A stretch of 64,000 bases of DNA from assembly GCA_033220425.1 (NCBI GenBank), contig CM065652.1, forward strand, positions 682,001 to 746,000, read 5' to 3'. The notes beneath the pieces are model-generated. The model was not told where the DNA came from. It saw only the letters and a program-made list of their open reading frames with translations, and made no database searches. The DNA comes from Lepraria neglecta. Lineage: Eukaryota; Ascomycota; Lecanoromycetes; Lecanorales; Stereocaulaceae. Positions 1-64,000 of this stretch are shown in pieces. Within the stretch, counting starts at the first letter, position 1; the number at the start of each line of letters is the position of its first letter. The position numbers and the translations under genes are program-made.

Positions 1-496
1 ATGGACGGTAACAAATCTAGGGGTAATTAGCCGACATCTCCCTCATCATCATTCAAAACCTCCCAACGCTTTCAACAATCTGTCAAGACTCTTTAGCTTG
101 GCCCCATTGCTTCAGTACAAGCCTTTCTTACTCACTCTACAGATCCACACTTCCGCCGGTTGCATCAAATCCCCGCGAATTGCTCGCTCCGCCTTGGGAC
201 ACCGACTTAGCCATATCCATAGCTAACAGGAATTGCTTAGAGGGCATTAGGCTCATCAAAAATAGATAGCATAGAACCAATACGAGCAAGTCGAGAATTT
301 GGCTTTGATTTGTCTGCTTCATCATTCAAGTTTATCCTTGGATGCTCCTAACCTAAAGACTACGTTTCATAGCAATCCTTCTCCACAGCGCTGCCCCACC
401 TTTATCTGCAATTTGCGTCTGGCGTTCTACAATGTGGCCGTTTGTTATCTTCCTTTGAATTTTTGGGGGAACCATTGCTAAGGTTTGCGCAGGGGC
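1..496. other. Left edge, no assigned gene
   Basis: No gene can be supported here. A 62-codon minus-strand ORF (137-325) with a hydrophobic N-terminus is the only notable frame; it has no recognisable family and may be chance. The last 100 bases are probably the 5' leader of the gene at 497. Confidence 0.4.
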
Positions 497-1294
497 ATGA
501 ATCTCGAGAGCAGTCTCGTTGAGATGCAGCAAGACATACCGGACGTGTCCACTCGGCAGCTCGAGGAGCTGTTCAGCCAAAACATGCATCTTTCGGACGG
601 TACCAGCCAGGGCCCGGACCAGCAAAATCCGCCTGCACCAGTGGTCGAGCAGGCCCAGCAGGTCGAGCAGCAGCAACCTACAATCAAGTACAGCATGTCC
701 CAGCATTACACGCACTCATCACACGTCGTACGAGGCCTGCACCCCCTGCAGCCATCGAGTGAAGATTTACCAAGTCGAATGCTGATCAAAAACGGCATCG
801 CACCATCTTCGCTCCTTCGGGCCCAGCTGAGTCTTTTCGAACAAGCAGACGAGGATCAGAGATCGCGCCTCATCGAACTTTGGACCATCGTGCCTCCCAC
901 GTACGCCAGAAATGGAGGTCAGGAATTGGCTGACAGGTTGGGTGAATATCAGAACACGACTTTAGCGCAAGAGCAGGAGCTGGCCTTGTTGAGGTACCAG
1001 AAGAATGGCCTTGGAGGAAATGTCCAGAGCGATGTACAAGCCGAGCAGCTCAAGTCTCTGCCTGGAGATTTCTTCATGCAGTCTTCGGGAGAAGGGCTAC
1101 AGCGCACCATCAACCGGTATTTCTCTGCGGCCAAAGACCAATCGATCGGAGGTAATGAAAGCTGGTCTGAGAATCTGAATCAGCAGAAGATGGAACACCA
1201 GTACGGAAATTTTGACGAAAAACAGCAATTCAACGAGCAACTACCCCAGGGAATACCGGCCAGTCATGATATGGAGGACGAAGAAATGCTTTAG
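497..1294 (+). CDS. Conserved fungal protein of unknown function, Gln-rich N-terminus
   Basis: A single-exon frame of 265 codons from the ATG at 497 to a TAG at 1292-1294. I start at this ATG because the frame upstream has no ATG. The protein is acidic and Gln-rich at residues 25-60 (runs such as QQVEQQQP). A more ordered middle follows with LFEQADEDQRSRLIELW and NGGQELADRLGEYQ, then an alpha-helical EQELALLRYQ segment. This middle part reads like a conserved domain and resembles uncharacterised proteins common in Pezizomycotina. There is no signal peptide, membrane segment or catalytic motif. The C-terminus is acidic (MEDEEML). It faces the weak minus-strand ORF at 1303-1644. I do not recognise a function. 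An upstream non-coding or coding exon is possible because a CAG precedes the start. Confidence 0.72.
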   Translation: MNLESSLVEMQQDIPDVSTRQLEELFSQNMHLSDGTSQGPDQQNPPAPVVEQAQQVEQQQPTIKYSMSQHYTHSSHVVRGLHPLQPSSEDLPSRMLIKNGIAPSSLLRAQLSLFEQADEDQRSRLIELWTIVPPTYARNGGQELADRLGEYQNTTLAQEQELALLRYQKNGLGGNVQSDVQAEQLKSLPGDFFMQSSGEGLQRTINRYFSAAKDQSIGGNESWSENLNQQKMEHQYGNFDEKQQFNEQLPQGIPASHDMEDEEML

Positions 1295-1302
1295 CCTTTA
1301 GC

Positions 1303-1644
1303 TTAGTAGCTGTTAGAGAGTTTGCTGCTTCTGTGCTTGCGACCGCGCTGCTTTCTCCTCTTCCCACTGACGATGATAATGAGATTCCGCAGACCAAACG
1401 TACTAACTCCAAGGTGCGTTAGCAACACAAATCCCTTTCCATAAATCCTGGCAACCTCAAAAGTTAGCTCTTGCAGGTAAGGCAGCACATCAAAGAGCTT
1501 GGTCCCCACAACCACATTCGTCCCATGGTTCGGCAATACGTTTTGGCAGACTTCCTCCTCTATCGGTGGGGACACGCAGTCAATCATCACGACGGGAAGG
1601 TACTCCTCCTCTTCAACCAGCGCCTCTAGTTTGGCACGAACCAT
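1303..1644 (-). CDS. Hypothetical small basic protein (weak)
   Basis: A 113-codon open frame with an ATG at 1644, tail to tail with the preceding gene (8 bp between stop codons). The middle is fairly hydrophobic (GKGFVLLTHLGVSTFGLRNL) and the C-terminus very basic (GKRRKQRGRKHR), which could suit a nuclear or RNA-binding tail. No family is recognised, and it may overlap the 3' UTR of the plus-strand gene. Length and composition are the only support. Confidence 0.28.
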   Translation of the reverse strand: MVRAKLEALVEEEEYLPVVMIDCVSPPIEEEVCQNVLPNHGTNVVVGTKLFDVLPYLQELTFEVARIYGKGFVLLTHLGVSTFGLRNLIIIVSGKRRKQRGRKHRSSKLSNSY

Positions 1645-2138
1645 GTAACATTCGACACGCTCACACCATCACACGTTACAAGTCAATATCTGCCTTTGTT
1701 GCACTGACCTTGCCCTTTCCTCAGCAGCTTATCATTGTATCACAAACTTATAGAATTAGCGAATATCAAATAAACATTTCACACCCAAACAATCACGAGA
1801 ATTTGAGTTTGAAAAGTATTGCATTAATTGATGAAATGACCGTGTATGCTCCACGTTATCTAGTGGGGGGCGAAGTATGTTCCAGACCAGCGATTCCCCT
1901 AAATATCCACCAAAAGTAATATATGTTTTGGAAATTATGATTGTCAAGGGATGTCTTGTCCACCCAAACCGCAAACCCCAGAAGCCATCCATCTCCGTCC
2001 GGCACCGGGAAGAGCCTTAGGAAATTATTTGCCGTGGAAACTGGAGCCAAAAAGAAATGTCATCGATCATTACTGCCTCCCCTCCCCCCCAATGATATTG
2101 CTAAAGCTAAGGGATGTGAATGCCAATACATGATCCGC
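1645..2138. other. Intergenic, nothing recognised
   Basis: AT-richer spacer between two minus-strand frames; it probably holds the 3' end of the pheromone transcript. No ORF with protein-like composition is seen. Confidence 0.5.
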
Positions 2139-2955
2139 TTAGACCATCATGTCAACATCGTCAAGGCCACGCTTGCCAGTTGAACATCCCATACCTGGGT
2201 TAATGCAGCCGTTATGGTGGGGGATCATTTGAGCGGCGCGTTTGGCTATCATGCTGACGTTGTCGAGGCCACGCTTGCCAGTTGAACATCCCATACCCGG
2301 GTTACTGCAGCCGTTATGGTGGGGCACCCCTCGAGGGTCGCGCTTGAGAAACTCCTGTGGTTCCTCAGCCATGATTTCAGCAATGGCTTCAGCAGCGCGC
2401 TTGAGCCTATGGCAGTCTCCTGCGTCACGGTAGCAGAAGGCGTTGGCTTCAGCTTCTGTAGAACGATAAGTTGGTCACACGTTTCATCAAAGGACATAGA
2501 TGAGACAGAGGGATCAACTTACCAGCCTCAGGATCAGGAAAAGCGAGCGCTTCGGCATCCGCAAGAGCTTCCGCAGCAGCGAGAGCGTCACGCTTGGCAG
2601 TTCCACATCCCTCACCGGGGCGATTGCAGGCGTTGTGTGCGGCAGTAGGATCAGCCTCGGCGAAGGCAACCGCGACAGCTTCGGCGAGTGCGAGAGCCTC
2701 ACGCTTGGCACTCGAACAGGCTCCGCCTGAACGGTAGCAGAAGCGGGATTGGGGTTCTACGAATGCGATTGGCTCGGACAGAGCTTCGGCGCAAGCGTCG
2801 GCAGCGCGCCTCAGCTTATGGCAAGGTTGTGCTGAACGGTAGCAGAATTGAAGTTCGGCTTCGGCGACTGCTGCAGGCACTGGGTTTGCGATTGCGGCTG
2901 CCTTGAGTGAGGCGACTGCGAGGAGTGCGGTGTAGATGATGTTCGTGGTCTTCAT
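2139..2955 (-). CDS. Alpha-type mating pheromone precursor with six C-X6-C peptides
   Basis: Two exons, complement(2523..2955, 2139..2455), with a 67-nt intron (GTAAGT...CTACAG); 249 residues. A secretion signal covers about residues 1-24. Six cysteine pairs follow at 38/45, 73/80, 110/117, 152/159, 194/201 and 228/235, each with exactly six residues between, as in alpha-factor-like pheromones of Pezizomycotina (WC-X6-C type). Three units are class A (FCYR at 37, 72, 151) and three are class B (CxxPGxGC, e.g. CNRPGEGC). Most units end in a Kex2 site (KR at 84, 121, 163, 205, 239; RR at 49) and spacers are rich in EA/DA dipeptides as for Ste13 trimming. The phrase KLRRAADACAEAL closely resembles Neurospora ccg-4 and Fusarium precursors. 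Expected role: secreted ligand for a Ste2-type receptor. The usual Trp is replaced by Phe or a small residue. Family assignment is firm; which peptides are active is inference. Confidence 0.88.
2160..2327 (-). repeat. Two near-identical coding repeats in the pheromone gene
   Basis: Two copies of about 65 bp (2160-2225 and 2262-2327), offset by 102 bp (34 codons), with about four mismatches. They encode the last two class B peptides (HHNGCxNPGMGCSTGKRGL). The in-frame offset and near identity point to recent duplication or gene conversion inside the gene. Confidence 0.85.
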
Positions 2956-3167
2956 GGTAATGGTGTTGATGCTGATACTGCTATGATGTTTGAAATGGGA
3001 TGATGTTTGACAATGTCGATGAGATGTTTAGAATGAAATATTGTTTGAGTAAGATGTTGTTAGTGAGGATATCAATGGAAGAAGGTGTGTAGCGATAGAT
3101 GTTTGAATTGAGTTGGAGGGAAGAATATTATGAGAGAGGAAGAAGGAAAGCCAAGGCCAAGAAAGAT

Positions 3168-3357
3168 ATCTTTATAAGATGTTGACAATAAGGCGGTATA
3201 TGAAGATATCTAGAGCTCCAATCAGGTCCCACTGGTGAAGAGTTGTCAATAAAGGAAGGCTATTGACAAGCGCGTGGTGATGGCCACATGGGGTACCCAA
3301 AATGGGTGTCAATAGATTTGTCAATAACGCTTCCGGGAAATCCGAGATTCGTCAATA
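3168..3357 (-). promoter_or_regulatory. Pheromone promoter: TATA-like box and TGTCAATA cluster
   Basis: Upstream of the pheromone ATG (2955) lies a CT/CA-rich leader, then TTATAAAG on the minus strand (3170-3177), then a cluster of an 8-bp motif: TGTCAATA at 3244, 3307 and 3319, its reverse complement TATTGACA at 3261, and a 7-base match (GTCAATA) at 3351. Another exact copy sits at 3798, with a 7-base match at 3733. Five exact or near copies in 115 bp is far above chance. It is probably an activator site; mating-type or Ste12-pathway control is inference. Confidence 0.6.
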
Positions 3358-4554
3358 ACATTGTCTGCAGTGACGATGACATGGAACAATGACGACAAAA
3401 GAGCAGCACATAAGATTCAAGTAGGATGTTTTGTGAACTACAAGAGTCCTTGTGGCCATGAAGCCATCGGAGCAGTCCTTGCAAGGATTATTGTTGCTCA
3501 GTCCTCAGTGCCTTGGAGAGGGTGCCTCCCACGGACTGGCATCCCTTGAAGTACATTCCTGAACACTATAGAGCAATCAGATTGATTGCCAAAGAATAAG
3601 CCACGGGCGCCGTGCCAAAGACAGGAAAGTAGATATGCCCTCGGACTTGGTTTACCTCCCACGTATTATGACGCACCACACGATCAAGGCGTGCCATCCT
3701 TGATCATTCTTTGTGCCTCTGTCAATTTCTTCTATTGACTGGCAATATGATCAGGGGTAGCTTGCGTGAAGCATTTGTGACGTTGAGCAAGTTAGGTTAT
3801 TGACACCCAAATCCGGCAACGCCAAGCTATCAACTTGACAAAATCTTTAAAGCCGACCGAACGGCAGAACCGCGAGTTTCGTGGCCAGAACAGCACATGT
3901 CAAAATATGACAGAAATAGAAGAGGCTTCTTTGGATGCCCAATGCTTCTTTGGATGGGGCTTCAAGACACGTGCAAGCCGTCTGGCTCTGCCTCGGACTG
4001 TGTTGTGTGTTCTGAACCTTCTAGTTTTGGCACAGCGTACAGAGCCCAGCCTAGGCTCGAGCTCCATATTAGGTGAATGTCGTAATCAATAGGATTGGCC
4101 TGAAGACGCAGAAAGAACACGCGGCTGCCTTACCTGAACCACTGAAGATCAAATACCTCCAATGCTAGAACTATATTTTAAGGCTCCTGCGACTTATGAT
4201 GACGCTTATGACAGTAGTCTAAATCTTCGAAACCTCGCTGAGAGAAATCTGTATGACAATTATAGGGACAGTCTCGATAGAAATAAACAGGACGAATGCA
4301 GTCGCTCAACCACTCGACGTGCATGCATGCATAACTCATGCGCGCATATCTCAGTCTGCCAAGCCGTACATCTCAGCACTGGCTTGGCGCAAGCTCATAC
4401 AGGACTCATCAATATATTCTATATTATTCAAACCTCATAGAGAGCTTCTTCTTCTCCCTGACAATTTCTGTCACCTTGGCACCAACTCCACCACCTCGGA
4501 ACTTCCTACGTTCATTAATATCATTACCTCCTCGATCGCTCTACGGCAGTCACG
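3358..4554. other. Long intergenic stretch
   Basis: No protein-like frame is supported. It holds outlying copies of the TGTCAATA motif (3733, 3798) and, near the right end, the promoter and 5' leader of the isocitrate dehydrogenase gene. Short frames at 3835-4092 and 4162-4591 have no recognisable content. Confidence 0.5.
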
Positions 4555-5988
4555 ATGCTGCCACGGAGCTCTAACAAAGCCTCGCAGGTAAGTTCTAATG
4601 TCTCAGGTACGGACAGAAGACTGGAAAGCTAACCACATGTCTCTTTACCAGTGCCTTCTGCGAAGCTCCAAAGCCCCTCTACAACAGCGCGCATCTCCAC
4701 CAATGGCACGGAGTATGAACATTGAATTGCAAGAACTCCAGCAATGACTGACGCACTACCTAGCTATGGCCACAGTGCAGTCCGACATGTTCAAGCCTAC
4801 CAAATTCGGAGGGAAATACACGACAACGCTCATACCCGGTGAGCGACGGATTCCTATCTCATTTGAAGACATGACCACTCATACATGAACATAGGTGACG
4901 GTATTGGTGCCGAGGTGGCCGAGTCTGTCAAGACAATATTCAAAGCCGATAACGTGCCTATCGAGTGGGAGCAGGTCGACGTTTCGGGGGTCGAGTCTGG
5001 AAATAAGCACTCGGAAGAGCTGTTTCGTGAATCGATTGCGTCTTTGAAAAGAAACAAACTCGGTCTTAAGGGTGCGAACTGTCTATAATTGCATCTGAGC
5101 TCCGTACTAAAGTGCTGAAAGGTATCCTTCACACTCCTGTGGAACGGTCTGGGCATCAATCATTCAATGTCGCACTACGGCAAGAGCTCGACATCTACGC
5201 GTCGATTGTTCTCATCAAGAACATCCCCGGCTACAAGACTCGACATGACAACGTCGATCTCTGCATCATTCGAGAAAACACCGAGGGCGAATATTCCGGC
5301 CTGGAGCACCAGTCCGTTTCTGGCGTCGTCGAATCCCTCAAAATCATCACACGGGCCAAGTCCGAGCGTATCGCCAAATTCGCTTTTAGCTTCGCTCTTG
5401 CAAACCACAGGCATAAAGTGACCTGCATACACAAGGCCAACATTATGAAGCTTGCCGATGGCCTGTTCAGAGACACTTTCCACAAGGTTGCCGCGGAATA
5501 CCCAACCTTGACCGTCAATGACATGATCGTCGATAATGCTTCAATGCAGGCTGTTTCCAGACCCCAGCAATTCGATGTTATGGTGATGCCCAATCTCTAT
5601 GGTGGAATTCTCTCGAACGTTGGTGCTGCGCTCGTAGGAGGGCCAGGTATTGTTCCGGGCTGCAACATGGGCCGAGATGTCGCCGTATTTGAGCCTGGAT
5701 GCCGACATGTTGGTCTTGATATCAAGGGCAAAGATCAGGCCAACCCTACAGCTATGCTACTCTCCGGCTCGATGCTGTTGCGCCACTTGGGTCTTGATGA
5801 ACATGCTAATCGGATATCTAAAGGAGTCTATAATGTTATCAAGGAGGGGTAAGGACAACGTTGTCAATTATAATTGCTCCTTTGCTAACAGTCACAACAG
5901 AAAAGTGAGGACTCCAGATATGGGTGGCAACAACACCACTCACCAATTCACAAGATCGGTTCTAGACCACATGGAAGCGGCGGCATAA
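4555..5988 (+). CDS. idh1: NAD-dependent isocitrate dehydrogenase subunit 1, mitochondrial
   Basis: Six exons (4555-4587, 4652-4712, 4764-4838, 4895-5071, 5122-5848, 5901-5988) give 386 residues, the usual family length. All phases agree and introns are 50-64 nt. The enzyme oxidises isocitrate to 2-oxoglutarate with NAD in the TCA cycle, as an Idh1-Idh2 octamer. The N-terminus (about 1-35) is basic, Ser-rich and without acidic residues, a matrix presequence. Family landmarks follow in order: GGKYTTTLIPGDGIG, LKGILHTPVERSGHQSFNVA, IIRENTEGEYSGLEH, DNASMQ, MPNLYGGILSNVGAALVGGPG and a C-terminal PDMGGNNTTHQFTRSV. The match to subunit 1 (regulatory type) rather than subunit 2 rests on the LKG...HNSFN-like block and DNASMQ. 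The first intron follows only 11 codons. Nothing looks damaged. Confidence 0.95.
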
Positions 5989-6600
5989 GCTTGGGAGAAG
6001 CGGATGTGTACATAGCAAAGGAAGGATATCTTGAGCGACATAGCCGTACGTTGGATGAGTGCAATGGTTGTGATGCCTCTTTTAGTATACAAAGAACTAT
6101 TCATATCAACAGAAGATCCAATTTGGCTTGGGGTTACTTCCCTGGCAATCTCCAGCAGCAGATAGCCACCCCCGTTACTTTGTCTAGTCAAGGTCTGCGT
6201 ATTGTCGACATTGTCGAATTTGAAGGGTATTGGACCATTGCCTGCCACGGATGATGTTGTTCCATTCGAAAGGTACTGGGCCAGTATTTCTACCAGACTC
6301 ACGCTTCGCAGGATCGTGAGAGTTATGTTTCCAGCTCTGGAGTAAGTTTATAAAGCACTGCACTCAGGATGCTTGAGAGACAAACTCGGTGAACGAAAAG
6401 GTTGTGAGTCTCAGAAGTGGTCTATTTAATCAACGACTGGACTTTACTCACTGAAGTGCTAGGTAAGTATTCGTTTCAATGGAACTGCTGAAAGTGGATA
6501 ACCCCAAAAGAATTCGTCAGAAATCATTCCCATGAACCCAACTCCTACAGCGCCACGCTAAATCTGCAGACACACTGAGCAAATCCATGGCACCGATTCT
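5989..6600. other. Intergenic between convergent genes
   Basis: Spacer holding the 3' UTRs of idh1 and bud23. Two overlapping frames (5991-6254 plus, 5940-6302 minus) look like chance. Nothing else is seen. Confidence 0.5.
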
Positions 6601-7500
6601 CTAGAACTGCACGCGTCTCTTGCGCCCCGAGAATTTTGAGTCCCGTTTAACAACCTTCCCCTTCCTCTCCATCTGTTCCTTCTTCTTGAGTATCCACTGC
6701 CTCCCCCCTTTCCTCCCCACATCCTCCCCCCTCTTCCTCTCAACACCGTTCCCCCTCCTCCCCTCAACGTCCACTCCCTCCATCCCCTCCACAACTTCCT
6801 CAATAGCCCCACCCCCGACACTCAACACCAAATAAACCTTTGCATTCTTCGTCCCCGCCCCATCCTCCAGCAATCCCGCTCCAAACCCCGCCCGTATTGC
6901 AGCCGCACTAACCATACTCCTCTGCGCCTCATTCTTCGGATAGAACTGACACACCGCCCTCCCTCCTCTCCTCAAACTCGCGTACAAGCCTCCAAAAAAC
7001 CGCGACAATCGTCCTTGGGGGGAAGTATCACTGCTCTCGGCGTTACAAAGCCATTGTATCGCACTGATACTGATAGCGGCATCGAATGTGCCCGCACGAA
7101 AAGGGACGCCTTGTCCGATGTCCGAGAGCAGTAAGTCGCCTTCTACATCCCGTTGGAGCGCTATGTCTAGCATTGAGGCTGAGATGTCCATGCCGATCCA
7201 GATGTGGGGGCCACCGAGGGAAGGGGGGATAGAGGAGAGGATTTCGCCTGAGAGGCCGGAACCGCAGCCTATGTCGAGGATTAGGGAAGGGGATTTTTGG
7301 CCGAGGAGCTCGAGAGCCCGCTCTGTCATTTCGACTTGGACATTTTGTATGCGCGAGGAGGTGGTATATTTTCGGGATTCGGAGTCGTTGTAGAAGAGGT
7401 CGGGGGGTCTGGTGGGGTTGTTAGAAGTGGAATATATGGAAATATATGGAAGGTGGGTGGAAGGGAGGGGGGCGTACAGTGTGTCTTCAGGGCGAGACAT
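6601..7500 (-). CDS. bud23: 18S rRNA (guanine-N7) methyltransferase Bud23
   Basis: Two exons, complement(7478..7500, 6601..7408); 276 residues, as in yeast (275). It methylates a guanine of 18S rRNA with S-adenosylmethionine and supports 40S maturation together with Trm112. The SAM-binding motif I is LILDIGCGSGLSG at about 50-62, followed by WIGMDISASML (motif II) and PFRAGTFDAAISISAIQWL. The C-terminal tail is very basic (KKKEQMERKGK, SGRKRRVQF), typical of the Bud23 C-terminal domain. The intron (7409-7477, GTACGC...CCACCAG, branch CTAAC) must be removed to give the canonical start MSRPEDTL-PPDLFYND. It is 69 nt, a multiple of three and stop-free, so an unspliced reading also stays open and adds 23 residues. 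Confidence 0.92.
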   Translation of the reverse strand: MSRPEDTLYAPLPSTHLPYISIYSTSNNPTRPPDLFYNDSESRKYTTSSRIQNVQVEMTERALELLGQKSPSLILDIGCGSGLSGEILSSIPPSLGGPHIWIGMDISASMLDIALQRDVEGDLLLSDIGQGVPFRAGTFDAAISISAIQWLCNAESSDTSPQGRLSRFFGGLYASLRRGGRAVCQFYPKNEAQRSMVSAAAIRAGFGAGLLEDGAGTKNAKVYLVLSVGGGAIEEVVEGMEGVDVEGRRGNGVERKRGEDVGRKGGRQWILKKKEQMERKGKVVKRDSKFSGRKRRVQF

Positions 7501-7986
7501 GGTGAGTTTTGGAGGTAAGATGCTGATCACGGTCGAACTTGCGTATATGTTCCTGATGAGCTCGACCCTGCCATTTTCGGTAAAGCCGTTGGAATTCAAA
7601 GTAGGTTGCAGCAAGAAGCTCCGAGGTAGATGTGATTTCTGTCTTCTTGGCGGAATCTGGGGAGTTGAGCCGCAAACTTGCTGTCACGTCTACATATACA
7701 TCTGCTCAATCACGTTTGTGCGCAGGATCTATTCGCTGTAATCAGGATAAGAGCATCTGGGATGAAGATGCAGGGCGAGACTTGGGTCTTAATGGCGCTA
7801 CACAAAGCCGCTCACCACAGCTTGGCTTGAATTGAACGTCCATTCATTGGAAAGCTGCAATCAAGCTGCAGCATGCTATTCTACTGCTATGAGAGTATTG
7901 TACCCTGCTTGATGCCATAAGACGGAGAGCTCATATCTTCACCTTCTGCCAATTCCCACAAACTCCCTCAGCCATCCGACCGTTAC

Positions 7987-8971
7987 TTATGCAAACGTCG
8001 AAGGTCGATGAGCGGCGAAGATGTTCTTGGTGGAGGATTTGGCGATACGATGTGGAAGAGGGAATTTGAGGTTCTTGCTGAGGAGCTGTTTGATGTAGGG
8101 CCGCTTGACATCATCGGTCTTCTCGATTTCGACGACTTTGAGTATCTGCATTCGCAACTGTGTTAGCATGCTTCATGCATCGATTTGGCATGACATACGT
8201 GAATGGACCTGAAGCGAGCTCGGTGCCTGGCTGCCATGTCCTGGTAGAGGGCGTCTACCGCTTCCGTTCGTGACATCTCTCGGTACTCCTTGTACATGTT
8301 GTGAGTGCCGGAGCGCGAGTCGTAGCGAATCCAGATGCCGAAGTTCTTCACCGTAGTGGGACGTCTTTCATGAATCTGTAAAGTGCACTTACTGTCAGCC
8401 AGCGCTGTGATAGTGCTACTGTAGCACTCCTATGTTCCCATTCCCAGACGCCCAAACCGTATTGTTAGAGGATGCCCACGTACCAAATTGATGCTAATGA
8501 TCTCGCCATTTGACTTCTTGACCTTCCGTAGCTTCATCAAAAAGTACCAGAATCTTGACTTCGCAACCACGGTGTTTGGTGCAAATATGCGCATACGGTA
8601 GAGCTTTGGGGTTGGCTGCGTCTCTGTTGGCAGATGACGCCCGATGACTTGGTACTCGTTGAGGCGCCCTAAGAATCATTGATCAGCCCCCGTGTCCATG
8701 GACCCCGTATGTAATACCCCCAGTATCCATGTCTGGTCACCCAGTGGCCTGGGCATCGGCTGATACTAGCAACCAGACGTATCATGCATCCAGTGCAGTA
8801 TGCCAATGCCATGATCTCCGGGTCCCACCTCTTCCGCTGAGATATGTTTCCACGACGGTCAAGGGCCCAGACATATGCCGTACCAACTGTGCGGCAGGAG
8901 AGAGGGTTCGAGGAGTACGGGTTGAGGCGCTGGGATCCAAAGGAAAGAGGTGAAAGAGGTAGCTTACCCAT
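7987..8971 (-). CDS. rpl20: 60S ribosomal protein L20 (eL20 / L18a)
   Basis: Four exons, complement(8968..8971, 8484..8668, 8199..8375, 7987..8145); 174 residues (yeast 172). A structural protein of the large ribosomal subunit. The first exon is only 4 nt (ATG G), followed by a 299-nt intron; the join gives [15 protein letters not shown], the family's exact start. Further landmarks: [80 protein letters not shown] and the C-terminal AAHRPSTFA. Introns of 108 and 53 nt separate the later exons, all in consistent phase. A start-adjacent first intron is common in fungal ribosomal protein genes. It shares a 310-bp divergent promoter region with the PCI gene at 9282. Confidence 0.96.
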
Positions 8972-9281
8972 CTATAGAAGTCAGTACATGCCCATGGGTG
9001 ACCAGAAGGATTTACTCACTGTGTCTGCTGTATTGGGGAACTCTCGATCTGCTGAGTTGTCAGCGTCGAAGGAGAATACGATAATTGTGCTAAGATTTGC
9101 GTGCGGTTGGAATTAGCGAGCGCGCTAAATCTTAGCCCTATCAAGTCCACCGTCAACAGCCTCGTCTTGGTCTTCTCAAACAACTATCTACTGGAATGCT
9201 ATCATTTATATTCGCTTCTCAATAATTAACAGCCAGTTAACTGAAGTGCCATGACTTGAAGCCGTACAACAATTCTTCAAG

Positions 9282-10977
9282 ATGGAGGTCCTCTTTAGAG
9301 ACTTTCAAACTGCTTGCCAAGAGGGTTCAGGCCCTCTCCTAGCAGCCACCATCTCTCCAATCGCACCCCCAAACTACCTGAACCGCCTCGACGCAATATA
9401 CAAAGACTCCAATGCCGCTTCTATATCACGAGACGTCGCCTTCGGTCTCACTAAAAGCGCCCATGCCGTAATTCAATACCCAAACCCACAAATTGACACA
9501 TGGACTGAGATCTACTCGGCATATTGGTACGCTATCGGCTGCATAATCGCTGCAGCGCAGTCGACATCGAAGCCGGACTGGCTGCGCGTGTACATGGCAT
9601 GGAAAGACCTTGCGAATACTATCATCAAGCATTACAGTAGCGGCGTGTTGGAAGCGTGGACTCTGCCTGTACTATATATGGCTGGCAAACACCTGCGCAT
9701 CTTTGCTATCAAGGCAGACGAGGCTGCAGCGGCAAGTGGTGGAGATGACACTTTCAATACTGGAGATATTCAGGAAGATATTGCAGGAGACTTTGACAAG
9801 AATCAGACGCTGGAAGATGCGGCTAGAGTGATCAATCGCATGTTTACTCTTTGCATTAGTGATAGGTATGTAGCAGTAGAATCCAAGCAATTGCACCAGA
9901 CCCACCTTCCAGGTTCAAATGCTGAGACCCTCCCTTGCAGGGCACCACTTGAGGAGTCAAGAAAATGGGGACTTTACTACACAGCCAATCTCCAATTCAA
10001 GACGTATTTCAAATTGAACTCGCCCAGCCTCTGCAAAAACGTCATTCGCGCTCTTGGAGCTGGGAGAACGGATATGCCAGACCTAGATGCTTTCCCCAGG
10101 TCCCATATTGTTACTTGGAAATACTATGTTGGAGTCCTCCGCTTCCTCGAGGAAGACTACGCTGGAGTACGTATACAATCCACCATAATTACCATCAATG
10201 TATGAGACTAAGGTTATTTGCATGTATACAGGCCGAAGAGAGTCTCACTTCCGCCTGGCACATGTGCCACAGATCCGCAACCCGCAACATCAAGCTCATC
10301 CTAACCTACCTCATCCCGACATGCCTCCTGACTCGCCAGCTTCTCCCCTCTCCGCGCCTCCTGGCTCTATACCCACACCTAGCCGAGCTCTTCACACCTC
10401 TTGTCGACGCTATCCGCAGCGGTGCTCTCTCAACCTTCGATGCCGCCCTTGCAGACGGAGAAGCTGAATTCGTCAAACGGCGCATCTATTTGACCCTGGA
10501 ACGCGGTCGAGACATGTGTCTGAGGAATCTACTCAGGAAGGTGTACCTGGCTGCCGAGATGGACGAGGAGGGGAAGAGAAGGACCAGGATTCGAGTCGAT
10601 GAGTTTGGCGCTGCGATTCGATTGGGTGAACGAGGAGTGGAGGGCGAAAATCTGGAGAATGATGAGGTGGAGTGTATGGTTGCGAATATGATATACAAGG
10701 TTCGTTCTCCAAAGTTCACTTGTCCCAACACTTGGTCTATTCCACCGCTTGCCTTTCTAAGGTTCGATGCTTGGTCATGCTGCTTCTCTGGCATGGAAGA
10801 CTACCACGAGCATTAATCCTTGGCTCCCACGACCAAACTCGTCTCCCACACCTCCCATGAGCCAAAACCAGGCATGCTGACCCATCTTTCCAGAACCTAA
10901 TTAAAGGCTACATTTCCCGCGCCCACGGCATGGTCGTCCTCTCGAAGAACGGCGCTTTCCCAGGCACGGGCATCTAA
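9282..10977 (+). CDS. PCI-domain protein, Csn12/Thp1 (PCID2) family
   Basis: Four exons (9282-9865, 9941-10166, 10232-10699, 10894-10977), 453 residues. Members act as PCI scaffolds in the TREX-2 mRNA-export complex (Thp1/PCID2) or beside the COP9 signalosome (Csn12). Landmarks: an N-terminal helical repeat region, then KWGLYYTANLQFKTYFKLNS, HIVTWKYYVGVLRFLEEDYA, then the typical AWHMCHRSATRNIKLILTYL and LIPTCLLTRQLLPSP. The winged-helix end carries VECMVANMIYKNLIKGYI and SRAHGMVVLSKNGAFPG. This last block is the family signature and needs the 194-nt third intron to be removed. Csn12 is the more usual automatic name in fungi; sequence alone does not separate the two roles. It is divergent from rpl20. 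Confidence 0.9.
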
Positions 10978-11904
10978 GCACCCTCACACCACCACAAAAC
11001 CCTACCAAGCCAGCAACGAGCCGACTCGCTCCCTTTATTGGACAAGCTGTCGACTCAGACCGCCACACGTGTGGTGTGTGTAGCAAATATCCCAGGGCAT
11101 CCAGGCACCACCTCATTGCTGCCTGCCGAGGAGACCTACCAACTTTATTCATCAACCGGTCGCGGCTGTCATCACCTAACCCTAGTTCGGCCGCGAGATG
11201 CATTGCCGGTAAACGTGAGTCAAACCCATGTCCTCGAGCTAGACTAGCAACACTTGTTGGTGCGGCAGACTTACGCCTATCTTCAGACCCGGCGCACTCA
11301 TGTGCGGCGCTCAGTCTGGCTTTCCCACGCTGAGGTCTGTGCAGACGCCAAGCGATTGCTGTGACTCACGATCTGCTGGCCGTGCAGCAAGGATGGTATG
11401 CAGAGCACAGGAGCTTCGAATTTAGCGTGGCTAGGTGGGTCTACGTTGGCAGCCATCATCGGCTTTAGTGGCTTCCTGGGACATATTGGGTCTCAAGAAG
11501 GCCGCATAGGGGTCGGGACTAGAAATAGCTCCAAATGAAATCTCATTGAGCTGATAGCTAATAAGCTAATTTTGGGTAAAAGCTCTCGAAGGAGCAAGCT
11601 GTTGCAAGCATAGAAGCAAAATGTTGCAAAAGCACAGTTCTGGTTCCCGTGATCCTTCCAACGCCTGAGCTTGTATCGAGAAGCTTTGCCAGCCTGGTCC
11701 TTCGGCTGCATCGAGCATAGCACTGTTATATACAGAAATGCCTCCAACGCCGTTCGCCTTGCATTCTTTCCAGAGTAGATAAATGTACAAGGGTAATTCG
11801 CTTGCTAGAGTACAGAATGTAAAGACCGAAAAAGAATTAGATGATTCGAGAGATGAGATCGTAGGTCAGGCTGACGGTGTGCTTGCTGAAGTAGGCGAGG
11901 CAAG
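10978..11904. other. Intergenic between convergent genes
   Basis: Several short frames on both strands (e.g. 11076-11333 plus, 10901-11203 minus) have biased but unrecognisable composition. No RNA gene or repeat is identified. Confidence 0.45.
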
Positions 11905-12676
11905 CTAGCGAGGTGTGCGAGGTGTGCGTGGAGACTTAGTGGCAGAAGTGATATCGTCCTAAAAAGCAGGCAAATTCCACGTCAGCTAAGTTGCCTTGAT
12001 GGACGCTCTGTCATGCAGGCGAAGAGTCATCCGGGGAAGCACGTACCATGTGATTGCAAATCGCAACGAACAAGTCAAAGAACAGCAGGCCACCGGCTTC
12101 CATCTCCATCTGCATAGTGCCGCTTCGCTTGAAGATATTTCTACTCCTGATGATCAGAGCGAGGTAGTGTGCTCGTAGCTTTGAGTCATTTTCCGGCGTA
12201 TTGGCATACGCATACCGAGCACTTGCGAGGATGGTGGTGACTTGTATGCCGGATTGTAGACCCTGTTTGCGTAGAGCTAGCCGCTTGAGCTCATCCAACC
12301 CGTAGCGTTCTGCCGTGCAGTAGAGCAGTGTATCCTTCAGCAGAGTCTGTCTAAAGCCTTGGTGGTAGACTGTTGACTCGACTGTATTGTTGTTGGTTGT
12401 ATCTGTGTCCTCCAGCTCCCATGTATTTCGACGCTTGTTGTGTAGGAGGCGTGGGTAGTAGTCACCCTTGTAGAGGTATTCGAGGACGGAGGAGAAGACC
12501 TCGGGGATCTCTTCTGGTAGGCTGACTCGTTTGGAGGAGGACTCGAGAAATTGCCCGCGGCAGATTGCTGCGAAGAAGGGGGAGGTGGAGAGGATGTCTT
12601 CGTGGGCGGCGAAGAGGCGTTGCTCGGGGCCGACGCAGAGGGTGATGATGGGAGAGGTCATGTTGCTGGATGGCAT
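11905..12676 (-). CDS. BTB/POZ domain protein
   Basis: Preferred model: two exons, complement(12047..12676, 11905..11958), 227 residues. The BTB fold occupies about residues 8-75: ITLCVGPEQRLFAAHEDILS, SPFFAAICRGQFLES, then VSLPEEIPEVFSSVLEYLYKGDY. A helical region follows (LLYCTAERYGLDELKRLA). Fungal proteins of this form are probably substrate adaptors or scaffolds; no partner domain is visible. The proposed intron (11959-12046, GTACGT...GCTGAC...TTTTTAG) follows CNHM and yields a tail SATKSPRTPRTPR. Without splicing the frame would end at 12011 after CNHM plus 11 residues. The splice signals are good, so I prefer the spliced form. The Asn-rich loop TTNNNTV is unremarkable. Confidence 0.82.
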
Positions 12677-14236
12677 AGTGTGTTAGAGGGTGGTTGAGAT
12701 GAGATGATCGGGTGCTGGATGCTCACCTTCCCATGGGTGGACTCTCTGCCTTCTTAGTGAACGACTTTTCCATCTTCTTTGAAGCAGCGGCATGGTCTCG
12801 AAAGGACCTCTTGCCAGTCTTACTTGTAGAGACAGACTTGCTTGCCCGATGTTTGGAGAAGCTGTCATTGTGATGATTCCTGCGAGCAAACATGGTGAGC
12901 TGTTCGGCAGGACAAGATTTCGACTTCAGAGCGATGAGTTGCTCGGTCGTTGATGCCGGATCTCAATGCTGGAACATTGAGAAAGTATGAAGACAATTGG
13001 CATTGCTTCACATTACATAAGGCAGCATCCAGGCATCCAGAGCGTCGTAGCATCTTTCGAAGAAGGGGGCCATGCGCAGGCTTTATGAGTTTTGCGCGTG
13101 TAGGCAACGGGATACAGCAACTTTTCATTGGACGCGTCCACGCGAGCCACTTTACGCGGAATCGGAACGCTATCATGTGACCACTTTAAATGATTGGAAG
13201 TAATACCAATCTGGCCCCGCTTAAACCTCTTCTGCAGGAGTTGCAGGGTGCTCGTATCTTGGATGCAAGGGTGTTTCACTGAGTAAGCAAGCCATAGCTG
13301 CGGGGAAGTGCATCCGGCAAATTGTGATAGCTCGAGACCCTATGCCTAGCTCGAGCATGGACCGCTGCCCCGGTAGCGACGGCGAGGATCGTTGCCTCAG
13401 GCTTTCTTTCATGACTGTCCTTTCCGTGCATCATATCAGATGTATTTGTGAGCGAAAGAGCTTCGGTGTCACAAAGCTGGGGTCAGGAGCGGCTTCAAAA
13501 CGGTAGAAAAGCCTCTTCATGGTGAGGTAAATTCATCAACGTCGCCCCAGGAGTATCAAACCCTTGCAGAAGGATCGGCTAGTCAATGTCAATTTGCCAG
13601 CGCTACTGCTTTAGTCAGGTACCAAGTGCCGGGTTTCAAGGATTGCTCGCCACCGTGATGTTCGTGGCAAAGTGCCACACAATTAGCATGCTCTGCAGGG
13701 AGAAGAAGTCGAAGGGATACAAGCAAATTATTGACGAGTCTATGAAAGATTAGAGCCAACAGAACGTTATACTCAAAGGGAAAGAACCCGACGTGTTGAC
13801 GGGTTGAAGGTGATCAAACAAGGCAGTACATCACATTCTTGGGAAAGCAAGCTGTCACTTGGTCAATTCCACCGAGTGGCGAGCCGAGAACATGCCAGGC
13901 AAGAAGCTAACTAGTCGTTGTTTCTATTAGGATTAAAGCCCACGTTACGCCCGAGTACCATGACCAGGAGTACAGAACATCACTTACGAGAAAAGAAGCT
14001 GTGCATCGGTCATTTGTATTGAGTATCTCTCTATGTATCGTACAATCGTCAGGCCACTCGAGCCAGCATCACGTCATTCTCCGCTCCACGGTCCATAATA
14101 TCTCACAAATTCCAGCTCTTGGTCTTAGTGAATCATCATCATCTCAACTCCTCGCTTTCGTCATAATGGTACATGCATGCTCATAATAAAATCAAATCGC
14201 CATCATCACCGCTGAAAACCCGTCATTCGACCACCC
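12677..14236. other. Gene-poor stretch of 1.5 kb
   Basis: Upstream region of the BTB gene and 3' flank of the SRA gene. Frames at 12683-12889, 12865-13176, 12950-13180 and 13221-13412 overlap on opposite strands and show no family features. Nothing else can be supported. Confidence 0.45.
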
Positions 14237-15884
14237 TCACTTCCCGAACAACTCCTTGATCTTCGCGAATTGGCTGAGTTCCTCCTCATTGGGGCGGGCG
14301 CCGACACCTTGGTACCGGATTGGGGTTTGGCCACGGACGCGTGTCATCTTGAACCGGTGCATTGCCGTGTCTTCGTCCAGGATCTCGAAGGAGTCGATGA
14401 CATACAGGCCATCGTACCTCAGGCCCTTGGCTGGGCGGTAGGGATTGTCGGTGCGAAGTGAGGATGACCTGAGCACTCGGATCTGCTTTCCGTCCTTGAA
14501 AGACTTGAGCATGTGGTTGGTGTTGGTGGTCGGGGAGCCCTTGGTGCCGGATGTGCCGCAGTATTCGAGAGTATCGCCTTTGTCGATGTTTGAATAGCCG
14601 CCGCCGCTCACCACGATCGAGAAAGCTCCTTGGCCAGTCTTGCCATGGATCCCTGCCTCCATCTCGCCATGGGCACCGTCACGCATCGCACAGAGTTGCA
14701 TGGGCCACCATTGGCCAATCTCAATTTCGCCGGAGCCGAAATATGAGCAGTCCATCTTGAATGCGTAGGTCGGGTCAATCTTGTGATGTCGAGTGCTCTT
14801 GTCGTCCTGCTTCTTTGATGTTATGGAAGTGATGCCTCGGAGCAGGTGAGGATCGTAGTTGCCATTTGACCACCGGAAATACAAGGCCCTGCAGTCTAGG
14901 CGGATGTCTTCAGGATAACGAACCCCAGTCATAGCTTTCCTAAAGCACACTGCTGCCAATCCTGCATCGTGCTCAAGAATGTTGGACTGCTGTACGAGGG
15001 CGTCGGCATCAGCGTCGGACAGAAAGCCATGAAACTCCATGATGTGGAGCCTCGTGCGTAACTTTTCGAAGACTTCTGGCACGTCTTGTTTAGCGCACTG
15101 GACTTCAGCCTCGTTAACGAGTGTATGGAAGTGTTTCAACGCTTGGAGATTTCCACGGTCGAGGGTGACGCGGTTGTTGAGCGTTTGAGTGGACTTTGTG
15201 GTTCCAGCCTTCTTGGCTGCCTTCTTCGGTGGTGCAAAGGGACGCTTGGACGCTGAAGAGTCGGCAATTTGGGTCTCGCTCTTACGCTTACCGGCCGATT
15301 TGAGGGAAAGTGCAGAAAACGGCTTAGGCGCACTTGAGGCGTTGGAGAGTTTACCTTCGGTGGCTGGCTGTTCGGTGGCATTTGAGCCGGCGTGGGTGTT
15401 GGAAGTAGGCGAGAAATCCATCGTAGCTTCAGTGGCGGTAACTCCTCCGGTGGTTGGCTTGTCGAGAGGATTGTTGCGGGTAGGCGAGGTTGAGGTAGTG
15501 GACGAAGCTCCAAAGTCTTGAGCTTCCTCGGCGTCGGTGTCAACGAAGAGGGATGGCGGACTCGGGCGCTTGCGTTTCCTCGCCTGAAGAGCCGCAGAGC
15601 TCTCCTCTCTCTCTTCCTCATCTTTCTTTGCAGCAGCCAGGAATTTCTCCTGCTCCTTTTGGGCGTCTTCAGCGTCTTGTGCCTCTTGGGCGTCGATCTC
15701 CCTCCTTCTCTGGGCTTTTGAAAAAAGAACAGAAATTAGACAAGGTACAAGCAGAGAAATAAAGTCGAAGCTACTTACCGAAGACTGCCATCACCTTGGT
15801 AAACTCTGCCTCCTTGGTCTTCCTCTCGAGCTCGTCTGGGAAGTTGGGAAGAACAAACTCGCCTTCGTTGTTGGACTGCGCCAT
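14237..15884 (-). CDS. SRA-YDG domain protein (methylated-DNA reader type)
   Basis: Two exons, complement(15779..15884, 14237..15714), 527 residues; the 64-nt intron has GTAAGT and a pyrimidine-rich AAAAG acceptor. The first ~200 residues are acidic, then Ser/Thr/Lys-rich and probably disordered, with nuclear-localisation-like clusters (RKRKRP, PPKKAAKKA). A helical middle (RGNLQALKHFHTLVNEAEVQ) precedes the SRA domain at about 360-510. That domain shows GQWWPMQLCAMRDGAHGEM, AFSIVVSGGGYSNIDKGDTL, EYCGTSGT, NTNHMLKSF and the YDG motif GLRYDGLYVI. SRA domains bind hemimethylated or modified CpG by base flipping (UHRF1, plant SUVH). No RING, PHD or SET domain is present, so this is a stand-alone fungal form. 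The start at 15884 is the first ATG in frame with a compact exon. Function is inferred from the domain. Confidence 0.9.
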
Positions 15885-17338
15885 GGCGATGTCTATGATG
15901 GCTGTTGTCAAATTTTGGAGGTCTGTCTTGCGACTTTGTTAGTGTTAGCTTTTTGGGACTTCAAAGTAAACACTAAGATGGTACAAGGCAAGGCTGAAAA
16001 CTTACGGCGAGGAGGGTATTGCACGGTTTGGTGACGGACAAAGGGCTCTTTGGTATGTCAGTAGTGGATCCAAGGAGTTTCAAGAAATTTCTCCGCGAGA
16101 AAGTGTTGGGGTATGTAATGGAGTTGTGTGGAAGACGCAGGTGGTGGGTTTGAACTCGAGGAAAGTGAGAGATCGTGGAAAACATACTAAACACGGACCG
16201 TCCCGAAACCGCTACCCTCTTTAAGTAAAGCGCTATATATATACGAACTGCGCGTAGCTACAGCCATGCTGCAAAACAGCGGCTTCGACATGTATATATT
16301 CAAGATGCTGGAAGATGGAGTTAACAGAATTTGAGCTGCTTATGAATGTCGCGAGGCCATGCTAGACGGGCGCTAGCCGGGAGCTAGCGAGGCACCCCGT
16401 GAAGACATTGGCTTGTTTTCGGCCACTCTGTGTTGGGAGAATACCTAGTGTCTACGCTTGCATGGCCATTGTGCCTTCATTTTCCTATGCCCAACACGAC
16501 TTAAGCCAAGTCTATGTTCTAGGAGTCTTTAATACGTCATTCAGCGGGGGTTTACACTGCATTGGCAGCTTCCACGGGGTTCGAAGTTCGAACGACTACC
16601 CTTTGCTAAAGGAAGCGCACCCTTGGACTGCGTAGCGCCGGAGTCTAGGTCTTGGATAGACGCACAGATTCAAGGGAGAAGTTTCTCAAACGACATCGCT
16701 GCAAAGTCCAGGCATCGAAGGAACGCAGAGATCTAGGGGAGACATCGCCAAGACTAAACCGTTCCAAGCTCAGAACCTTGGAGGGAAGCATAGTCGCATC
16801 GGAGGTAAATCCCCCAAACTATGCCAGTTCGGTGTCCGCAAGTCAAAGAAATGCACAGCCCCAGGGGAGCCACACCCTCAAATCTTGCCATTCGGAGATT
16901 CAACCCTGGGAGAAACGCAAAGCCATAGGGGCGACTCACCCAATCATCTTGCAACCGCGACATCGCCCTAATTGTACGCCAATACAAAAGCTATCGTTTA
17001 TTATCTTGGATCTAAGCAGCCAAGGTGTAATCAAAAAGATGCCAAGGGATTCCCTAGATGCATGCTCAAGATTTGTAAACATTTCCCAACATAGGCTCCT
17101 CGGCTCCGGGCAGTGAATGAACAGGTTTTGACTCGCCGGAGAAGATCCGGGGCTTTCCTGGCAGGGACTTTGGACACCAAAATCGTTGAAAATGCATGCT
17201 GCTACCAACCTAAAACGTCGCATTCTCTCAAAAAAGAGCCTTGTATTTATGTCAAGACATCTGCCGCACAAATCAGGCTATATGGTTGGCAGCTTCCTTG
17301 CACCCTCTAGCAGCCGAATGCCACACCCTCTTAAAATC
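15885..17338. other. Divergent intergenic stretch
   Basis: Upstream of both the SRA gene and the Bem46-type hydrolase. Frames such as 16652-17116 are Ser/Arg-rich and resemble no family. No repeat or RNA gene is seen. Confidence 0.45.
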
Positions 17339-18437
17339 ATGCCTGTACTCGTTCCACGGCATATTCAGGTCCGCAGGCTCTACCTCCCAACACTCATCTA
17401 CCCTCCACTCGTCTTCGCCGGCCTCTTAATCACCCTCTGGGCCTACAAATGCCTCATGATGATCGTCTTCCAGAACCAAATCATCTACATGCCATCTATA
17501 CCCCCTTTCTCTCGAAGCGAGAAGATCGCAGACTACGAGGCCCTATGCAAACCTGTGAGATGGAGGGAGGAGAGAATCAAAAGTGCTGATGGGATGGAAG
17601 TCGCGCTGGCTGTTGGGAGCGTGCCACTTGAAGCAGATGTCACGGGGAAGGGGGAGGGGAGGAAGAATATTGTGGTATTGTATTTTCAAGGGTATGGTAC
17701 AATTCTTCCGTACGAATTGTACGTATAGCACTGCTCACGCATTATACAGTAATGGATCGTCCCTCCCACCTCGCCTGCCAGGGCTCTCTCAAGTTCTCAA
17801 GAGCCTTCATGCCAATTCGCTGGTGGAGAATAGCCCCAAGTACACAATCGCAGCTCTATCGTACCGCGGCTTCTGGACCTCGCACGGCCGCCCTTCTGAG
17901 CGCGGCATCAATCTCGATGCAGCAGCAGCTCTTGCATGGGCTTCTAAGGAATTTCCGCCAGACTCGATCCTAGTAGTCTGGGGCCAGAGCTTGGGCGCTG
18001 GAGTTGCTGTCTGTGCACTCGATGCAAATCTTGAGCAAGAAAGTACCAAAAATAAGGCCAAGACACTTGAGATCAAGGGCCTACTACTTGAAACGCCCTT
18101 TACATCGGTCCGCGCGATGCTGGTAGCTCTTTACCCACAGAAGTGGTTGCCATACCGCTATCTCAGTCCATTTCTGTGGAATCATTGGGACAGTATACAG
18201 ACTCTGAGCCGGATTTCTGCGTCTCATGCTGAACCTAAGGTGCTTGTTCTGCCAGCGGGTGATGACGAGTTGGTACCACAGGCGCATGCGATGGAACTGG
18301 AAGCGGTGTGCAAAGACGGCAAAATGGACGTCAAGCGCACCGTGGTGAAAGGGGCTCTGCACCACGAGGTCGTAGCGAAGCCGCAAGGAAGAGCGGCTGT
18401 GGTAGAATTTTTGAAACAGATTGAGGAGCAGGCTTGA
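17339..18437 (+). CDS. Bem46/ABHD13-type alpha/beta hydrolase
   Basis: Two exons (17339-17691, 17750-18437), 346 residues from the ATG at 17339; an in-frame ATG at 17318 would add 7 residues. A membrane segment near the N-terminus (PPLVFAGLLITLWAYKCLMM) suggests ER or other membrane anchoring, as in Bem46 proteins. The core follows with the oxyanion region YFQGNGSSLPPRLPGL, YRGFWTSHGRPSERGINLD, the nucleophile elbow VVWGQSLGAGVA (Ser at about 198), LLLETPFTSVRAML, the acid loop PAGDDELVP and the catalytic-His region GALHHEVV. The triad therefore appears complete. The 58-nt intron (GTATGG...TATACAG) splits the QGN oxyanion turn. The substrate is unknown; fungal Bem46 affects polarity. It ends 40 bp from the convergent lysyl-tRNA synthetase. 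Confidence 0.87.
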
Positions 18438-18477
18438 CTTCGAACGTCGATGGCTCGCGCAGTGATGGTCCCACCGA

Positions 18478-20266
18478 TCAAGACTTTTTGCTGCTCTGCC
18501 GCAGCGCGACCACATTCCGAAGCGTTCCAAAGGAAAGTACATCTGCAATCCGGTTGGTCCCAGCGAACAGCATGCACAGCCTGTCGATACCGCAGCCCCA
18601 TCCACCCGTTGGCGGCAAGCCCCATTCTAAAGCTTGCAGATAGCTCTCATCAACGCCAGCGTCCGGATCACCTTCATGATGGAGAAGCTGCTCCTCGAAC
18701 TTCCTGCGCTGCTCCTCAGGAGAATTCTCTTCTTCGTATGTGTTGACGAATTCCTGCTTCTCAATGAAGAGCTCAGCTCGGGCTGCAACGCGCTGTTGAT
18801 TATCCGGATGTATGAAGGATTTAGAGAGCGGAGATAGGCATTCAGGATGGTTGATGATCCATGTCGGGGTAATACATTGAGGCTCCAGATACGTTGATGA
18901 CAGCTTGTCGAGTAGACGAGGGACAGTTGGTAGAGAGGGAAGCGTAATGCCTTTATCGTTGAACAGGGCGAGAAGTTCTGACTGGGCCACCAGCGATGTC
19001 AGGTCCGGTAGTTGCTGGCCAACAGCAGCCTCGACCGCTGGTATGAAGTCCAGGCGTCGATATGGCGGGCTAAAGTCTATCTCTTGGGGCGGTATATTTC
19101 TGCACTCATACTGGAGCGTAGTGGCAACGACCCTTGACAAGCGGAGGAACATGGTCTCAGTCTTGCTCATCAATCCCTCAAGATCCACATAAGTTCTATA
19201 GAACTCGCAGGTCGTAAATTCAGGATTGTGATTTAGATCGATGCCTTGATTCATTAGCGGCTTTAAGGACGCTCTGAACAAATCAATTTACCTTCATTGC
19301 GGAACGAAGGCCCAATCTCGAAGACCTTCTCGAAACCACCAAGTATTAGTCGTTTGAGCCATAACTCTGGCGCTATGCGTAGCGATATTCGGCGATCTTG
19401 GAACTCGGTCGCAGTTGTAGTGAACGGTCTTGCGACAGCACCGCCAGCTGTGTCTGCAAGTATAGGTGTTTGCACCTCAATATGCCCATCGTCCGATAAA
19501 TATTGGCGAAGAAATTGGATTACCTTTGCTCTAAGCCGTATGGTATCCGATAGCCAAGGGTTGAGTAATAGGTCTACATGACGATTGCGCATCCTTGTTT
19601 CTTGATCCTTAAGGTCTTCTGGTAGAAACTGTGAGCAGCGTGATAAGAGCTGAGGTAGCTCCGTAGCTTGAATTGAGAGCTCATTTCTTGAAGTCCTGTG
19701 TGGGAAACCTTTTACGCCTACATACATTAGCGACCTTCTTCCTCGGAAGGGGGGATTCGAGCCTACTGAGGACATTCCCTCGGTGAAGTGAGCCCAAAAA
19801 CCCCTTAAACCTTGAAGGGCTGGAATCTGTGTCGGCAAGTTTGCCATAATTGAAGATGCACTGTAGTTTGCGGTTGTCCTGGTATAAGTCGACGAATGCA
19901 AGTTTGGAGCCAGCTGCCCGGAACGACCATATTCTTCCTTATGAGTATAAGCAATATGCAGTGCCGATTACTTAGACTCGACTTACCACGAATGACCACC
20001 TCTTCCTCGCTGGTATGTTCTCTACGGATCTCTCTATATCGTTCGGAAAATTCTTTGCATTCGATTGCTGCCTTCTCGGGCTTGATTCGAGGGTATGGCT
20101 CTGACACATATCTCCTCTCTAGAGTTTCACTCCTAAACCGGATTCCGGGCTCATTCTGGGACTGTGCAGCGCTGTAGAATCGAAGGTAGGCAGAGGACAC
20201 TGCTTGGGGAAGTGGGCGAGCTTGAGGACGTAGGAAGGGACGTAGGCATTTGAGAGGGGTGCTCAT
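18478..20266 (-). CDS. msk1: Mitochondrial lysyl-tRNA synthetase
   Basis: Four exons, complement(19987..20266, 19767..19913, 19292..19717, 18478..19244), 539 residues. A class II synthetase that charges mitochondrial tRNA-Lys. The N-terminus is Arg-rich without acidic residues (PLKCLRPFLRPQARPLPQ), a matrix presequence. An OB-fold anticodon-binding part shows AGSKLAFVDLYQDNRKLQ and RGNVLSVKGFPHRTSRNELS. The catalytic core carries ETRMRNRHVDLL (motif 1 region), FEIGPSFRNEG (motif 2, about 275-285), HNPEFTTCEFYRTYVD and GWGCGIDRLCMLFAG (motif 3, about 499-513). Introns are 73, 49 and 47 nt. Splicing is required twice inside conserved blocks, and the joins restore LSVKGFPHR and RNEGIDLNHNPEF, strong support for the model. 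It is shorter than the cytosolic enzyme, in line with the mitochondrial type. Confidence 0.94.
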
Positions 20267-20638
20267 CCTATGAGCTGTTATCTAATGCATTCCAATACCT
20301 GTCGAGAATCAAGAAGTAGTAGGATGTTCGTATCAGATATTGTAGGACATTTTGACCATCCACTTGCAAGCAAGTGTCATTCGCAACGGTTCTTGTTATG
20401 CTATTTTCTTCCTGCAATGATATTTGTTTGGGAGGTATACAAAGCTGACTTACCCTATTTGGGTCTCTGCTGAGCTGCTTAAAGCTATGTATGTTCAGTG
20501 GCGAAGAGGTATTCAAGACAGATGCCAAGACCTTTTCTTTTTTGATAGGGCTGACTGCCGTCCTTCAAACTTCTTCAACGCATTGTCCGCTCCGGACTTT
20601 TGCAATTCCTTCCTGAAAACTCCTTTCAAGCCTCAAAA

Positions 20639-21015
20639 ATGTCGTTCCTCTTCGGCGGCGGCCGGCCGCAGCTCTCATCAGCAGAGAAAATTGCCGCAGC
20701 AGAAACAGAAGTCGAGATGATATCAGACATGTTCAACCGGTACTTTCTCACTCTCGCTGCTCTTTTCGTCCCCTTTTCCTCTCTTTGAACATTGCAGCTA
20801 ACAACCCACCCACACATAGCCTCTCTCAATCCTGTACAAAGAAATGCATACCCCCCGAGTACCGCGAACCGGACCTCAACAAGGGCGAGAGCGTGTGCTT
20901 GGATCGATGCGTGAGCAAGTTCTTCGAGGTCAATATGAAAGTCAGTGAGAAGATGCAGGGAGAGGCGGCGCAGAAGGGTGGTGCTGGTGGGGGGATGGGT
21001 GGGTTTGGGATGTGA
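20639..21015 (+). CDS. tim10: Mitochondrial import chaperone Tim10
   Basis: Two exons (20639-20739, 20820-21015), 98 residues. A small Tim protein of the intermembrane space; with Tim9 it forms the hexameric chaperone that carries hydrophobic precursors to the TIM22 complex. The twin CX3C motif is complete: Cys39/Cys43 and Cys60/Cys64, 16 residues apart. The N-terminal helix contains [19 protein letters not shown], the Tim10 signature. The Gly-rich tail ([15 protein letters not shown]) is common in fungal Tim10. The 80-nt intron splits the Arg codon of FNR. It is divergent from the mitochondrial lysyl-tRNA synthetase across 372 bp; the pairing of two mitochondrial genes may be chance. Confidence 0.95.
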
Positions 21016-21331
21016 GGATAGGGAGCATGGGAGCTACTGGACGGAATAGGGCCTGGAGAGGATATGAGACTGCCTACAACTCTGACATTCAGACACAGAG
21101 GGCGGGCGTGGGCAACAGGTTATCGGTTTGGCATCGAAATGACGGCTGCGGAGCCGGCGCTGCAAGGCATCTTTTGGTTAAAGCCCGGGGAACCTCAGCA
21201 TTCTGCTGGCTAGAAGCCTATAACATCACTGCTCTACGTGTATAGGGTTTCGCCCTAGATCTGGCTCAATGTATCACGTGGAGACGCCGAATATGCAATA
21301 CGCCTTGGGTATCATGCAATGATCGCTAAAA

Positions 21332-23959
21332 TCAAACCATGCCCACCTTCCTCAAGAACCACCCTGTCCAAGTCACCGTAGCCTCCTTCTCACTATCGAG
21401 CTCTCCTGCTCTCATTTCGATCTGGATTACCTGACGCTCAAACTCTGCTACCCCATTTTCTACATCCTCGACTTTCGATTCCAAAGCACTAAGCTCGTAT
21501 TCGAGTTTAGCACCTAGAGTCTCGACATCTTTGATAGCCTCAGTGAGATTTGCTCGTTCTTGGGTTAGAAGATCGTCTGAGGCATTGTGGAGGGCATTGT
21601 ACTCGTCGTACTTCTGGTGATAAACCAGGTCTGCGTTAGTCTGATCTCGGCTGGCTTGCTCGTCATAGGTCTCAATCTGGCGGACTTTTTCTTCCACCCA
21701 GGCTGTCTCTCGAGCCTTCAAAGCTTCAAGTCTCTGGCCCATTACGCGTCCCTCCATAGCTAAGGTGTTCTCGAACGCTAAGGCACAGTCTGCATTCGTC
21801 CTGGTGACGATATTGTCGGAGTCAGTGATGTCGCTAGGTACGGCAGCCGCCAATACATCCACCATTGCTGTCCATGACATATGGCGTGGCCACCGGCGGT
21901 CCCATGTATCTGGAGCCTTTGACACTAATTTGGAAAAGCTTCTTGTCGTGCGCAATGGCGGGACTGCGTACTGCCCTCTGAAGTCTTGCATGTTCTGAAT
22001 AGCTTTCGTGTCCTCGGCGGTCAAAGAAGGTTTCCTTGAGTCATCGACGGCCTCACGGCCATCAACCCTTGCTGTAATTCCAGCGGCATCGTCCAAAAAC
22101 TTCATGCGGTCTGTAAGCCATTGGTCCTTTCTGTCAAATGCTGGGGTTTCGAGACTTGAAGCGGATTTATTCAGGTCTTCACCGTTTGCACCACTGTAGA
22201 ACGGTGGACTGAGGAGGTCATTGGGCTTTGACGCCTCTTCTGGAAAGTCGCTCCCTCGCCGAGAAGGTACCGTAGAACCTACCAAGCTCTGCTCACCGCT
22301 ATCAGGTGGCGTAGCGTCGAGCACTGCCGTTTCAGGCTCCTTCTGTAGCTCTTCACTCGTCCTAGGTCGGTCCTTGACGCTTTCCCCGTCAGACGCAACG
22401 CTTTCGTCCTTTGAGAATCTATGGTGATGTCCACGGTGTCCTCTCCTACCGACTGCGTCCCTAATTCGTCCCAGGCCGCTCCGAGCGTCTGTCACTTTGC
22501 CGGTCACGTTCTTGAAAACGGCCCTCCTTAACGCTTGGTCCTTCTCTATATGGTCAATACTTGTTTGTGATCCAGTCGTAGGGCTCAGATAGACTCGATC
22601 TGTCAGCACATGCCGTAAAGACGTATCGTCATCAACGGAGTCCCTCTTCTTGGCCGCCCAACCCTGACCACCTTGATCGCTATGATTGAAGATCATACCA
22701 TCATCGCCCCCTAAATTGCGGAATACATCGCTGTCGGTGGTTTTCCGCGGTTTGCCATACCATAGCCATTTGAACCTTTCACCAGATCCCAGCTGGATGA
22801 ACGTATCGATGTTCAAAGTCTCCACTTCTGCAATACGGGCCTTCTCCCTTCCGTGAACCAGATCACCGCCCTTACCACTCAGCTCCGCCACCGTAGACTT
22901 TACAGCTCGAGGCACAGCCCAGCCTTCCCCACTTGCAGCCTTTGCTGTAGCCTTGTGGAGTCGATTTAGCGTCTGTTGGTTCAGCCTTCTGGTACGGTCT
23001 ATTTTCTGCGACTTCTGGAAGTGTGCAATGGCTCTTTTCGTGTTCACGATATCAAACACATCCTTTGCTACGGGGGCTCCGTATGCATTCAATCTGTTCC
23101 GTGCTCCCATGAGCATTCCAAGTATAGCTGCAACAGTGGTTGGTCCCAATATGCCATCGCTAGGATCAATGGTGAAATATTCAGTCCCTATCTCGGTCCA
23201 CCAATCATTGATTGCTTGTTCAGTGACATCGCAAAGTAGACCATCGGCATACTCGGGCGCCAGTTTCCCAAATAACATAAGCGCCACCTGACATAATTTT
23301 ACAAGCTCGATCACTGCGTTATACAGCGGTATCCGATCACTGGTGCGGTAGAGTTGGCTGAACTTTGCCTCAGTAGCGCTTGTGAGCGGAGCCAGGTTAA
23401 GGCCTGCCCGCCCCGAGCATCCCAGCCTCTTCATATCTTCATTGACAATGAAGTCCTCACGATGTTTCTTGAGGTCTCCATCTGGGACCGCAATGACCGT
23501 CAATGCGGAGGGGAAACTGCTCAGATTCGTAACCATCAAGGTTCCCAGAGGTGTTTCTTTCTTCCGAGCATGGTATTTTGTGATGGCTTGGAGGTAGACA
23601 CGTAGACGGGGTGACCATGCCTCTTCATTTGTAGGAACGCTGAGAATGCCCACAACAACAGAGTTCTGCTCGAGGCCGGTGTAGGTGGTGATGACGAAGG
23701 TGGGATGCGCCCGGGAGCAGGCCCATTGCTCGACGATGTATAACTCATAGCCCGTGAGTATCCGTCTCCTCTCGAGGACAGTTGTACACGGGTCTTCTTC
23801 GAGATACCTGAAAGCCGCGGGATCTGTAAACACTAGGCGTTGGTGAGCTGGTGGGCGGGTGGAGTTGCCGTTGTGCGTTACAGCATGAAGGGATCCATGG
23901 GGAGAGTATGTGCTCTCTCCTCCAGCAGCAAAGTCTTTCTCCTCCGTTTCGTTATCCAT
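21332..23959 (-). CDS. STB6/STB2-like protein (Sin3-binding family)
   Basis: A single-exon frame of 875 residues from the ATG at 23959. The N-terminal block (about 35-270) carries the family's strong signature: HQRLVFTDPAAFRYLEEDP, LERRRILTGYELYIVEQWAC, SRAHPTFVITTYTGLE and EEAWSPRLRVYLQAI. A second conserved block contains YFTIDPSDGILGPTTVAAIL. A long acidic, Ser-rich region follows. The C-terminal ~150 residues form a coiled coil (KARETAWVEEKVRQIE through ALESKVEDVENGVAEFERQV). Yeast STB2 and STB6 were found as Sin3-binding proteins, but their biochemical role is unclear; the fungal orthologue has no catalytic motif. It shares a 448-bp divergent promoter with rmd5. An upstream coding exon is possible because the frame stays open for nine codons before the ATG. 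Confidence 0.86.
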   Translation of the reverse strand: MDNETEEKDFAAGGESTYSPHGSLHAVTHNGNSTRPPAHQRLVFTDPAAFRYLEEDPCTTVLERRRILTGYELYIVEQWACSRAHPTFVITTYTGLEQNSVVVGILSVPTNEEAWSPRLRVYLQAITKYHARKKETPLGTLMVTNLSSFPSALTVIAVPDGDLKKHREDFIVNEDMKRLGCSGRAGLNLAPLTSATEAKFSQLYRTSDRIPLYNAVIELVKLCQVALMLFGKLAPEYADGLLCDVTEQAINDWWTEIGTEYFTIDPSDGILGPTTVAAILGMLMGARNRLNAYGAPVAKDVFDIVNTKRAIAHFQKSQKIDRTRRLNQQTLNRLHKATAKAASGEGWAVPRAVKSTVAELSGKGGDLVHGREKARIAEVETLNIDTFIQLGSGERFKWLWYGKPRKTTDSDVFRNLGGDDGMIFNHSDQGGQGWAAKKRDSVDDDTSLRHVLTDRVYLSPTTGSQTSIDHIEKDQALRRAVFKNVTGKVTDARSGLGRIRDAVGRRGHRGHHHRFSKDESVASDGESVKDRPRTSEELQKEPETAVLDATPPDSGEQSLVGSTVPSRRGSDFPEEASKPNDLLSPPFYSGANGEDLNKSASSLETPAFDRKDQWLTDRMKFLDDAAGITARVDGREAVDDSRKPSLTAEDTKAIQNMQDFRGQYAVPPLRTTRSFSKLVSKAPDTWDRRWPRHMSWTAMVDVLAAAVPSDITDSDNIVTRTNADCALAFENTLAMEGRVMGQRLEALKARETAWVEEKVRQIETYDEQASRDQTNADLVYHQKYDEYNALHNASDDLLTQERANLTEAIKDVETLGAKLEYELSALESKVEDVENGVAEFERQVIQIEMRAGELDSEKEATVTWTGWFLRKVGMV

Positions 23960-24407
23960 CGGCAAGATCCGAAGCACTCCGTTCAAGTCTTCGTACGAGC
24001 CTCATCCTTTAGGCGCTATACTACTACCGACGCTCTACCAATTTCAGGCCCTACTCCTCGGAGATGTACAGCATCGTTTGCCCCTTCGCGATCTGCCGCG
24101 TGTTGTTATGACTAGAGGAGGAGACGGCAGACGAGAAGCTGTGAAGATCATCGCCGCCGGATATACTTCGGCTTGGCGTTCCGGGATCGGGCTTCTCACC
24201 TCATGACTTCTTTCAACAACATGGCAAGCTTCCCCCTTCTCCAATCCACTCGCAACATATACTCGCGAGCCATGACACTTCAGCTTAACCGTTTCTCCAG
24301 CTCTAGCCTTGGAGACGAGGCAATCAGAAGATTTCCTTAACGGTTAGACCAGCGTCTCGAGCGTGACCTTACCGGACCTCCAGCGAGCATTGAATCTTGT
24401 CTGAGAC

Positions 24408-25824
24408 ATGGAAGCACTACTTGAAGAGCATGAAAAGCTGGCCACGAAGAGCAATCTTTCAAAAAGTGTAGACGATGTGCAGAAAACCATCGATCTCCTG
24501 GTCCAAGCTCGGGAGTCGATAGCCGTTGGTACGTCGTGTGCTCTACTCGCGACAGTCTCTAGGAGCTACATTCATGCTGATTTTCTCTCCCCACAGACCC
24601 AAACTGTGCTAGAGTCACCCTTGCAAAGCTTCAGGCTCCCGTCAAGCAATCCTTCGAGGCTGTCAATAGTGACCTGAAAGAGGTTTACAAAGGGCTTGGG
24701 AACTACTCCAAGGCCTTGGACAAGGTGTGTAATAGTCTCTGGCCATTTACACCTATTTACTGACGTTTGCGACCATAGAAATTCAAAGACAAGCCCTTGC
24801 CAACCACGGATCACGATGCCCTGTCATCCCACCCTGCCTTCATCAACCGTGCCGTTGCTATGCACCTCCTGAGAGAAGGACAATTCTCGGTTGCGTCGAC
24901 GTTCTTGACCGATGCTACTAACCACCCTCCACACTCGGACCCACAGCCTGGAACACCGAATTCACACTCAAACCCTGAGGACGGTCTGGGCATCGATTCT
25001 TTGAAATCAGGGGCGCTGCGGAAACAATTCGCTGATATGTATCATATCCTCTACGCCATGAAGCACGAACGGAACCTGCTACCAGCCATAGATTGGGCAA
25101 GGGCGAATAGTAAATCGCTGGAAACAAGAGGTAGTAATCTAGAGTTCGAGCTGGGAAAGCTACAATTTGTTTGGCTGTTCACTGGAGGGCCGAATCCTAA
25201 CGACCCCAGGAGCCGGTTCCAAAGTCAGCAACAAGCTCTTCAATACGCCCAACGCGATCTTGTCCACTTCCAAGGACGGTATCTAAAGGAAATGACCCAG
25301 CTCAGTGGTGCGATGGCCTTCTCTCCAAACCTATCGCAATCACCCTATCGACGGATATTCCACAATGAAGGCGCTTGGGAAGACCTTGCCAGCTCGTTCA
25401 CTCGGGAATTCTGCTCGCTGCTTGGCTTATCTGCAGATTCGCCGTTATATATCGCTGCGACAGCTGGAGCTATCGCACTGCCCACTCTGCTCAAGCTTCA
25501 GACGATCATGAAAGAGAAGCGCACGGAATGGACAACCCAGCATGAGCTTCCCGTGAGCATTTTCCCTCATGACTTAGGGCGAGGTAGAAATAATAATGAT
25601 CGCAGGTCGAGATACCCCTTCCACCGGCCTACCATTTCCACTCCATCTTTGTCTGCCCTGTCTCAAAAGAACAGACAACAGACGACAATCCCCCAATGAT
25701 GATGCCTTGCGGTCACGTGGTCGCGCAAGAATCCTTAATGAGGCTCGCCAAAGGATCAAGGTTCAAATGTCCATACTGTCCCAATGAGAGTCGACCAGAA
25801 GATGCGAAGAGACTTTATATGTAA
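24408..25824 (+). CDS. rmd5: GID complex E3 ubiquitin ligase subunit Rmd5/Gid2
   Basis: Four exons (24408-24528, 24597-24724, 24779-25552, 25606-25824), 413 residues (yeast Rmd5 421). The catalytic subunit of the GID/CTLH ubiquitin ligase, which targets gluconeogenic enzymes for degradation when glucose returns. LisH/CTLH-type regions are visible: [20 protein letters not shown], then [20 protein letters not shown] and [14 protein letters not shown]. The C-terminal degenerate RING lies in exon 4: Cys358 (FVCPVSKEQ), then [20 protein letters not shown] (Cys376, His378) and FKCPYC (Cys396/Cys399). This lacks the full C3HC4 set, as is normal for the Gid2 RING. Introns are 68, 54 and 53 nt in consistent phase. 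The stop is TAA at 25822-25824. Confidence 0.93.
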
Positions 25825-26266
25825 GTAATGGGTGAGGCTAGCACGAGATGACTGTAAGAGAGGACTTCCTAGCATAGCCCTTGGCGTTACGGGATAGCAT
25901 TGGATGGCGTCTTCAGTGGGGTTCACCCGCCAAACCTGATACACAGCAAATCTAACTTCGATCCAATTTTCACCATCTCTGCTCGTGGCCGCGCTTCACA
26001 CGCAGGGTTACACCTAGACTGGCTGTTCTGCAAAATCTATGGACAATCGCATCTGCAAGTGTATTGCCGTCCCAATCAACGGCGTGTAGGGGCGTTGGCT
26101 ATATATGTCGCGCATGCGGGGTGGTGTGCTCGTTGTTGACCAGTCCATTATATCTTGCTGTTCCTGTTTCTCTTCTTACCCTGAGTCTCTCATTTTTGAC
26201 GGCTTTTCCAGGAAGTCTTCGCCGTGACTTGTTAACTTAACCGTCAGGCTTCAGGACTATTTAGGC
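25825..26266. other. Intergenic, promoter of the arabitol dehydrogenase gene
   Basis: No coding content is seen. It holds the rmd5 3' UTR and the upstream region of the next gene; CT-rich tracts before 26267 resemble a fungal leader. Confidence 0.5.
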
Positions 26267-27799
26267 ATGGCCCGCAGATTTACCGTACCCCGCCGAGGGG
26301 TCGGTCTCGCTCGACTCTTGGCCCAGCAGCATCCTCAACAGAGACTCTGGTATGTTTACCAATTACATCCCCTCTCGTTCCCCTTTATCTGCCAAAGGAT
26401 CATGACATAAAAGCCACAACTGACCCTTACGTCAACAGCTCCAGCTGCGCTACAACTGGTGCGCCTGAAGGATTATACCCCTCTACCAACAAGACGTCAC
26501 CTTCCACACTTCTCAAGGACAAGAAAACAATATCGCCCTCTTTCCCCCCAATTACCCGTACCCCGCCTAAGAGTCTTTCCCGCCCTCAGAACAGAGCCGG
26601 AATGGCCACCGTCACGGAGAGTCCGACAGGATCGCTCACCAAGCCCAACGTCGGTGTCTTCACGGATCCAGAGCACAAGCTGTGGGTAGCGGAGTCTGGA
26701 CCTTCTCTGGAGAGTGTCAAGAAAGGAGAGAGTCTCAAAGAGGGTGAGGTCACAGTTGGGATTAAGAGCACTGGGATTTGCGGGTACCTCATTCTTTCTT
26801 GTCCCGGCTCCTGAGACATGCCAAATCCAATCCCTTTCTGATACTGCCTTTAGGTCAGACATCCATTTCTGGCACGCCGGCCGCATCGGGCCCATGGTCG
26901 TAACAGACAACCACATACTCGGCCACGAATCTGCGGGCGTTGTCCTTGCTGCACACCCTTCAGTCACCCACCTAAAAGTTGGCGACCGCGTAGCCATCGA
27001 ACCCGACCTCATCTGCTACCAATGCGAGCCCTGCCTCACAGGCCGCTACAATGGCTGTCTCAACATGCGCTTTTTATCTACACCTCCAGTCGATGGCCTG
27101 CTCAGGCGCTACATCAACCACCCAGCTGTTTGGTGCCATAAGATCGGTGATATGAGCTATGAGAACGGTGCCCTCCTTGAGCCATTGAGTGTAGCATTGG
27201 CAGGTGTCGAACGTGCAGGCGTGAAGTTGGGAGACCCAGTGTTGATCTGCGGTGCCGGACCCATTGGACTTATCACACTCCTCTGCTGCGCTGCAGCAGG
27301 TGCACAACCAATTGTGATAACAGATATCGATGAAGGAAGACTACAATACGCGAAAGAACTCGTCCCCCGCGCACGCACCTATAAAGTCGAGCGAAGCGTT
27401 GAAGTCGAGGACGCAGCAAAGAAAATTGTCGATCTAGCCGGCGGCGTCCAACCTGCCATAGCACTCGAATGTACCGGTGTCGAAAGCAGCGTCAACGCCG
27501 CCATCTACAGCGTGAAATTCGGTGGGAAGGTTTTCGTCATCGGTGTTGGCAAGCCGGAAATGCAGCTCCCGTTCATGAGACTGAGTACCCAGGAGATTGA
27601 TTTGCAATTCCAGTATCGGTATGCGAATACGTGGCCGAGGGCCATACGCTTGGTGGAGAGTGGGGTGGTCGACCTGCACAGCCTGGTGACCCATCGCTTT
27701 GATATTGAGGACGCGGTCAAGGCTTTTGAGACGGCGGCGGATCCGAAGACAGGGGCTATCAAGTGTATGATTCAGAGTGAGATGAATGTACAATGGTGA
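26267..27799 (+). CDS. ladA: L-arabitol 4-dehydrogenase (NAD) with N-terminal extension
   Basis: Long model: three exons (26267-26349, 26439-26783, 26854-27799), 457 residues. Short model: start at ATG 26602, 375 residues, the normal length. The enzyme oxidises L-arabitol to L-xylulose in pentose catabolism. It is a zinc medium-chain dehydrogenase: catalytic zinc region [16 protein letters not shown] and HILGHESAG, structural zinc cysteines in [15 protein letters not shown], Rossmann motif [12 protein letters not shown] and the NAD-selective acid in ITDIDEGRL. The block [20 protein letters not shown] marks LAD rather than sorbitol or xylitol dehydrogenase. The extra 82 residues come from a spliced first exon (89-nt intron, GTATGT...CTGAC...ACAG) in correct phase; the first 27 residues contain six Arg and no acid, like a mitochondrial presequence. 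Core assignment is firm; use of the upstream start is inference. Confidence 0.9.
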
Positions 27800-28640
27800 G
27801 GAAGAAAGAGGCATCAGCGCATGGAATAGAGGCATTTCGGACTATATAGTTGAGGCATAGATTAGAGCATGTGCTGTTTGTTTGTCAGAATTGCAAGTAA
27901 CGCAAATAAAAACTTTGAGCAAGGGTTTCATGTCTTCCTGGAAAGCAAGAATTCCTGTCATTCTGTGATACATGGGTGAACGAATAATATCTATCTCAAG
28001 ATGTTACCCATTATTGAGCCATTCTAAGGCTGCACACTTCGTCTTCGTTGGGAAGGCTTGGCATGCACGAAAAGGTTCTTGGACTTGGATTTCTCTCCTT
28101 CCTCAATCTCCATTTCCCAACAACATTCCTGGCTTCGTGACTTACAAGAGGTGGCGTCCTGAGTGACTATAATTTTATCCTTGGTAGTCGTTCTTGGGCA
28201 CTGCAAATTGTCCAATTCCGGCTGTCTAGAAGCCAGAAAAGAGGAGCGCCGACTCGCCGTTCTTCAAGAACAGCTTGATACTAATAGAAAATGGAAGCAA
28301 GCCTTCGCCAATGGTACTCGATTAAATTCTTGGGCCACGAGTTCATCCCTCATGGTATCATTCTACCTGCGATTGCTAGTAACATGGTTACTACATCAAT
28401 CTCGATGGGCGGAGAACAACAAAGTCCGCTGGTGACAAAAGTCCGCAACCGAGTCGCGAGGCCTCCTCGGCCTCGTAAGCACGCGTGTAAAGGTAGATCC
28501 GGTCTCCTTGATATGTACTCTTCAGAAAGCAATCCCAGCCCTCTCCTTGAACATTTAATATTTGTTGCGAACCCTCCACTCAACCTATCCTCACGGACCG
28601 TGACCCAACCTTCCAACAAGGTTACAACCCCATCCTCACC
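27800..28640. other. Intergenic
   Basis: 3' flank of ladA and upstream region of the monooxygenase. Overlapping frames (28024-28215, 28163-28435, 28291-28644) lack protein-like content. Confidence 0.45.
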
Positions 28641-29846
28641 ATGACCACCACCACCACTCCCAGAATCGCAATCGTAGGCGCCGGCCCCGGTGGCCTTCTC
28701 CTGTCCCGACTCCTTCACCTCGCCTCCATCCCATTCACACTCTACGAGCGCGAACCACACCGCCATTCCCGCGAACAAGGCGGCTCCCTTGACCTACACG
28801 AAGAAAGCGGCCAGCTTGCCCTCAAAGAAGCCCAGCTCATCGATGAATTCCGAAAGATAGCGAGGGCGGAAGGCGAGGACATGCGCGTTGTTGATAAGAC
28901 GGGTCATCTACATTGGGAGGAGGTGGATACGGATGGGCATGGAAGGCCGGAGGTTGATCGCGTGCTGTTGAGGGGGTTGTTGCTTGATTCGTTGCCTGAG
29001 GATGCTGTTGAGTGGGGATGCAAAGTCGGGTCTATCACGCCCACGGAAGGCGGGAAGCATGACATACACATCGAGGCTGCCAGCGGCAGTGAAAGAGAAA
29101 CATTCGATCTCGTGGTCGGCGCAGATGGCGCCTGGTCGAAAGTCCGCCCTTTACTATCGGATACTAAACCGCAATACAGCACCATTTCCTGCCTCGACAC
29201 GCGTATCCATTCCATCGACACCAAATCTCCTCATATTTCGAGAATGGTCGGGCAGGGAAGCTACTTCGCTTTCTCGGACTGCAAAGGTCTAATGGCCCAG
29301 CGCAATGGCGATGGCAGTGTACGCACGTATGCTATGCTACAGGTGGGAGAGACATGGCTTAAGGATACGGGTGTTGACTGGCTGGATCCTGAGGCTGCGA
29401 AGGAATTCTTGCTCAAGGAATATGCGGATTGGGATGAATGCCTCAAGGATCTCATACGCCATGCAGATTCGGATATCACCCCCCGCGTGCTCTATCAACT
29501 TCCCACGGACTTCGCCTGGACCTCGAAACAGGGTCTCACTCTCCTCGGCGACGCGGCTCACCTTATGACGCCGTTTGCAGGCGAAGGCGTGAATCTAGCC
29601 ATGCTCGACGGGCTCGAACTTTCAAAGGCCATCATTCACGGCACCAAGTTAAGGGATCTCACCAGCGCTGTGCGTAAATACGAAGAAGAGATGATGGCCA
29701 GGAGTCACGAGAAGATGGAAGAGACCTGGCGGAATCTGGAGCTATTTTTCCAGAAAGATGCGCCGAGGGAATTTGTCAAGGCGTTTGAGGAGATAATGGC
29801 TCAGCGTGGGCCACCACCCAATGCTATGCCGGATCCGCAGGCATAA
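28641..29846 (+). CDS. FAD-dependent monooxygenase (TetX-like class A)
   Basis: A single exon of 401 residues. Class A flavoprotein monooxygenases hydroxylate small aromatic or polyketide-like substrates with NAD(P)H and O2. The dinucleotide-binding motif is IAIVGAGPGGLLLSRLL (GxGxxG at 13-18), with the acid in LYEREP. The middle DG motif is DLVVGADGAWSKVRPLLSDT. The second FAD motif is LLGDAAHLMTPFAGEGVN at about 300-317. REQGGSLDLHEESGQLAL and CLDTRIHSIDTKSPHISRMV resemble TetX-like fungal and bacterial enzymes. There is no signal peptide or membrane tail. No biosynthetic cluster surrounds it, so a detoxification or catabolic role is as likely as a biosynthetic one. Absence of introns is unusual next to its neighbours but common in this family. 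Confidence 0.9.
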   Translation: MTTTTTPRIAIVGAGPGGLLLSRLLHLASIPFTLYEREPHRHSREQGGSLDLHEESGQLALKEAQLIDEFRKIARAEGEDMRVVDKTGHLHWEEVDTDGHGRPEVDRVLLRGLLLDSLPEDAVEWGCKVGSITPTEGGKHDIHIEAASGSERETFDLVVGADGAWSKVRPLLSDTKPQYSTISCLDTRIHSIDTKSPHISRMVGQGSYFAFSDCKGLMAQRNGDGSVRTYAMLQVGETWLKDTGVDWLDPEAAKEFLLKEYADWDECLKDLIRHADSDITPRVLYQLPTDFAWTSKQGLTLLGDAAHLMTPFAGEGVNLAMLDGLELSKAIIHGTKLRDLTSAVRKYEEEMMARSHEKMEETWRNLELFFQKDAPREFVKAFEEIMAQRGPPPNAMPDPQA

Positions 29847-30864
29847 GCAACGAGTGCGAATCTATAGCGATGGCGTTCGGGTGTCTGGAACGTGGCAGAG
29901 CGGGTATGATGCGGTGGTATTTCGGATGGTGTTATAGAGACAAGGTAGGTTAGCGTACGAGATGTGTATTATGAACAACATAATTCAATGATGTCTAAGC
30001 TAGTCTCCATAGCTCCTTGATGTGGAGCACTCTGATGAATGAGTCAAGCTCGTGGGTCGCAAAACAGTCCCGACGAGCGTCCACGAAATTTCCCTCTGGT
30101 AGCTCCAGCTAGAGAAGGTAATTGCACGAACAGTTGGTCACTAAGTCACAATTAGACAGCTTGTTCAGATTATACCCCAGATGAAGAGGCAATCACTGTT
30201 ATTTCCAAGATTTTCTGCACGTCGAGTAGGGGTAATGTCCGAACTTTTCTGCCAACCCGCGAGTCAAGCTCGCAAGAAAATAGATGACGTTTTCAGTCCA
30301 GTATGCTTATCAGTCTCCTTTCGGCTCTCACATCCGAGAAAAGGCTTCCGCAAACAAAGAAACGCGAGAGGGTAATCATCATGGGAGCATAATGAGCCGT
30401 GAGACGAAGCAGCATAGCAGTAACCGGAAGCTGTCATTGAAAACACGTGTCCGAGTGATCTGTACAGAATCGAAGTACACAGATGGTTTAGATGTATTTG
30501 CTAGTTACGGTTCGCTTCGTCATAAGCTGGTGAGCAATTCGGACCGCACGCACAATACAATCATGATAGGATTATTTTACAGCAGTGATTCTGGACAGTA
30601 TGATAGCCCACTCCTTGTTCGCAGCAAGCCGACCATTAAATAATTGATTCGTCCTCCCAAAATACAACCTTCTTTTCCCTTGCAGCATTAGTCCAAAGAG
30701 AGGAGAGATTTCGCGGAACCAGATGCTTCTGTTGAACATAATGAACGTCTATGAGCCATATGCGGGCACTCATGCCTGCAAAGATGACTTTCCTCACCTA
30801 AGCAGTCATTGTCTTCGCCGCAGCAATAACACTCCACCAATACCACTCTCACTCGGCCACCAAC
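29847..30864. other. Intergenic, start of accessory stretch
   Basis: No gene is supported. Short frames at 30181-30375 and 30284-30643 are basic and unrecognisable. Confidence 0.45.
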
Positions 30865-31941
30865 TCAGCCCAAATCAGTGACAACACCCACACCCTGCCC
30901 AAGGGAATGCCACGCATAGTGCCGTTCCTCGCTCTGTAATACATTCCACCGAGCGTCTCTCATAACTGATCTTGCTTCAGAGGAGATAGAACCAACCTTC
31001 CTTTGGATCCTCAAAGCCAATTCCTTAGTTGAAGACGGCACGGTGCTAGTGGGAAGCATCGATCGTAAAGTGTATAGCCCTTGATGTTGCATAAGTCGGA
31101 AGTACACGTCCCTGTCATTATGGTCGAGGGTGCAGGTCGATAGGGCCTCGTGGGAAAGGAGCGTCGATGACAGTCGTTCCAGATTGAGAGTCTCACCCCA
31201 AGCATTGAGTCGCATCACCAACGTGAAAGCTTGCAGCGGGTATTCTCCCGGTGTGAACTCATCGTCCTCAATCGAGTAAAGACTTTCTCCATCCGGCATA
31301 CAACTTATCATCCATTGGCGGCGGTATTTGGGTGAGGTAGCTGGTCATACACTTCATCGATCCCATGGTGGAAAAGCTGACAGTAGATTAGATAGTTGTA
31401 GAGATTCCCGCGAATATCGCGGATCGACTCTTCCGAGCACCTATCGAGTGTGCTGCCGCTGTACTCTTCGGGCAGAATATAGCACATCATATCGCACTTC
31501 GATTTGTCCGCGAGGTTATCGAGTCGTCTCTTAGTCCACTCTTCCGTCAGAATCTCGCTGACTGGTTGGATGACTTCTTTCTTCGCACGGTAAAGTGCTC
31601 GGACTTCGTTGACTGTCAGCTGTACTACCTTCGCGCTCAGATCGAGAAGGCTGTTGTTCCCGAGTTTGATGGCATCCCGCAGCCTTTCGCAGTTTCCCTC
31701 ACTCTGCACCGCCAAATCTACCAACTGACGCGCTGAGCCTGCTAGGAGGATATGGGAATCTACTGCCGTTTTCGAGGAGCTATGATCCACGGTGAATTGA
31801 GGAGGGAAAGTCGCAATGGTGTCTGCACACGCTTTGTAGAAAGTGCGAGAGGTTTGAATGAGGGCGTACCAGTCATCGAGAGAAATCGAGATAACTAGGA
31901 AGGCGCGATAGCAAGTCCTGAGGTAGATTGGTGAGTAGCAT
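30865..31941 (-). pseudogene. F-box-like protein gene, apparently frameshifted
   Basis: From the ATG at 31941 the frame encodes LTNLPQDLLSRLPSYLD, a good F-box start, and then stops at TGA 31873-31875. A second frame continues at once with DDWYALIQTSRTFYKACAD, the expected F-box continuation, and stays open to 31308. The switch coincides with a short direct repeat (ATCGAG at 31875-31880 and 31885-31890), which suggests a small duplication that shifted the frame. A third frame (30865-31311) overlaps the end of the second and stays open for 148 codons (e.g. PLQAFTLVMRLNAWGETLNL). It could join through a 47-nt intron (GTATGA...ATAAG) or reflect another shift. The C-terminal body is helical and matches no named family. 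F-box proteins are substrate adaptors for SCF ubiquitin ligases. A sequencing error at the repeat is the main alternative. Confidence 0.5.
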
Positions 31942-33606
31942 CTCGGATTGTTGCACTGATTCTCGGAGATAGAGCTTCAGCTGATATTGACGACTTGCTG
32001 GTGATTATGGACGATGGTTTGTGATACGGACACTGATGCAGAATTGAAGACTAGCAAGAAGAGATGGAGGATGGTTTGGCCTGGGGTTGACGGTCTTCGG
32101 GGTTTCAAAGAAGGAGGGGATGAGAGTGACACAAAGATGGAATTCGCCCTATACCTAATCGAGGTTACTGGTTTTCTACCGTCCGGCATCGTGGTTATTC
32201 CGTCGGTCAAAATTAGATGAAAAAGCAGAATTGGTGCTCAACTCAAGCGGGATTGTCCTCATTCTGTGCTCCTGGAGAGCAGAGACGAAGACCATTTTCT
32301 TAGAAGCTGAGCGAAAAGTGGAAAGGCATCTTGCTCTAGAATCAACAAAAGCCGCAACTTCAGAGCGCAACATCTTCTGACCATGGCAAGATTTCCTGCT
32401 CGGCTGCTAAGGACCAACATCGCGCCATCCTGGTCTCAGAAGTATTGATTTGGAAATATTATTTGCACGAGCAGTAGTTTGATTCTCCCTGCATGTACCT
32501 GACCTTAACCAAGCTCCACCGCAACTTCAGCCGTCAAGAATGCCTTACGTATCGCTTCCGCGCACAACTACCATATATCTCAAATATTCCCTCCAGTATT
32601 CCAAATTCCTCGCAGGCAATCAATCCTTTCGTTTTCGTGTTATCATACGCAACGTAACGTAATGCAAGACATTCTCTAGACCGCAAGAGATCTCGTGACT
32701 CGACCGAATATCTCGAGACCCCGGTGGCGCCGCCTCACATTGTGTGGCTGCACCTTCGCGGATGCCTCCGGAGGAACGGAGGGGAAAAGCTGTTGGCTTC
32801 GTGTGGTAAGACGTCAGTGTCTGCTGCTCGCTAGAGAATTGACGTCAACGTGTAGTGGTTGAATTGATTGTGTATCCTGCACGACAATTAGCCGACAGCT
32901 GCAGGTGCCCGCCAAGGGAGACCTTACCTAAACACGCGGGTGACCCGTTTTTCCGCACTAGCCCAGATTTTCTGCGCACCGCAACAACACCTCAGGTATT
33001 GATTTTCAAGACTCAAAGTCCGTACATAAATTGTAGAACTTGTTGAGCTCTATAAATTTGCAGCCGGAAGTTTCTTCAGAAAGCTGGTGGTTGGGAAGCT
33101 GTTGGCTGTTGAGTAAAATTCAGGCGAACGAATTCTTTTGTCATCCGCGTGCCTAAGTAGAATCACAACTCATCATTTGCCGCATCGGTCCGAAGTGGCT
33201 GCAGGAAGGCTGCATGGAGGCTGGATGACGTCGCGATCTAGCGCCTGCTACCTATGTACCCCAAAATGGTGATCTATCATGTTTCATTGCCGGTTGATGT
33301 AGTACAATATATGAATAAGACAAATATGCGAGAATTGAATGCCCCCACTCTATCATCCACGGCCCAAACACCATTTCTATGCAAATGCCCCTTCTATAGT
33401 TGTATGAAAGGAAGCTCCCAATTGTATCTACTCCCTATAATTGATGGCACCATACCTTTTCCTAGTCCTCTGTGTGAAAATGAGCGCTTTGATGATGATT
33501 GAGGCATTTCCAGAATTAAAGAGCGCCAGGTCACGAGAGCTCCTGTGAATGGCTCTGCCATTTCCGTCAGCAAGTCTGGAAATGGACCACGCTTACGTGA
33601 AGCTCG
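31942..33606. other. Gene-poor stretch of 1.7 kb
   Basis: No protein-like frame of useful length. It includes AT-rich and mixed tracts; frames at 31977-32210, 32176-32373 and 33254-33502 show nothing recognisable. Confidence 0.45.
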
Positions 33607-33789
33607 TTACCATTTGCCGTGTCCGCTACATTGCTCGTTGTGTATGACCGTCTTCTGTGCCTTCCCCGAGCACACCCCGCTCTTCTTGCCAGCGCATGGG
33701 GCTTTGTCCTTCTTCGTGTGACCGCAGGTGTACTTGTGTGTGATTTCGATACAAAAGTTGATGGGATGCTGGAAGGTATGGGGAGACAT
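33607..33789 (-). CDS. Small Cys-rich protein (60 residues)
   Basis: An intact 60-codon frame from the ATG at 33789. The sequence is Cys/Lys/His-rich with regular spacing: NFCIEITHKYTCGHTKKDKA, then PCAGKKSGVCSGKAQ and NEQCSGHGKW. The CGH and paired Cys pattern resembles small uncharacterised fungal proteins that may bind zinc. No signal peptide is visible, so it is not an obvious secreted effector in this form; an upstream exon could change that. It lies alone in the accessory stretch. Confidence 0.42.
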   Translation of the reverse strand: MSPHTFQHPINFCIEITHKYTCGHTKKDKAPCAGKKSGVCSGKAQKTVIHNEQCSGHGKW

Positions 33790-36329
33790 GCTGAAGCCTT
33801 CGTATGTGTGGACAGTAGGTGCTCCAAGAGTAGAGAGGATGGAGATGGCGCTCGCTGGAAATTGTTCAATCTGTCAAAAACTGTTAGGGCTCAAATTGTA
33901 TGAAGAAGGGACATCGGACAGCTTACCTGGCTTATACAGACTTATAAAGGCAGCAGATTTGTAATTTTTGTTAAAAGCAAATGAAGGAGGCGGGGTCTGG
34001 AGATAGATGAGGAAACCAGGATTTTATAATGTTCAGAGAGATAGGTGCTGTTTCCCACGGATATATGGCCACGAAATCTCTTCCGGAACACAAAATCGAA
34101 TGCTGCAAGTGACCGAAAACGTTTTGACGTAATTTACATGTGATGAAAAGTACGAATTCATAGATTATTAAGGACAGGATAGAAGCCTTGCAATGATTAG
34201 GTAACCAGAGAACGCTTCGTATAGCAGAGAGGGAAGGCAAATGTCACCAAGGTATGTGTAGTCGTCCCATCGCATTTCGTCGGAGGTGGTGTGTAAAGAT
34301 GTATAAATGTGATGTGGAGAGAATAATGGCTTTTGAGCAACCTTTAGATGCAGGGATCTTGCTCCTTGCGCGTCTTTGCAGCGGGATCGGGCACTGTGAT
34401 GGATGAAAGCTCGCATCATATTGGTCAGGCACTTGAGGAAGTTTCCTAGCTGCGGGGAGCCCAAAGCGTCATATCCATCTCGAGGCACATGCACCATCTG
34501 GGTCGCTGCTCAAGGATCATGATTCCCGCGGCAATGTGGACGCGCGAAGTTGTTTCCAATGGATTTGATGGAGGTGAAGGGGGCAATTGGCCGAAGTCTT
34601 GGAGGACCGTTATGCCCTGCTTTAGGGGGGCTACATGGACGAATCAGAGCAGGATCTGAGTATTTTGGATCTTTTCGTAATTGCTTGCGTTAGTTCTAGT
34701 GGATCTCGCCACCAACGGTCTGCGGGGCCTGCGGATAACCTAGCATAGTCGGCATTAGTTCTAACCTTCGTCTTTCTTAGAATTTGCAGGCTGTGAGCAT
34801 CCATACGGAGTACATGCCGAGGACTGAGCAGTGATGGAGGTATCAACGATCCACCCCCCGAATACTTTCGACCCGGAGCCACCGAAGAGCGGTGAAGGGT
34901 GAGTATGACCGTATGATCGGAGGCGATCGAATCCAGTACTCTGAGTTTTCTCAGTGTCTTGCTGTTGTTGTCGAAATATCTCAGAGACACGTTTTTCCCG
35001 GGACGAATCGCTTGAAAACCTAGTCTCTGGCTACTGGAATGCCTTCTCGATCAGAATTGCTGAGATCTGGCCTGCACGAAGATCGTAGATCCCATCGTTG
35101 GTAATATGCTTTTTCAGAAAGGGAGGGAATTTTTCGCGAAGTTGGCCGAACCCGACGGGAGGATCGCTCCATGTTTTAGTGCTCCCTTCGAGATCCCAGG
35201 ACATGGCTGAGATAGCCGTTGGAGAAAGTGACAAATAGACTGTGTGGGATCATATGGTGGGAAGTTGTTGTTGGTGGAGGCTGATGTATTAGTGAAAGAT
35301 TAATGGAATCGGGGAGGATTTCTGTAATTTGGAGAACGGGTTTGTGGTAAAAGAGAAGAAACGAATCCCTCGGCACTACTTAGGGAAGGAAGGGTCGACG
35401 CCGTTCAGGGCAACATTCGAAACGTCCACAGCCTCACGATATAACATGACACCGTTTCCACTCAGTTGTGCATAAAAGCCCTTTACAGTCAACGTCTTGA
35501 TAAATTCATTATGTTGATTCACTACTAGTCGAGACATTTGTTGCACCGATCGTACAGCTACCAATCCAACCAAGCATAAGATTGACAAGATGCCCAGCTC
35601 TTCCAACTTCCTCCCACTCCTCCCGGCTACGACATACGTCCTCCTAAGGGCTCCTGGGCCAGACGAGCCTTAGCCAGTCCGAACCGCCCCCTGGTCGATG
35701 CTCCAGTCGGAGACCAAATCATGCCTACCGACGAGATGGTCAAAGCTTTTGCTTCCTAGAGACGAACTGCCCGTCCCAATACAAAGAATGCCTTTCTCCC
35801 GCTAGCTCTCTTGGAGGAGTAGGAAAATGACAATGCTGAATGGAACTTGGCGATGATGGTACTAGGTGGGGCGAGCATGGATTTTGCACAGTGGCTGGCC
35901 CCTCCCCTTGGTTAGCTGGACCATTCGGGACTTCTCGCACTTCTGTTGGTTGTCTTGTGAATTTGTACGATGTCTACTGCCAGCGAATCTTGTTGGGCGG
36001 GCTGATGATGAGGTCGATAATCGCATCCATTCTTTTATGTATATTGTCATGATGAGCTGGTCTCTCGATTGAAACCCTGTGATCTAGAGGCTTCAAATCT
36101 CTAGAAATGTACCGAAAGTGTCTGGTTAGATGTCGAGCTCCCGTAGACAAGCACAAGGGGACCTCATCAAATTGCGGAGGATCCGTGGGTCAAAGACCCT
36201 CAGAATTACGCACGTTTAGCCAGAGGACCTTCAAACGTTGGGTATCACACGGTTGTAAAACAGGAGACGAGAGTTTCTCGTTGTGCCGAAGAGTATTGAC
36301 TGGGTGCTTTTGGTTGGGACTTAAGCGGA
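33790..36329. other. Accessory stretch with unassigned minus-strand frames
   Basis: Several minus-strand frames lie in series: 34168-34497, 34631-34990, 35031-35234 and 35376-35606. They may be exons or fragments of one decayed gene. 35031-35234 contains SDPPVGFGQLREKFPPFLKK and NDGIYDLRAGQISAILIEKA, which look protein-like, and 34631-34990 is Arg/Ser-rich. I could not join them with convincing splice sites and recognise no family. Confidence 0.35.
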
Positions 36330-37831
36330 CTATGGCTGAGTATTTGTAGGAATGAAGTTGGGAAATAGCTGTTTCAAGTGTATATCACCCCTTCTCTCGA
36401 CACGATCAGGGGTAAATGTCCTGTGTTTCACGAGCTGACTGGGCTTGCAGCCTGAAGAGTCGGTTGAAGGCAGCGGTAAGGGAAGGCCACTGGCCTCCTG
36501 CTTCTCGCTAGCTTCGAACTCTGACCACGTGTCAGATTGCTTTGCAGCCTCAGCCTTCCGGTCCATTCGTGCGCGCACTGCTAGCGCGAGTTCATTTATG
36601 AATAGCAACGGTAGAGTATCCCATTGACTTCCGCCAACAATTTGGTAACCAACCCGAACATATGCCTCCTGGAAGACAGTCCATACATTTTCATCGGCCC
36701 TTTTTATGGGAGACGGGCGCGGGTAGCACGGATCGTTGCCAAGTAACCGCTTCATAGCTTGATCAACATTGAAATCGAGCAGCCATAGGTGCGTTACTGC
36801 GACTTCTGGCCCGAATGCACCTGCACATGGGTTGGAGGTGTTCCATCCTAGACGTCGTAATTCTTCGGAACTAGGAAGTGGTTGTTAATGGAACTTGGGG
36901 ATCCACCCAGGACAAATTCAACACCCGCAGCGTCTATCTTTGCATCTCAGTGCAAAATCGTGAGTTTTTCTCCCATTGCAACTGCAAATTGCTTGGTATC
37001 AAGCCCTGTGTTTTCCATTTCGTCAAGGCACAAAGGAAAATTCTTCAGGCCGAAGTAGGTTTTGGGGCCGGACTTAGATCTTGTGGTTTGGTCCCGGCGT
37101 TTCCCCAAGTATGGTCGTACTAAGCAGTCGTTGTTACTATCTTATAATTTCGCATTGGCTCTAAGCCCCTCAGGACAGTAGTGATCGATGAGTGCATGCC
37201 TGGCAAGTGGATGAATTGGTGGGATATGTTCCGAAAGTAATAAATTGTCAGGGGTCTGATCCCCCTCCGGAAACATACATCGGCGGGCTTTCCACCATAT
37301 GTCTTCCTTGCTGATATAGCGGTAGCAGCGTGGAACGAGCATGCTAGTGGTCTTGTACCGTGTAGAATTGTCGTTCATAACTTCCTCAACCCTTTTGCGC
37401 ATGATGAGGTCGTTCCATAGCCGGCATTCTCCTGCAAGGGCAGTATTCCCATTGATGACTTTTTTGATGGCTTGAGTTGTTCCAAGCTGCTTGTACAATC
37501 TCCCGCAGGAACTCCACCCAATCGCACGCAGACTTTGTGGGGAACGCGACCTCAAAATATCGAGTTGGGAGGGGCGATGGCCCGATCCTGGTAGTTCCTG
37601 CCCATCATACGGCCTCGACTCCTCGAAATTCTGCTCGATAATCAAGCTCGCACCGGACATTACGAAAGAAGTGGAGAGCAGCTTACGGAGCAAGTCTCGA
37701 GGCTTGTCCAGGATGCCTGTTGCGGCCCCATCCCTGGGAAAGTCTGGTAGATTGAGGATCAGCGAGTCCTCAAATTCAGGAAGCTTGCGTTGGCAATCCA
37801 GCTCGCCCTGTGGACTGGGTTCGGAGGCCAT
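36330..37831 (-). pseudogene. Decayed DUF3669-family gene
   Basis: The minus-strand reading from the ATG at 37831 follows the fungal DUF3669 domain in order: AIKKVINGNTALAGECRLWN, VPRCYRYISKEDIWW, LLLSEHIPPIHPLARHALID, HYCPEGLRANAKL, then NDCLVRPYLGKRRD, FGLKNFPLCLDEMENTGLD, AVAMGEKL, DAKIDAAGVEFVLGG, LWLLDFNVDQAM, NDPCYPRPSP and VGYQIVGGSQWDTLPLLFIN. It is broken by an in-frame TAA (37142-37144) and an in-frame TGA (36947-36949). The TGA replaces the conserved Trp of the HW-AK motif. A frame change lies near 36880 between the VEFVLGG and LWLLDF blocks. No introns explain these, because conserved residues continue in frame on both sides of each stop. Intact relatives often end in a zinc-finger-like region and have unknown function. 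This copy is most likely dead; the TGG to TGA change fits repeat-induced point mutation. Confidence 0.8.
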
Positions 37832-38171
37832 AGAGTGGTGCTGATCTTTGGGTATATCATTGTGAAAGGAGGGGCTCGAAGGGTAATTTTGTTAGTCATT
37901 TCCTGTTTGCTTCGGTAGTTTCTATATATGTATGAATATGATAAGGGTTGAAGTCCCGAGAAAGTTGTTATATAGGCTGGGCCGTTGCCAAATCTTATGA
38001 CTCGCATGCAGTATTTGTCCCCAAAAATTGAAATTTTGGGACTCACTTGATGAATGTCTGCATGTGAAAGAGGGTTTCTGTCCCTCCACAGCGCACAATC
38101 AAGCGGCAACAGCGTCAAGCACAAATATTTTGGGTTGCAGCCATACAGAGCGCACCTTCAGCGCGCACAAT
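37832..38171. other. Short spacer
   Basis: Upstream of the DUF3669 remnant and 3' flank of GWT1; no feature is seen. Confidence 0.5.
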
Positions 38172-39719
38172 TTATAGCTTGATTGATAGACTCCAGGAGT
38201 CTAGCGCTACAGCAACAGCTGTAAGCAGGCTGGTGTAAGCTACCAGCACTCCCATAGCCCCCATTTGACCCATGCTCAGAGTATCCAGAGTGAGGTTGAC
38301 CAGCCCAGTCAGAAGGTTTGCCAGGAGAAAAACAGCAAGGCCATTTCTATTGAACGACTTGAGTACTTTGCTGGTAGCTCTGACACTTTCCTTATTCTCC
38401 GCGGCCATATCAGTGGCCGTGTAGATACTAGGGAAGAAAAGTGTTTCAATGGCGCAAAACAACGTAATTTGAGCACTGTTGAACGCTGAAACCCAGAACA
38501 CATATGGTAGATTTGCCATACGACGTGATACGCGTAGGTTGAGCCCGACCTTGAAGGAAGTCGCGGCAAAGGAAAGGGTAGTCCAACCAATCGCCCAGAT
38601 TACCAGACGTAATAGTAAAGACCTTCGCTGTACTGACCCTGGCGCAGACTTTGAGACGCCCCTGAGATTCCGGGGTAGGACGTCGAAACCGACTGCCTGC
38701 CCTGTCAGAAAGATGGCTAGATATCCCCAAAAGGAGAAAATCCCCTCGCGATTTTGGCTCAAGAGGTCTGTTCTCGGAGCTGTAAGTATATATGCTTTTA
38801 AGCTGGTAAATTCGAGGAGGGCCTGATAAATGCAGCTGAGAAGTAATGCCAGCGGCGCCGTCAAGGTTATCATCGCGGAGAAGGATTGAAAGAGAGCCAC
38901 AAATGGTGGTAGTAATGCGAGGGTGAAGAAGAAGTTCCAATGCACGCCGTATTCTGTGACATGCTCAGCATAGTCCAGACCCTTGACGCTATACAGGCGT
39001 ATTAATCCTAGTAGAAGCAATGGCGCGGAGCTCCTAAAAGAGGCACGGAGAGATCTTCCCAAGGATGAAGTCTTGCCAGCGAGACGAGCTGAAAGGACTG
39101 GCCTTGTCGAGACCAACCCAGTGGAAAAGACAAAGGACCCAACGCCCATATCCATCAGTGATGTTCCCCACGTCTCAACTTTTGCGAAACGTCTTGGAAA
39201 GACTCGGAAGTCGACTGCAAGGATTGCTACACATGTCGAAGCCATCATAGCGCCCCTGTATGCCGTGATGAAAGGTCGGACCGGTAGTGGATCCAGCTTC
39301 TCGTGGTTATCTGAGTCATTCCTGGGGGTATTGTTAGGTGGTGGCTTTAGAGGTTTCTTCTGCTGGGTATTCGCCGGAGGCAGAGCGTATAGAAGGACAG
39401 CTGGCGAGACAAGTAGAGCATTGAGTAGCAGGAGATTCGACGAGTATAGTGTGGTTGCGAACAAGAAGGCCGCGACATTCAGTAAGAAGTCGGCGAGAAA
39501 TGCTGGTGGGCCATATTTGAGGAAGAAATTCTGACGCGATTGGAGAGCTGACCAGAGCAGGTACGCGGCCTAGGACAGCTTGCATTAGTTTTAGACTAAG
39601 AGACATAGATGAAGGACACTCACTGGAGCTACAGCTGTTACAATGTTGATTTCCGAGACGCTGCCCCCGGAAAGGTTAGACACAAAGTCCTCCTTGAGTG
39701 CCTTGTAGCTCTGCGCCAT
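38172..39719 (-). CDS. gwt1: GPI inositol acyltransferase Gwt1
   Basis: Two exons, complement(39624..39719, 38172..39569), 497 residues (yeast 490). An ER multi-pass enzyme that acylates the inositol of GlcN-PI, an early step of GPI-anchor synthesis; it is the target of gepinacin/manogepix-type inhibitors. The start [20 protein letters not shown] is the family's opening signature. After the 54-nt intron come [16 protein letters not shown] and hydrophobic segments such as [18 protein letters not shown]. The lumenal/catalytic blocks include [86 protein letters not shown] and, near the end, [20 protein letters not shown]. Eleven to thirteen membrane segments are apparent. It is divergent from the GFA gene (293 bp). 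Confidence 0.95.
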
Positions 39720-40012
39720 TGCTAGCTGGTGCTAGGCGTCTCAGGCCCAATTGACACCTGTCACCGACGTCCTCTTGACGACCGTATATCACCAAACTTG
39801 GGAGCAGATGATTGGATGAAGCTGTTTACCACGGGACCACCGAAGCTCCGAAGGGAACAGCGCAGAATCCAACCCCACTAGAATAGGTACTGTGGTACCA
39901 CTTGAACGTCACTTCTTTCAATCATTTTCTAGCCTCACAAACTTCCTGTCTTCTCTATCTATATCAATGTAATATTCTACACTCTCCTTCATCCATCTCA
40001 CCAATTGGAATC

Positions 40013-40745
40013 ATGGATGCAGAGACACCTCTTCGCGGAGCCTGCTCATGCGGACGGAACCACTACTTCATTGCCATACCCTCTAACCCCCACGAGACTT
40101 TACAGGTCATTTTTGATGACAGTGCAGAGCACAGTGAGCCATTACTGAACCCAGCTTAATCCAGCTTTGATATCCTTGCTAATCCAGACTTCCGCCTCAG
40201 GCCGAGCACTCTCACTCCGCGTTCCACTTGCCCAAATCCACAGTGAAACTTACGCATTTTACTCTGACGAGACCCCCAATACCATCCGCCGAGTATTTAC
40301 ACCAGACCATGCTCCTCACTCAAAGCGCCACTTCTGCGGTATCTGCGGTACATCTTTGAGTCATTGGAGCGAAGAAAGCCCAGAAGAGGCGGAACTCATA
40401 TACGTGAACCTCAAGACTCTGAAGAGTGAGGACGTGGACAGGTTGCAAGATGCTGGGATCCTGACGGCAGTGACTGAAGACGAGACGGAGGGATCACACG
40501 AATCCAGCAAGGGCTCAAGACAAGTCACAAGTATTGGACAAGGCAGGGAAGTTCGAGGGAACCCTTGGTTTGAGGAGATGATCCAAGGCAGTGAACTGGG
40601 CAGATTCAGAAGGCGGCGCGGTGGCGAGACTAGTTCAGATGGCAAGACCAAGGTTGAGTGGGAGGTCACTGAGTTCGAGAGCGGCGAGGGGGATGATGGG
40701 GCTACCGTAGCAGGCAAGAGGAAGCTTGGTTCGCTCGGGGTGTAG
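40013..40745 (+). CDS. GFA/CENP-V domain zinc protein
   Basis: Two exons (40013-40133, 40201-40745) with a 67-nt intron (GTGAGC...CCTCAG), 221 residues. The GFA fold begins with the zinc motif GACSCGRNHYFIAIP and continues with LRVPLAQIHSETYAFYSDE, the second zinc motif HFCGICGTSLSHW and the ELIYVNLKTL strand. The family takes its name from glutathione-dependent formaldehyde-activating enzyme, but most fungal members have no proven reaction. The C-terminal third (about 145-221) is acidic and Ser/Gly/Arg-rich and probably disordered. Exon joining uses the second of two candidate acceptors, because only that one restores SRALSLRVPLAQIH in frame. Confidence 0.87.
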
Positions 40746-41213
40746 AGATGCGGAGTGGTTAAAAGTTATGAGTCACGGTACATACGGTATGGGAATTTGC
40801 AGGGAGCTTCTGATCTCGGGATGCCTTGTCACAGACTGGAGCACTAGGGCACGGAGAATAACTATTGAGCTATTCAAGTTGCAAAGCTCTCTAGCTCTTA
40901 ATGAAGCGATTTAGAGGCCATCGGGAAGAACTGCGGCTACAAATATGTGTTGTGCCCGTCATCGTCGTGTGACGATGACCTGGACCGCGTCTTTGGCGTG
41001 ATATGGGAACCTTGTTTACAGCTTTTTTCGCCTACACCACATCGCCCACTTGCTTCCAGGCTGTACTTGCTCATGAGCTGGCAATTCTCTAGCTTCATGT
41101 CAGTTTGACTGAAGGCGTCAACACGTACTTTGTCTGAGTCCTCAAGAAACCATAGCAACCACAGACCTCCATCGACACGCCGCCAACAAGAAAATCCATA
41201 TTAGCGAATCCCA
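40746..41213. other. Intergenic
   Basis: Spacer with 3' UTR of the GFA gene and the promoter of the next gene; no feature is recognised. Confidence 0.5.
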
Positions 41214-44200
41214 ATGGGTGCCTTATCTGACATCACGGCGCGAGCTTCCAACAACCTCAAGCGTCGTTCGAACTCCTCACTGGGATACCAAACCCTACAA
41301 TCACCAGCCAATATCGAAAAGGAGGATCTTGGCAAATCCAGATCACCACATTTCATGACACCTACCTTTTCTTCGTCTAAACAATCTGTGGCAGCGAATA
41401 TGAAGAATGATGATCATCCTTCAACATCTGTCCCTGCGAGACCCATCAAGGCCGAAGGCAGTAATGCATGGACCAAGTCCGCAGCTAAACGCGTTGGATT
41501 TCGTCGTGCTGGGAAGGGGACCCCTCGTTCGAGGAAGGAATCTCCGCTCAGGCAAGTCAATACCATCAGCTTTCCAGACAAGGTATGATCATCTCTCTTG
41601 CATTGTCAATACGCCCTTGCATGGACAATTGTTGACTTGAACACTAGCTCGCTACGCCCTCCTATAGCAAGCTTCCTGACTCTGCACCGTCAACCCAAAA
41701 GCGTGTACAAAATGTCTCACCAAAGGACAAGCCATTGCCCAGTCCTCCTATTGCTCAACTCGATGGCTCAAGCCCTATCATAGAATCTAAAACGCTCATC
41801 GATGCGAGCGATAAGCCACTACGTCGTCGCTCACCTCCGGGCGAGGCTGGGCCTGAGGAAGAAGACTGGCCAGTACTGCACCCAAAGCGATCCGATAGTC
41901 CTGGCACTCTCCAAGAAATCATGCGTGATAAAGGCTCCCAATTAACGCAACAAGCCGTCTCCAGTGAAAAGGAGCGATATCCCTTCCTTGGCAACGCCGT
42001 CCGTCATGTACCCAGCGAAGAGCAAATTCCTGTCTCTAGGTACTCAACTTCGTACAAGGCCCTCACCAAGAATGCCTCATCACCCAACCTCGACCTCAAC
42101 TTGGATGAAAACAAGGACCAAGCCAATGGCAAGAAGTCCATCGATGATCCTTTCAAAGACGGCGTCTACGATTATGGGCCTGTATCGTCTACGAAGGGTC
42201 TCTCGGCATCGCCATCCAATCTCTCGGCTGCAGCAGCTGCTATGGAGAAGTCTGTACAGGAACCCAAACCCACCATCGAGCCACGCCAGACCAGAACCTC
42301 TTCTCTTCGTGCCCGTTTGTCTGCTGGTCAACTCGTCAAGTATGGGCACAGCAAGGTCGTTGGGTTCACTGATTTTACAGCGCCTACGGAGCCGGCTGCT
42401 GGTCCTGGCCGATGGAACAGTCTGCGAGCTCGAAAGGAAGCCCAAGCCGGTCGGTCGATAACCCCTCCGGCGACCAATACCATCCGCACCAAGTCTTCGA
42501 GAGGATCCATCGGCAGCAACCGGGCTCCAGCACAATTCGTTGGTGGTAGCCGGCGCCCATCCCATCCTCGGCGTCCAAGCAGCCGTGGTAGCCTTCGGAA
42601 CGAGTCTCGAGCCTCGACTCCACCTCTGATACCGAGCCGGCCTGCTCCCCTAAAACCAGTATCCAAAGGTGGCAATACCACTGATGCAGAGACTGCTGAC
42701 AAGGGTCATCTTGTTCCAAATACCAGCCCGCGCAAGAGCTTCATCCCAGTGCCGCGTGCGTCAGCTGAACACCCCACTCATGAGAAAGGAGCATTGTCAG
42801 CGTCTAAGGCCATCGAGTCTAGTCCGCCTAAGACACCTAAGAAGGAGGCTCGAAAAGAGAAAGGCATCTATCAGGATCGCTTATCCGCAGACGTCGTAAG
42901 TGAGCTTCAAGCTACAACACCGCGGATGGTCAATGGTTGGTTCCCACAGATATCCCTTGAACATAATGCGTCCTGTGCGCTAGAGGATATCGAAGAGTCT
43001 CCTCAGCATACCTACCAGCTCAAGCGCCTGTCCTTCAACTCGCCTGATCTCGGACCAATTCTGAAGATCTCGCCTTCTGCTGATCGGTTCATAATGGGTC
43101 CAGGGCCAGACAAGGAAAATCGATCCCTTACGAAGAAGAGGAGCAAGGAGCTTGACTGTACCATGATCAAAGATGACTCGAAGACACGCAAATACACTAC
43201 TAAGCCCGTCTCAGCACTGAAGAAAAGACCCCAGCGCCCTTCCTCAAGCCAAGGCCTCTCACGTTTGACTTCTCGTGTTGGCCTTATTGATCTCAAACTC
43301 AGGGAGAAGAAGACTAAGAGCGCCGATCTCAGCCATGTGTCAGCATTGGATCGTGTTCAACAAGAGTCTATCAAGCCTACGAGCGAGTCTTGTCATAACT
43401 ACACGGACTCGTCAGCTAAGGTCTCTAAAGCATCGACCAACACCTCCAACGATCCATTCTTCGATGCACCTGAAGAACCATTGGCTAAGCCGGAAGACGG
43501 CAAGGTTTCATTGCAAGCCCTGAATCAGCGTGAGGGTACTATTGACGGAGCAGCGTGGATCTCGCCCCTTAAAGAGAAGAAGAGCGTCTCGGGAGATGAC
43601 AAGGCCTTGGTCCTTGATGAGCATTTACCTGCAAACCTACGGGAGCAATTCAAAGATGACATGAAGACGGAGACGAAGCTATTGTTGCAAGAGAATCCAT
43701 TTCAGACTGCCAATGTCGGCAAAGGTGTCACCCAGCAGTCGAATGGGAGCAAGGACGCACCTGCCAAAACCCTTCCATCTACACCCGAGCAGAACGTTGG
43801 CAAGCATATTCCTAGCTCTGGCAGCTATCAACCTCGAAGCTCCTCTCGCATGGCTCATCCCGACTTCACCAGCACCAAAGTACGCTCTTCTCCCCCAACC
43901 TCCACGGAAAAGGCCCCGCCAACCCCTCCTAAGGACTTGCCCAAAGAAAAAGACTTCGATCGTCGTCAAAACAACCTCGGCTCACTCCGTGGCCATGGAT
44001 CATCCCAATTAGATCTCAATAGTCTCATTTCGAAGCGCGACTCTGCTGCCCGTGACTCTTACAAATCCCAGGCCTCTGCGGCTAAAGGAGGGATGCTGTC
44101 CAACTTCCGCGGTCTCTTCCACAAGCGCTCTGCCGAGAATGAACCTCTTCTATCTGGTAAGAAACCCAAATCCAAGGCCAAGGTCTCCATTAACGCCAAT

Positions 44201-44605
44201 GGTAGTCCGTTCCCCCCTATCTCAGAGGTCCACCCTGTCCATCGTCCTACGCTAGCCTCGCTCAACCGCTCTAACGCAATAACTCCTCGCCCAAGCACGG
44301 CGGCAACCCCAGCAACCCCGTCGTTCGCCTCTCCCATCCCCACAGAGGTGTCCACGACTACAAACTTGGCCATGCAAATCCTCGACGAGGCACGCAATGA
44401 GCGTTCTAGCCCAAAGAAAGAGCGCCTACTAGAGCTGGGCAGGATCATGGTTGATGCTGTCACGCAGGCAAGAGATGCAGAGAAAGCTATGGAGGAGGCT
44501 AAACAGGCGGCTAGGAAGGCGGAAGTGGCTAATGCATTGTGTAAGAAGAGTTTGGGGGGGGTGGAGAACTGTGTTAAGCAGTGGAGGAGTGAGGTCCGTC
44601 GTTGA
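41214..44605 (+). CDS. Large Ser/Pro/Lys-rich protein with C-terminal coiled coil
   Basis: Two exons (41214-41582, 41648-44605) with a 65-nt intron (GTATGA...CACTAG), 1108 residues. The N-terminus MGALSDITARASNNLKRRSN and most of the body are low in hydrophobic residues and rich in Ser, Pro, Lys and Arg, so largely disordered. Basic clusters and many SP/TP sites (e.g. SSPPKTPKKEARKEK, APPTPPKDLPKEKDFDR) suggest a phosphorylated, possibly nuclear or cytoskeletal protein. A conserved C-terminal part covers residues about 1020-1108: TNLAMQILDEARNERSSPKK, RLLELGRIMVDAVTQARDAE and KAMEEAKQAARKAEVANAL. This forms a coiled coil and is the most likely functional domain. It resembles uncharacterised proteins of other Pezizomycotina; no function is assigned. 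Confidence 0.85.
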
Positions 44606-44695
44606 TGTGTCATGGTATCTTGCTTCTTGAAGAGATTACATAGATTTGCGTCAACCAGTGGCGGAGTGAGGTCGGTGGTGGACGTGGAGTGGTAT
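44579..44695 (+). repeat. Imperfect direct repeat across the stop codon of the large protein gene
   Basis: About 40 bp at 44579-44618 (coding WRSEVRR and the stop) recurs at 44656-44695 with about eight differences, 77 bp apart. The second copy would again read QWRSEV. It marks a small local duplication at the gene's 3' end. Confidence 0.65.
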
Positions 44696-45395
44696 TCTAC
44701 TTTGAGAGGAAGTGTGTTGGATGACGATATCAGTATTCTCTTATGTCGAAGAGCTTTGCTCTATTTTCTATTTTTCGATTCTTGTAACAAATGGTATCCC
44801 CTTTTTTTCAGATTGTTTGGTGGGTTTTACGTCCTGTGAGGAGAAAGAGGTGGAGCATGCTCCTTCGATATTCGGCCGAGACGGCAGTACAGATCACATA
44901 TTATGGTATCAGTCCAAAAAGAGTGGTATTCACTACGATCCAATGTTTCACTCTATGTGCACTAGGCTTTTTCAATAGACGTTGTTATCCAAACCTCCCT
45001 GTACGCGCATTCTAACGAGAAATTCAACCAGCAGCGAAAGCAACCAACACCTTCCACTCCGCATTACTCAATTTGTCTTATGGGTACCACCCATTACATT
45101 CTTCCATCCAATACCTATTCCATGTACACTAGGCTTTCCAATCAACGAACGCGTGAATCCAAAACCACCTGCTTCCTCCTTCAATCAAAATTGCTAATCA
45201 ACAGCGAATGCCTCCAACAAAGACCCGACTTCTTCCATTACTTCCTCCAGTTTCCAGGTTGTTCCAGTTATACCTTTCCCAAAGCGAATAATCCAGCAAA
45301 CACCCTACTCCTCATCACTTTCTTCTGTGTCATAATTTCCCGATGCCAATGCTTCGCCCCACAAACCCCAAATCCCAGTGGTCCTTCCACCGTGT
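44606..45395. other. Intergenic between convergent genes
   Basis: Holds the direct repeat above and T-rich tracts that may serve as 3' UTR. A conspicuous phrase (CACTAGGCTTT, 44959 and 45127) occurs twice. No gene is supported. Confidence 0.45.
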
Positions 45396-46412
45396 TTACC
45401 CCTCCCCTTTCTCCTCATCCACAACCCTCAAAATCTCCAACTCGTCCAAACCCCGAAATAACTCCCATGTGTCCTCTCCATTGTCGCGACCCTTCCACTG
45501 AATCCTTATCGTCCTGTGTAAACGTATAGGGGGCGCTCTTATCTCATCGTCTGAATCATACCTCCGCTCCTCCTCGGGGTAGCACTGTGTGACTGTGCAG
45601 CCGTCGTTGAGTTTGTTGCCGTACTTGAGTATATCGCCTACCTGGACTTGGAGCGCGTAGACTTGAATGAGCTGACGCTTTGGCTCCGGAGCTAGAGCTG
45701 AAATGGGAGTCAGAAGTGGGAGATCCGGTAAAGGTGTAGCTGGAGTTGGGGCTAGAACCGGAGCTGGACGTGGAGATAGAGGTGGAAGACTTTGTGAAAG
45801 ATACGGAGAAAGGTGTGAAGGAATGTTTGATGAAAGACGAAGTCCACGATGAGTTCGGTATGGCATGGTAAGTCTTGTTGGACCGGGTAACTGGCCGTAT
45901 CGAGTTGTAGAAATATACGGGGGTTGTGAACCAGCTGCTAAGCGGCGACGGTGTATGGTACCCCATCGAGATGGGCGGATCGGTCTAGGTAGGTCATACT
46001 CCCTCATGTTTGACACGAAGGGACCGTGTGTCCTCAGATGTTGCGAGATCTGTAGTCGCTCGAGTGGAGGCCGCCTAAGTCGAGGATTGCCCAACCTCGT
46101 TGGCCTTTTCACCTCACGTGGCGGGCTTTGTGGTGGCAGGGGTGGCGAGGGTGGAAGCGGCATCTCGTGCGGTTCAGGCGAGGGGTTGCGAACTGTTAAT
46201 GGCCCCCGGCTGTGGAGCGCAACGGGGTGAAAGAATGTGTAGGAATAGTCGTCGTCTGGGGGAGATGGAATTCGATATTTGGTAAAGAGGTGGTCTATGT
46301 CCGAGAGCCGCGAATGCTGAAGGGGATCCCAGCTCGGAGAGTTGGCGAATATTGAATGAGATATTGTGGGAGGCTCTTGCGTGACTACTCTGCGGAGCGC
46401 TGGTGGTGCCAT
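45396..46412 (-). CDS. Proline-rich protein of unknown function
   Basis: A single exon of 338 codons from the ATG at 46412. The first ~250 residues are Pro/Arg/Ser-rich (PLPPSPPLPPQSPPREVKRP, LPPLSPRPAPVLAPTPATPL), probably disordered. A more ordered C-terminal segment follows: QLIQVYALQVQVGDILKYGN, DGCTVTQCYPEEERRYDSDD, then TIRIQWKGRDNGEDTWELFR and GLDELEILRVVDEE. This looks like a small beta-rich domain and suggests a real protein. No family is recognised, and no signal peptide or membrane segment is present. Confidence 0.66.
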   Translation of the reverse strand: MAPPALRRVVTQEPPTISHSIFANSPSWDPLQHSRLSDIDHLFTKYRIPSPPDDDYSYTFFHPVALHSRGPLTVRNPSPEPHEMPLPPSPPLPPQSPPREVKRPTRLGNPRLRRPPLERLQISQHLRTHGPFVSNMREYDLPRPIRPSRWGTIHRRRLAAGSQPPYISTTRYGQLPGPTRLTMPYRTHRGLRLSSNIPSHLSPYLSQSLPPLSPRPAPVLAPTPATPLPDLPLLTPISALAPEPKRQLIQVYALQVQVGDILKYGNKLNDGCTVTQCYPEEERRYDSDDEIRAPPIRLHRTIRIQWKGRDNGEDTWELFRGLDELEILRVVDEEKGEG

Positions 46413-47212
46413 GATCGATCAATAAGTGCCGGGGCGAAGACGCTCTGGTTGGGCGAGAGTACAGGAGCACTATCCTTCGAGTCTTGGTGATTCTGGAATG
46501 CTTTGCCTTGAGACCTTTCGTGCGATGGCGGAAGATGGAGGTTTAGAGCAATCGGGGCTCTGTAGACACTCCTTTGCTGTCCTTGATACTCCTTACTAGC
46601 CTATTTGAAGTTTTCGTAGCGCGATACTGGTCCTATGTAAAGATTAGGCTGCTTTTCGATCCTCTCACTTGAGCATATTTGCGCAGTGGCGAAGCCGTAG
46701 CTTGGAAGTTGTGGATTTCTGGAACGTCTCATCTGCAGTCCTTAGCACTCTTTTACAGATACTGTGAGATACGTCGTCGCCTAACGCTGGGTGTAATAGA
46801 GATGCCTTGGATTGGTCGTGTGGTGTTGAAAAGATGGCTGTGCTTGCATTACAGACTTTCTGTGTCAGAATTGAAGGCACATTCTGAAAATACTCGTTCT
46901 TTCCTCAAGAGCATTGCAAACGTGGTGCTTGCAAAATGAAGGTGCAAGTGCGAAGCGCAACCTTCTGTGTTCAAACGCAAGACTGCAATAGAGAAAATGA
47001 GAGGGGTGTCTTATATGCCAGTCCACCGATGAAAATTTTGCAGTGGTGGCTTGCAAGAAGTGGATCTTTTGGCTTGAGAGCGTAAACAAGCCCCACAAAC
47101 CAGAACAAGCGTTTCCAAATCAGGCAGCAAGACCATCCCTACGCAGGACCGGGGCAGACAACATCTTCTCCTGATACCCATCCATCTCCCAAGTATACAA
47201 GCAAAACCCAGA
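46413..47212. other. Intergenic
   Basis: Upstream of the proline-rich gene and 3' flank of sfr1. Short frames at 46665-47098 on both strands are not convincing. Confidence 0.45.
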
Positions 47213-47998
47213 TCAATCAACCCATTTCTGCAGCCTCTTATCATACCCAATGATGTTCAGGTCTATGTTGAGAGTCTTCAGCATCATATCCATCGTGTAA
47301 CCCTCGTCATCCCATCCATGATCTTCCACTTTCCTTGCTCCTTCTTCCCTCTCATCCTGTTCCTCGCCCCCCTCTTCCCCGACCCTGAAACTAGCACCGT
47401 CCTCTTCGTCCACATCATCCCCTTCAGCTTCTCCGTCATTTTTCTTTGGCTCGTCGTCCCATCCCCAGGCCACCTCTTTCTTCTGCCTCTCTCTATCCCT
47501 CATAGCGCCTACTCCCCCCATCTTGTTCACTTTGTCCCTTGCTCTTGCAAACACATCCTCCGCTGCTGCCCTGCTCGCTGATCTCCATTTGACGATCAAG
47601 GCTTCGAGCTCTGTATCCCGATCGGATGATTCGATCTTCAATGCTTGATTAGAAGTCTCAAGATTTGCGCGGGCAGCCGAAAGCTGGTTCAGGAGATGCG
47701 TGTGCTTTTTCTGTAGAGCTAGAAGCTCTGAAGAGGGCGGATTGCGGGAAGATTGTAGTGGTCTGCGGAGAGGAGTCGTGGTTGGCATAGGGCTGGGTTT
47801 CGGTGGTAGGGATATGGTGGAGAGCTGCGCCTTGGTCTCGGTGCCATCTGTGGCGGGGGATGAAGGACACAAATGGGCATTGGTCTCCGTATCAGGTTTG
47901 GTCTTTAACGGTGTTTTGAAGGGAGACTTGAAGGGCTGTGAGAGTGTGAGGGATGCATTGTCCAGCCGGCGGCGTTTCGATGGCTGCAGGTGCGTCAT
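47213..47998 (-). CDS. sfr1: Swi5-dependent recombination protein Sfr1/Mei5
   Basis: A single exon of 261 residues; I start at the ATG at 47998. Sfr1 (Mei5) pairs with Swi5 (Sae3) to stabilise Rad51/Dmc1 filaments during homologous recombination and meiosis. The N-terminal half is disordered with THLQPSKRRRLDNASLTL and KSPFKTPLKTKP. The coiled-coil and C-terminal domain carry the diagnostic segments LKIESSDRDTELEALIVKWR, SASRAAAEDVFARARDKVNK, MGGVGAMRDRERQKKE, and after an acidic Glu/Asp-rich insert GYTMDMMLKTLNIDLNIIGY with KRLQKWVD at the end. The acidic insert (about 180-230) is longer than the functional minimum. It is divergent from the SRPBCC gene (265 bp). Confidence 0.9.
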   Translation of the reverse strand: MTHLQPSKRRRLDNASLTLSQPFKSPFKTPLKTKPDTETNAHLCPSSPATDGTETKAQLSTISLPPKPSPMPTTTPLRRPLQSSRNPPSSELLALQKKHTHLLNQLSAARANLETSNQALKIESSDRDTELEALIVKWRSASRAAAEDVFARARDKVNKMGGVGAMRDRERQKKEVAWGWDDEPKKNDGEAEGDDVDEEDGASFRVGEEGGEEQDEREEGARKVEDHGWDDEGYTMDMMLKTLNIDLNIIGYDKRLQKWVD

Positions 47999-48263
47999 GG
48001 CATGTTCCAAATGCGACGGCGAGCACAGCCTTGATCAATTGGCAACTATGCTGGCTTCAGCATTCTGGTAGACTGTAAAGTAGTGAATATAAGGTAAACA
48101 TAGATGTAGAGGTAGAAATAGCCGAGCTTTCGCCGCTTAGGATTTGCGCATGTTTGACGTAATTTCTAGACCTTGGACCACAAAAGGCGACTACTTTCGA
48201 GACAACTTCGCAACAACATCAATTGAACGAAAACACCAGCAAAAGACATACAAGCAGCCCATA

Positions 48264-48868
48264 ATGTCTACCCGTATCCCCACGTCCACCTCCGTCACCG
48301 AATCCTCCGTCATCCCCGCATCTCTGACGGATGTCTGGCATTTAATCAAGCTTCAAGACTTCCACAACTTCTGGACCAAGCTCGCTAAGAGCCAGCATGT
48401 CAAGGGTGCATCTCCAGAAACTGATATCGTCAAGTGGACCTTCAAGGACGGCACTGAGCAAGAGGTGAAGCAAGAAGAGCATTCGGTATGCCCTTTTCCT
48501 TTCTCCCAGATTCAGTGTACATAGAAAAGGACAAGTAGCTGACATGCCCAATCATTGCAGACCATCGACCACTTCATCACCTACTCCGTCATCTCTTCTA
48601 CTCCCGCCCTCACCTACTCCAGTGTCATCTCCACAATCCGCTGCTATGCTGTGACCTCTGGACCAAACGAAGGCTCTACATTCGTGCAGTGGTCAGCACA
48701 ATTTTCCTCGGATGCTGATGCTGGTACGTGATCTCTAGTCTATGCACACATACAGGTTAATTGATGGAACAACGGCTGATTGAATATGCAGGTGTCATCG
48801 AGGATGCTCGATTCAAGCGCAAGGAGGCGTTGGCCGATCTCGCCAGCGTTGTTGGCAAGAAAAAATGA
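48264..48868 (+). CDS. SRPBCC (Bet v1-like / polyketide cyclase-like) protein
   Basis: Three exons (48264-48485, 48561-48723, 48792-48868), 153 residues. Landmarks of the START-like fold: SVTESSVIPASLTDVWHLIK, FHNFWTKLAKSQHVKGAS, VKWTFKDGTEQEVKQEEHS, TIDHFITYSVISSTPALTYS, then STFVQWSAQFSSDADAGVIE and KRKEALADL. This pattern matches small fungal SRPBCC or polyketide_cyc2 proteins that bind hydrophobic ligands; the ligand is unknown. All introns (75 and 68 nt) are in consistent phase. No signal peptide. No polyketide gene cluster is adjacent, so a biosynthetic cyclase role is not indicated. Confidence 0.88.
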
Positions 48869-49399
48869 ACGGGAACTTCGTCGACAGACGTATGGTCAAT
48901 GGCTGTATGATACAACATAACGACTAAAAGCAAAAAAATGATTTCTAAATCGCTAGATAAACAAAGTTCTACCCGCTGACTGTGAAATACGAACTGGAGC
49001 TTCGAGTGCTTTGACTATGGCGTTTAGGTGGCACTATGGCTGTTTAGAGATACCCCACTGGCGACGCTTTTGTATCGAGAAAAATTTACAATGCCAATAG
49101 TTTCGTGCTGAAATCATCCGGAAGCTTTCACTGTTTACTGAGCACAGTAGCTCAACTAGGTGCTTACAGAGAGCGGGGTGGATATATCAACGCGCTCATT
49201 TGATAAAATCACAGCATAGTTTGATAAAGCTACACCAGACGCCGCAGCCGAATATCAAATCTGGCATCATCACTGATTTACTTATTTCGTTCACCTTTTG
49301 TCAAGTCAGCATGAATTGGCGATGAATGGATTTCTATATCGATGAGCTCTGCAAGGCAATCCACCATTGCCTCTGCGCTATACACTGACGCCAGAAGTC
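48869..49399. other. Intergenic
   Basis: Spacer with the SRPBCC 3' UTR and the hrd3 promoter; no ORF or repeat is recognised. Confidence 0.5.
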
Positions 49400-52118
49400 A
49401 TGCATAACCGCTGGTTGCGACTCACATGGTGTATGTCCACTCGATCTGCAGCTGTTGTCGCATGCTAACGTATAATCTGCTCTGCGTTAGTGTCAATATG
49501 CGTCTTCTGCATTGCTCTTCGGGCAGAAGCTCTCGAGAATCAAGATGCCGACGTCCTAAAAGACCAAACAACGAAGGGCAGGCCAACACTCAAGCCACAA
49601 GACAATACCGAAGTCGCATCACAACCCCAGCACGAAGGAGGCAGTATTGGCAGTCACAGCCAAGGTAATGTATATCATCATGCGTAACTATGCTGAAGCT
49701 GATTGAGCTGTGCAGCAGCTTTCACAGTCCAAGAAGCCCTCCGAATATTACAACCTCTCCAACCACCTCGCAGTCGCCTTACAAGTTTCGATAAAACGTC
49801 TGGCTTAGTGGGAACAATTCTATACTACGCAAAAGAGGTGCTGGTTCTACTTTTCATGAATGGTCCCCTCAAGGATGACTACCTGAACCCGCAACCCGAG
49901 ACCCCCAAGCTCAGCAAGACCCTGGCACAAGCGGTGAGACTATTGGAAAATGCAGCACAGGAGAAAGAGCCGGATGCAATCTTCTTATTAGCGGAGATGA
50001 ACTTCTTCGGAAACTACACACACCCGCGAAACCACACCGAGGCCTTCCGGAGATACAATGAGCTAGCTTCGCTGAATGGTAATAGTTCAGCGCAGCATAT
50101 GGTTGGGCTCATGTATGCGACTGGTATTGGGGGAAGAGTGGAGAGGGATCAGGCTAAAGCTTTACTGTACCATACGTTTGCCGCGAAGGGGGATAGCACC
50201 AGGGCTCAAATGACAATTGGATACCGACATCACACCGGTGTGGGGACGCCGAGAAACTGCAACGAGGCCGCTTACTGGTATAAAAAAGTGGCTGACAAGG
50301 CCATTGCGTACTCGAGGTCTGGCCCGCCGGGTGGGCAAAACCTCCAAAAGGACTCCTACAAAATCGCAGACGAACTTGGAGGTGTGTACGGAGAAGGTGC
50401 CAGTGTGGTTAGCTCTGGAGTTTTCGCCAACAAGGCTGGTCCAAATTCGGATGCACATGCGGACTTTGATGATGTGCTAGAGTATTTGGATCTGATGTCA
50501 CGAAAGGGTGACCTGAAAGCGACTTTCAGCCTCGGTCGTTTGCACTACGAAGGTTCCCGGACAATGAGGAGGAATCTGAAGACTGGGAGAGCATACTTCA
50601 TGATAGTTGCCCGGAAGTACTGGCAAAAAGATGGCTCAATACGGGAAGAGGATCAGAGCATTGCTAAGATCGCGTCAAAAGCGGCTGGCTATATTGGAAG
50701 GATGTTCCTGCGAGGCGAGGGCATGGAGCAGAGCTACGAGAAAGCTTTGACTTGGTTCAGGCGAGGAGTTGCGAACGGGGACGCTTTGTGTCAATACGAG
50801 CTTGGGCTAATGTATTTGCATGGTCTGGGAGTGCGCAAGGACCCTTTGGTAGCTGGAGATTATTTCAAAGAATCCGCAAATCAGGATTTCGCATCTGCGC
50901 AGGTCAATATGGGCCAATTGTTCCTGGATCAAGGCGACATCAACACCGCGACACGCTTTTTCGACTTAGCTGCTCGACATGGCCACATTGAGGCTTTCTA
51001 CTATCTCGCGGAAATCAGCAATAATGGCGTTGGTCGCGAAAGATCTTGTGATATGGCGACGGTATACTACAAGATAGTTGCGGAAAAGGTCGAGAGCATC
51101 CACTCCTCGTTCGACGAAGCCAACAGGGCTTATGACGAGGGCGACACCGAGACAGCCTTAGTCATGTCTATGATGGCCGCTGAGCAAGGCTACGAGTCCG
51201 CTCAAGCGAATGTCGCATATCTCCTTGACGAATACAAGTCGATCTTGTCGTTTGATTCTCTCATCCCCTGGAAAAAGCGAAGGTCGTCTCTGCTCCGGAA
51301 TGCCGTTCTTGCCTTGATATATTGGACGCGGTCCGCCAAACAACAGAACATCGATTCTATGGTAAAGATGGGTGATTACTATCTCGGTGGCTATGGCATC
51401 GAAGCCGATATGGAGAAAGCCGCAACCTGTTATCAGACTGCTGCAGAAAGTCACCAGAGCGCTCAAGCGTTATGGAATCTTGGGTGGATTCATGAGAATG
51501 GCATTGGAGTCGAACAAGACTTCCATCTCGCCAAGCGGTTCTATGATCAAGCGCTTGAGACAAACCAGGAGTCATATTTGCCAGTCAAACTTAGTCTGAC
51601 AAAGCTTCGAATGCGGAGTTTCTGGAACACAATAACGAATGGCAAGGTCAATTCTATTCGATCCGAGCCAGGTAAGCCATAACGTTTCTCCTACTTCTAC
51701 TCACCGGATTCTCATTAACGTCTCTCCAGAACCCAAGAAAGACTGGTCCTTCAGCGAATGGATCTCCAACTTTCTCGAAGAACCACACCCCTACTACCAC
51801 GGCGCCGAAGACGACATTGACTACGATGAGCCCGGCATGCCGGGCGGTGACGACGACTACTACGACGACCTGGACGAAAGCATCCTCGAAAGCCTTATCA
51901 TTGTTGGCATCGCGGCTGCTATAGCTTTTCTTGTCTATTATCGACAGCAGAGACAGACGAATCATAGGCGGGAGATGGAGAGGCAGCAAGGCGAGGGGCA
52001 GCCTGATGGTATTCCTCCCGAACAAAGATTACCTGGGCAGCAGGCTGATGGGGGTTTCTTTCCTCCGCCTGATGATCCGAACTTCGCACAGTGGGCTGCG
52101 GGTGGTGTTGGGCATTGA
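49400..52118 (+). CDS. hrd3: ERAD ubiquitin ligase subunit Hrd3 (SEL1 repeats)
   Basis: Four exons (49400-49430, 49491-49664, 49716-51671, 51730-52118), 849 residues. Hrd3/SEL1L is the lumenal substrate receptor of the Hrd1 ubiquitin ligase in ER-associated degradation. Splicing the 31-nt first exon (perfect GTATGT donor, GCTAAC branch point) creates a signal peptide, NRWLRLTWLSICVFCIALRA. Many SEL1 repeats follow, for example ARAQMTIGYRHHTGVGTPRN-like, DALCQYELGLMYLHGLGVRK, AQALWNLGWIHENGIGVEQD and SMVKMGDYYLGGYGIEADME. An acidic linker precedes a single membrane segment at about 773-792 (LIIVGIAAAIAFLVYY) and a short Pro/Gln-rich cytosolic tail. Topology and length fit fungal Hrd3. No damage is seen. 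Confidence 0.94.
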
Positions 52119-53556
52119 TGTATATCCTAGGTAGCGTTGGCGTTGGATGGGGACTTGTGTTGATAATTTATTCTACAAAACAGATATAGCTGTACTCTAA
52201 CGCACATCGTTTTCCCTCCTGGTAAGCAACATTCGCCCAAAGTATGGGAATCAGACCAATATTTTGAGCCGCATGCTGTGGCCAATGATATTCCACTCTC
52301 TTAACCCCTGCCTAGCGCAGTCTGATCAACAGGAAAGGCAGGGGGGGCGAACCCTTTCTGCTCTCTGATGCTTTTTCCCACTTCGATGGAAACGATCTGA
52401 CTGGAGTTGGGCCAACATCTTCTAGTGCTGATTTAGGTGCTATACAACATCCCCTTTTTTTTGGCGCAAATTACTGGGAATTGTCCCTTGTGTGAGCGAC
52501 AATCTCTGGTGAATGGACCTGACTAGGGGTACTTCGTTTGGCAGTCGCTTTCTTTCGAGGAATCCAAAAAGAACAGCACGTTGCTCAGTTCTTTTTTCAC
52601 TTCGAAAAGCCTTGGTCTTGATATTACACTCTTAGAGGGCCGGGCCCAGAACTCTCATGTAAAGCTGCGCTCTGCGAGAGCGTAGAAGCTGTCATACTCA
52701 GCCTCGTCGAAGCTCAGACGGGACCTGGTGGGATTGTAATCAGGGTTCTTAGCCCAGCAAATCTAGCCAGTTGTTTACCCAACGAGTGCAGAATCTGCCA
52801 ATACGAGCTTCAAATTCTACTCGAATGACACAAAGAACCCCACGAGATTCGGTCTAAAGGGAGGCGCTGCCTCGAGTCGATTTGATGGTAATCACTCCAT
52901 GCTGTACCGTTATACGCTCTTGCTGAGTATCCAAGCCTCTGCGACTGCTCTATATTCCGGAAGATAAACCCGGCGAAGGACCTCGAGTGGAGTCAGTACC
53001 CTCTACGCCTGGATCCTCGCAGTATGCCTGATGCCCAGCATGCATAGGATACGTGAAGGAAGCCATCCGGTGACCAAGGAAAGCTGTACGTGCAAATCCC
53101 TTAGGGATAGTACCTAGTTGAAGATGATTTCTCGATACGATGCATGTTCTCGAACGGTCTTTTGCCGCTCACCTTTTACTCCCGAGTCCCTCTTGTAGCA
53201 AGAATTTTCGCTTCAGACAGCCTTTCGCCTTGGTCGATTAATTCTCTATTATTTTTTTGTTGGTAAAATCTCAGGGCAGTCCCCCTGACATTCCCTTTTG
53301 GTCCGGCAGTGTTATTGGATTTTCTAGCTAAAAACTGTCGTAACGTCGGCCTAATACCCTTCGAAGCGTACAATATCAACACGGGTTCTCAAAACTCGAC
53401 CATGTTGTTTGGTGTTTTACTTACTAAAGGGAACCGCTTGGGGGACTACTCTGAGTCAACTGGTGTTTCTGGGTCTATTACCATTTATATCCTACTTGTG
53501 CTCCTTATCTTATCGTGAACTTGTTACTTCGACGGCTACTAATCTGTAGGTGACTT
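52119..53556. other. Accessory stretch, nothing recognised
   Basis: Frames at 53176-53382 and 53309-53518 are short and hydrophobic or mixed, without a family. A branch-like ACTAAT and CTGTAG near 53538-53548 may be an old intron acceptor of the remnant that follows. Confidence 0.4.
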
Positions 53557-54404
53557 TGGGACGATCTACCCAGATCTGCACTCCAAGCGCGTATCTTCCT
53601 CTACGAGTACAATTCTAAGTTGGTCTACGGGGTTGATAAAGGGCGCTTTGTCGACAAAACGAATGACCTATTGGAAGTACTGCGGATCGAGTGCAAGAAG
53701 CATCCACGACGGCATCTCGTCTTCTTGGTTCATAGCCTTGATGGGATATTGGTACGACAGGTGTTGGCCCAACGAACCTTCTATTAGATCTATCACTGCT
53801 GATTATCACAACTCAGGCACTCATGAACGCTCACTCATAGTAATAACAAGTACACAACGATTTGGACTTCAACGCGAGAAGACTACTTTTCATGACTAAA
53901 TTAGTTGAAATGACAAGACGTTCAGGACTGGCCTTAAATTCTTTGGGACTCCACACGAGAGCGGGGATAAGGCACTTGTAGCTCTCGGCTCAGCAACCGC
54001 TCGGATCACCAGAGCACTACATACCCAGCCCTCGAGTGATCTGATCGAGACGCTCAAGAAGGGTTCAATGTTCTCGGATCTGCTTGCAGAACCGTAGAGA
54101 CATCAGCTAGAGTCCTACCAGCTCGTGTCCTTTTGCTAAAGTATTGACGATGTGAGACTACAAGATTGAAGCGCTGCTGAGCAAGAAGCCTCAATGACCT
54201 TCCCAGATCGTGTCGAAGAAAAGCGCTAAATTCGGCTTGTCTGGTAGCAGAGAGAACGTCGTGCGGCTAGCGGTGAGACATAGTGACCAGTGCTACTTTG
54301 ATGAGACTGGCCAGGACAACTTCATGCTTGTCTTCAGTAATATCGAAGACTTGTATGAGGATGCTCTTGCAAAGTGTAAGCCAATCGGATCATATGCGAC
54401 ATGA
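53557..54404 (+). pseudogene. Decayed alpha/beta-hydrolase (SERAC1/DUF676-like) gene
   Basis: Three blocks in different frames follow the order of a fungal lipase-like domain often found at the N-terminus of STAND/NLR proteins. Block 1 (53557-53787): WDDLPRSALQARIFLYEYNS, FVDKTNDLLEVLRIECKKHP, RRHLVFLVHSLDGILVRQVL, then TAG. Block 2 (from about 53930): LKFFGTPHESGDKALVALGS, then TAG at 54095-54097 and RHQLESYQLVSFC. Block 3 (54210-54404): SKKSAKFGLSGSRENVVRLA and DNFMLVFSNIEDLYEDALAK. The nucleophile elbow expected as GHSLGG reads VHSLDG, so the motif itself is lost. Stops, frame changes and motif loss together indicate a pseudogene. No NACHT or repeat region is detected downstream, so the 3' part is also missing. 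The stretch between blocks 1 and 2 might include an intron. Confidence 0.68.
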
Positions 54405-54685
54405 AGACAAGTGTAGCTATGTCTTCCCTCAATGTGCGTGAAGCACCAGAATGGATCTCATGAATTCTTTACGAGTAGCATCACAACACCAATCGTTCGG
54501 ATGTCCTTGAAGGCACCGGAGCAACGCTAGCCAAGAACGCCCAAAGCTTTCCACTGACTGTGTATACACCCAAGCTCGAAGAGAAAGTATTTTCAAAGTC
54601 AAGTCTATCACACTTCTGAAGTAACAAACAGGACCACCCAAGGGCGTGAGAGCGAGAACCGGTGCCTCGCCTTACAACTCCAAGG
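54405..54685. other. Spacer within accessory stretch
   Basis: Frames at 54429-54641 are unremarkable; possibly further decayed sequence of the hydrolase remnant. Confidence 0.35.
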
Positions 54686-55098
54686 TTAGAACTCAGTTTC
54701 CGTCATTATCGTATCATATCGAAGCCAGGATACGTTAGGTTCTGGCCGCGGCTTGGACCACCGAAAGCGCTCTAGATCACCGGCCCTGTGACTATACCTA
54801 TCAAACCTGCTGAGATCGCGTGGAGTCAGTGACCAAGTAAGTGGGATCGGAGACAAGCAGTAATAGCAATGAAAAGCAGAACCCTCCCAACAAGGAAGAT
54901 ACTCAAAGCCAATTATAAGAAGACACGAAGAGAAGTAGTAAATACTACTAAAGAACCCTCTGGAAGGTCGGGGTCGTGGCATCGCCTGGTAATCAGGCGC
55001 ATATCCAGAGAACGACGCATTCTGGGATCCAGGCGGTTGGGGTGGCGCTGCTCCAGGTGGCAGATACGTGTTTTGCGCGTTGGAAGGATTAGCCGGAG

Positions 55099-55130
<32 letters not shown>

Positions 55131-55303
55131 TGTTGAAGTGGGAAACCTGGCTGGTTGGCGGGCGCTGTTATGTTCTGCGTTCCGTAGGAGGGTGGAGGAC
55201 GAGTGGTGGCTGTTTGCGCGTTGCGTCTGGTTAGGGTTGAGGGTCCTGCTGTGAGGGGGATGTTGCTGGGGAAGATTTAGGGTAGGCCTTGGGTGTTAGA
55301 CAT
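54686..55303 (-). pseudogene. PolyQ/proline-rich ORF with an early in-frame stop
   Basis: From the ATG at 55303 the frame reads MSNTQGLP and hits TAA (55277-55279). It then stays open in the same frame to the TAA at 54686, about 200 codons. After the stop it encodes PLTAGPSTLTRRNAQTATTR, PPPSYGTQNITAPANQPGFP, a polyQ run (QQQQQRQQQQQQ at about 55098-55135) and NTYLPPGAAPPQPPGS. The section below about 54960 becomes Cys/Tyr-rich and may be read-through past the original end. A TATAAAA lies about 90 bp upstream of the ATG. Composition suggests a once-coding disordered protein; no family is recognised. A cryptic intron could remove the stop, but no good donor lies before it. Confidence 0.4.
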
Positions 55304-56353
55304 AATAACGCTAGGAAGGGTGCAGAGTGTAATAGGGAGCGAGGTATCGGGGTGGGATAAGAATAGGGCGCTAGCGAAAGAGGTAGTAAGGATTTTATAG
55401 CTGGAGGCATGATTGCAAAGTGCAGCTCCAAATCGTGTTTACTTGATCACCTTACATCTTCATAGTCAGCATGATACAGTGGGCTTTGGGCCACCATGGA
55501 AGCAAGCGACGCGAGGTGGGATTGAATACCTGATGGCCTAGAGAAGAAGAATCTTCGAGCACTAGCACTGATTCAGATCGCCCGCTCGTTTTGTTTGTCC
55601 ATGTTTAGTTATTGGTCGGACCTTTTTGGTCTCAACGATGGTCATGAAGACCTCGAATGCATAAAAGCAGCCCTTCGATTTGGCAAGAACCCCGCTAAGC
55701 TGCTTCTCTGATGAGCAAATACTTCGGCGTAGCGCCTGTAATATTGGCCCACAGGATACTCAGGAGGGTATTGGATCGACCCAAAGCATAGTCCGCGGAT
55801 TGTAGTGGTGGCACGTTTTTCTAGACGAGTAGCCCTGAAAATGACGGAGACAATGACCAGCAAGTTGTCGAACAGTTCGCTATCTTACTTAGCTAGACGT
55901 CAAAGCCACGTTCTAAGTGCTCCAAAGTTGTGAGATTCACGAGCATCCTTACTCAGGAGTCTGTCAGACTGGCAGGTACCATGCTCATAATTTCATGGAG
56001 CAGCCAATCCTAGTGCAGGATGGCTCTGGACACTGGCATATGCAACACCCAAGAGCCCGGTAAGAGGACTTCAACGGACCTTACTTGAACCTTCTCTTTC
56101 AGCTTTATCTGAAGTGAAGAACCCGTCTCAGGGACGATGGAAGCGAGAAATACAAAACATGCACACTCATGTCTGAACCACCATTTCGTGAAACAGGAAT
56201 CTGAAAATTGGCTTCCTTAGGATATACATGCTATTGGGTATCAAGTGTGAGTAGCATGAGGATTGCAAGATGGCGGCCTGAGATACTGCTCCCCAAGGTA
56301 GCCAAATTGATCCAAGCCGCTCGTAGCTCTTAACGAAGAACGCCGTCCCGCCA
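55304..56353. other. Accessory stretch, nothing recognised
   Basis: One minus-strand frame (55642-55863) has no family resemblance. No repeat or RNA gene is identified. Confidence 0.4.
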
Positions 56354-58342
56354 CTATAGGATTTCCACTATGAAAGTAGCATTCTTCTTCATATCCTCAA
56401 CCATCCCCAAATAAGCTTCCAACTCATCGTCCTCATCGATGCCCCATTTCCCTCCCTCACTACCGTCCGTCGCTGGCTGTACACCCTCGATCTTACCTAC
56501 TCGGGCGTTCGTAATCCCTTTCAGACCAGACCTATTCAGAGCTAGTTCTCTCAAGTTAGAGACAGTATGAGGCTCGTGGAATGTGTCGAGCCACAATTTC
56601 TTGGCGGCGGAGGGGTGCTTGAGAGACGAATTCGGGGAATTGCGGAAATAGACTGAGACTGATGATGAGGCTGTAGGGGTTTGAAGTGCAGTGGGGTTGT
56701 AATGGGAACTGTACGCTGCTTCGAGGAGAGAGGGGTCGATTTGCATGCCGTTATAGTCGTAGGATGGGTAGGAGGCATTTGCGAGAGCTTGAGATGCGAG
56801 CGTCGACATGCCATCTGCTGGCAAAGAGGCAGACATTGAATCATCTGAGAAGTCGTTCATGGGAGGATTGTTCCCTCTGACGTTGTGTCGTGAGGGTGAG
56901 TGATGCTGAGTGCTGGTAGCTGTGGGGTTTGCAGGCCTGTTAGCTGTTGAGGGAGAAGCAGTAGCTGAAGCGTTGCTGCCAGAGGGGTTTTGATCTACAG
57001 TTATTGACTTTCTTAGCCGTGTCGGATCTTTTTTTGTCTGCTCATCGCGGTGACGCTTCTGTACATCACAGGCAATAGACTCGAGAGACTTGAGCTTCGC
57101 GCCGTAGTCTGGATCAGAGTCTTGGTCTCCAAGTCTTTCCTGTAGAAGTGGCGATTCATTGATCCACTTTGCTTTGAGGTTATCCCAATAGTCTCGGGAT
57201 ACTTCGAGCTTACTTGTGAAATGGTCGCCCTTGAGTATGGCGTCGAAGGCGGCTCGAATCTCCCTTCCCTCTTGCGGAGTGACACCCAAAATATTCTTTG
57301 CATCTGTGATAGTCACACGATTGCCAACTGTGCGTATCTTTTTTGTGACATCCATGCATATCAAATCCAGTGCCATTGGTCTCTGCGTCTGATTCACATT
57401 CGTAGCACCCGGCCCCCAGAACATAGGCTGCAAGTGAGGCATACGGCTGATGAGTTCCTCCTTGCCACCCTTCCATGTATCTGGGCCGCAAAGTGTCTTT
57501 TTGATGATATTGTCGGTTCGACATATGTCCTCGAAGATTTCACGTAGTTCTTGATATAGAGGTTTATCAAGACCCAGCTCCCGCTTGCTCTCTTCCATAG
57601 TCAACTCCGATGGGTACCGTGGCGGTTGCTCAGGATCTGGCGGAATACCAGCCCACACTTTCGTTCGACGGCGTCGATTCCTGGTCCTGAAACGCTCTGC
57701 GTCCGTTGCTATCAGTCTGGCCTGATATGCCTGCCTCTTTGCGATAATTCCCGGCGATAGTCCAGGTTCCGGAGACGGAGTTCTGACGCGCTTCTTGGCA
57801 GTATCTCCATCGCCGTCTTGCCCGTCCTGGTCTGCTGTTTCTTCCTGTGTATCTCTCTTGCGTTTGTTATATCCCCTCTTATTGGCCTCCCGCAGCAGAA
57901 GTCCTTGCTCCTTGCGTAACTTGGTGAGCTCGCGCTCTTTGAGGTCCCAGCCTTCATTTCTTAGGATACCTAGCATCTGCTTGTTCGATGTGTTGACCTC
58001 CCATAAGTCTCGAATCCTCGCTGCGAGCGAGGCTTCTTTGTGGGCTGGACGGTGCTTGGCTGGGAAGCCCCATTCTTTGAACCGTGCCTGGAAGGCTCGT
58101 TTGCTGTGCGACCATGGTCAGCACTTCCTCGAGGTTCAAGGGTAAGACAAAGGGAAAGCGCTTAGGCACGTCGCGCAAAGTGAACGGGGCGTTGGAGTAC
58201 AGGAGTCAACATACCTCGGGGTGAAGTTTTTGTCATCTCGAAAATGAGCTATGATCTCCTCCAGCGACTTGTTCTCGGTGATATACAAATTGTAGCATTC
58301 GTCGAGCTTATTGTCCCATTCGTACACCATCTTAGCTGGCAT
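56354..58342 (-). CDS. Clr5-domain protein
   Basis: Two exons, complement(58215..58342, 56354..58103), 625 residues, with a 111-nt intron (GTATGT...GCACAG). The Clr5 domain spans about residues 5-60: MVYEWDNKLDECYNLYITEN, KSLEEIIAHFRDDKNFTPS, KRAFQARFKEWGFPAKHRP. A long basic region follows with NKRGYNKRKRDTQEE and RTRNRRRRTKVW, consistent with nuclear localisation. The middle (ELREIFEDICRTDNIIKK, ITDAKNILGVTPQEGREIRA) is alpha-helical. The C-terminal part is Ser/Asn-rich. In fission yeast Clr5 acts in heterochromatic silencing, but this domain is widespread in filamentous fungi with unknown roles, probably DNA- or chromatin-related. An in-frame ATG at 58330 is an alternative start (MVYEW). 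Confidence 0.88.
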
Positions 58343-58839
58343 CTATCCTTCAACAGAGCCCGTGACTTATGCCTCTGCGTTGATGAGTCTGGTGGGTGAA
58401 CGTACACTTTGGGTACGGAAGCCTTCTGCGTTGGGAGCTGGCCTTGGCACTACCCACTCGCCGATATCATTAACAGATTCTTCGATTTACAACAATCATG
58501 CACTTCTGAGGGATGATTCTAGTGTTGAGGGTGGCTGCCTGGAGTAATACTTTATATGTTGTTAGAGGAAGAGGAGTAGAATAGGAAGAAAGATAGAATG
58601 TTGGTTGTTTGTGTGCTGGTGAGCAGTGGATTGTATTGAGCTATCTAATGCCTTCAGCAGGCCCCCCTAACACCTCTGTAATGCGTGTACACATGAAAAA
58701 CGTGGTATCATATGCTCGAAAGATAGTCGCCGCCCCAGCGCCTCGCTAGATATCCAATGCGCTACCAAGATGTAGAATAGCCCCTTGCACCATATGCATT
58801 CCTTGCTGATTTGGGTATGTGTGATCTGCTCAATGCTCA

Positions 58840-60330
58840 TCATTCTCCGGAAGACCCTGACATCTTCTTCTTCAATCTCAACCACATGGTCCTGAATCGA
58901 AACCAGAATAACGACCACTGACTGTGCGCGCCCTTCCCAGCAGAGCCAACCGTGTTGCTCCTCCTTCGTTGTTGCGGTTGTGCGTCAGTGAGCAAATCCT
59001 GCGAGTGCATCTGTACTGCAGGATAACCCGCATACTGTTCTCCCGGGAAAACGAAGCTCGACTTCTCACTCGCAGCGTTACTCCTCGCGCGATTCCTTTC
59101 TCGTTTCTCAGAGGTTCGCCGTTCGTTTTCCTCTCGCTTCTCTTGTCGCCTTGCCTCCTTTTCTCGTGCCCGCGTTTCTGCTTCTTGGTATTTGCGGTCT
59201 TTCGCGGCCACCTCCTCTCGGAACTTCTGGCGTAAAGCTTGTACGGCCGCCTGCTGTGAGATTGGGTCGTCCGTTGTATTCGCGGTGTTAGAGCGGCTCC
59301 TTTTGCTGAACTTGGTGTCAAGAGATGATCGTGCGGTTGGCGGAATCATATCAGTGGGTGTGATTGGGTCTGTGTTGAAGCGTAGTGATGACGGCGTCCC
59401 GGGGAGATTTGTTTGCGAAGTGCTGGTCAGATGGGATGCTGAGCCGGTGCGAACGTGAAGAGGCGGGGCTCTTCGTGATGAGGGTAAAGGAGCATAGGAT
59501 GTAGGTGTTGTGGTAGTGTTGGAGGATGCTTGGCGTGAGTGAGAGTCGAGGTAAGGAAGATCACTGGAAGTGGTGACAGTTGGTGCGTCGCTCTCAAGCG
59601 AGGTCTTGTATGAGCTTGCTACGGGTGGTGTATATGGTCGAGGTGTTTGTCGCATAGGGTGCACATATGGCGCGCCGTAACGGTTGCTTGAGGTGGTGGT
59701 AGTGGATAGTTGGGAAGTCCCGCTGGTCGTGCGATGATGATAACCTCCTCTTGCATCTGCCCCGGATTGAAACCCAGCAATTTCTGATGAAGTGTATATC
59801 CCTAGTCCTTCGTTTTCTGCCGCTGACCGCGACAAGTCAATCTGCGCTGAAACTTTCTCTTGCGACGAAAATTTCCGAAGCAACGGTTTTATTTTCGTTT
59901 TGCTCTTCGTACCTGATTTTGTTTCTGAAGCCATATGCGGATCGGCGTGGGCGCTGGTAGGAACGAGGGGGCTTGCGGTTTGTAGGAGGAAATCTGGCAT
60001 GAAAGTTGGGGAGGTGGGACTCTGGGTCGCCGAAGCTATGGAGTTGCCACGCCTGTGCAACTTCGCATGTGATGCTCTCGCCGCGGCTAAACCACCATTG
60101 CTCGGCGAAGATTTGATTTTTGGTAATTTTGGTCTATGCGATCTCTTTGAAGGAGGATTCGCAAGGCGAGGCGAACCCCATGAGGATCCAGCCTCAACGT
60201 ATGGTGATGATGAGTTGGATGCGCCCTCTGTCTGAGATCGCCACACTCGGCCTCCCACCAGTGATGTTTGTGACGACATGCTGCCGGCCAGCTGCTGATA
60301 TGGCAGCGACTCATCGAATGGTCTTGCCAT
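58840..60330 (-). CDS. Ser/Thr-rich protein with charged coiled coil
   Basis: A single exon of 496 codons from the ATG at 60330. The protein is Ser/Thr/Pro-rich and disordered over about 350 residues (SYAPLPSSRRAPPLHVRTGS, SNTANTTDDPISQQAAVQAL). A highly charged helix follows (ALRQKFREEVAAKDRKYQEA, REKEARRQEKREENERRTSE), then a short C-terminal segment HSQWSLFWFRFRTMWLRLKK that is aromatic and basic and could bind membrane peripherally. This architecture recurs in uncharacterised Pezizomycotina proteins. No catalytic motif or signal peptide is visible. The likely role is structural or regulatory, but that is inference. Confidence 0.82.
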   Translation of the reverse strand: MARPFDESLPYQQLAGSMSSQTSLVGGRVWRSQTEGASNSSSPYVEAGSSWGSPRLANPPSKRSHRPKLPKIKSSPSNGGLAAARASHAKLHRRGNSIASATQSPTSPTFMPDFLLQTASPLVPTSAHADPHMASETKSGTKSKTKIKPLLRKFSSQEKVSAQIDLSRSAAENEGLGIYTSSEIAGFQSGADARGGYHHRTTSGTSQLSTTTTSSNRYGAPYVHPMRQTPRPYTPPVASSYKTSLESDAPTVTTSSDLPYLDSHSRQASSNTTTTPTSYAPLPSSRRAPPLHVRTGSASHLTSTSQTNLPGTPSSLRFNTDPITPTDMIPPTARSSLDTKFSKRSRSNTANTTDDPISQQAAVQALRQKFREEVAAKDRKYQEAETRAREKEARRQEKREENERRTSEKRERNRARSNAASEKSSFVFPGEQYAGYPAVQMHSQDLLTDAQPQQRRRSNTVGSAGKGAHSQWSLFWFRFRTMWLRLKKKMSGSSGE

Positions 60331-61961
60331 GGTTGGACGGGGCTGAAGTGTTGGAGTGTCTTATGTGGCGAGAGAAGGCACGCTAGACGCGGTGAGACTG
60401 TACAGAAGTTGATGCTAACGCCGCATTGTGAGGGCGCAACTACTCTTTTTGAGAGAAATAAGGAGACGGATTCATGACAATCTTGTGAGCAAGTGGTGTG
60501 AGTGAGTGAGGTGTTGTCTGTGACAGCTGGCTGGGTGAGTATGTTGTCAGACGTTCCGCCTCGTGAGATGAAACACGTACCCCCTCTTGCAACGATGCGG
60601 CGTATGCTAGATATCGGCTATGAAGGAAGAGTGATGATTAATGACACTTGAGGCCACGATGAAAGCGGCTGAAGAGGGAAAGAAGGAACCTTGCGTTTCT
60701 ATCGTATGCGCTGGCGAATGTCCGATTGAACAAGTTCACAAATTTGTTGAGGGGAGTACTTGGGTCATGGATTTCCGTTCCAAGACGCGATTAGGTACAC
60801 GCAACCGCTGAGCCACAAGAGCGCCACCTCCTAAGGGGGTCAAAGCCTCAGCGCTTGCGCCCAACCGAATCTTTGGACTTTCCTATTGCGCACAAACCGA
60901 AGAGACATGTTGAACTTTATTGCCTAAGAAAATGGCCCGTGGAACGCAAAGTAGTAGTATTACATGTCATTGCCAAATTGTTGATATGGTCAGCAGACAT
61001 CATTTGGAACTTCTCGAGGCCTTCTCGACTGAACACGCGGTTATGGGGAGGGTGAGCTCGGAGTAGTATTTCCTCGAAGATGGATTTAAAGCAATGGAAG
61101 CTCAATGCCTGTGGCGTTTGCGTAAAGTGCCTCGAGTGCCTAATGACCGCCCGCAAAACCCTACTATTTAGTATCTTACCATGCAATTACAGCACAACGA
61201 TGGATTTTCATAAAAAGGGTTTGCCTTTAAAGCTGTGTAGGCCCATCATTTGAGTAAGTCTAAAACTGCGCTTTAAGTTGTAACTGCAACAATTGAGGCT
61301 CTATCCCAGGATAAAGTGCCATTCTATTACAGCAGCTTCCCCGCGGGACGTGCAGTACGCAGTACGGACGTGGCGTATAGTATACTCGGCTTGCTTAGTA
61401 GCACAGGGAGCGAGCATACTGAGTATAGTTAAAAGGATACTCGTATCGCTTATAATACTCACGAGCGAGTAGTATAAATAGACTATTACAACTATAGTTC
61501 TGGCAGAACATTTATAAAAGCGCGAGCGAGCTGGCAGATTGATCAACCATTTGGATCGCAAGAAACCGTGATGAGGTGACCAATTGCCGTAGACAATAAA
61601 GTCACACGGAGGTGAGCATGCTATGTCAACTTACAAGATATCGTGAATGCCGACACTCCCGCCACTTTAGTCGCAAGATGCCGTTTGCTGCCACAACTCC
61701 ATTCGAAGGATCCCAAACTAAGCGAACGGGTCGCTCCGGAGATCGTCACAATAGGTAAACCTGCGTACCACGCTAGAATCCGTATGACTCATTCCTTCGT
61801 CCGCGGGGTCACCGCGCCAAGATCTTCAATTTTTCAGATATCCCCTGAATTCAGCTAATACATTCCTCTCATCGCCAGGCCATTGAGAGTGCAACGTGAA
61901 GCGAAAGCGCTCGTCAACTCCAACCCAACTTCGTTGCAATACATCTTCCGCAGCAAGGTCA
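60331..61961. other. Intergenic stretch of 1.6 kb with an AT-rich patch
   Basis: No gene is supported. It contains the upstream region of the Ser/Thr-rich gene and, at 61330-61520, an AT-rich patch described separately. Frames at 60917-61186 and 61301-61561 are not protein-like. Confidence 0.45.
61330..61520. repeat. AT-rich patch with interspersed AGTATA and CGAGCGAG words
   Basis: The words AGTATA/TATACT and GCGAGCG/CGAGCGAG recur several times, with a short inverted pair (ATACTC...GAGTAGTAT near 61459-61480). It looks like degraded repeat or transposon-derived DNA, but no terminal repeats or target-site duplications are visible, so the class is unknown. Confidence 0.35.
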
Positions 61962-62948
61962 ATGCAGACCAGCCACAAAGAATGCCTATTGCTTCTGCTG
62001 CCCCGAGAGCTCCAAGTTCGGATTTTACAACATCTTCTTTACTCCCCTGAGCCACTAGGGATGAAGTTTGATATCAATAATGACAAATTGAAACGTCTTT
62101 TAGTCAGACCCAACAAAAGAACCTTTACATTCTATCCAGCTATCCTATGTGTGTCTCAACAAGTCCATAACGAAGGGTATGAAATACTATATCGTCAAAA
62201 TACTGCAACGGCCACTATAAACCTGGATCCTGAAGATGAATATTCCACTGTTGAATGTCTTGACAATCTTATACCCCCTGATAATCTTGGTGCAGCAATC
62301 GCTTGCCGCTTCACTAAATGGGAGGTCACCGTCAAGCTCAATATAAATGTCCCGAAGGATGCGACCAATATAATATTCGATTTTGTATCTGGTATCCTTC
62401 GTGCGATCCCAAATATGAACAAGCTGAAGGTCCAACTTAATCTTTGGGATTACCCAGAACGTCGAGAACTAATCACATTCGCCAATCCTTATGATTTTGA
62501 CGACATCGCCGAGCAAATCTTTCGTCCTTTCTCAACCATACGGGTCAGGCAAGCTGAGTTTGTTGATAAATCAGGATACCCAATTCGCTCAGCCTTGTCA
62601 TTGTCTAGGTTGATGATGAGTGATACTGCTCCTCCGGCTATCACGCTACATGAGCTGTTTAACGACCTGAGCTTATTTCTTGACGATTCGCTCTCTAAGC
62701 AATCTCGCAGAGTGGTAAACGCCCGTCTTGTCCCTCTTGAGGTTGCTTGCGACCAGTATGACGTTGACACCTTTCGCTCCACTCTACGGTCACTTCTAGC
62801 TTACTTCAGCTATTTTCGGGGTCTCGTGGCTCCACAACATCTCGTTAAATTTGCGCAGGACTCGGCATCTGCCGAGACTGGTAACGGAAGGATTCCGGAC
62901 TGCCCGAAGGACGTGTTCGGTCAGTGGGCCAAATTAGCAGGCGACTAG
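61962..62948 (+). CDS. F-box/DUF7730-like protein of unknown function
   Basis: An open frame; I use the ATG at 61962 (328 residues), since the codons upstream in frame begin with GTG. The start contains LLLLPRELQVRILQHLLYSP, a typical F-box-like/DUF7730 N-terminal helix pair, followed by FYPAILCVSQQVHNEGYEIL, which is the family's PAIL-NRQ-EA-ILY pattern. The rest is alpha/beta and unspecific (FTKWEVTVKLNINVPKDATN, ALSLSRLMMSDTAPP). Such proteins are numerous in accessory parts of Pezizomycotina genomes and their role is unknown. The frame is intact here, unlike the neighbouring accessory genes. Confidence 0.68.
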   Translation: MQTSHKECLLLLLPRELQVRILQHLLYSPEPLGMKFDINNDKLKRLLVRPNKRTFTFYPAILCVSQQVHNEGYEILYRQNTATATINLDPEDEYSTVECLDNLIPPDNLGAAIACRFTKWEVTVKLNINVPKDATNIIFDFVSGILRAIPNMNKLKVQLNLWDYPERRELITFANPYDFDDIAEQIFRPFSTIRVRQAEFVDKSGYPIRSALSLSRLMMSDTAPPAITLHELFNDLSLFLDDSLSKQSRRVVNARLVPLEVACDQYDVDTFRSTLRSLLAYFSYFRGLVAPQHLVKFAQDSASAETGNGRIPDCPKDVFGQWAKLAGD

Positions 62949-63258
62949 ACGTAGGAGAATCTAGGACGCTCATTATAGCTTTATTCGATGTCGTCTCAAG
63001 TGGGGTCTATTTAACGTCTGCTTTCTTGACGATTGCCATGAGTTTCAGCTGGTAGGAAGCAAGCTCACACGCTACCTACTGCGTGAGAGGGCCGGGAAAG
63101 CCACAAAGACGAGGACTGTAGAGGCATATTTTCAGAGTAATTCATCTTGCCAAGACCTTTCGCGCCATTGGCCACACCATTTTGTACGTTCCTGCAAAGA
63201 TCTTGTGCTGTTTCTCAACAGCGGCTACATAAAGACCTGCCCTCTCATCCCCATCGAC
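62949..63258. other. Spacer
   Basis: 3' flank of the F-box-like gene and upstream region of the last gene; nothing else is seen. Confidence 0.5.
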
Positions 63259-64000
63259 ATGGCCAGAGATCAAGCGAAGTCAAACAGCAGGAAGAATGGG
63301 AGGCAACTTCCAATAGTAAAGGATAAAGGTTAGTACTCGGATTTCATTGAGTGTTTGCGCTGACAGTCTTTAGGGAAGCCTCAAGGCATCAAGAAACGAT
63401 AAGCCGTTCGCAAAAGCTTACGTTTAAAAGCAATACAACAATTTCACGAGCAATCCTCATCTAAAAATAATCATATTCGGGGTGTACAAGCACTTCCGTC
63501 CCCTCCAACAAGCAACGTCCCCAAGGGCAGAAAAGTATGTGCCTTCATTGCTCCTCTTATAATGTCGTAGCGCTGACCTGATCGAGGCACCACAGCGCCC
63601 GCAAATCCTCCATAAATCGTCCACGTCCTCTCGAAAACGGAAACGAGGGCAAGAAGAACAAGACGCCGGACATCGCTCTCCTCCAATCCAAGACCAGCCA
63701 CCTTCGAAGCGACTACGAACCAAGCCTTCGAGCTGTACTGCTGAAAAGGAATTACATCCGGGGGCGGCGACTGACATCAGCGAGAACTGCCTTGACTCTC
63801 TCCAATATTGGATTCAGACCAGGAGGTGGCGTAAGGACTACTTCGAGCAAGACAGCCAGGTCAGAGAAGATTTCGAGAGGGGCAAGTCTCCAGAAAATTC
63901 GAACAAAGGGATTGGCTATGGGAGTTTTACGCTAAAGAGCCATCAGATCAATGCACGGTTTTCCTTATCTACCTCATCTGTTTACGAGGAAGAGGTCCTC
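63259..64000 (+). pseudogene. Damaged gene cut by the window end (DUF7924-like N-terminus)
   Basis: Exons 63259-63328, 63374-63534 and 63587-64000 (open at the right edge) join in phase; introns are 45 nt and 52 nt (GTATGT...GCTGACC...GAG). The reading gives RDQAKSNSRKNGRQLP, GKPQGIKKR, then TAA at 63400-63402, and continues in frame with AVRKSLRLKAIQQFHEQSSS. Exon 3 is rich in Lys/Arg (SSTSSRKRKRGQEEQD) and reaches the conserved ENCLDSLQYWIQTRRWRKDY and FEQDSQVREDFERGKSPE. The frame then changes at 63892-63898 (a run of four A) and continues as KFEQRDWLWEFYAKEPSDQ. This resembles the N-terminal part of a fungal family often annotated DUF7924, function unknown. One nonsense codon (CAA to TAA type) and one homopolymer shift suggest a pseudogene; a sequencing error could explain the second. 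Confidence 0.5.

Follow-up and report, generated by a model that had tools for sequence, protein, structure and literature searches.

An alpha-pheromone precursor of Lepraria neglecta with two styles of C-X6-C peptide and a mosaic-like unit

The precursor gene and its six peptide units

The window, the whole stretch of 64,000 nucleotides of Lepraria neglecta DNA that was analysed, contains on its minus strand a gene for a precursor of 249 residues, encoded by two exons (2955..2523 and 2455..2139) according to translation and the gene model. Exon 1 (2523..2955) contributes a signal-peptide-like start and units 1 (class A), 2 (an A/B mosaic) and 3 (class B), and exon 2 (2139..2455) contributes units 4 (A), 5 (B) and 6 (B) and the stop codon. 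They are separated by a predicted intron of 67 nt (2456..2522, minus strand) with canonical sites, GTAAGT...CTACAG. The N-terminus, MKTTNIIYTALLAVASLKAAA, was read by eye as a basic start followed by a hydrophobic stretch. Following the predicted splicing, EAEAEANA lies immediately N-terminal of FCYR in unit 4, and if the intron is retained the frame stops at 2449 to give a product with units 1–3 only. The coding nature of exon 2 finds support, at the level of sequence, in a duplication of 102 nt which is in frame and in which the peptide core has been kept. The gene is single-copy, exon 1 matching its own genome at one place only with 100% identity. A Pfam scan of the precursor up to an E-value of 10 returned no family, MF_alpha and MF_alpha_N included, and a comparison with viral contigs gave no match. 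Adjoining the gene is an open frame of 270 codons on the plus strand (482-1291), also without a Pfam match. A gene of the isocitrate dehydrogenase family is another neighbour of the precursor gene.

All six C-X6-C peptides which the preliminary description assigned to a single precursor are located on the minus strand, and the translation reads in the order A-A-B-A-B-B as had been claimed. Unit coordinates run here from Cys to Cys, and the 9-mers quoted include one residue before the first Cys. Class A is represented by unit 1 (2821..2844; core CYRSAQPC, 9-mer FCYRSAQPC), followed by HKL-RR, and unit 4 (2412..2435; CYRDAGDC, FCYRDAGDC), followed by HRL-KR. Unit 2 (2716..2739; CYRSGGAC, FCYRSGGAC) joins an A-type front to the B-type tail SSA-KR. 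Class B comprises unit 3 (2605..2628; CNRPGEGC, ACNRPGEGC), followed by GTA-KR, together with unit 5 (2286..2309; CSNPGMGC, GCSNPGMGC) and unit 6 (2184..2207; CINPGMGC, GCINPGMGC), both followed by STG-KR. Kex2 sites had been ascribed to most units; the sites are present, and in 6/6 rather than in most, with KR or RR three residues past the second Cys. The Trp that usually flanks the first Cys is absent from every unit, as stated earlier, and in fact from the protein as a whole (0 in 249 aa). In residue shuffles of the precursor, at least six C-X6-C arrangements arose in 0 of 20000 cases, the maximum being 5.

Processing by a Ste13-like enzyme is suggested by in-frame runs of XA/XP dipeptides, which after the eight dibasic sites number 4, 10, 14, 3, 1, 0, 1 and 0 dipeptides. 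Only at units 3 and 4 do these runs reach the peptide, the run of 10 ending before AHNACNRPGEGCGTA (unit 3) and the run of 14 ending exactly before FCYRDAGDCHRL, at the FCYR of unit 4. The mature N-terminus of units 1, 2, 5 and 6 is not predictable with confidence from the sequence.

The two styles differ in the loop between the cysteines. Pro-Gly is found in 3/3 class B units, and Gly-Gln or Pro-Gly in 0/3 units of class A, so that overall one of these dipeptides occurs in 3/6 units, all of them B and always as PG. The loop of class A is different in each copy (SAQP, SGGA, DAGD), whereas that of class B is a constant PGxG. The FCYR of class A is encoded by 12/12 identical nucleotides across all three A units. 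Both exons hold both classes, exon 1 reading A, A, B and exon 2 reading A, B, B. Skipping of exon 2 in the transcript had been named as a refutation of the two classes; it would not be one, since A and B are both encoded in exon 1 and neither would be lost.

Repeat turnover and probable constraint

Units 5 and 6 arose when a segment of 102 nt was duplicated in tandem (2139-2240 and 2241-2342; together 2139..2342, minus strand), the two copies being 82% identical in alignment. From PHHNGC to GLD, the residue is changed in 1/21 core codons against 9/11 flanking codons (P 1.8e-5), a contrast whose border was set after the alignment had been seen and whose flanks exclude two upstream dibasic codons. 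If the border is instead placed at the two Cys, as fixed beforehand, the contrast is weaker: pN rises from 0.051 within the core to 0.207 beyond it, and pS is 0.222 within and 0.212 beyond. Over the whole KR-to-KR peptide this contrast is gone, pN (0.154) exceeding pS (0.105), and comparison of the older B copies, unit 3 with unit 5 or unit 6, gives no indication of constraint (pN 0.28, pS 0.17). As the duplication that produced units 5 and 6 kept the peptide core while the flanks diverged, class B is probably under constraint.

For class A, pN amounts to 0.19-0.29 in the cores, 0.42-0.79 in the upstream flanks and 0.24-0.44 downstream, with the pair of units 1 and 4 having a lower value downstream (0.24) than in the core (0.29). 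Class A may be constrained too, because its cores change fewer residues than the upstream flanks. Selection and recent conversion are inseparable for FCYR, because it is identical at every nucleotide in all three A units. The lost turn of class A fits the earlier suggestion that one class has been freed to evolve, but the FCYR part of the same class is invariant.

Unit 2 blurs the division further. In the five codons around its first Cys, it is identical to unit 1 at 15/15 nt, to unit 4 at 12/15 and to the B units at 5-8/15. Over the seven codons that start with the second Cys, the resemblance shifts to the B units (16/21 nt), against 8/21 for unit 1 and 11/21 for unit 4, these last two having in common a CH[K/R]L tail with 18/21 nt identical. 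The second Cys codon parallels this split between A front and B tail, being TGC in units 1 and 4 and TGT in units 2, 3, 5 and 6. A one-breakpoint mosaic test fits 9/10 scored sites, with 779/20000 shuffles as good, where the sites scored were 10 of 13 informative ones, the 3 showing neither state being excluded. A recombinant origin of unit 2 from A and B units is only suggestive on these nucleotide patterns. The clean two-class picture is nevertheless ruled out by this mosaic-like unit: the distinction drawn at the outset holds for units 1 and 4 as A and for units 3, 5 and 6 as B, but not for unit 2, in which an A front is combined with a B-like C-terminal half.

Mating genes and TATTGAC sites

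The genome comprises 42.0 Mb in 11 contigs. It contains one STE2 (PF02116, E 1.9e-85), represented by two adjacent matches that are read as exons of a single gene, and no second STE2-family gene was found. One STE3 match is present, reading through three stops which are taken as introns, as well as one kexin P-domain match (58/86 positions) reading through one stop, likewise taken as an intron. The MATalpha_HMGbox profile has no match in the genome and is silent in control genomes too. Among ten HMG-box matches genome-wide, two (C1:925080 and 925223), counted as a single gene, sit in a MAT-type locus with the order I/LWEQ, HMG box, endonuclease (Exo_endo_phos/GRF pair) and COX6A, in which the GRF and COX6A matches fall below Pfam cut-offs. 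From their domains and order, we take genes of this locus to be SLA2, MAT1-2-1 and APN2. Between the SLA2-like and HMG genes lies a frame of 184 codons (L044, C1:920001-930000, at 3755-4309 on the minus strand), without a Pfam match. Because the locus shows the classical MAT arrangement, MAT1-2 is the probable type of the sequenced strain, and such a strain would be expected to sense alpha-pheromone rather than make it.

Upstream of the precursor gene, a motif count finds seven TATTGAC sites on either strand (3245..3804; first bases 3245, 3261, 3308, 3320, 3351, 3733 and 3798), which are proposed as MAT1-1-1 boxes. Seven sites in the 1045 nt upstream compare with 15 in the remaining 62,955 nt of the window (Poisson P 9e-9), the motif having first been spotted by eye and tested afterwards. 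In a scan of the window in 242 overlapping tiles, 231 of which had some 7-mer at least three times, TATTGAC is the most enriched 7-mer (1.2e-8); AAACATC, also of the pheromone promoter, comes close behind (1.8e-8), and values of about 1e-7 are attained in tiles elsewhere. A TATAAA-like stretch on the minus strand (3171-3178) lies between the start codon, from which it is ~215 nt distant, and the TATTGAC cluster.

The gene pre1 codes for a STE3-type receptor. In Penicillium chrysogenum, the MAT1-1-1 box is described as CTATTGAG, with ppg1 and the receptor gene pre1 among its targets, and in the same account the box alone failed to activate the tom1 promoter (PMC10512297). The exact CTATTGAG is absent from the precursor promoter of Lepraria neglecta, in which the TATTGAC sites end in C instead.

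Paired sites were followed through the genome. In 42 Mb, 19 places show the tandem pattern TATTGACN0-30TATTGAC, a modest excess over the 13 of the reversed-pattern control; two of the 19 are in the precursor promoter and one is upstream of STE3. This last pair, TATTGACCTATTGAC at C6:297592, precedes the start codon of STE3, assumed at L003:1453, by about 450 nt. The inverted arrangement TATTGAC..GTCAATA occurs at five places genome-wide (control 2), without a mating gene being recognised there, and GTCAATA..TATTGAC at six (control 0), one of the latter being in the precursor promoter; genome-wide, neither inverted arrangement is found at STE3. If the 27 non-promoter places were random, the chance of one falling within 1 kb before STE3 would be about 0.0006. 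The 1452 nt upstream of STE3 hold three TATTGAC sites (P 0.005), at L003:779, 995 and 1003 on contig C6, of which two form the tandem CTATTGACCTATTGAC, and these are candidate MAT1-1-1 boxes. Neither a pair nor a single site occurs in the 1.35 kb upstream of the STE2 match. Other clusters of 4-5 TATTGAC sites exist at C2:4582419-4583110 (L014/L030) and C5:3163680 (L018), and no mating gene was recognised by eye among the frames listed for L014, L018 and L021.

Classically, two genes are alpha-specific, that of the alpha-pheromone and STE3. Because sites occur at both of them, the pattern fits MAT1-1-1 control, and on the strength of these motifs the precursor is probably driven by MAT1-1-1. 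The identity proposed from the start, that of an alpha-pheromone precursor, is borne out by the Ste13-like runs before two units, the MAT-box-like cluster with its counterpart pair at STE3, the single STE2 and the single precursor, and the assignment of the gene to the alpha-pheromone of a filamentous ascomycete is well supported.

Reading of the two peptide styles

With Pezizomycotina precursors of the ppg1 / ccg-4 / MF1-1 type, the protein has in common a signal-peptide-like start, multiple C-X6-C units, KR/RR sites, Ste13-type XA/XP runs, single copy and MAT-box-like sites upstream; unlike them, it has no Trp at all, two styles plus a mosaic, and half of its units without GQ/PG. The precursor of Bretziella fagacearum is comparable, by description rather than by sequence, in that several dissimilar peptides derive from one precursor. 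One survey used here, PMC6339444, is presumably that of Le Marquer (2019). In it, variation among repeats is called frequent, citing earlier work, and two motif types are counted in 77/1193 Kex2-processed repeat proteins (PMC6339444); these resemble the present case in having more than one peptide type per precursor, a likeness of general class only. For the alpha-pheromone precursor of Br. fagacearum (Ceratocystidaceae), five unique peptides are reported (PMC13037118). Given such frequent variation, the five unique peptides and the 77/1193 proteins with two motif types, the contrast drawn initially with near-identical repeats elsewhere was overstated.

Further parallels are distributed over several groups. 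Two-Cys alpha-pheromones are noted in 13 non-Pleosporales dothideomycetes, and the repeat of Xylona heveae is given as RFCHLPGQGCSK (PMC6339444). In this motif as quoted, F replaces W before the first Cys, as in class A, PGxGC is present, as in class B, and there is no terminal Trp; it differs in uniting in one repeat both features that in Lepraria neglecta are split between A and B units. In Leotiomycetes, the great majority of repeats are stated to contain GQ or PG; the first Trp is missing from repeats of the RCGHPGQPCG type, and in nine Sclerotiniaceae the one precursor also bears further, unique repeats (PMC10569646). The running text of the open-access articles, as far as it was accessible, yielded no description of two styles with an intermediate, all without Trp, and no pheromone sequence is given in PMC4227064 or PMC8905617. 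Since precursors whose repeats are unlike or lack Trp have been published, the gene is an unusual variant and not a new kind, unlike repeats and Trp loss each being known separately.

The account preferred here, and considered rather probable as a whole, is that of a single alpha-pheromone gene under MAT1-1-1 control, with repeat turnover and with class B as the likelier main agonist. In MAT1-1 cells, judging by the sites, the alpha-domain factor MAT1-1-1 would bind the TATTGAC boxes and switch on both the precursor gene and STE3. The precursor would then enter the secretory pathway, where Kex2 would be expected to cleave after KR/RR, a Kex1-like enzyme to trim the basic residues and a Ste13-like enzyme to remove the XA/XP dipeptides, and processing may thereby release up to six linear C-X6-C peptides. 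The repeats appear to evolve by birth, death and recombination, as shown by the tandem duplication of units 5 and 6 and suggested by the mosaic unit 2. The single STE2 of MAT1-2 cells would have to read whatever peptides are released. Class B, with its Pro-Gly turn and a conserved core in the youngest pair, is the likelier main agonist, and class A, in which FCYR is kept and Gly-Gln/Pro-Gly is missing, may be a diverged variant whose activity is weaker or altered, which is the least certain part of the account. D-alanine replacement of the central Gly-Gln in Fusarium oxysporum is reported to show that the turn is crucial for receptor-dependent responses (PMC7289986, citing Vitale et al. 2017). 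B is preferred as the main Ste2 ligand because of this reported role of the turn in Fusarium and the presence of GQ/PG in the great majority of Leotiomycetes repeats, class A having neither dipeptide.

Two other readings are next in probability. It is conceivable, somewhat short of an even chance, that the peptides of either class are full agonists of one and the same Ste2, their difference being neutral and only the Cys spacing and a loose turn being of importance. The genome has one STE2, C-X6-C and the dibasic sites are kept in both classes, and varied repeats within one precursor are described as common in print. Measured against five published 9-residue cores, unit 1 of class A and units 3, 5 and 6 of class B are similarly near (3-5/9), but units 2 (3-4/9) and 4 (2-3/9) score lower, and the A units have neither Gly-Gln nor Pro-Gly, the Gly-Gln turn being reported as crucial for receptor-dependent responses in Fusarium (PMC7289986).

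The second, as probable as the first, regards one class as the pheromone and the other as a decaying remnant of repeat turnover, secreted and without receptor activity. The variable loop of class A beside the retained PGxG of class B, the conserved core of units 5 and 6 and the recombinant look of unit 2 are all consistent with decay. It sits less easily with the 12/12 identical nucleotides of FCYR in three A units, although these have no synonymous differences and may reflect recent conversion, and with the position of the longest Ste13-type run of all, which precedes unit 4, an A unit.

That the transcript encodes two distinct signals, with B mating via Ste2 and A acting as a second signal, an antagonist or a ligand of another receptor, is doubtful. 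Two recognisable classes with three copies each extend over both exons with dibasic sites present, and a Ste2-independent effect on growth is reported for the Fusarium alpha-pheromone (PMC7289986), but mosaic unit 2 suggests exchange between the classes, blurring separate selection, and the genome search revealed no second STE2-family gene. An unlikely elaboration would have a single transcript yield a turn-containing B agonist together with a turn-less A peptide serving as modulator, antagonist or species-specificity peptide, A and B being complementary halves of an ancestral RFCxxPGxGC-like peptide and unit 2 a recombinant intermediate.

A RiPP precursor (dikaritin-type cyclic peptide) is rejected as very improbable: the general build (signal peptide, repeats, Kex2 sites) is alike and Tyr is present in the A repeats, but none of 42 UstYa (DUF3328) matches genome-wide lies within 1.3 Mb on C7 (nearest C7:2,046,544; gene C7:684,142), no UstYa match occurs among those ORFs of the window that were scanned (28 of the 71 with 130 aa or more), and the Ste13-type runs and the promoter motif common to STE3 point toward mating. 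Among 216 putative fungal pheromones, 98.6% are reported to have no UstYa gene nearby, and among all repeat proteins 22.3% to have one (PMC7329392); the absence of UstYa alone is weak evidence, because only this 22.3% of all repeat proteins has one nearby. The UstYa matches are partly arranged in small groups (e.g. C2:3.98 Mb, C5:0.52 Mb and C10:0.1 Mb), possible dikaritin-type clusters elsewhere in the genome.

The promoter sites of the precursor and the CTATTGAC pair upstream of STE3 constitute a candidate MAT1-1-1 box outside Penicillium. If A and B peptides both act through the one Ste2, this receptor can do without the Gly-Gln/Pro-Gly turn and the flanking Trp, and the view of which ligand features are essential would be revised. 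If only one class acts, the gene shows the birth, recombination and decay of pheromone repeats within a single precursor. Either way, six natural ligand variants and their own receptor make specificity testable in yeast, and the two peptide styles with their hybrid provide a natural test of whether one receptor reads two versions of a signal.
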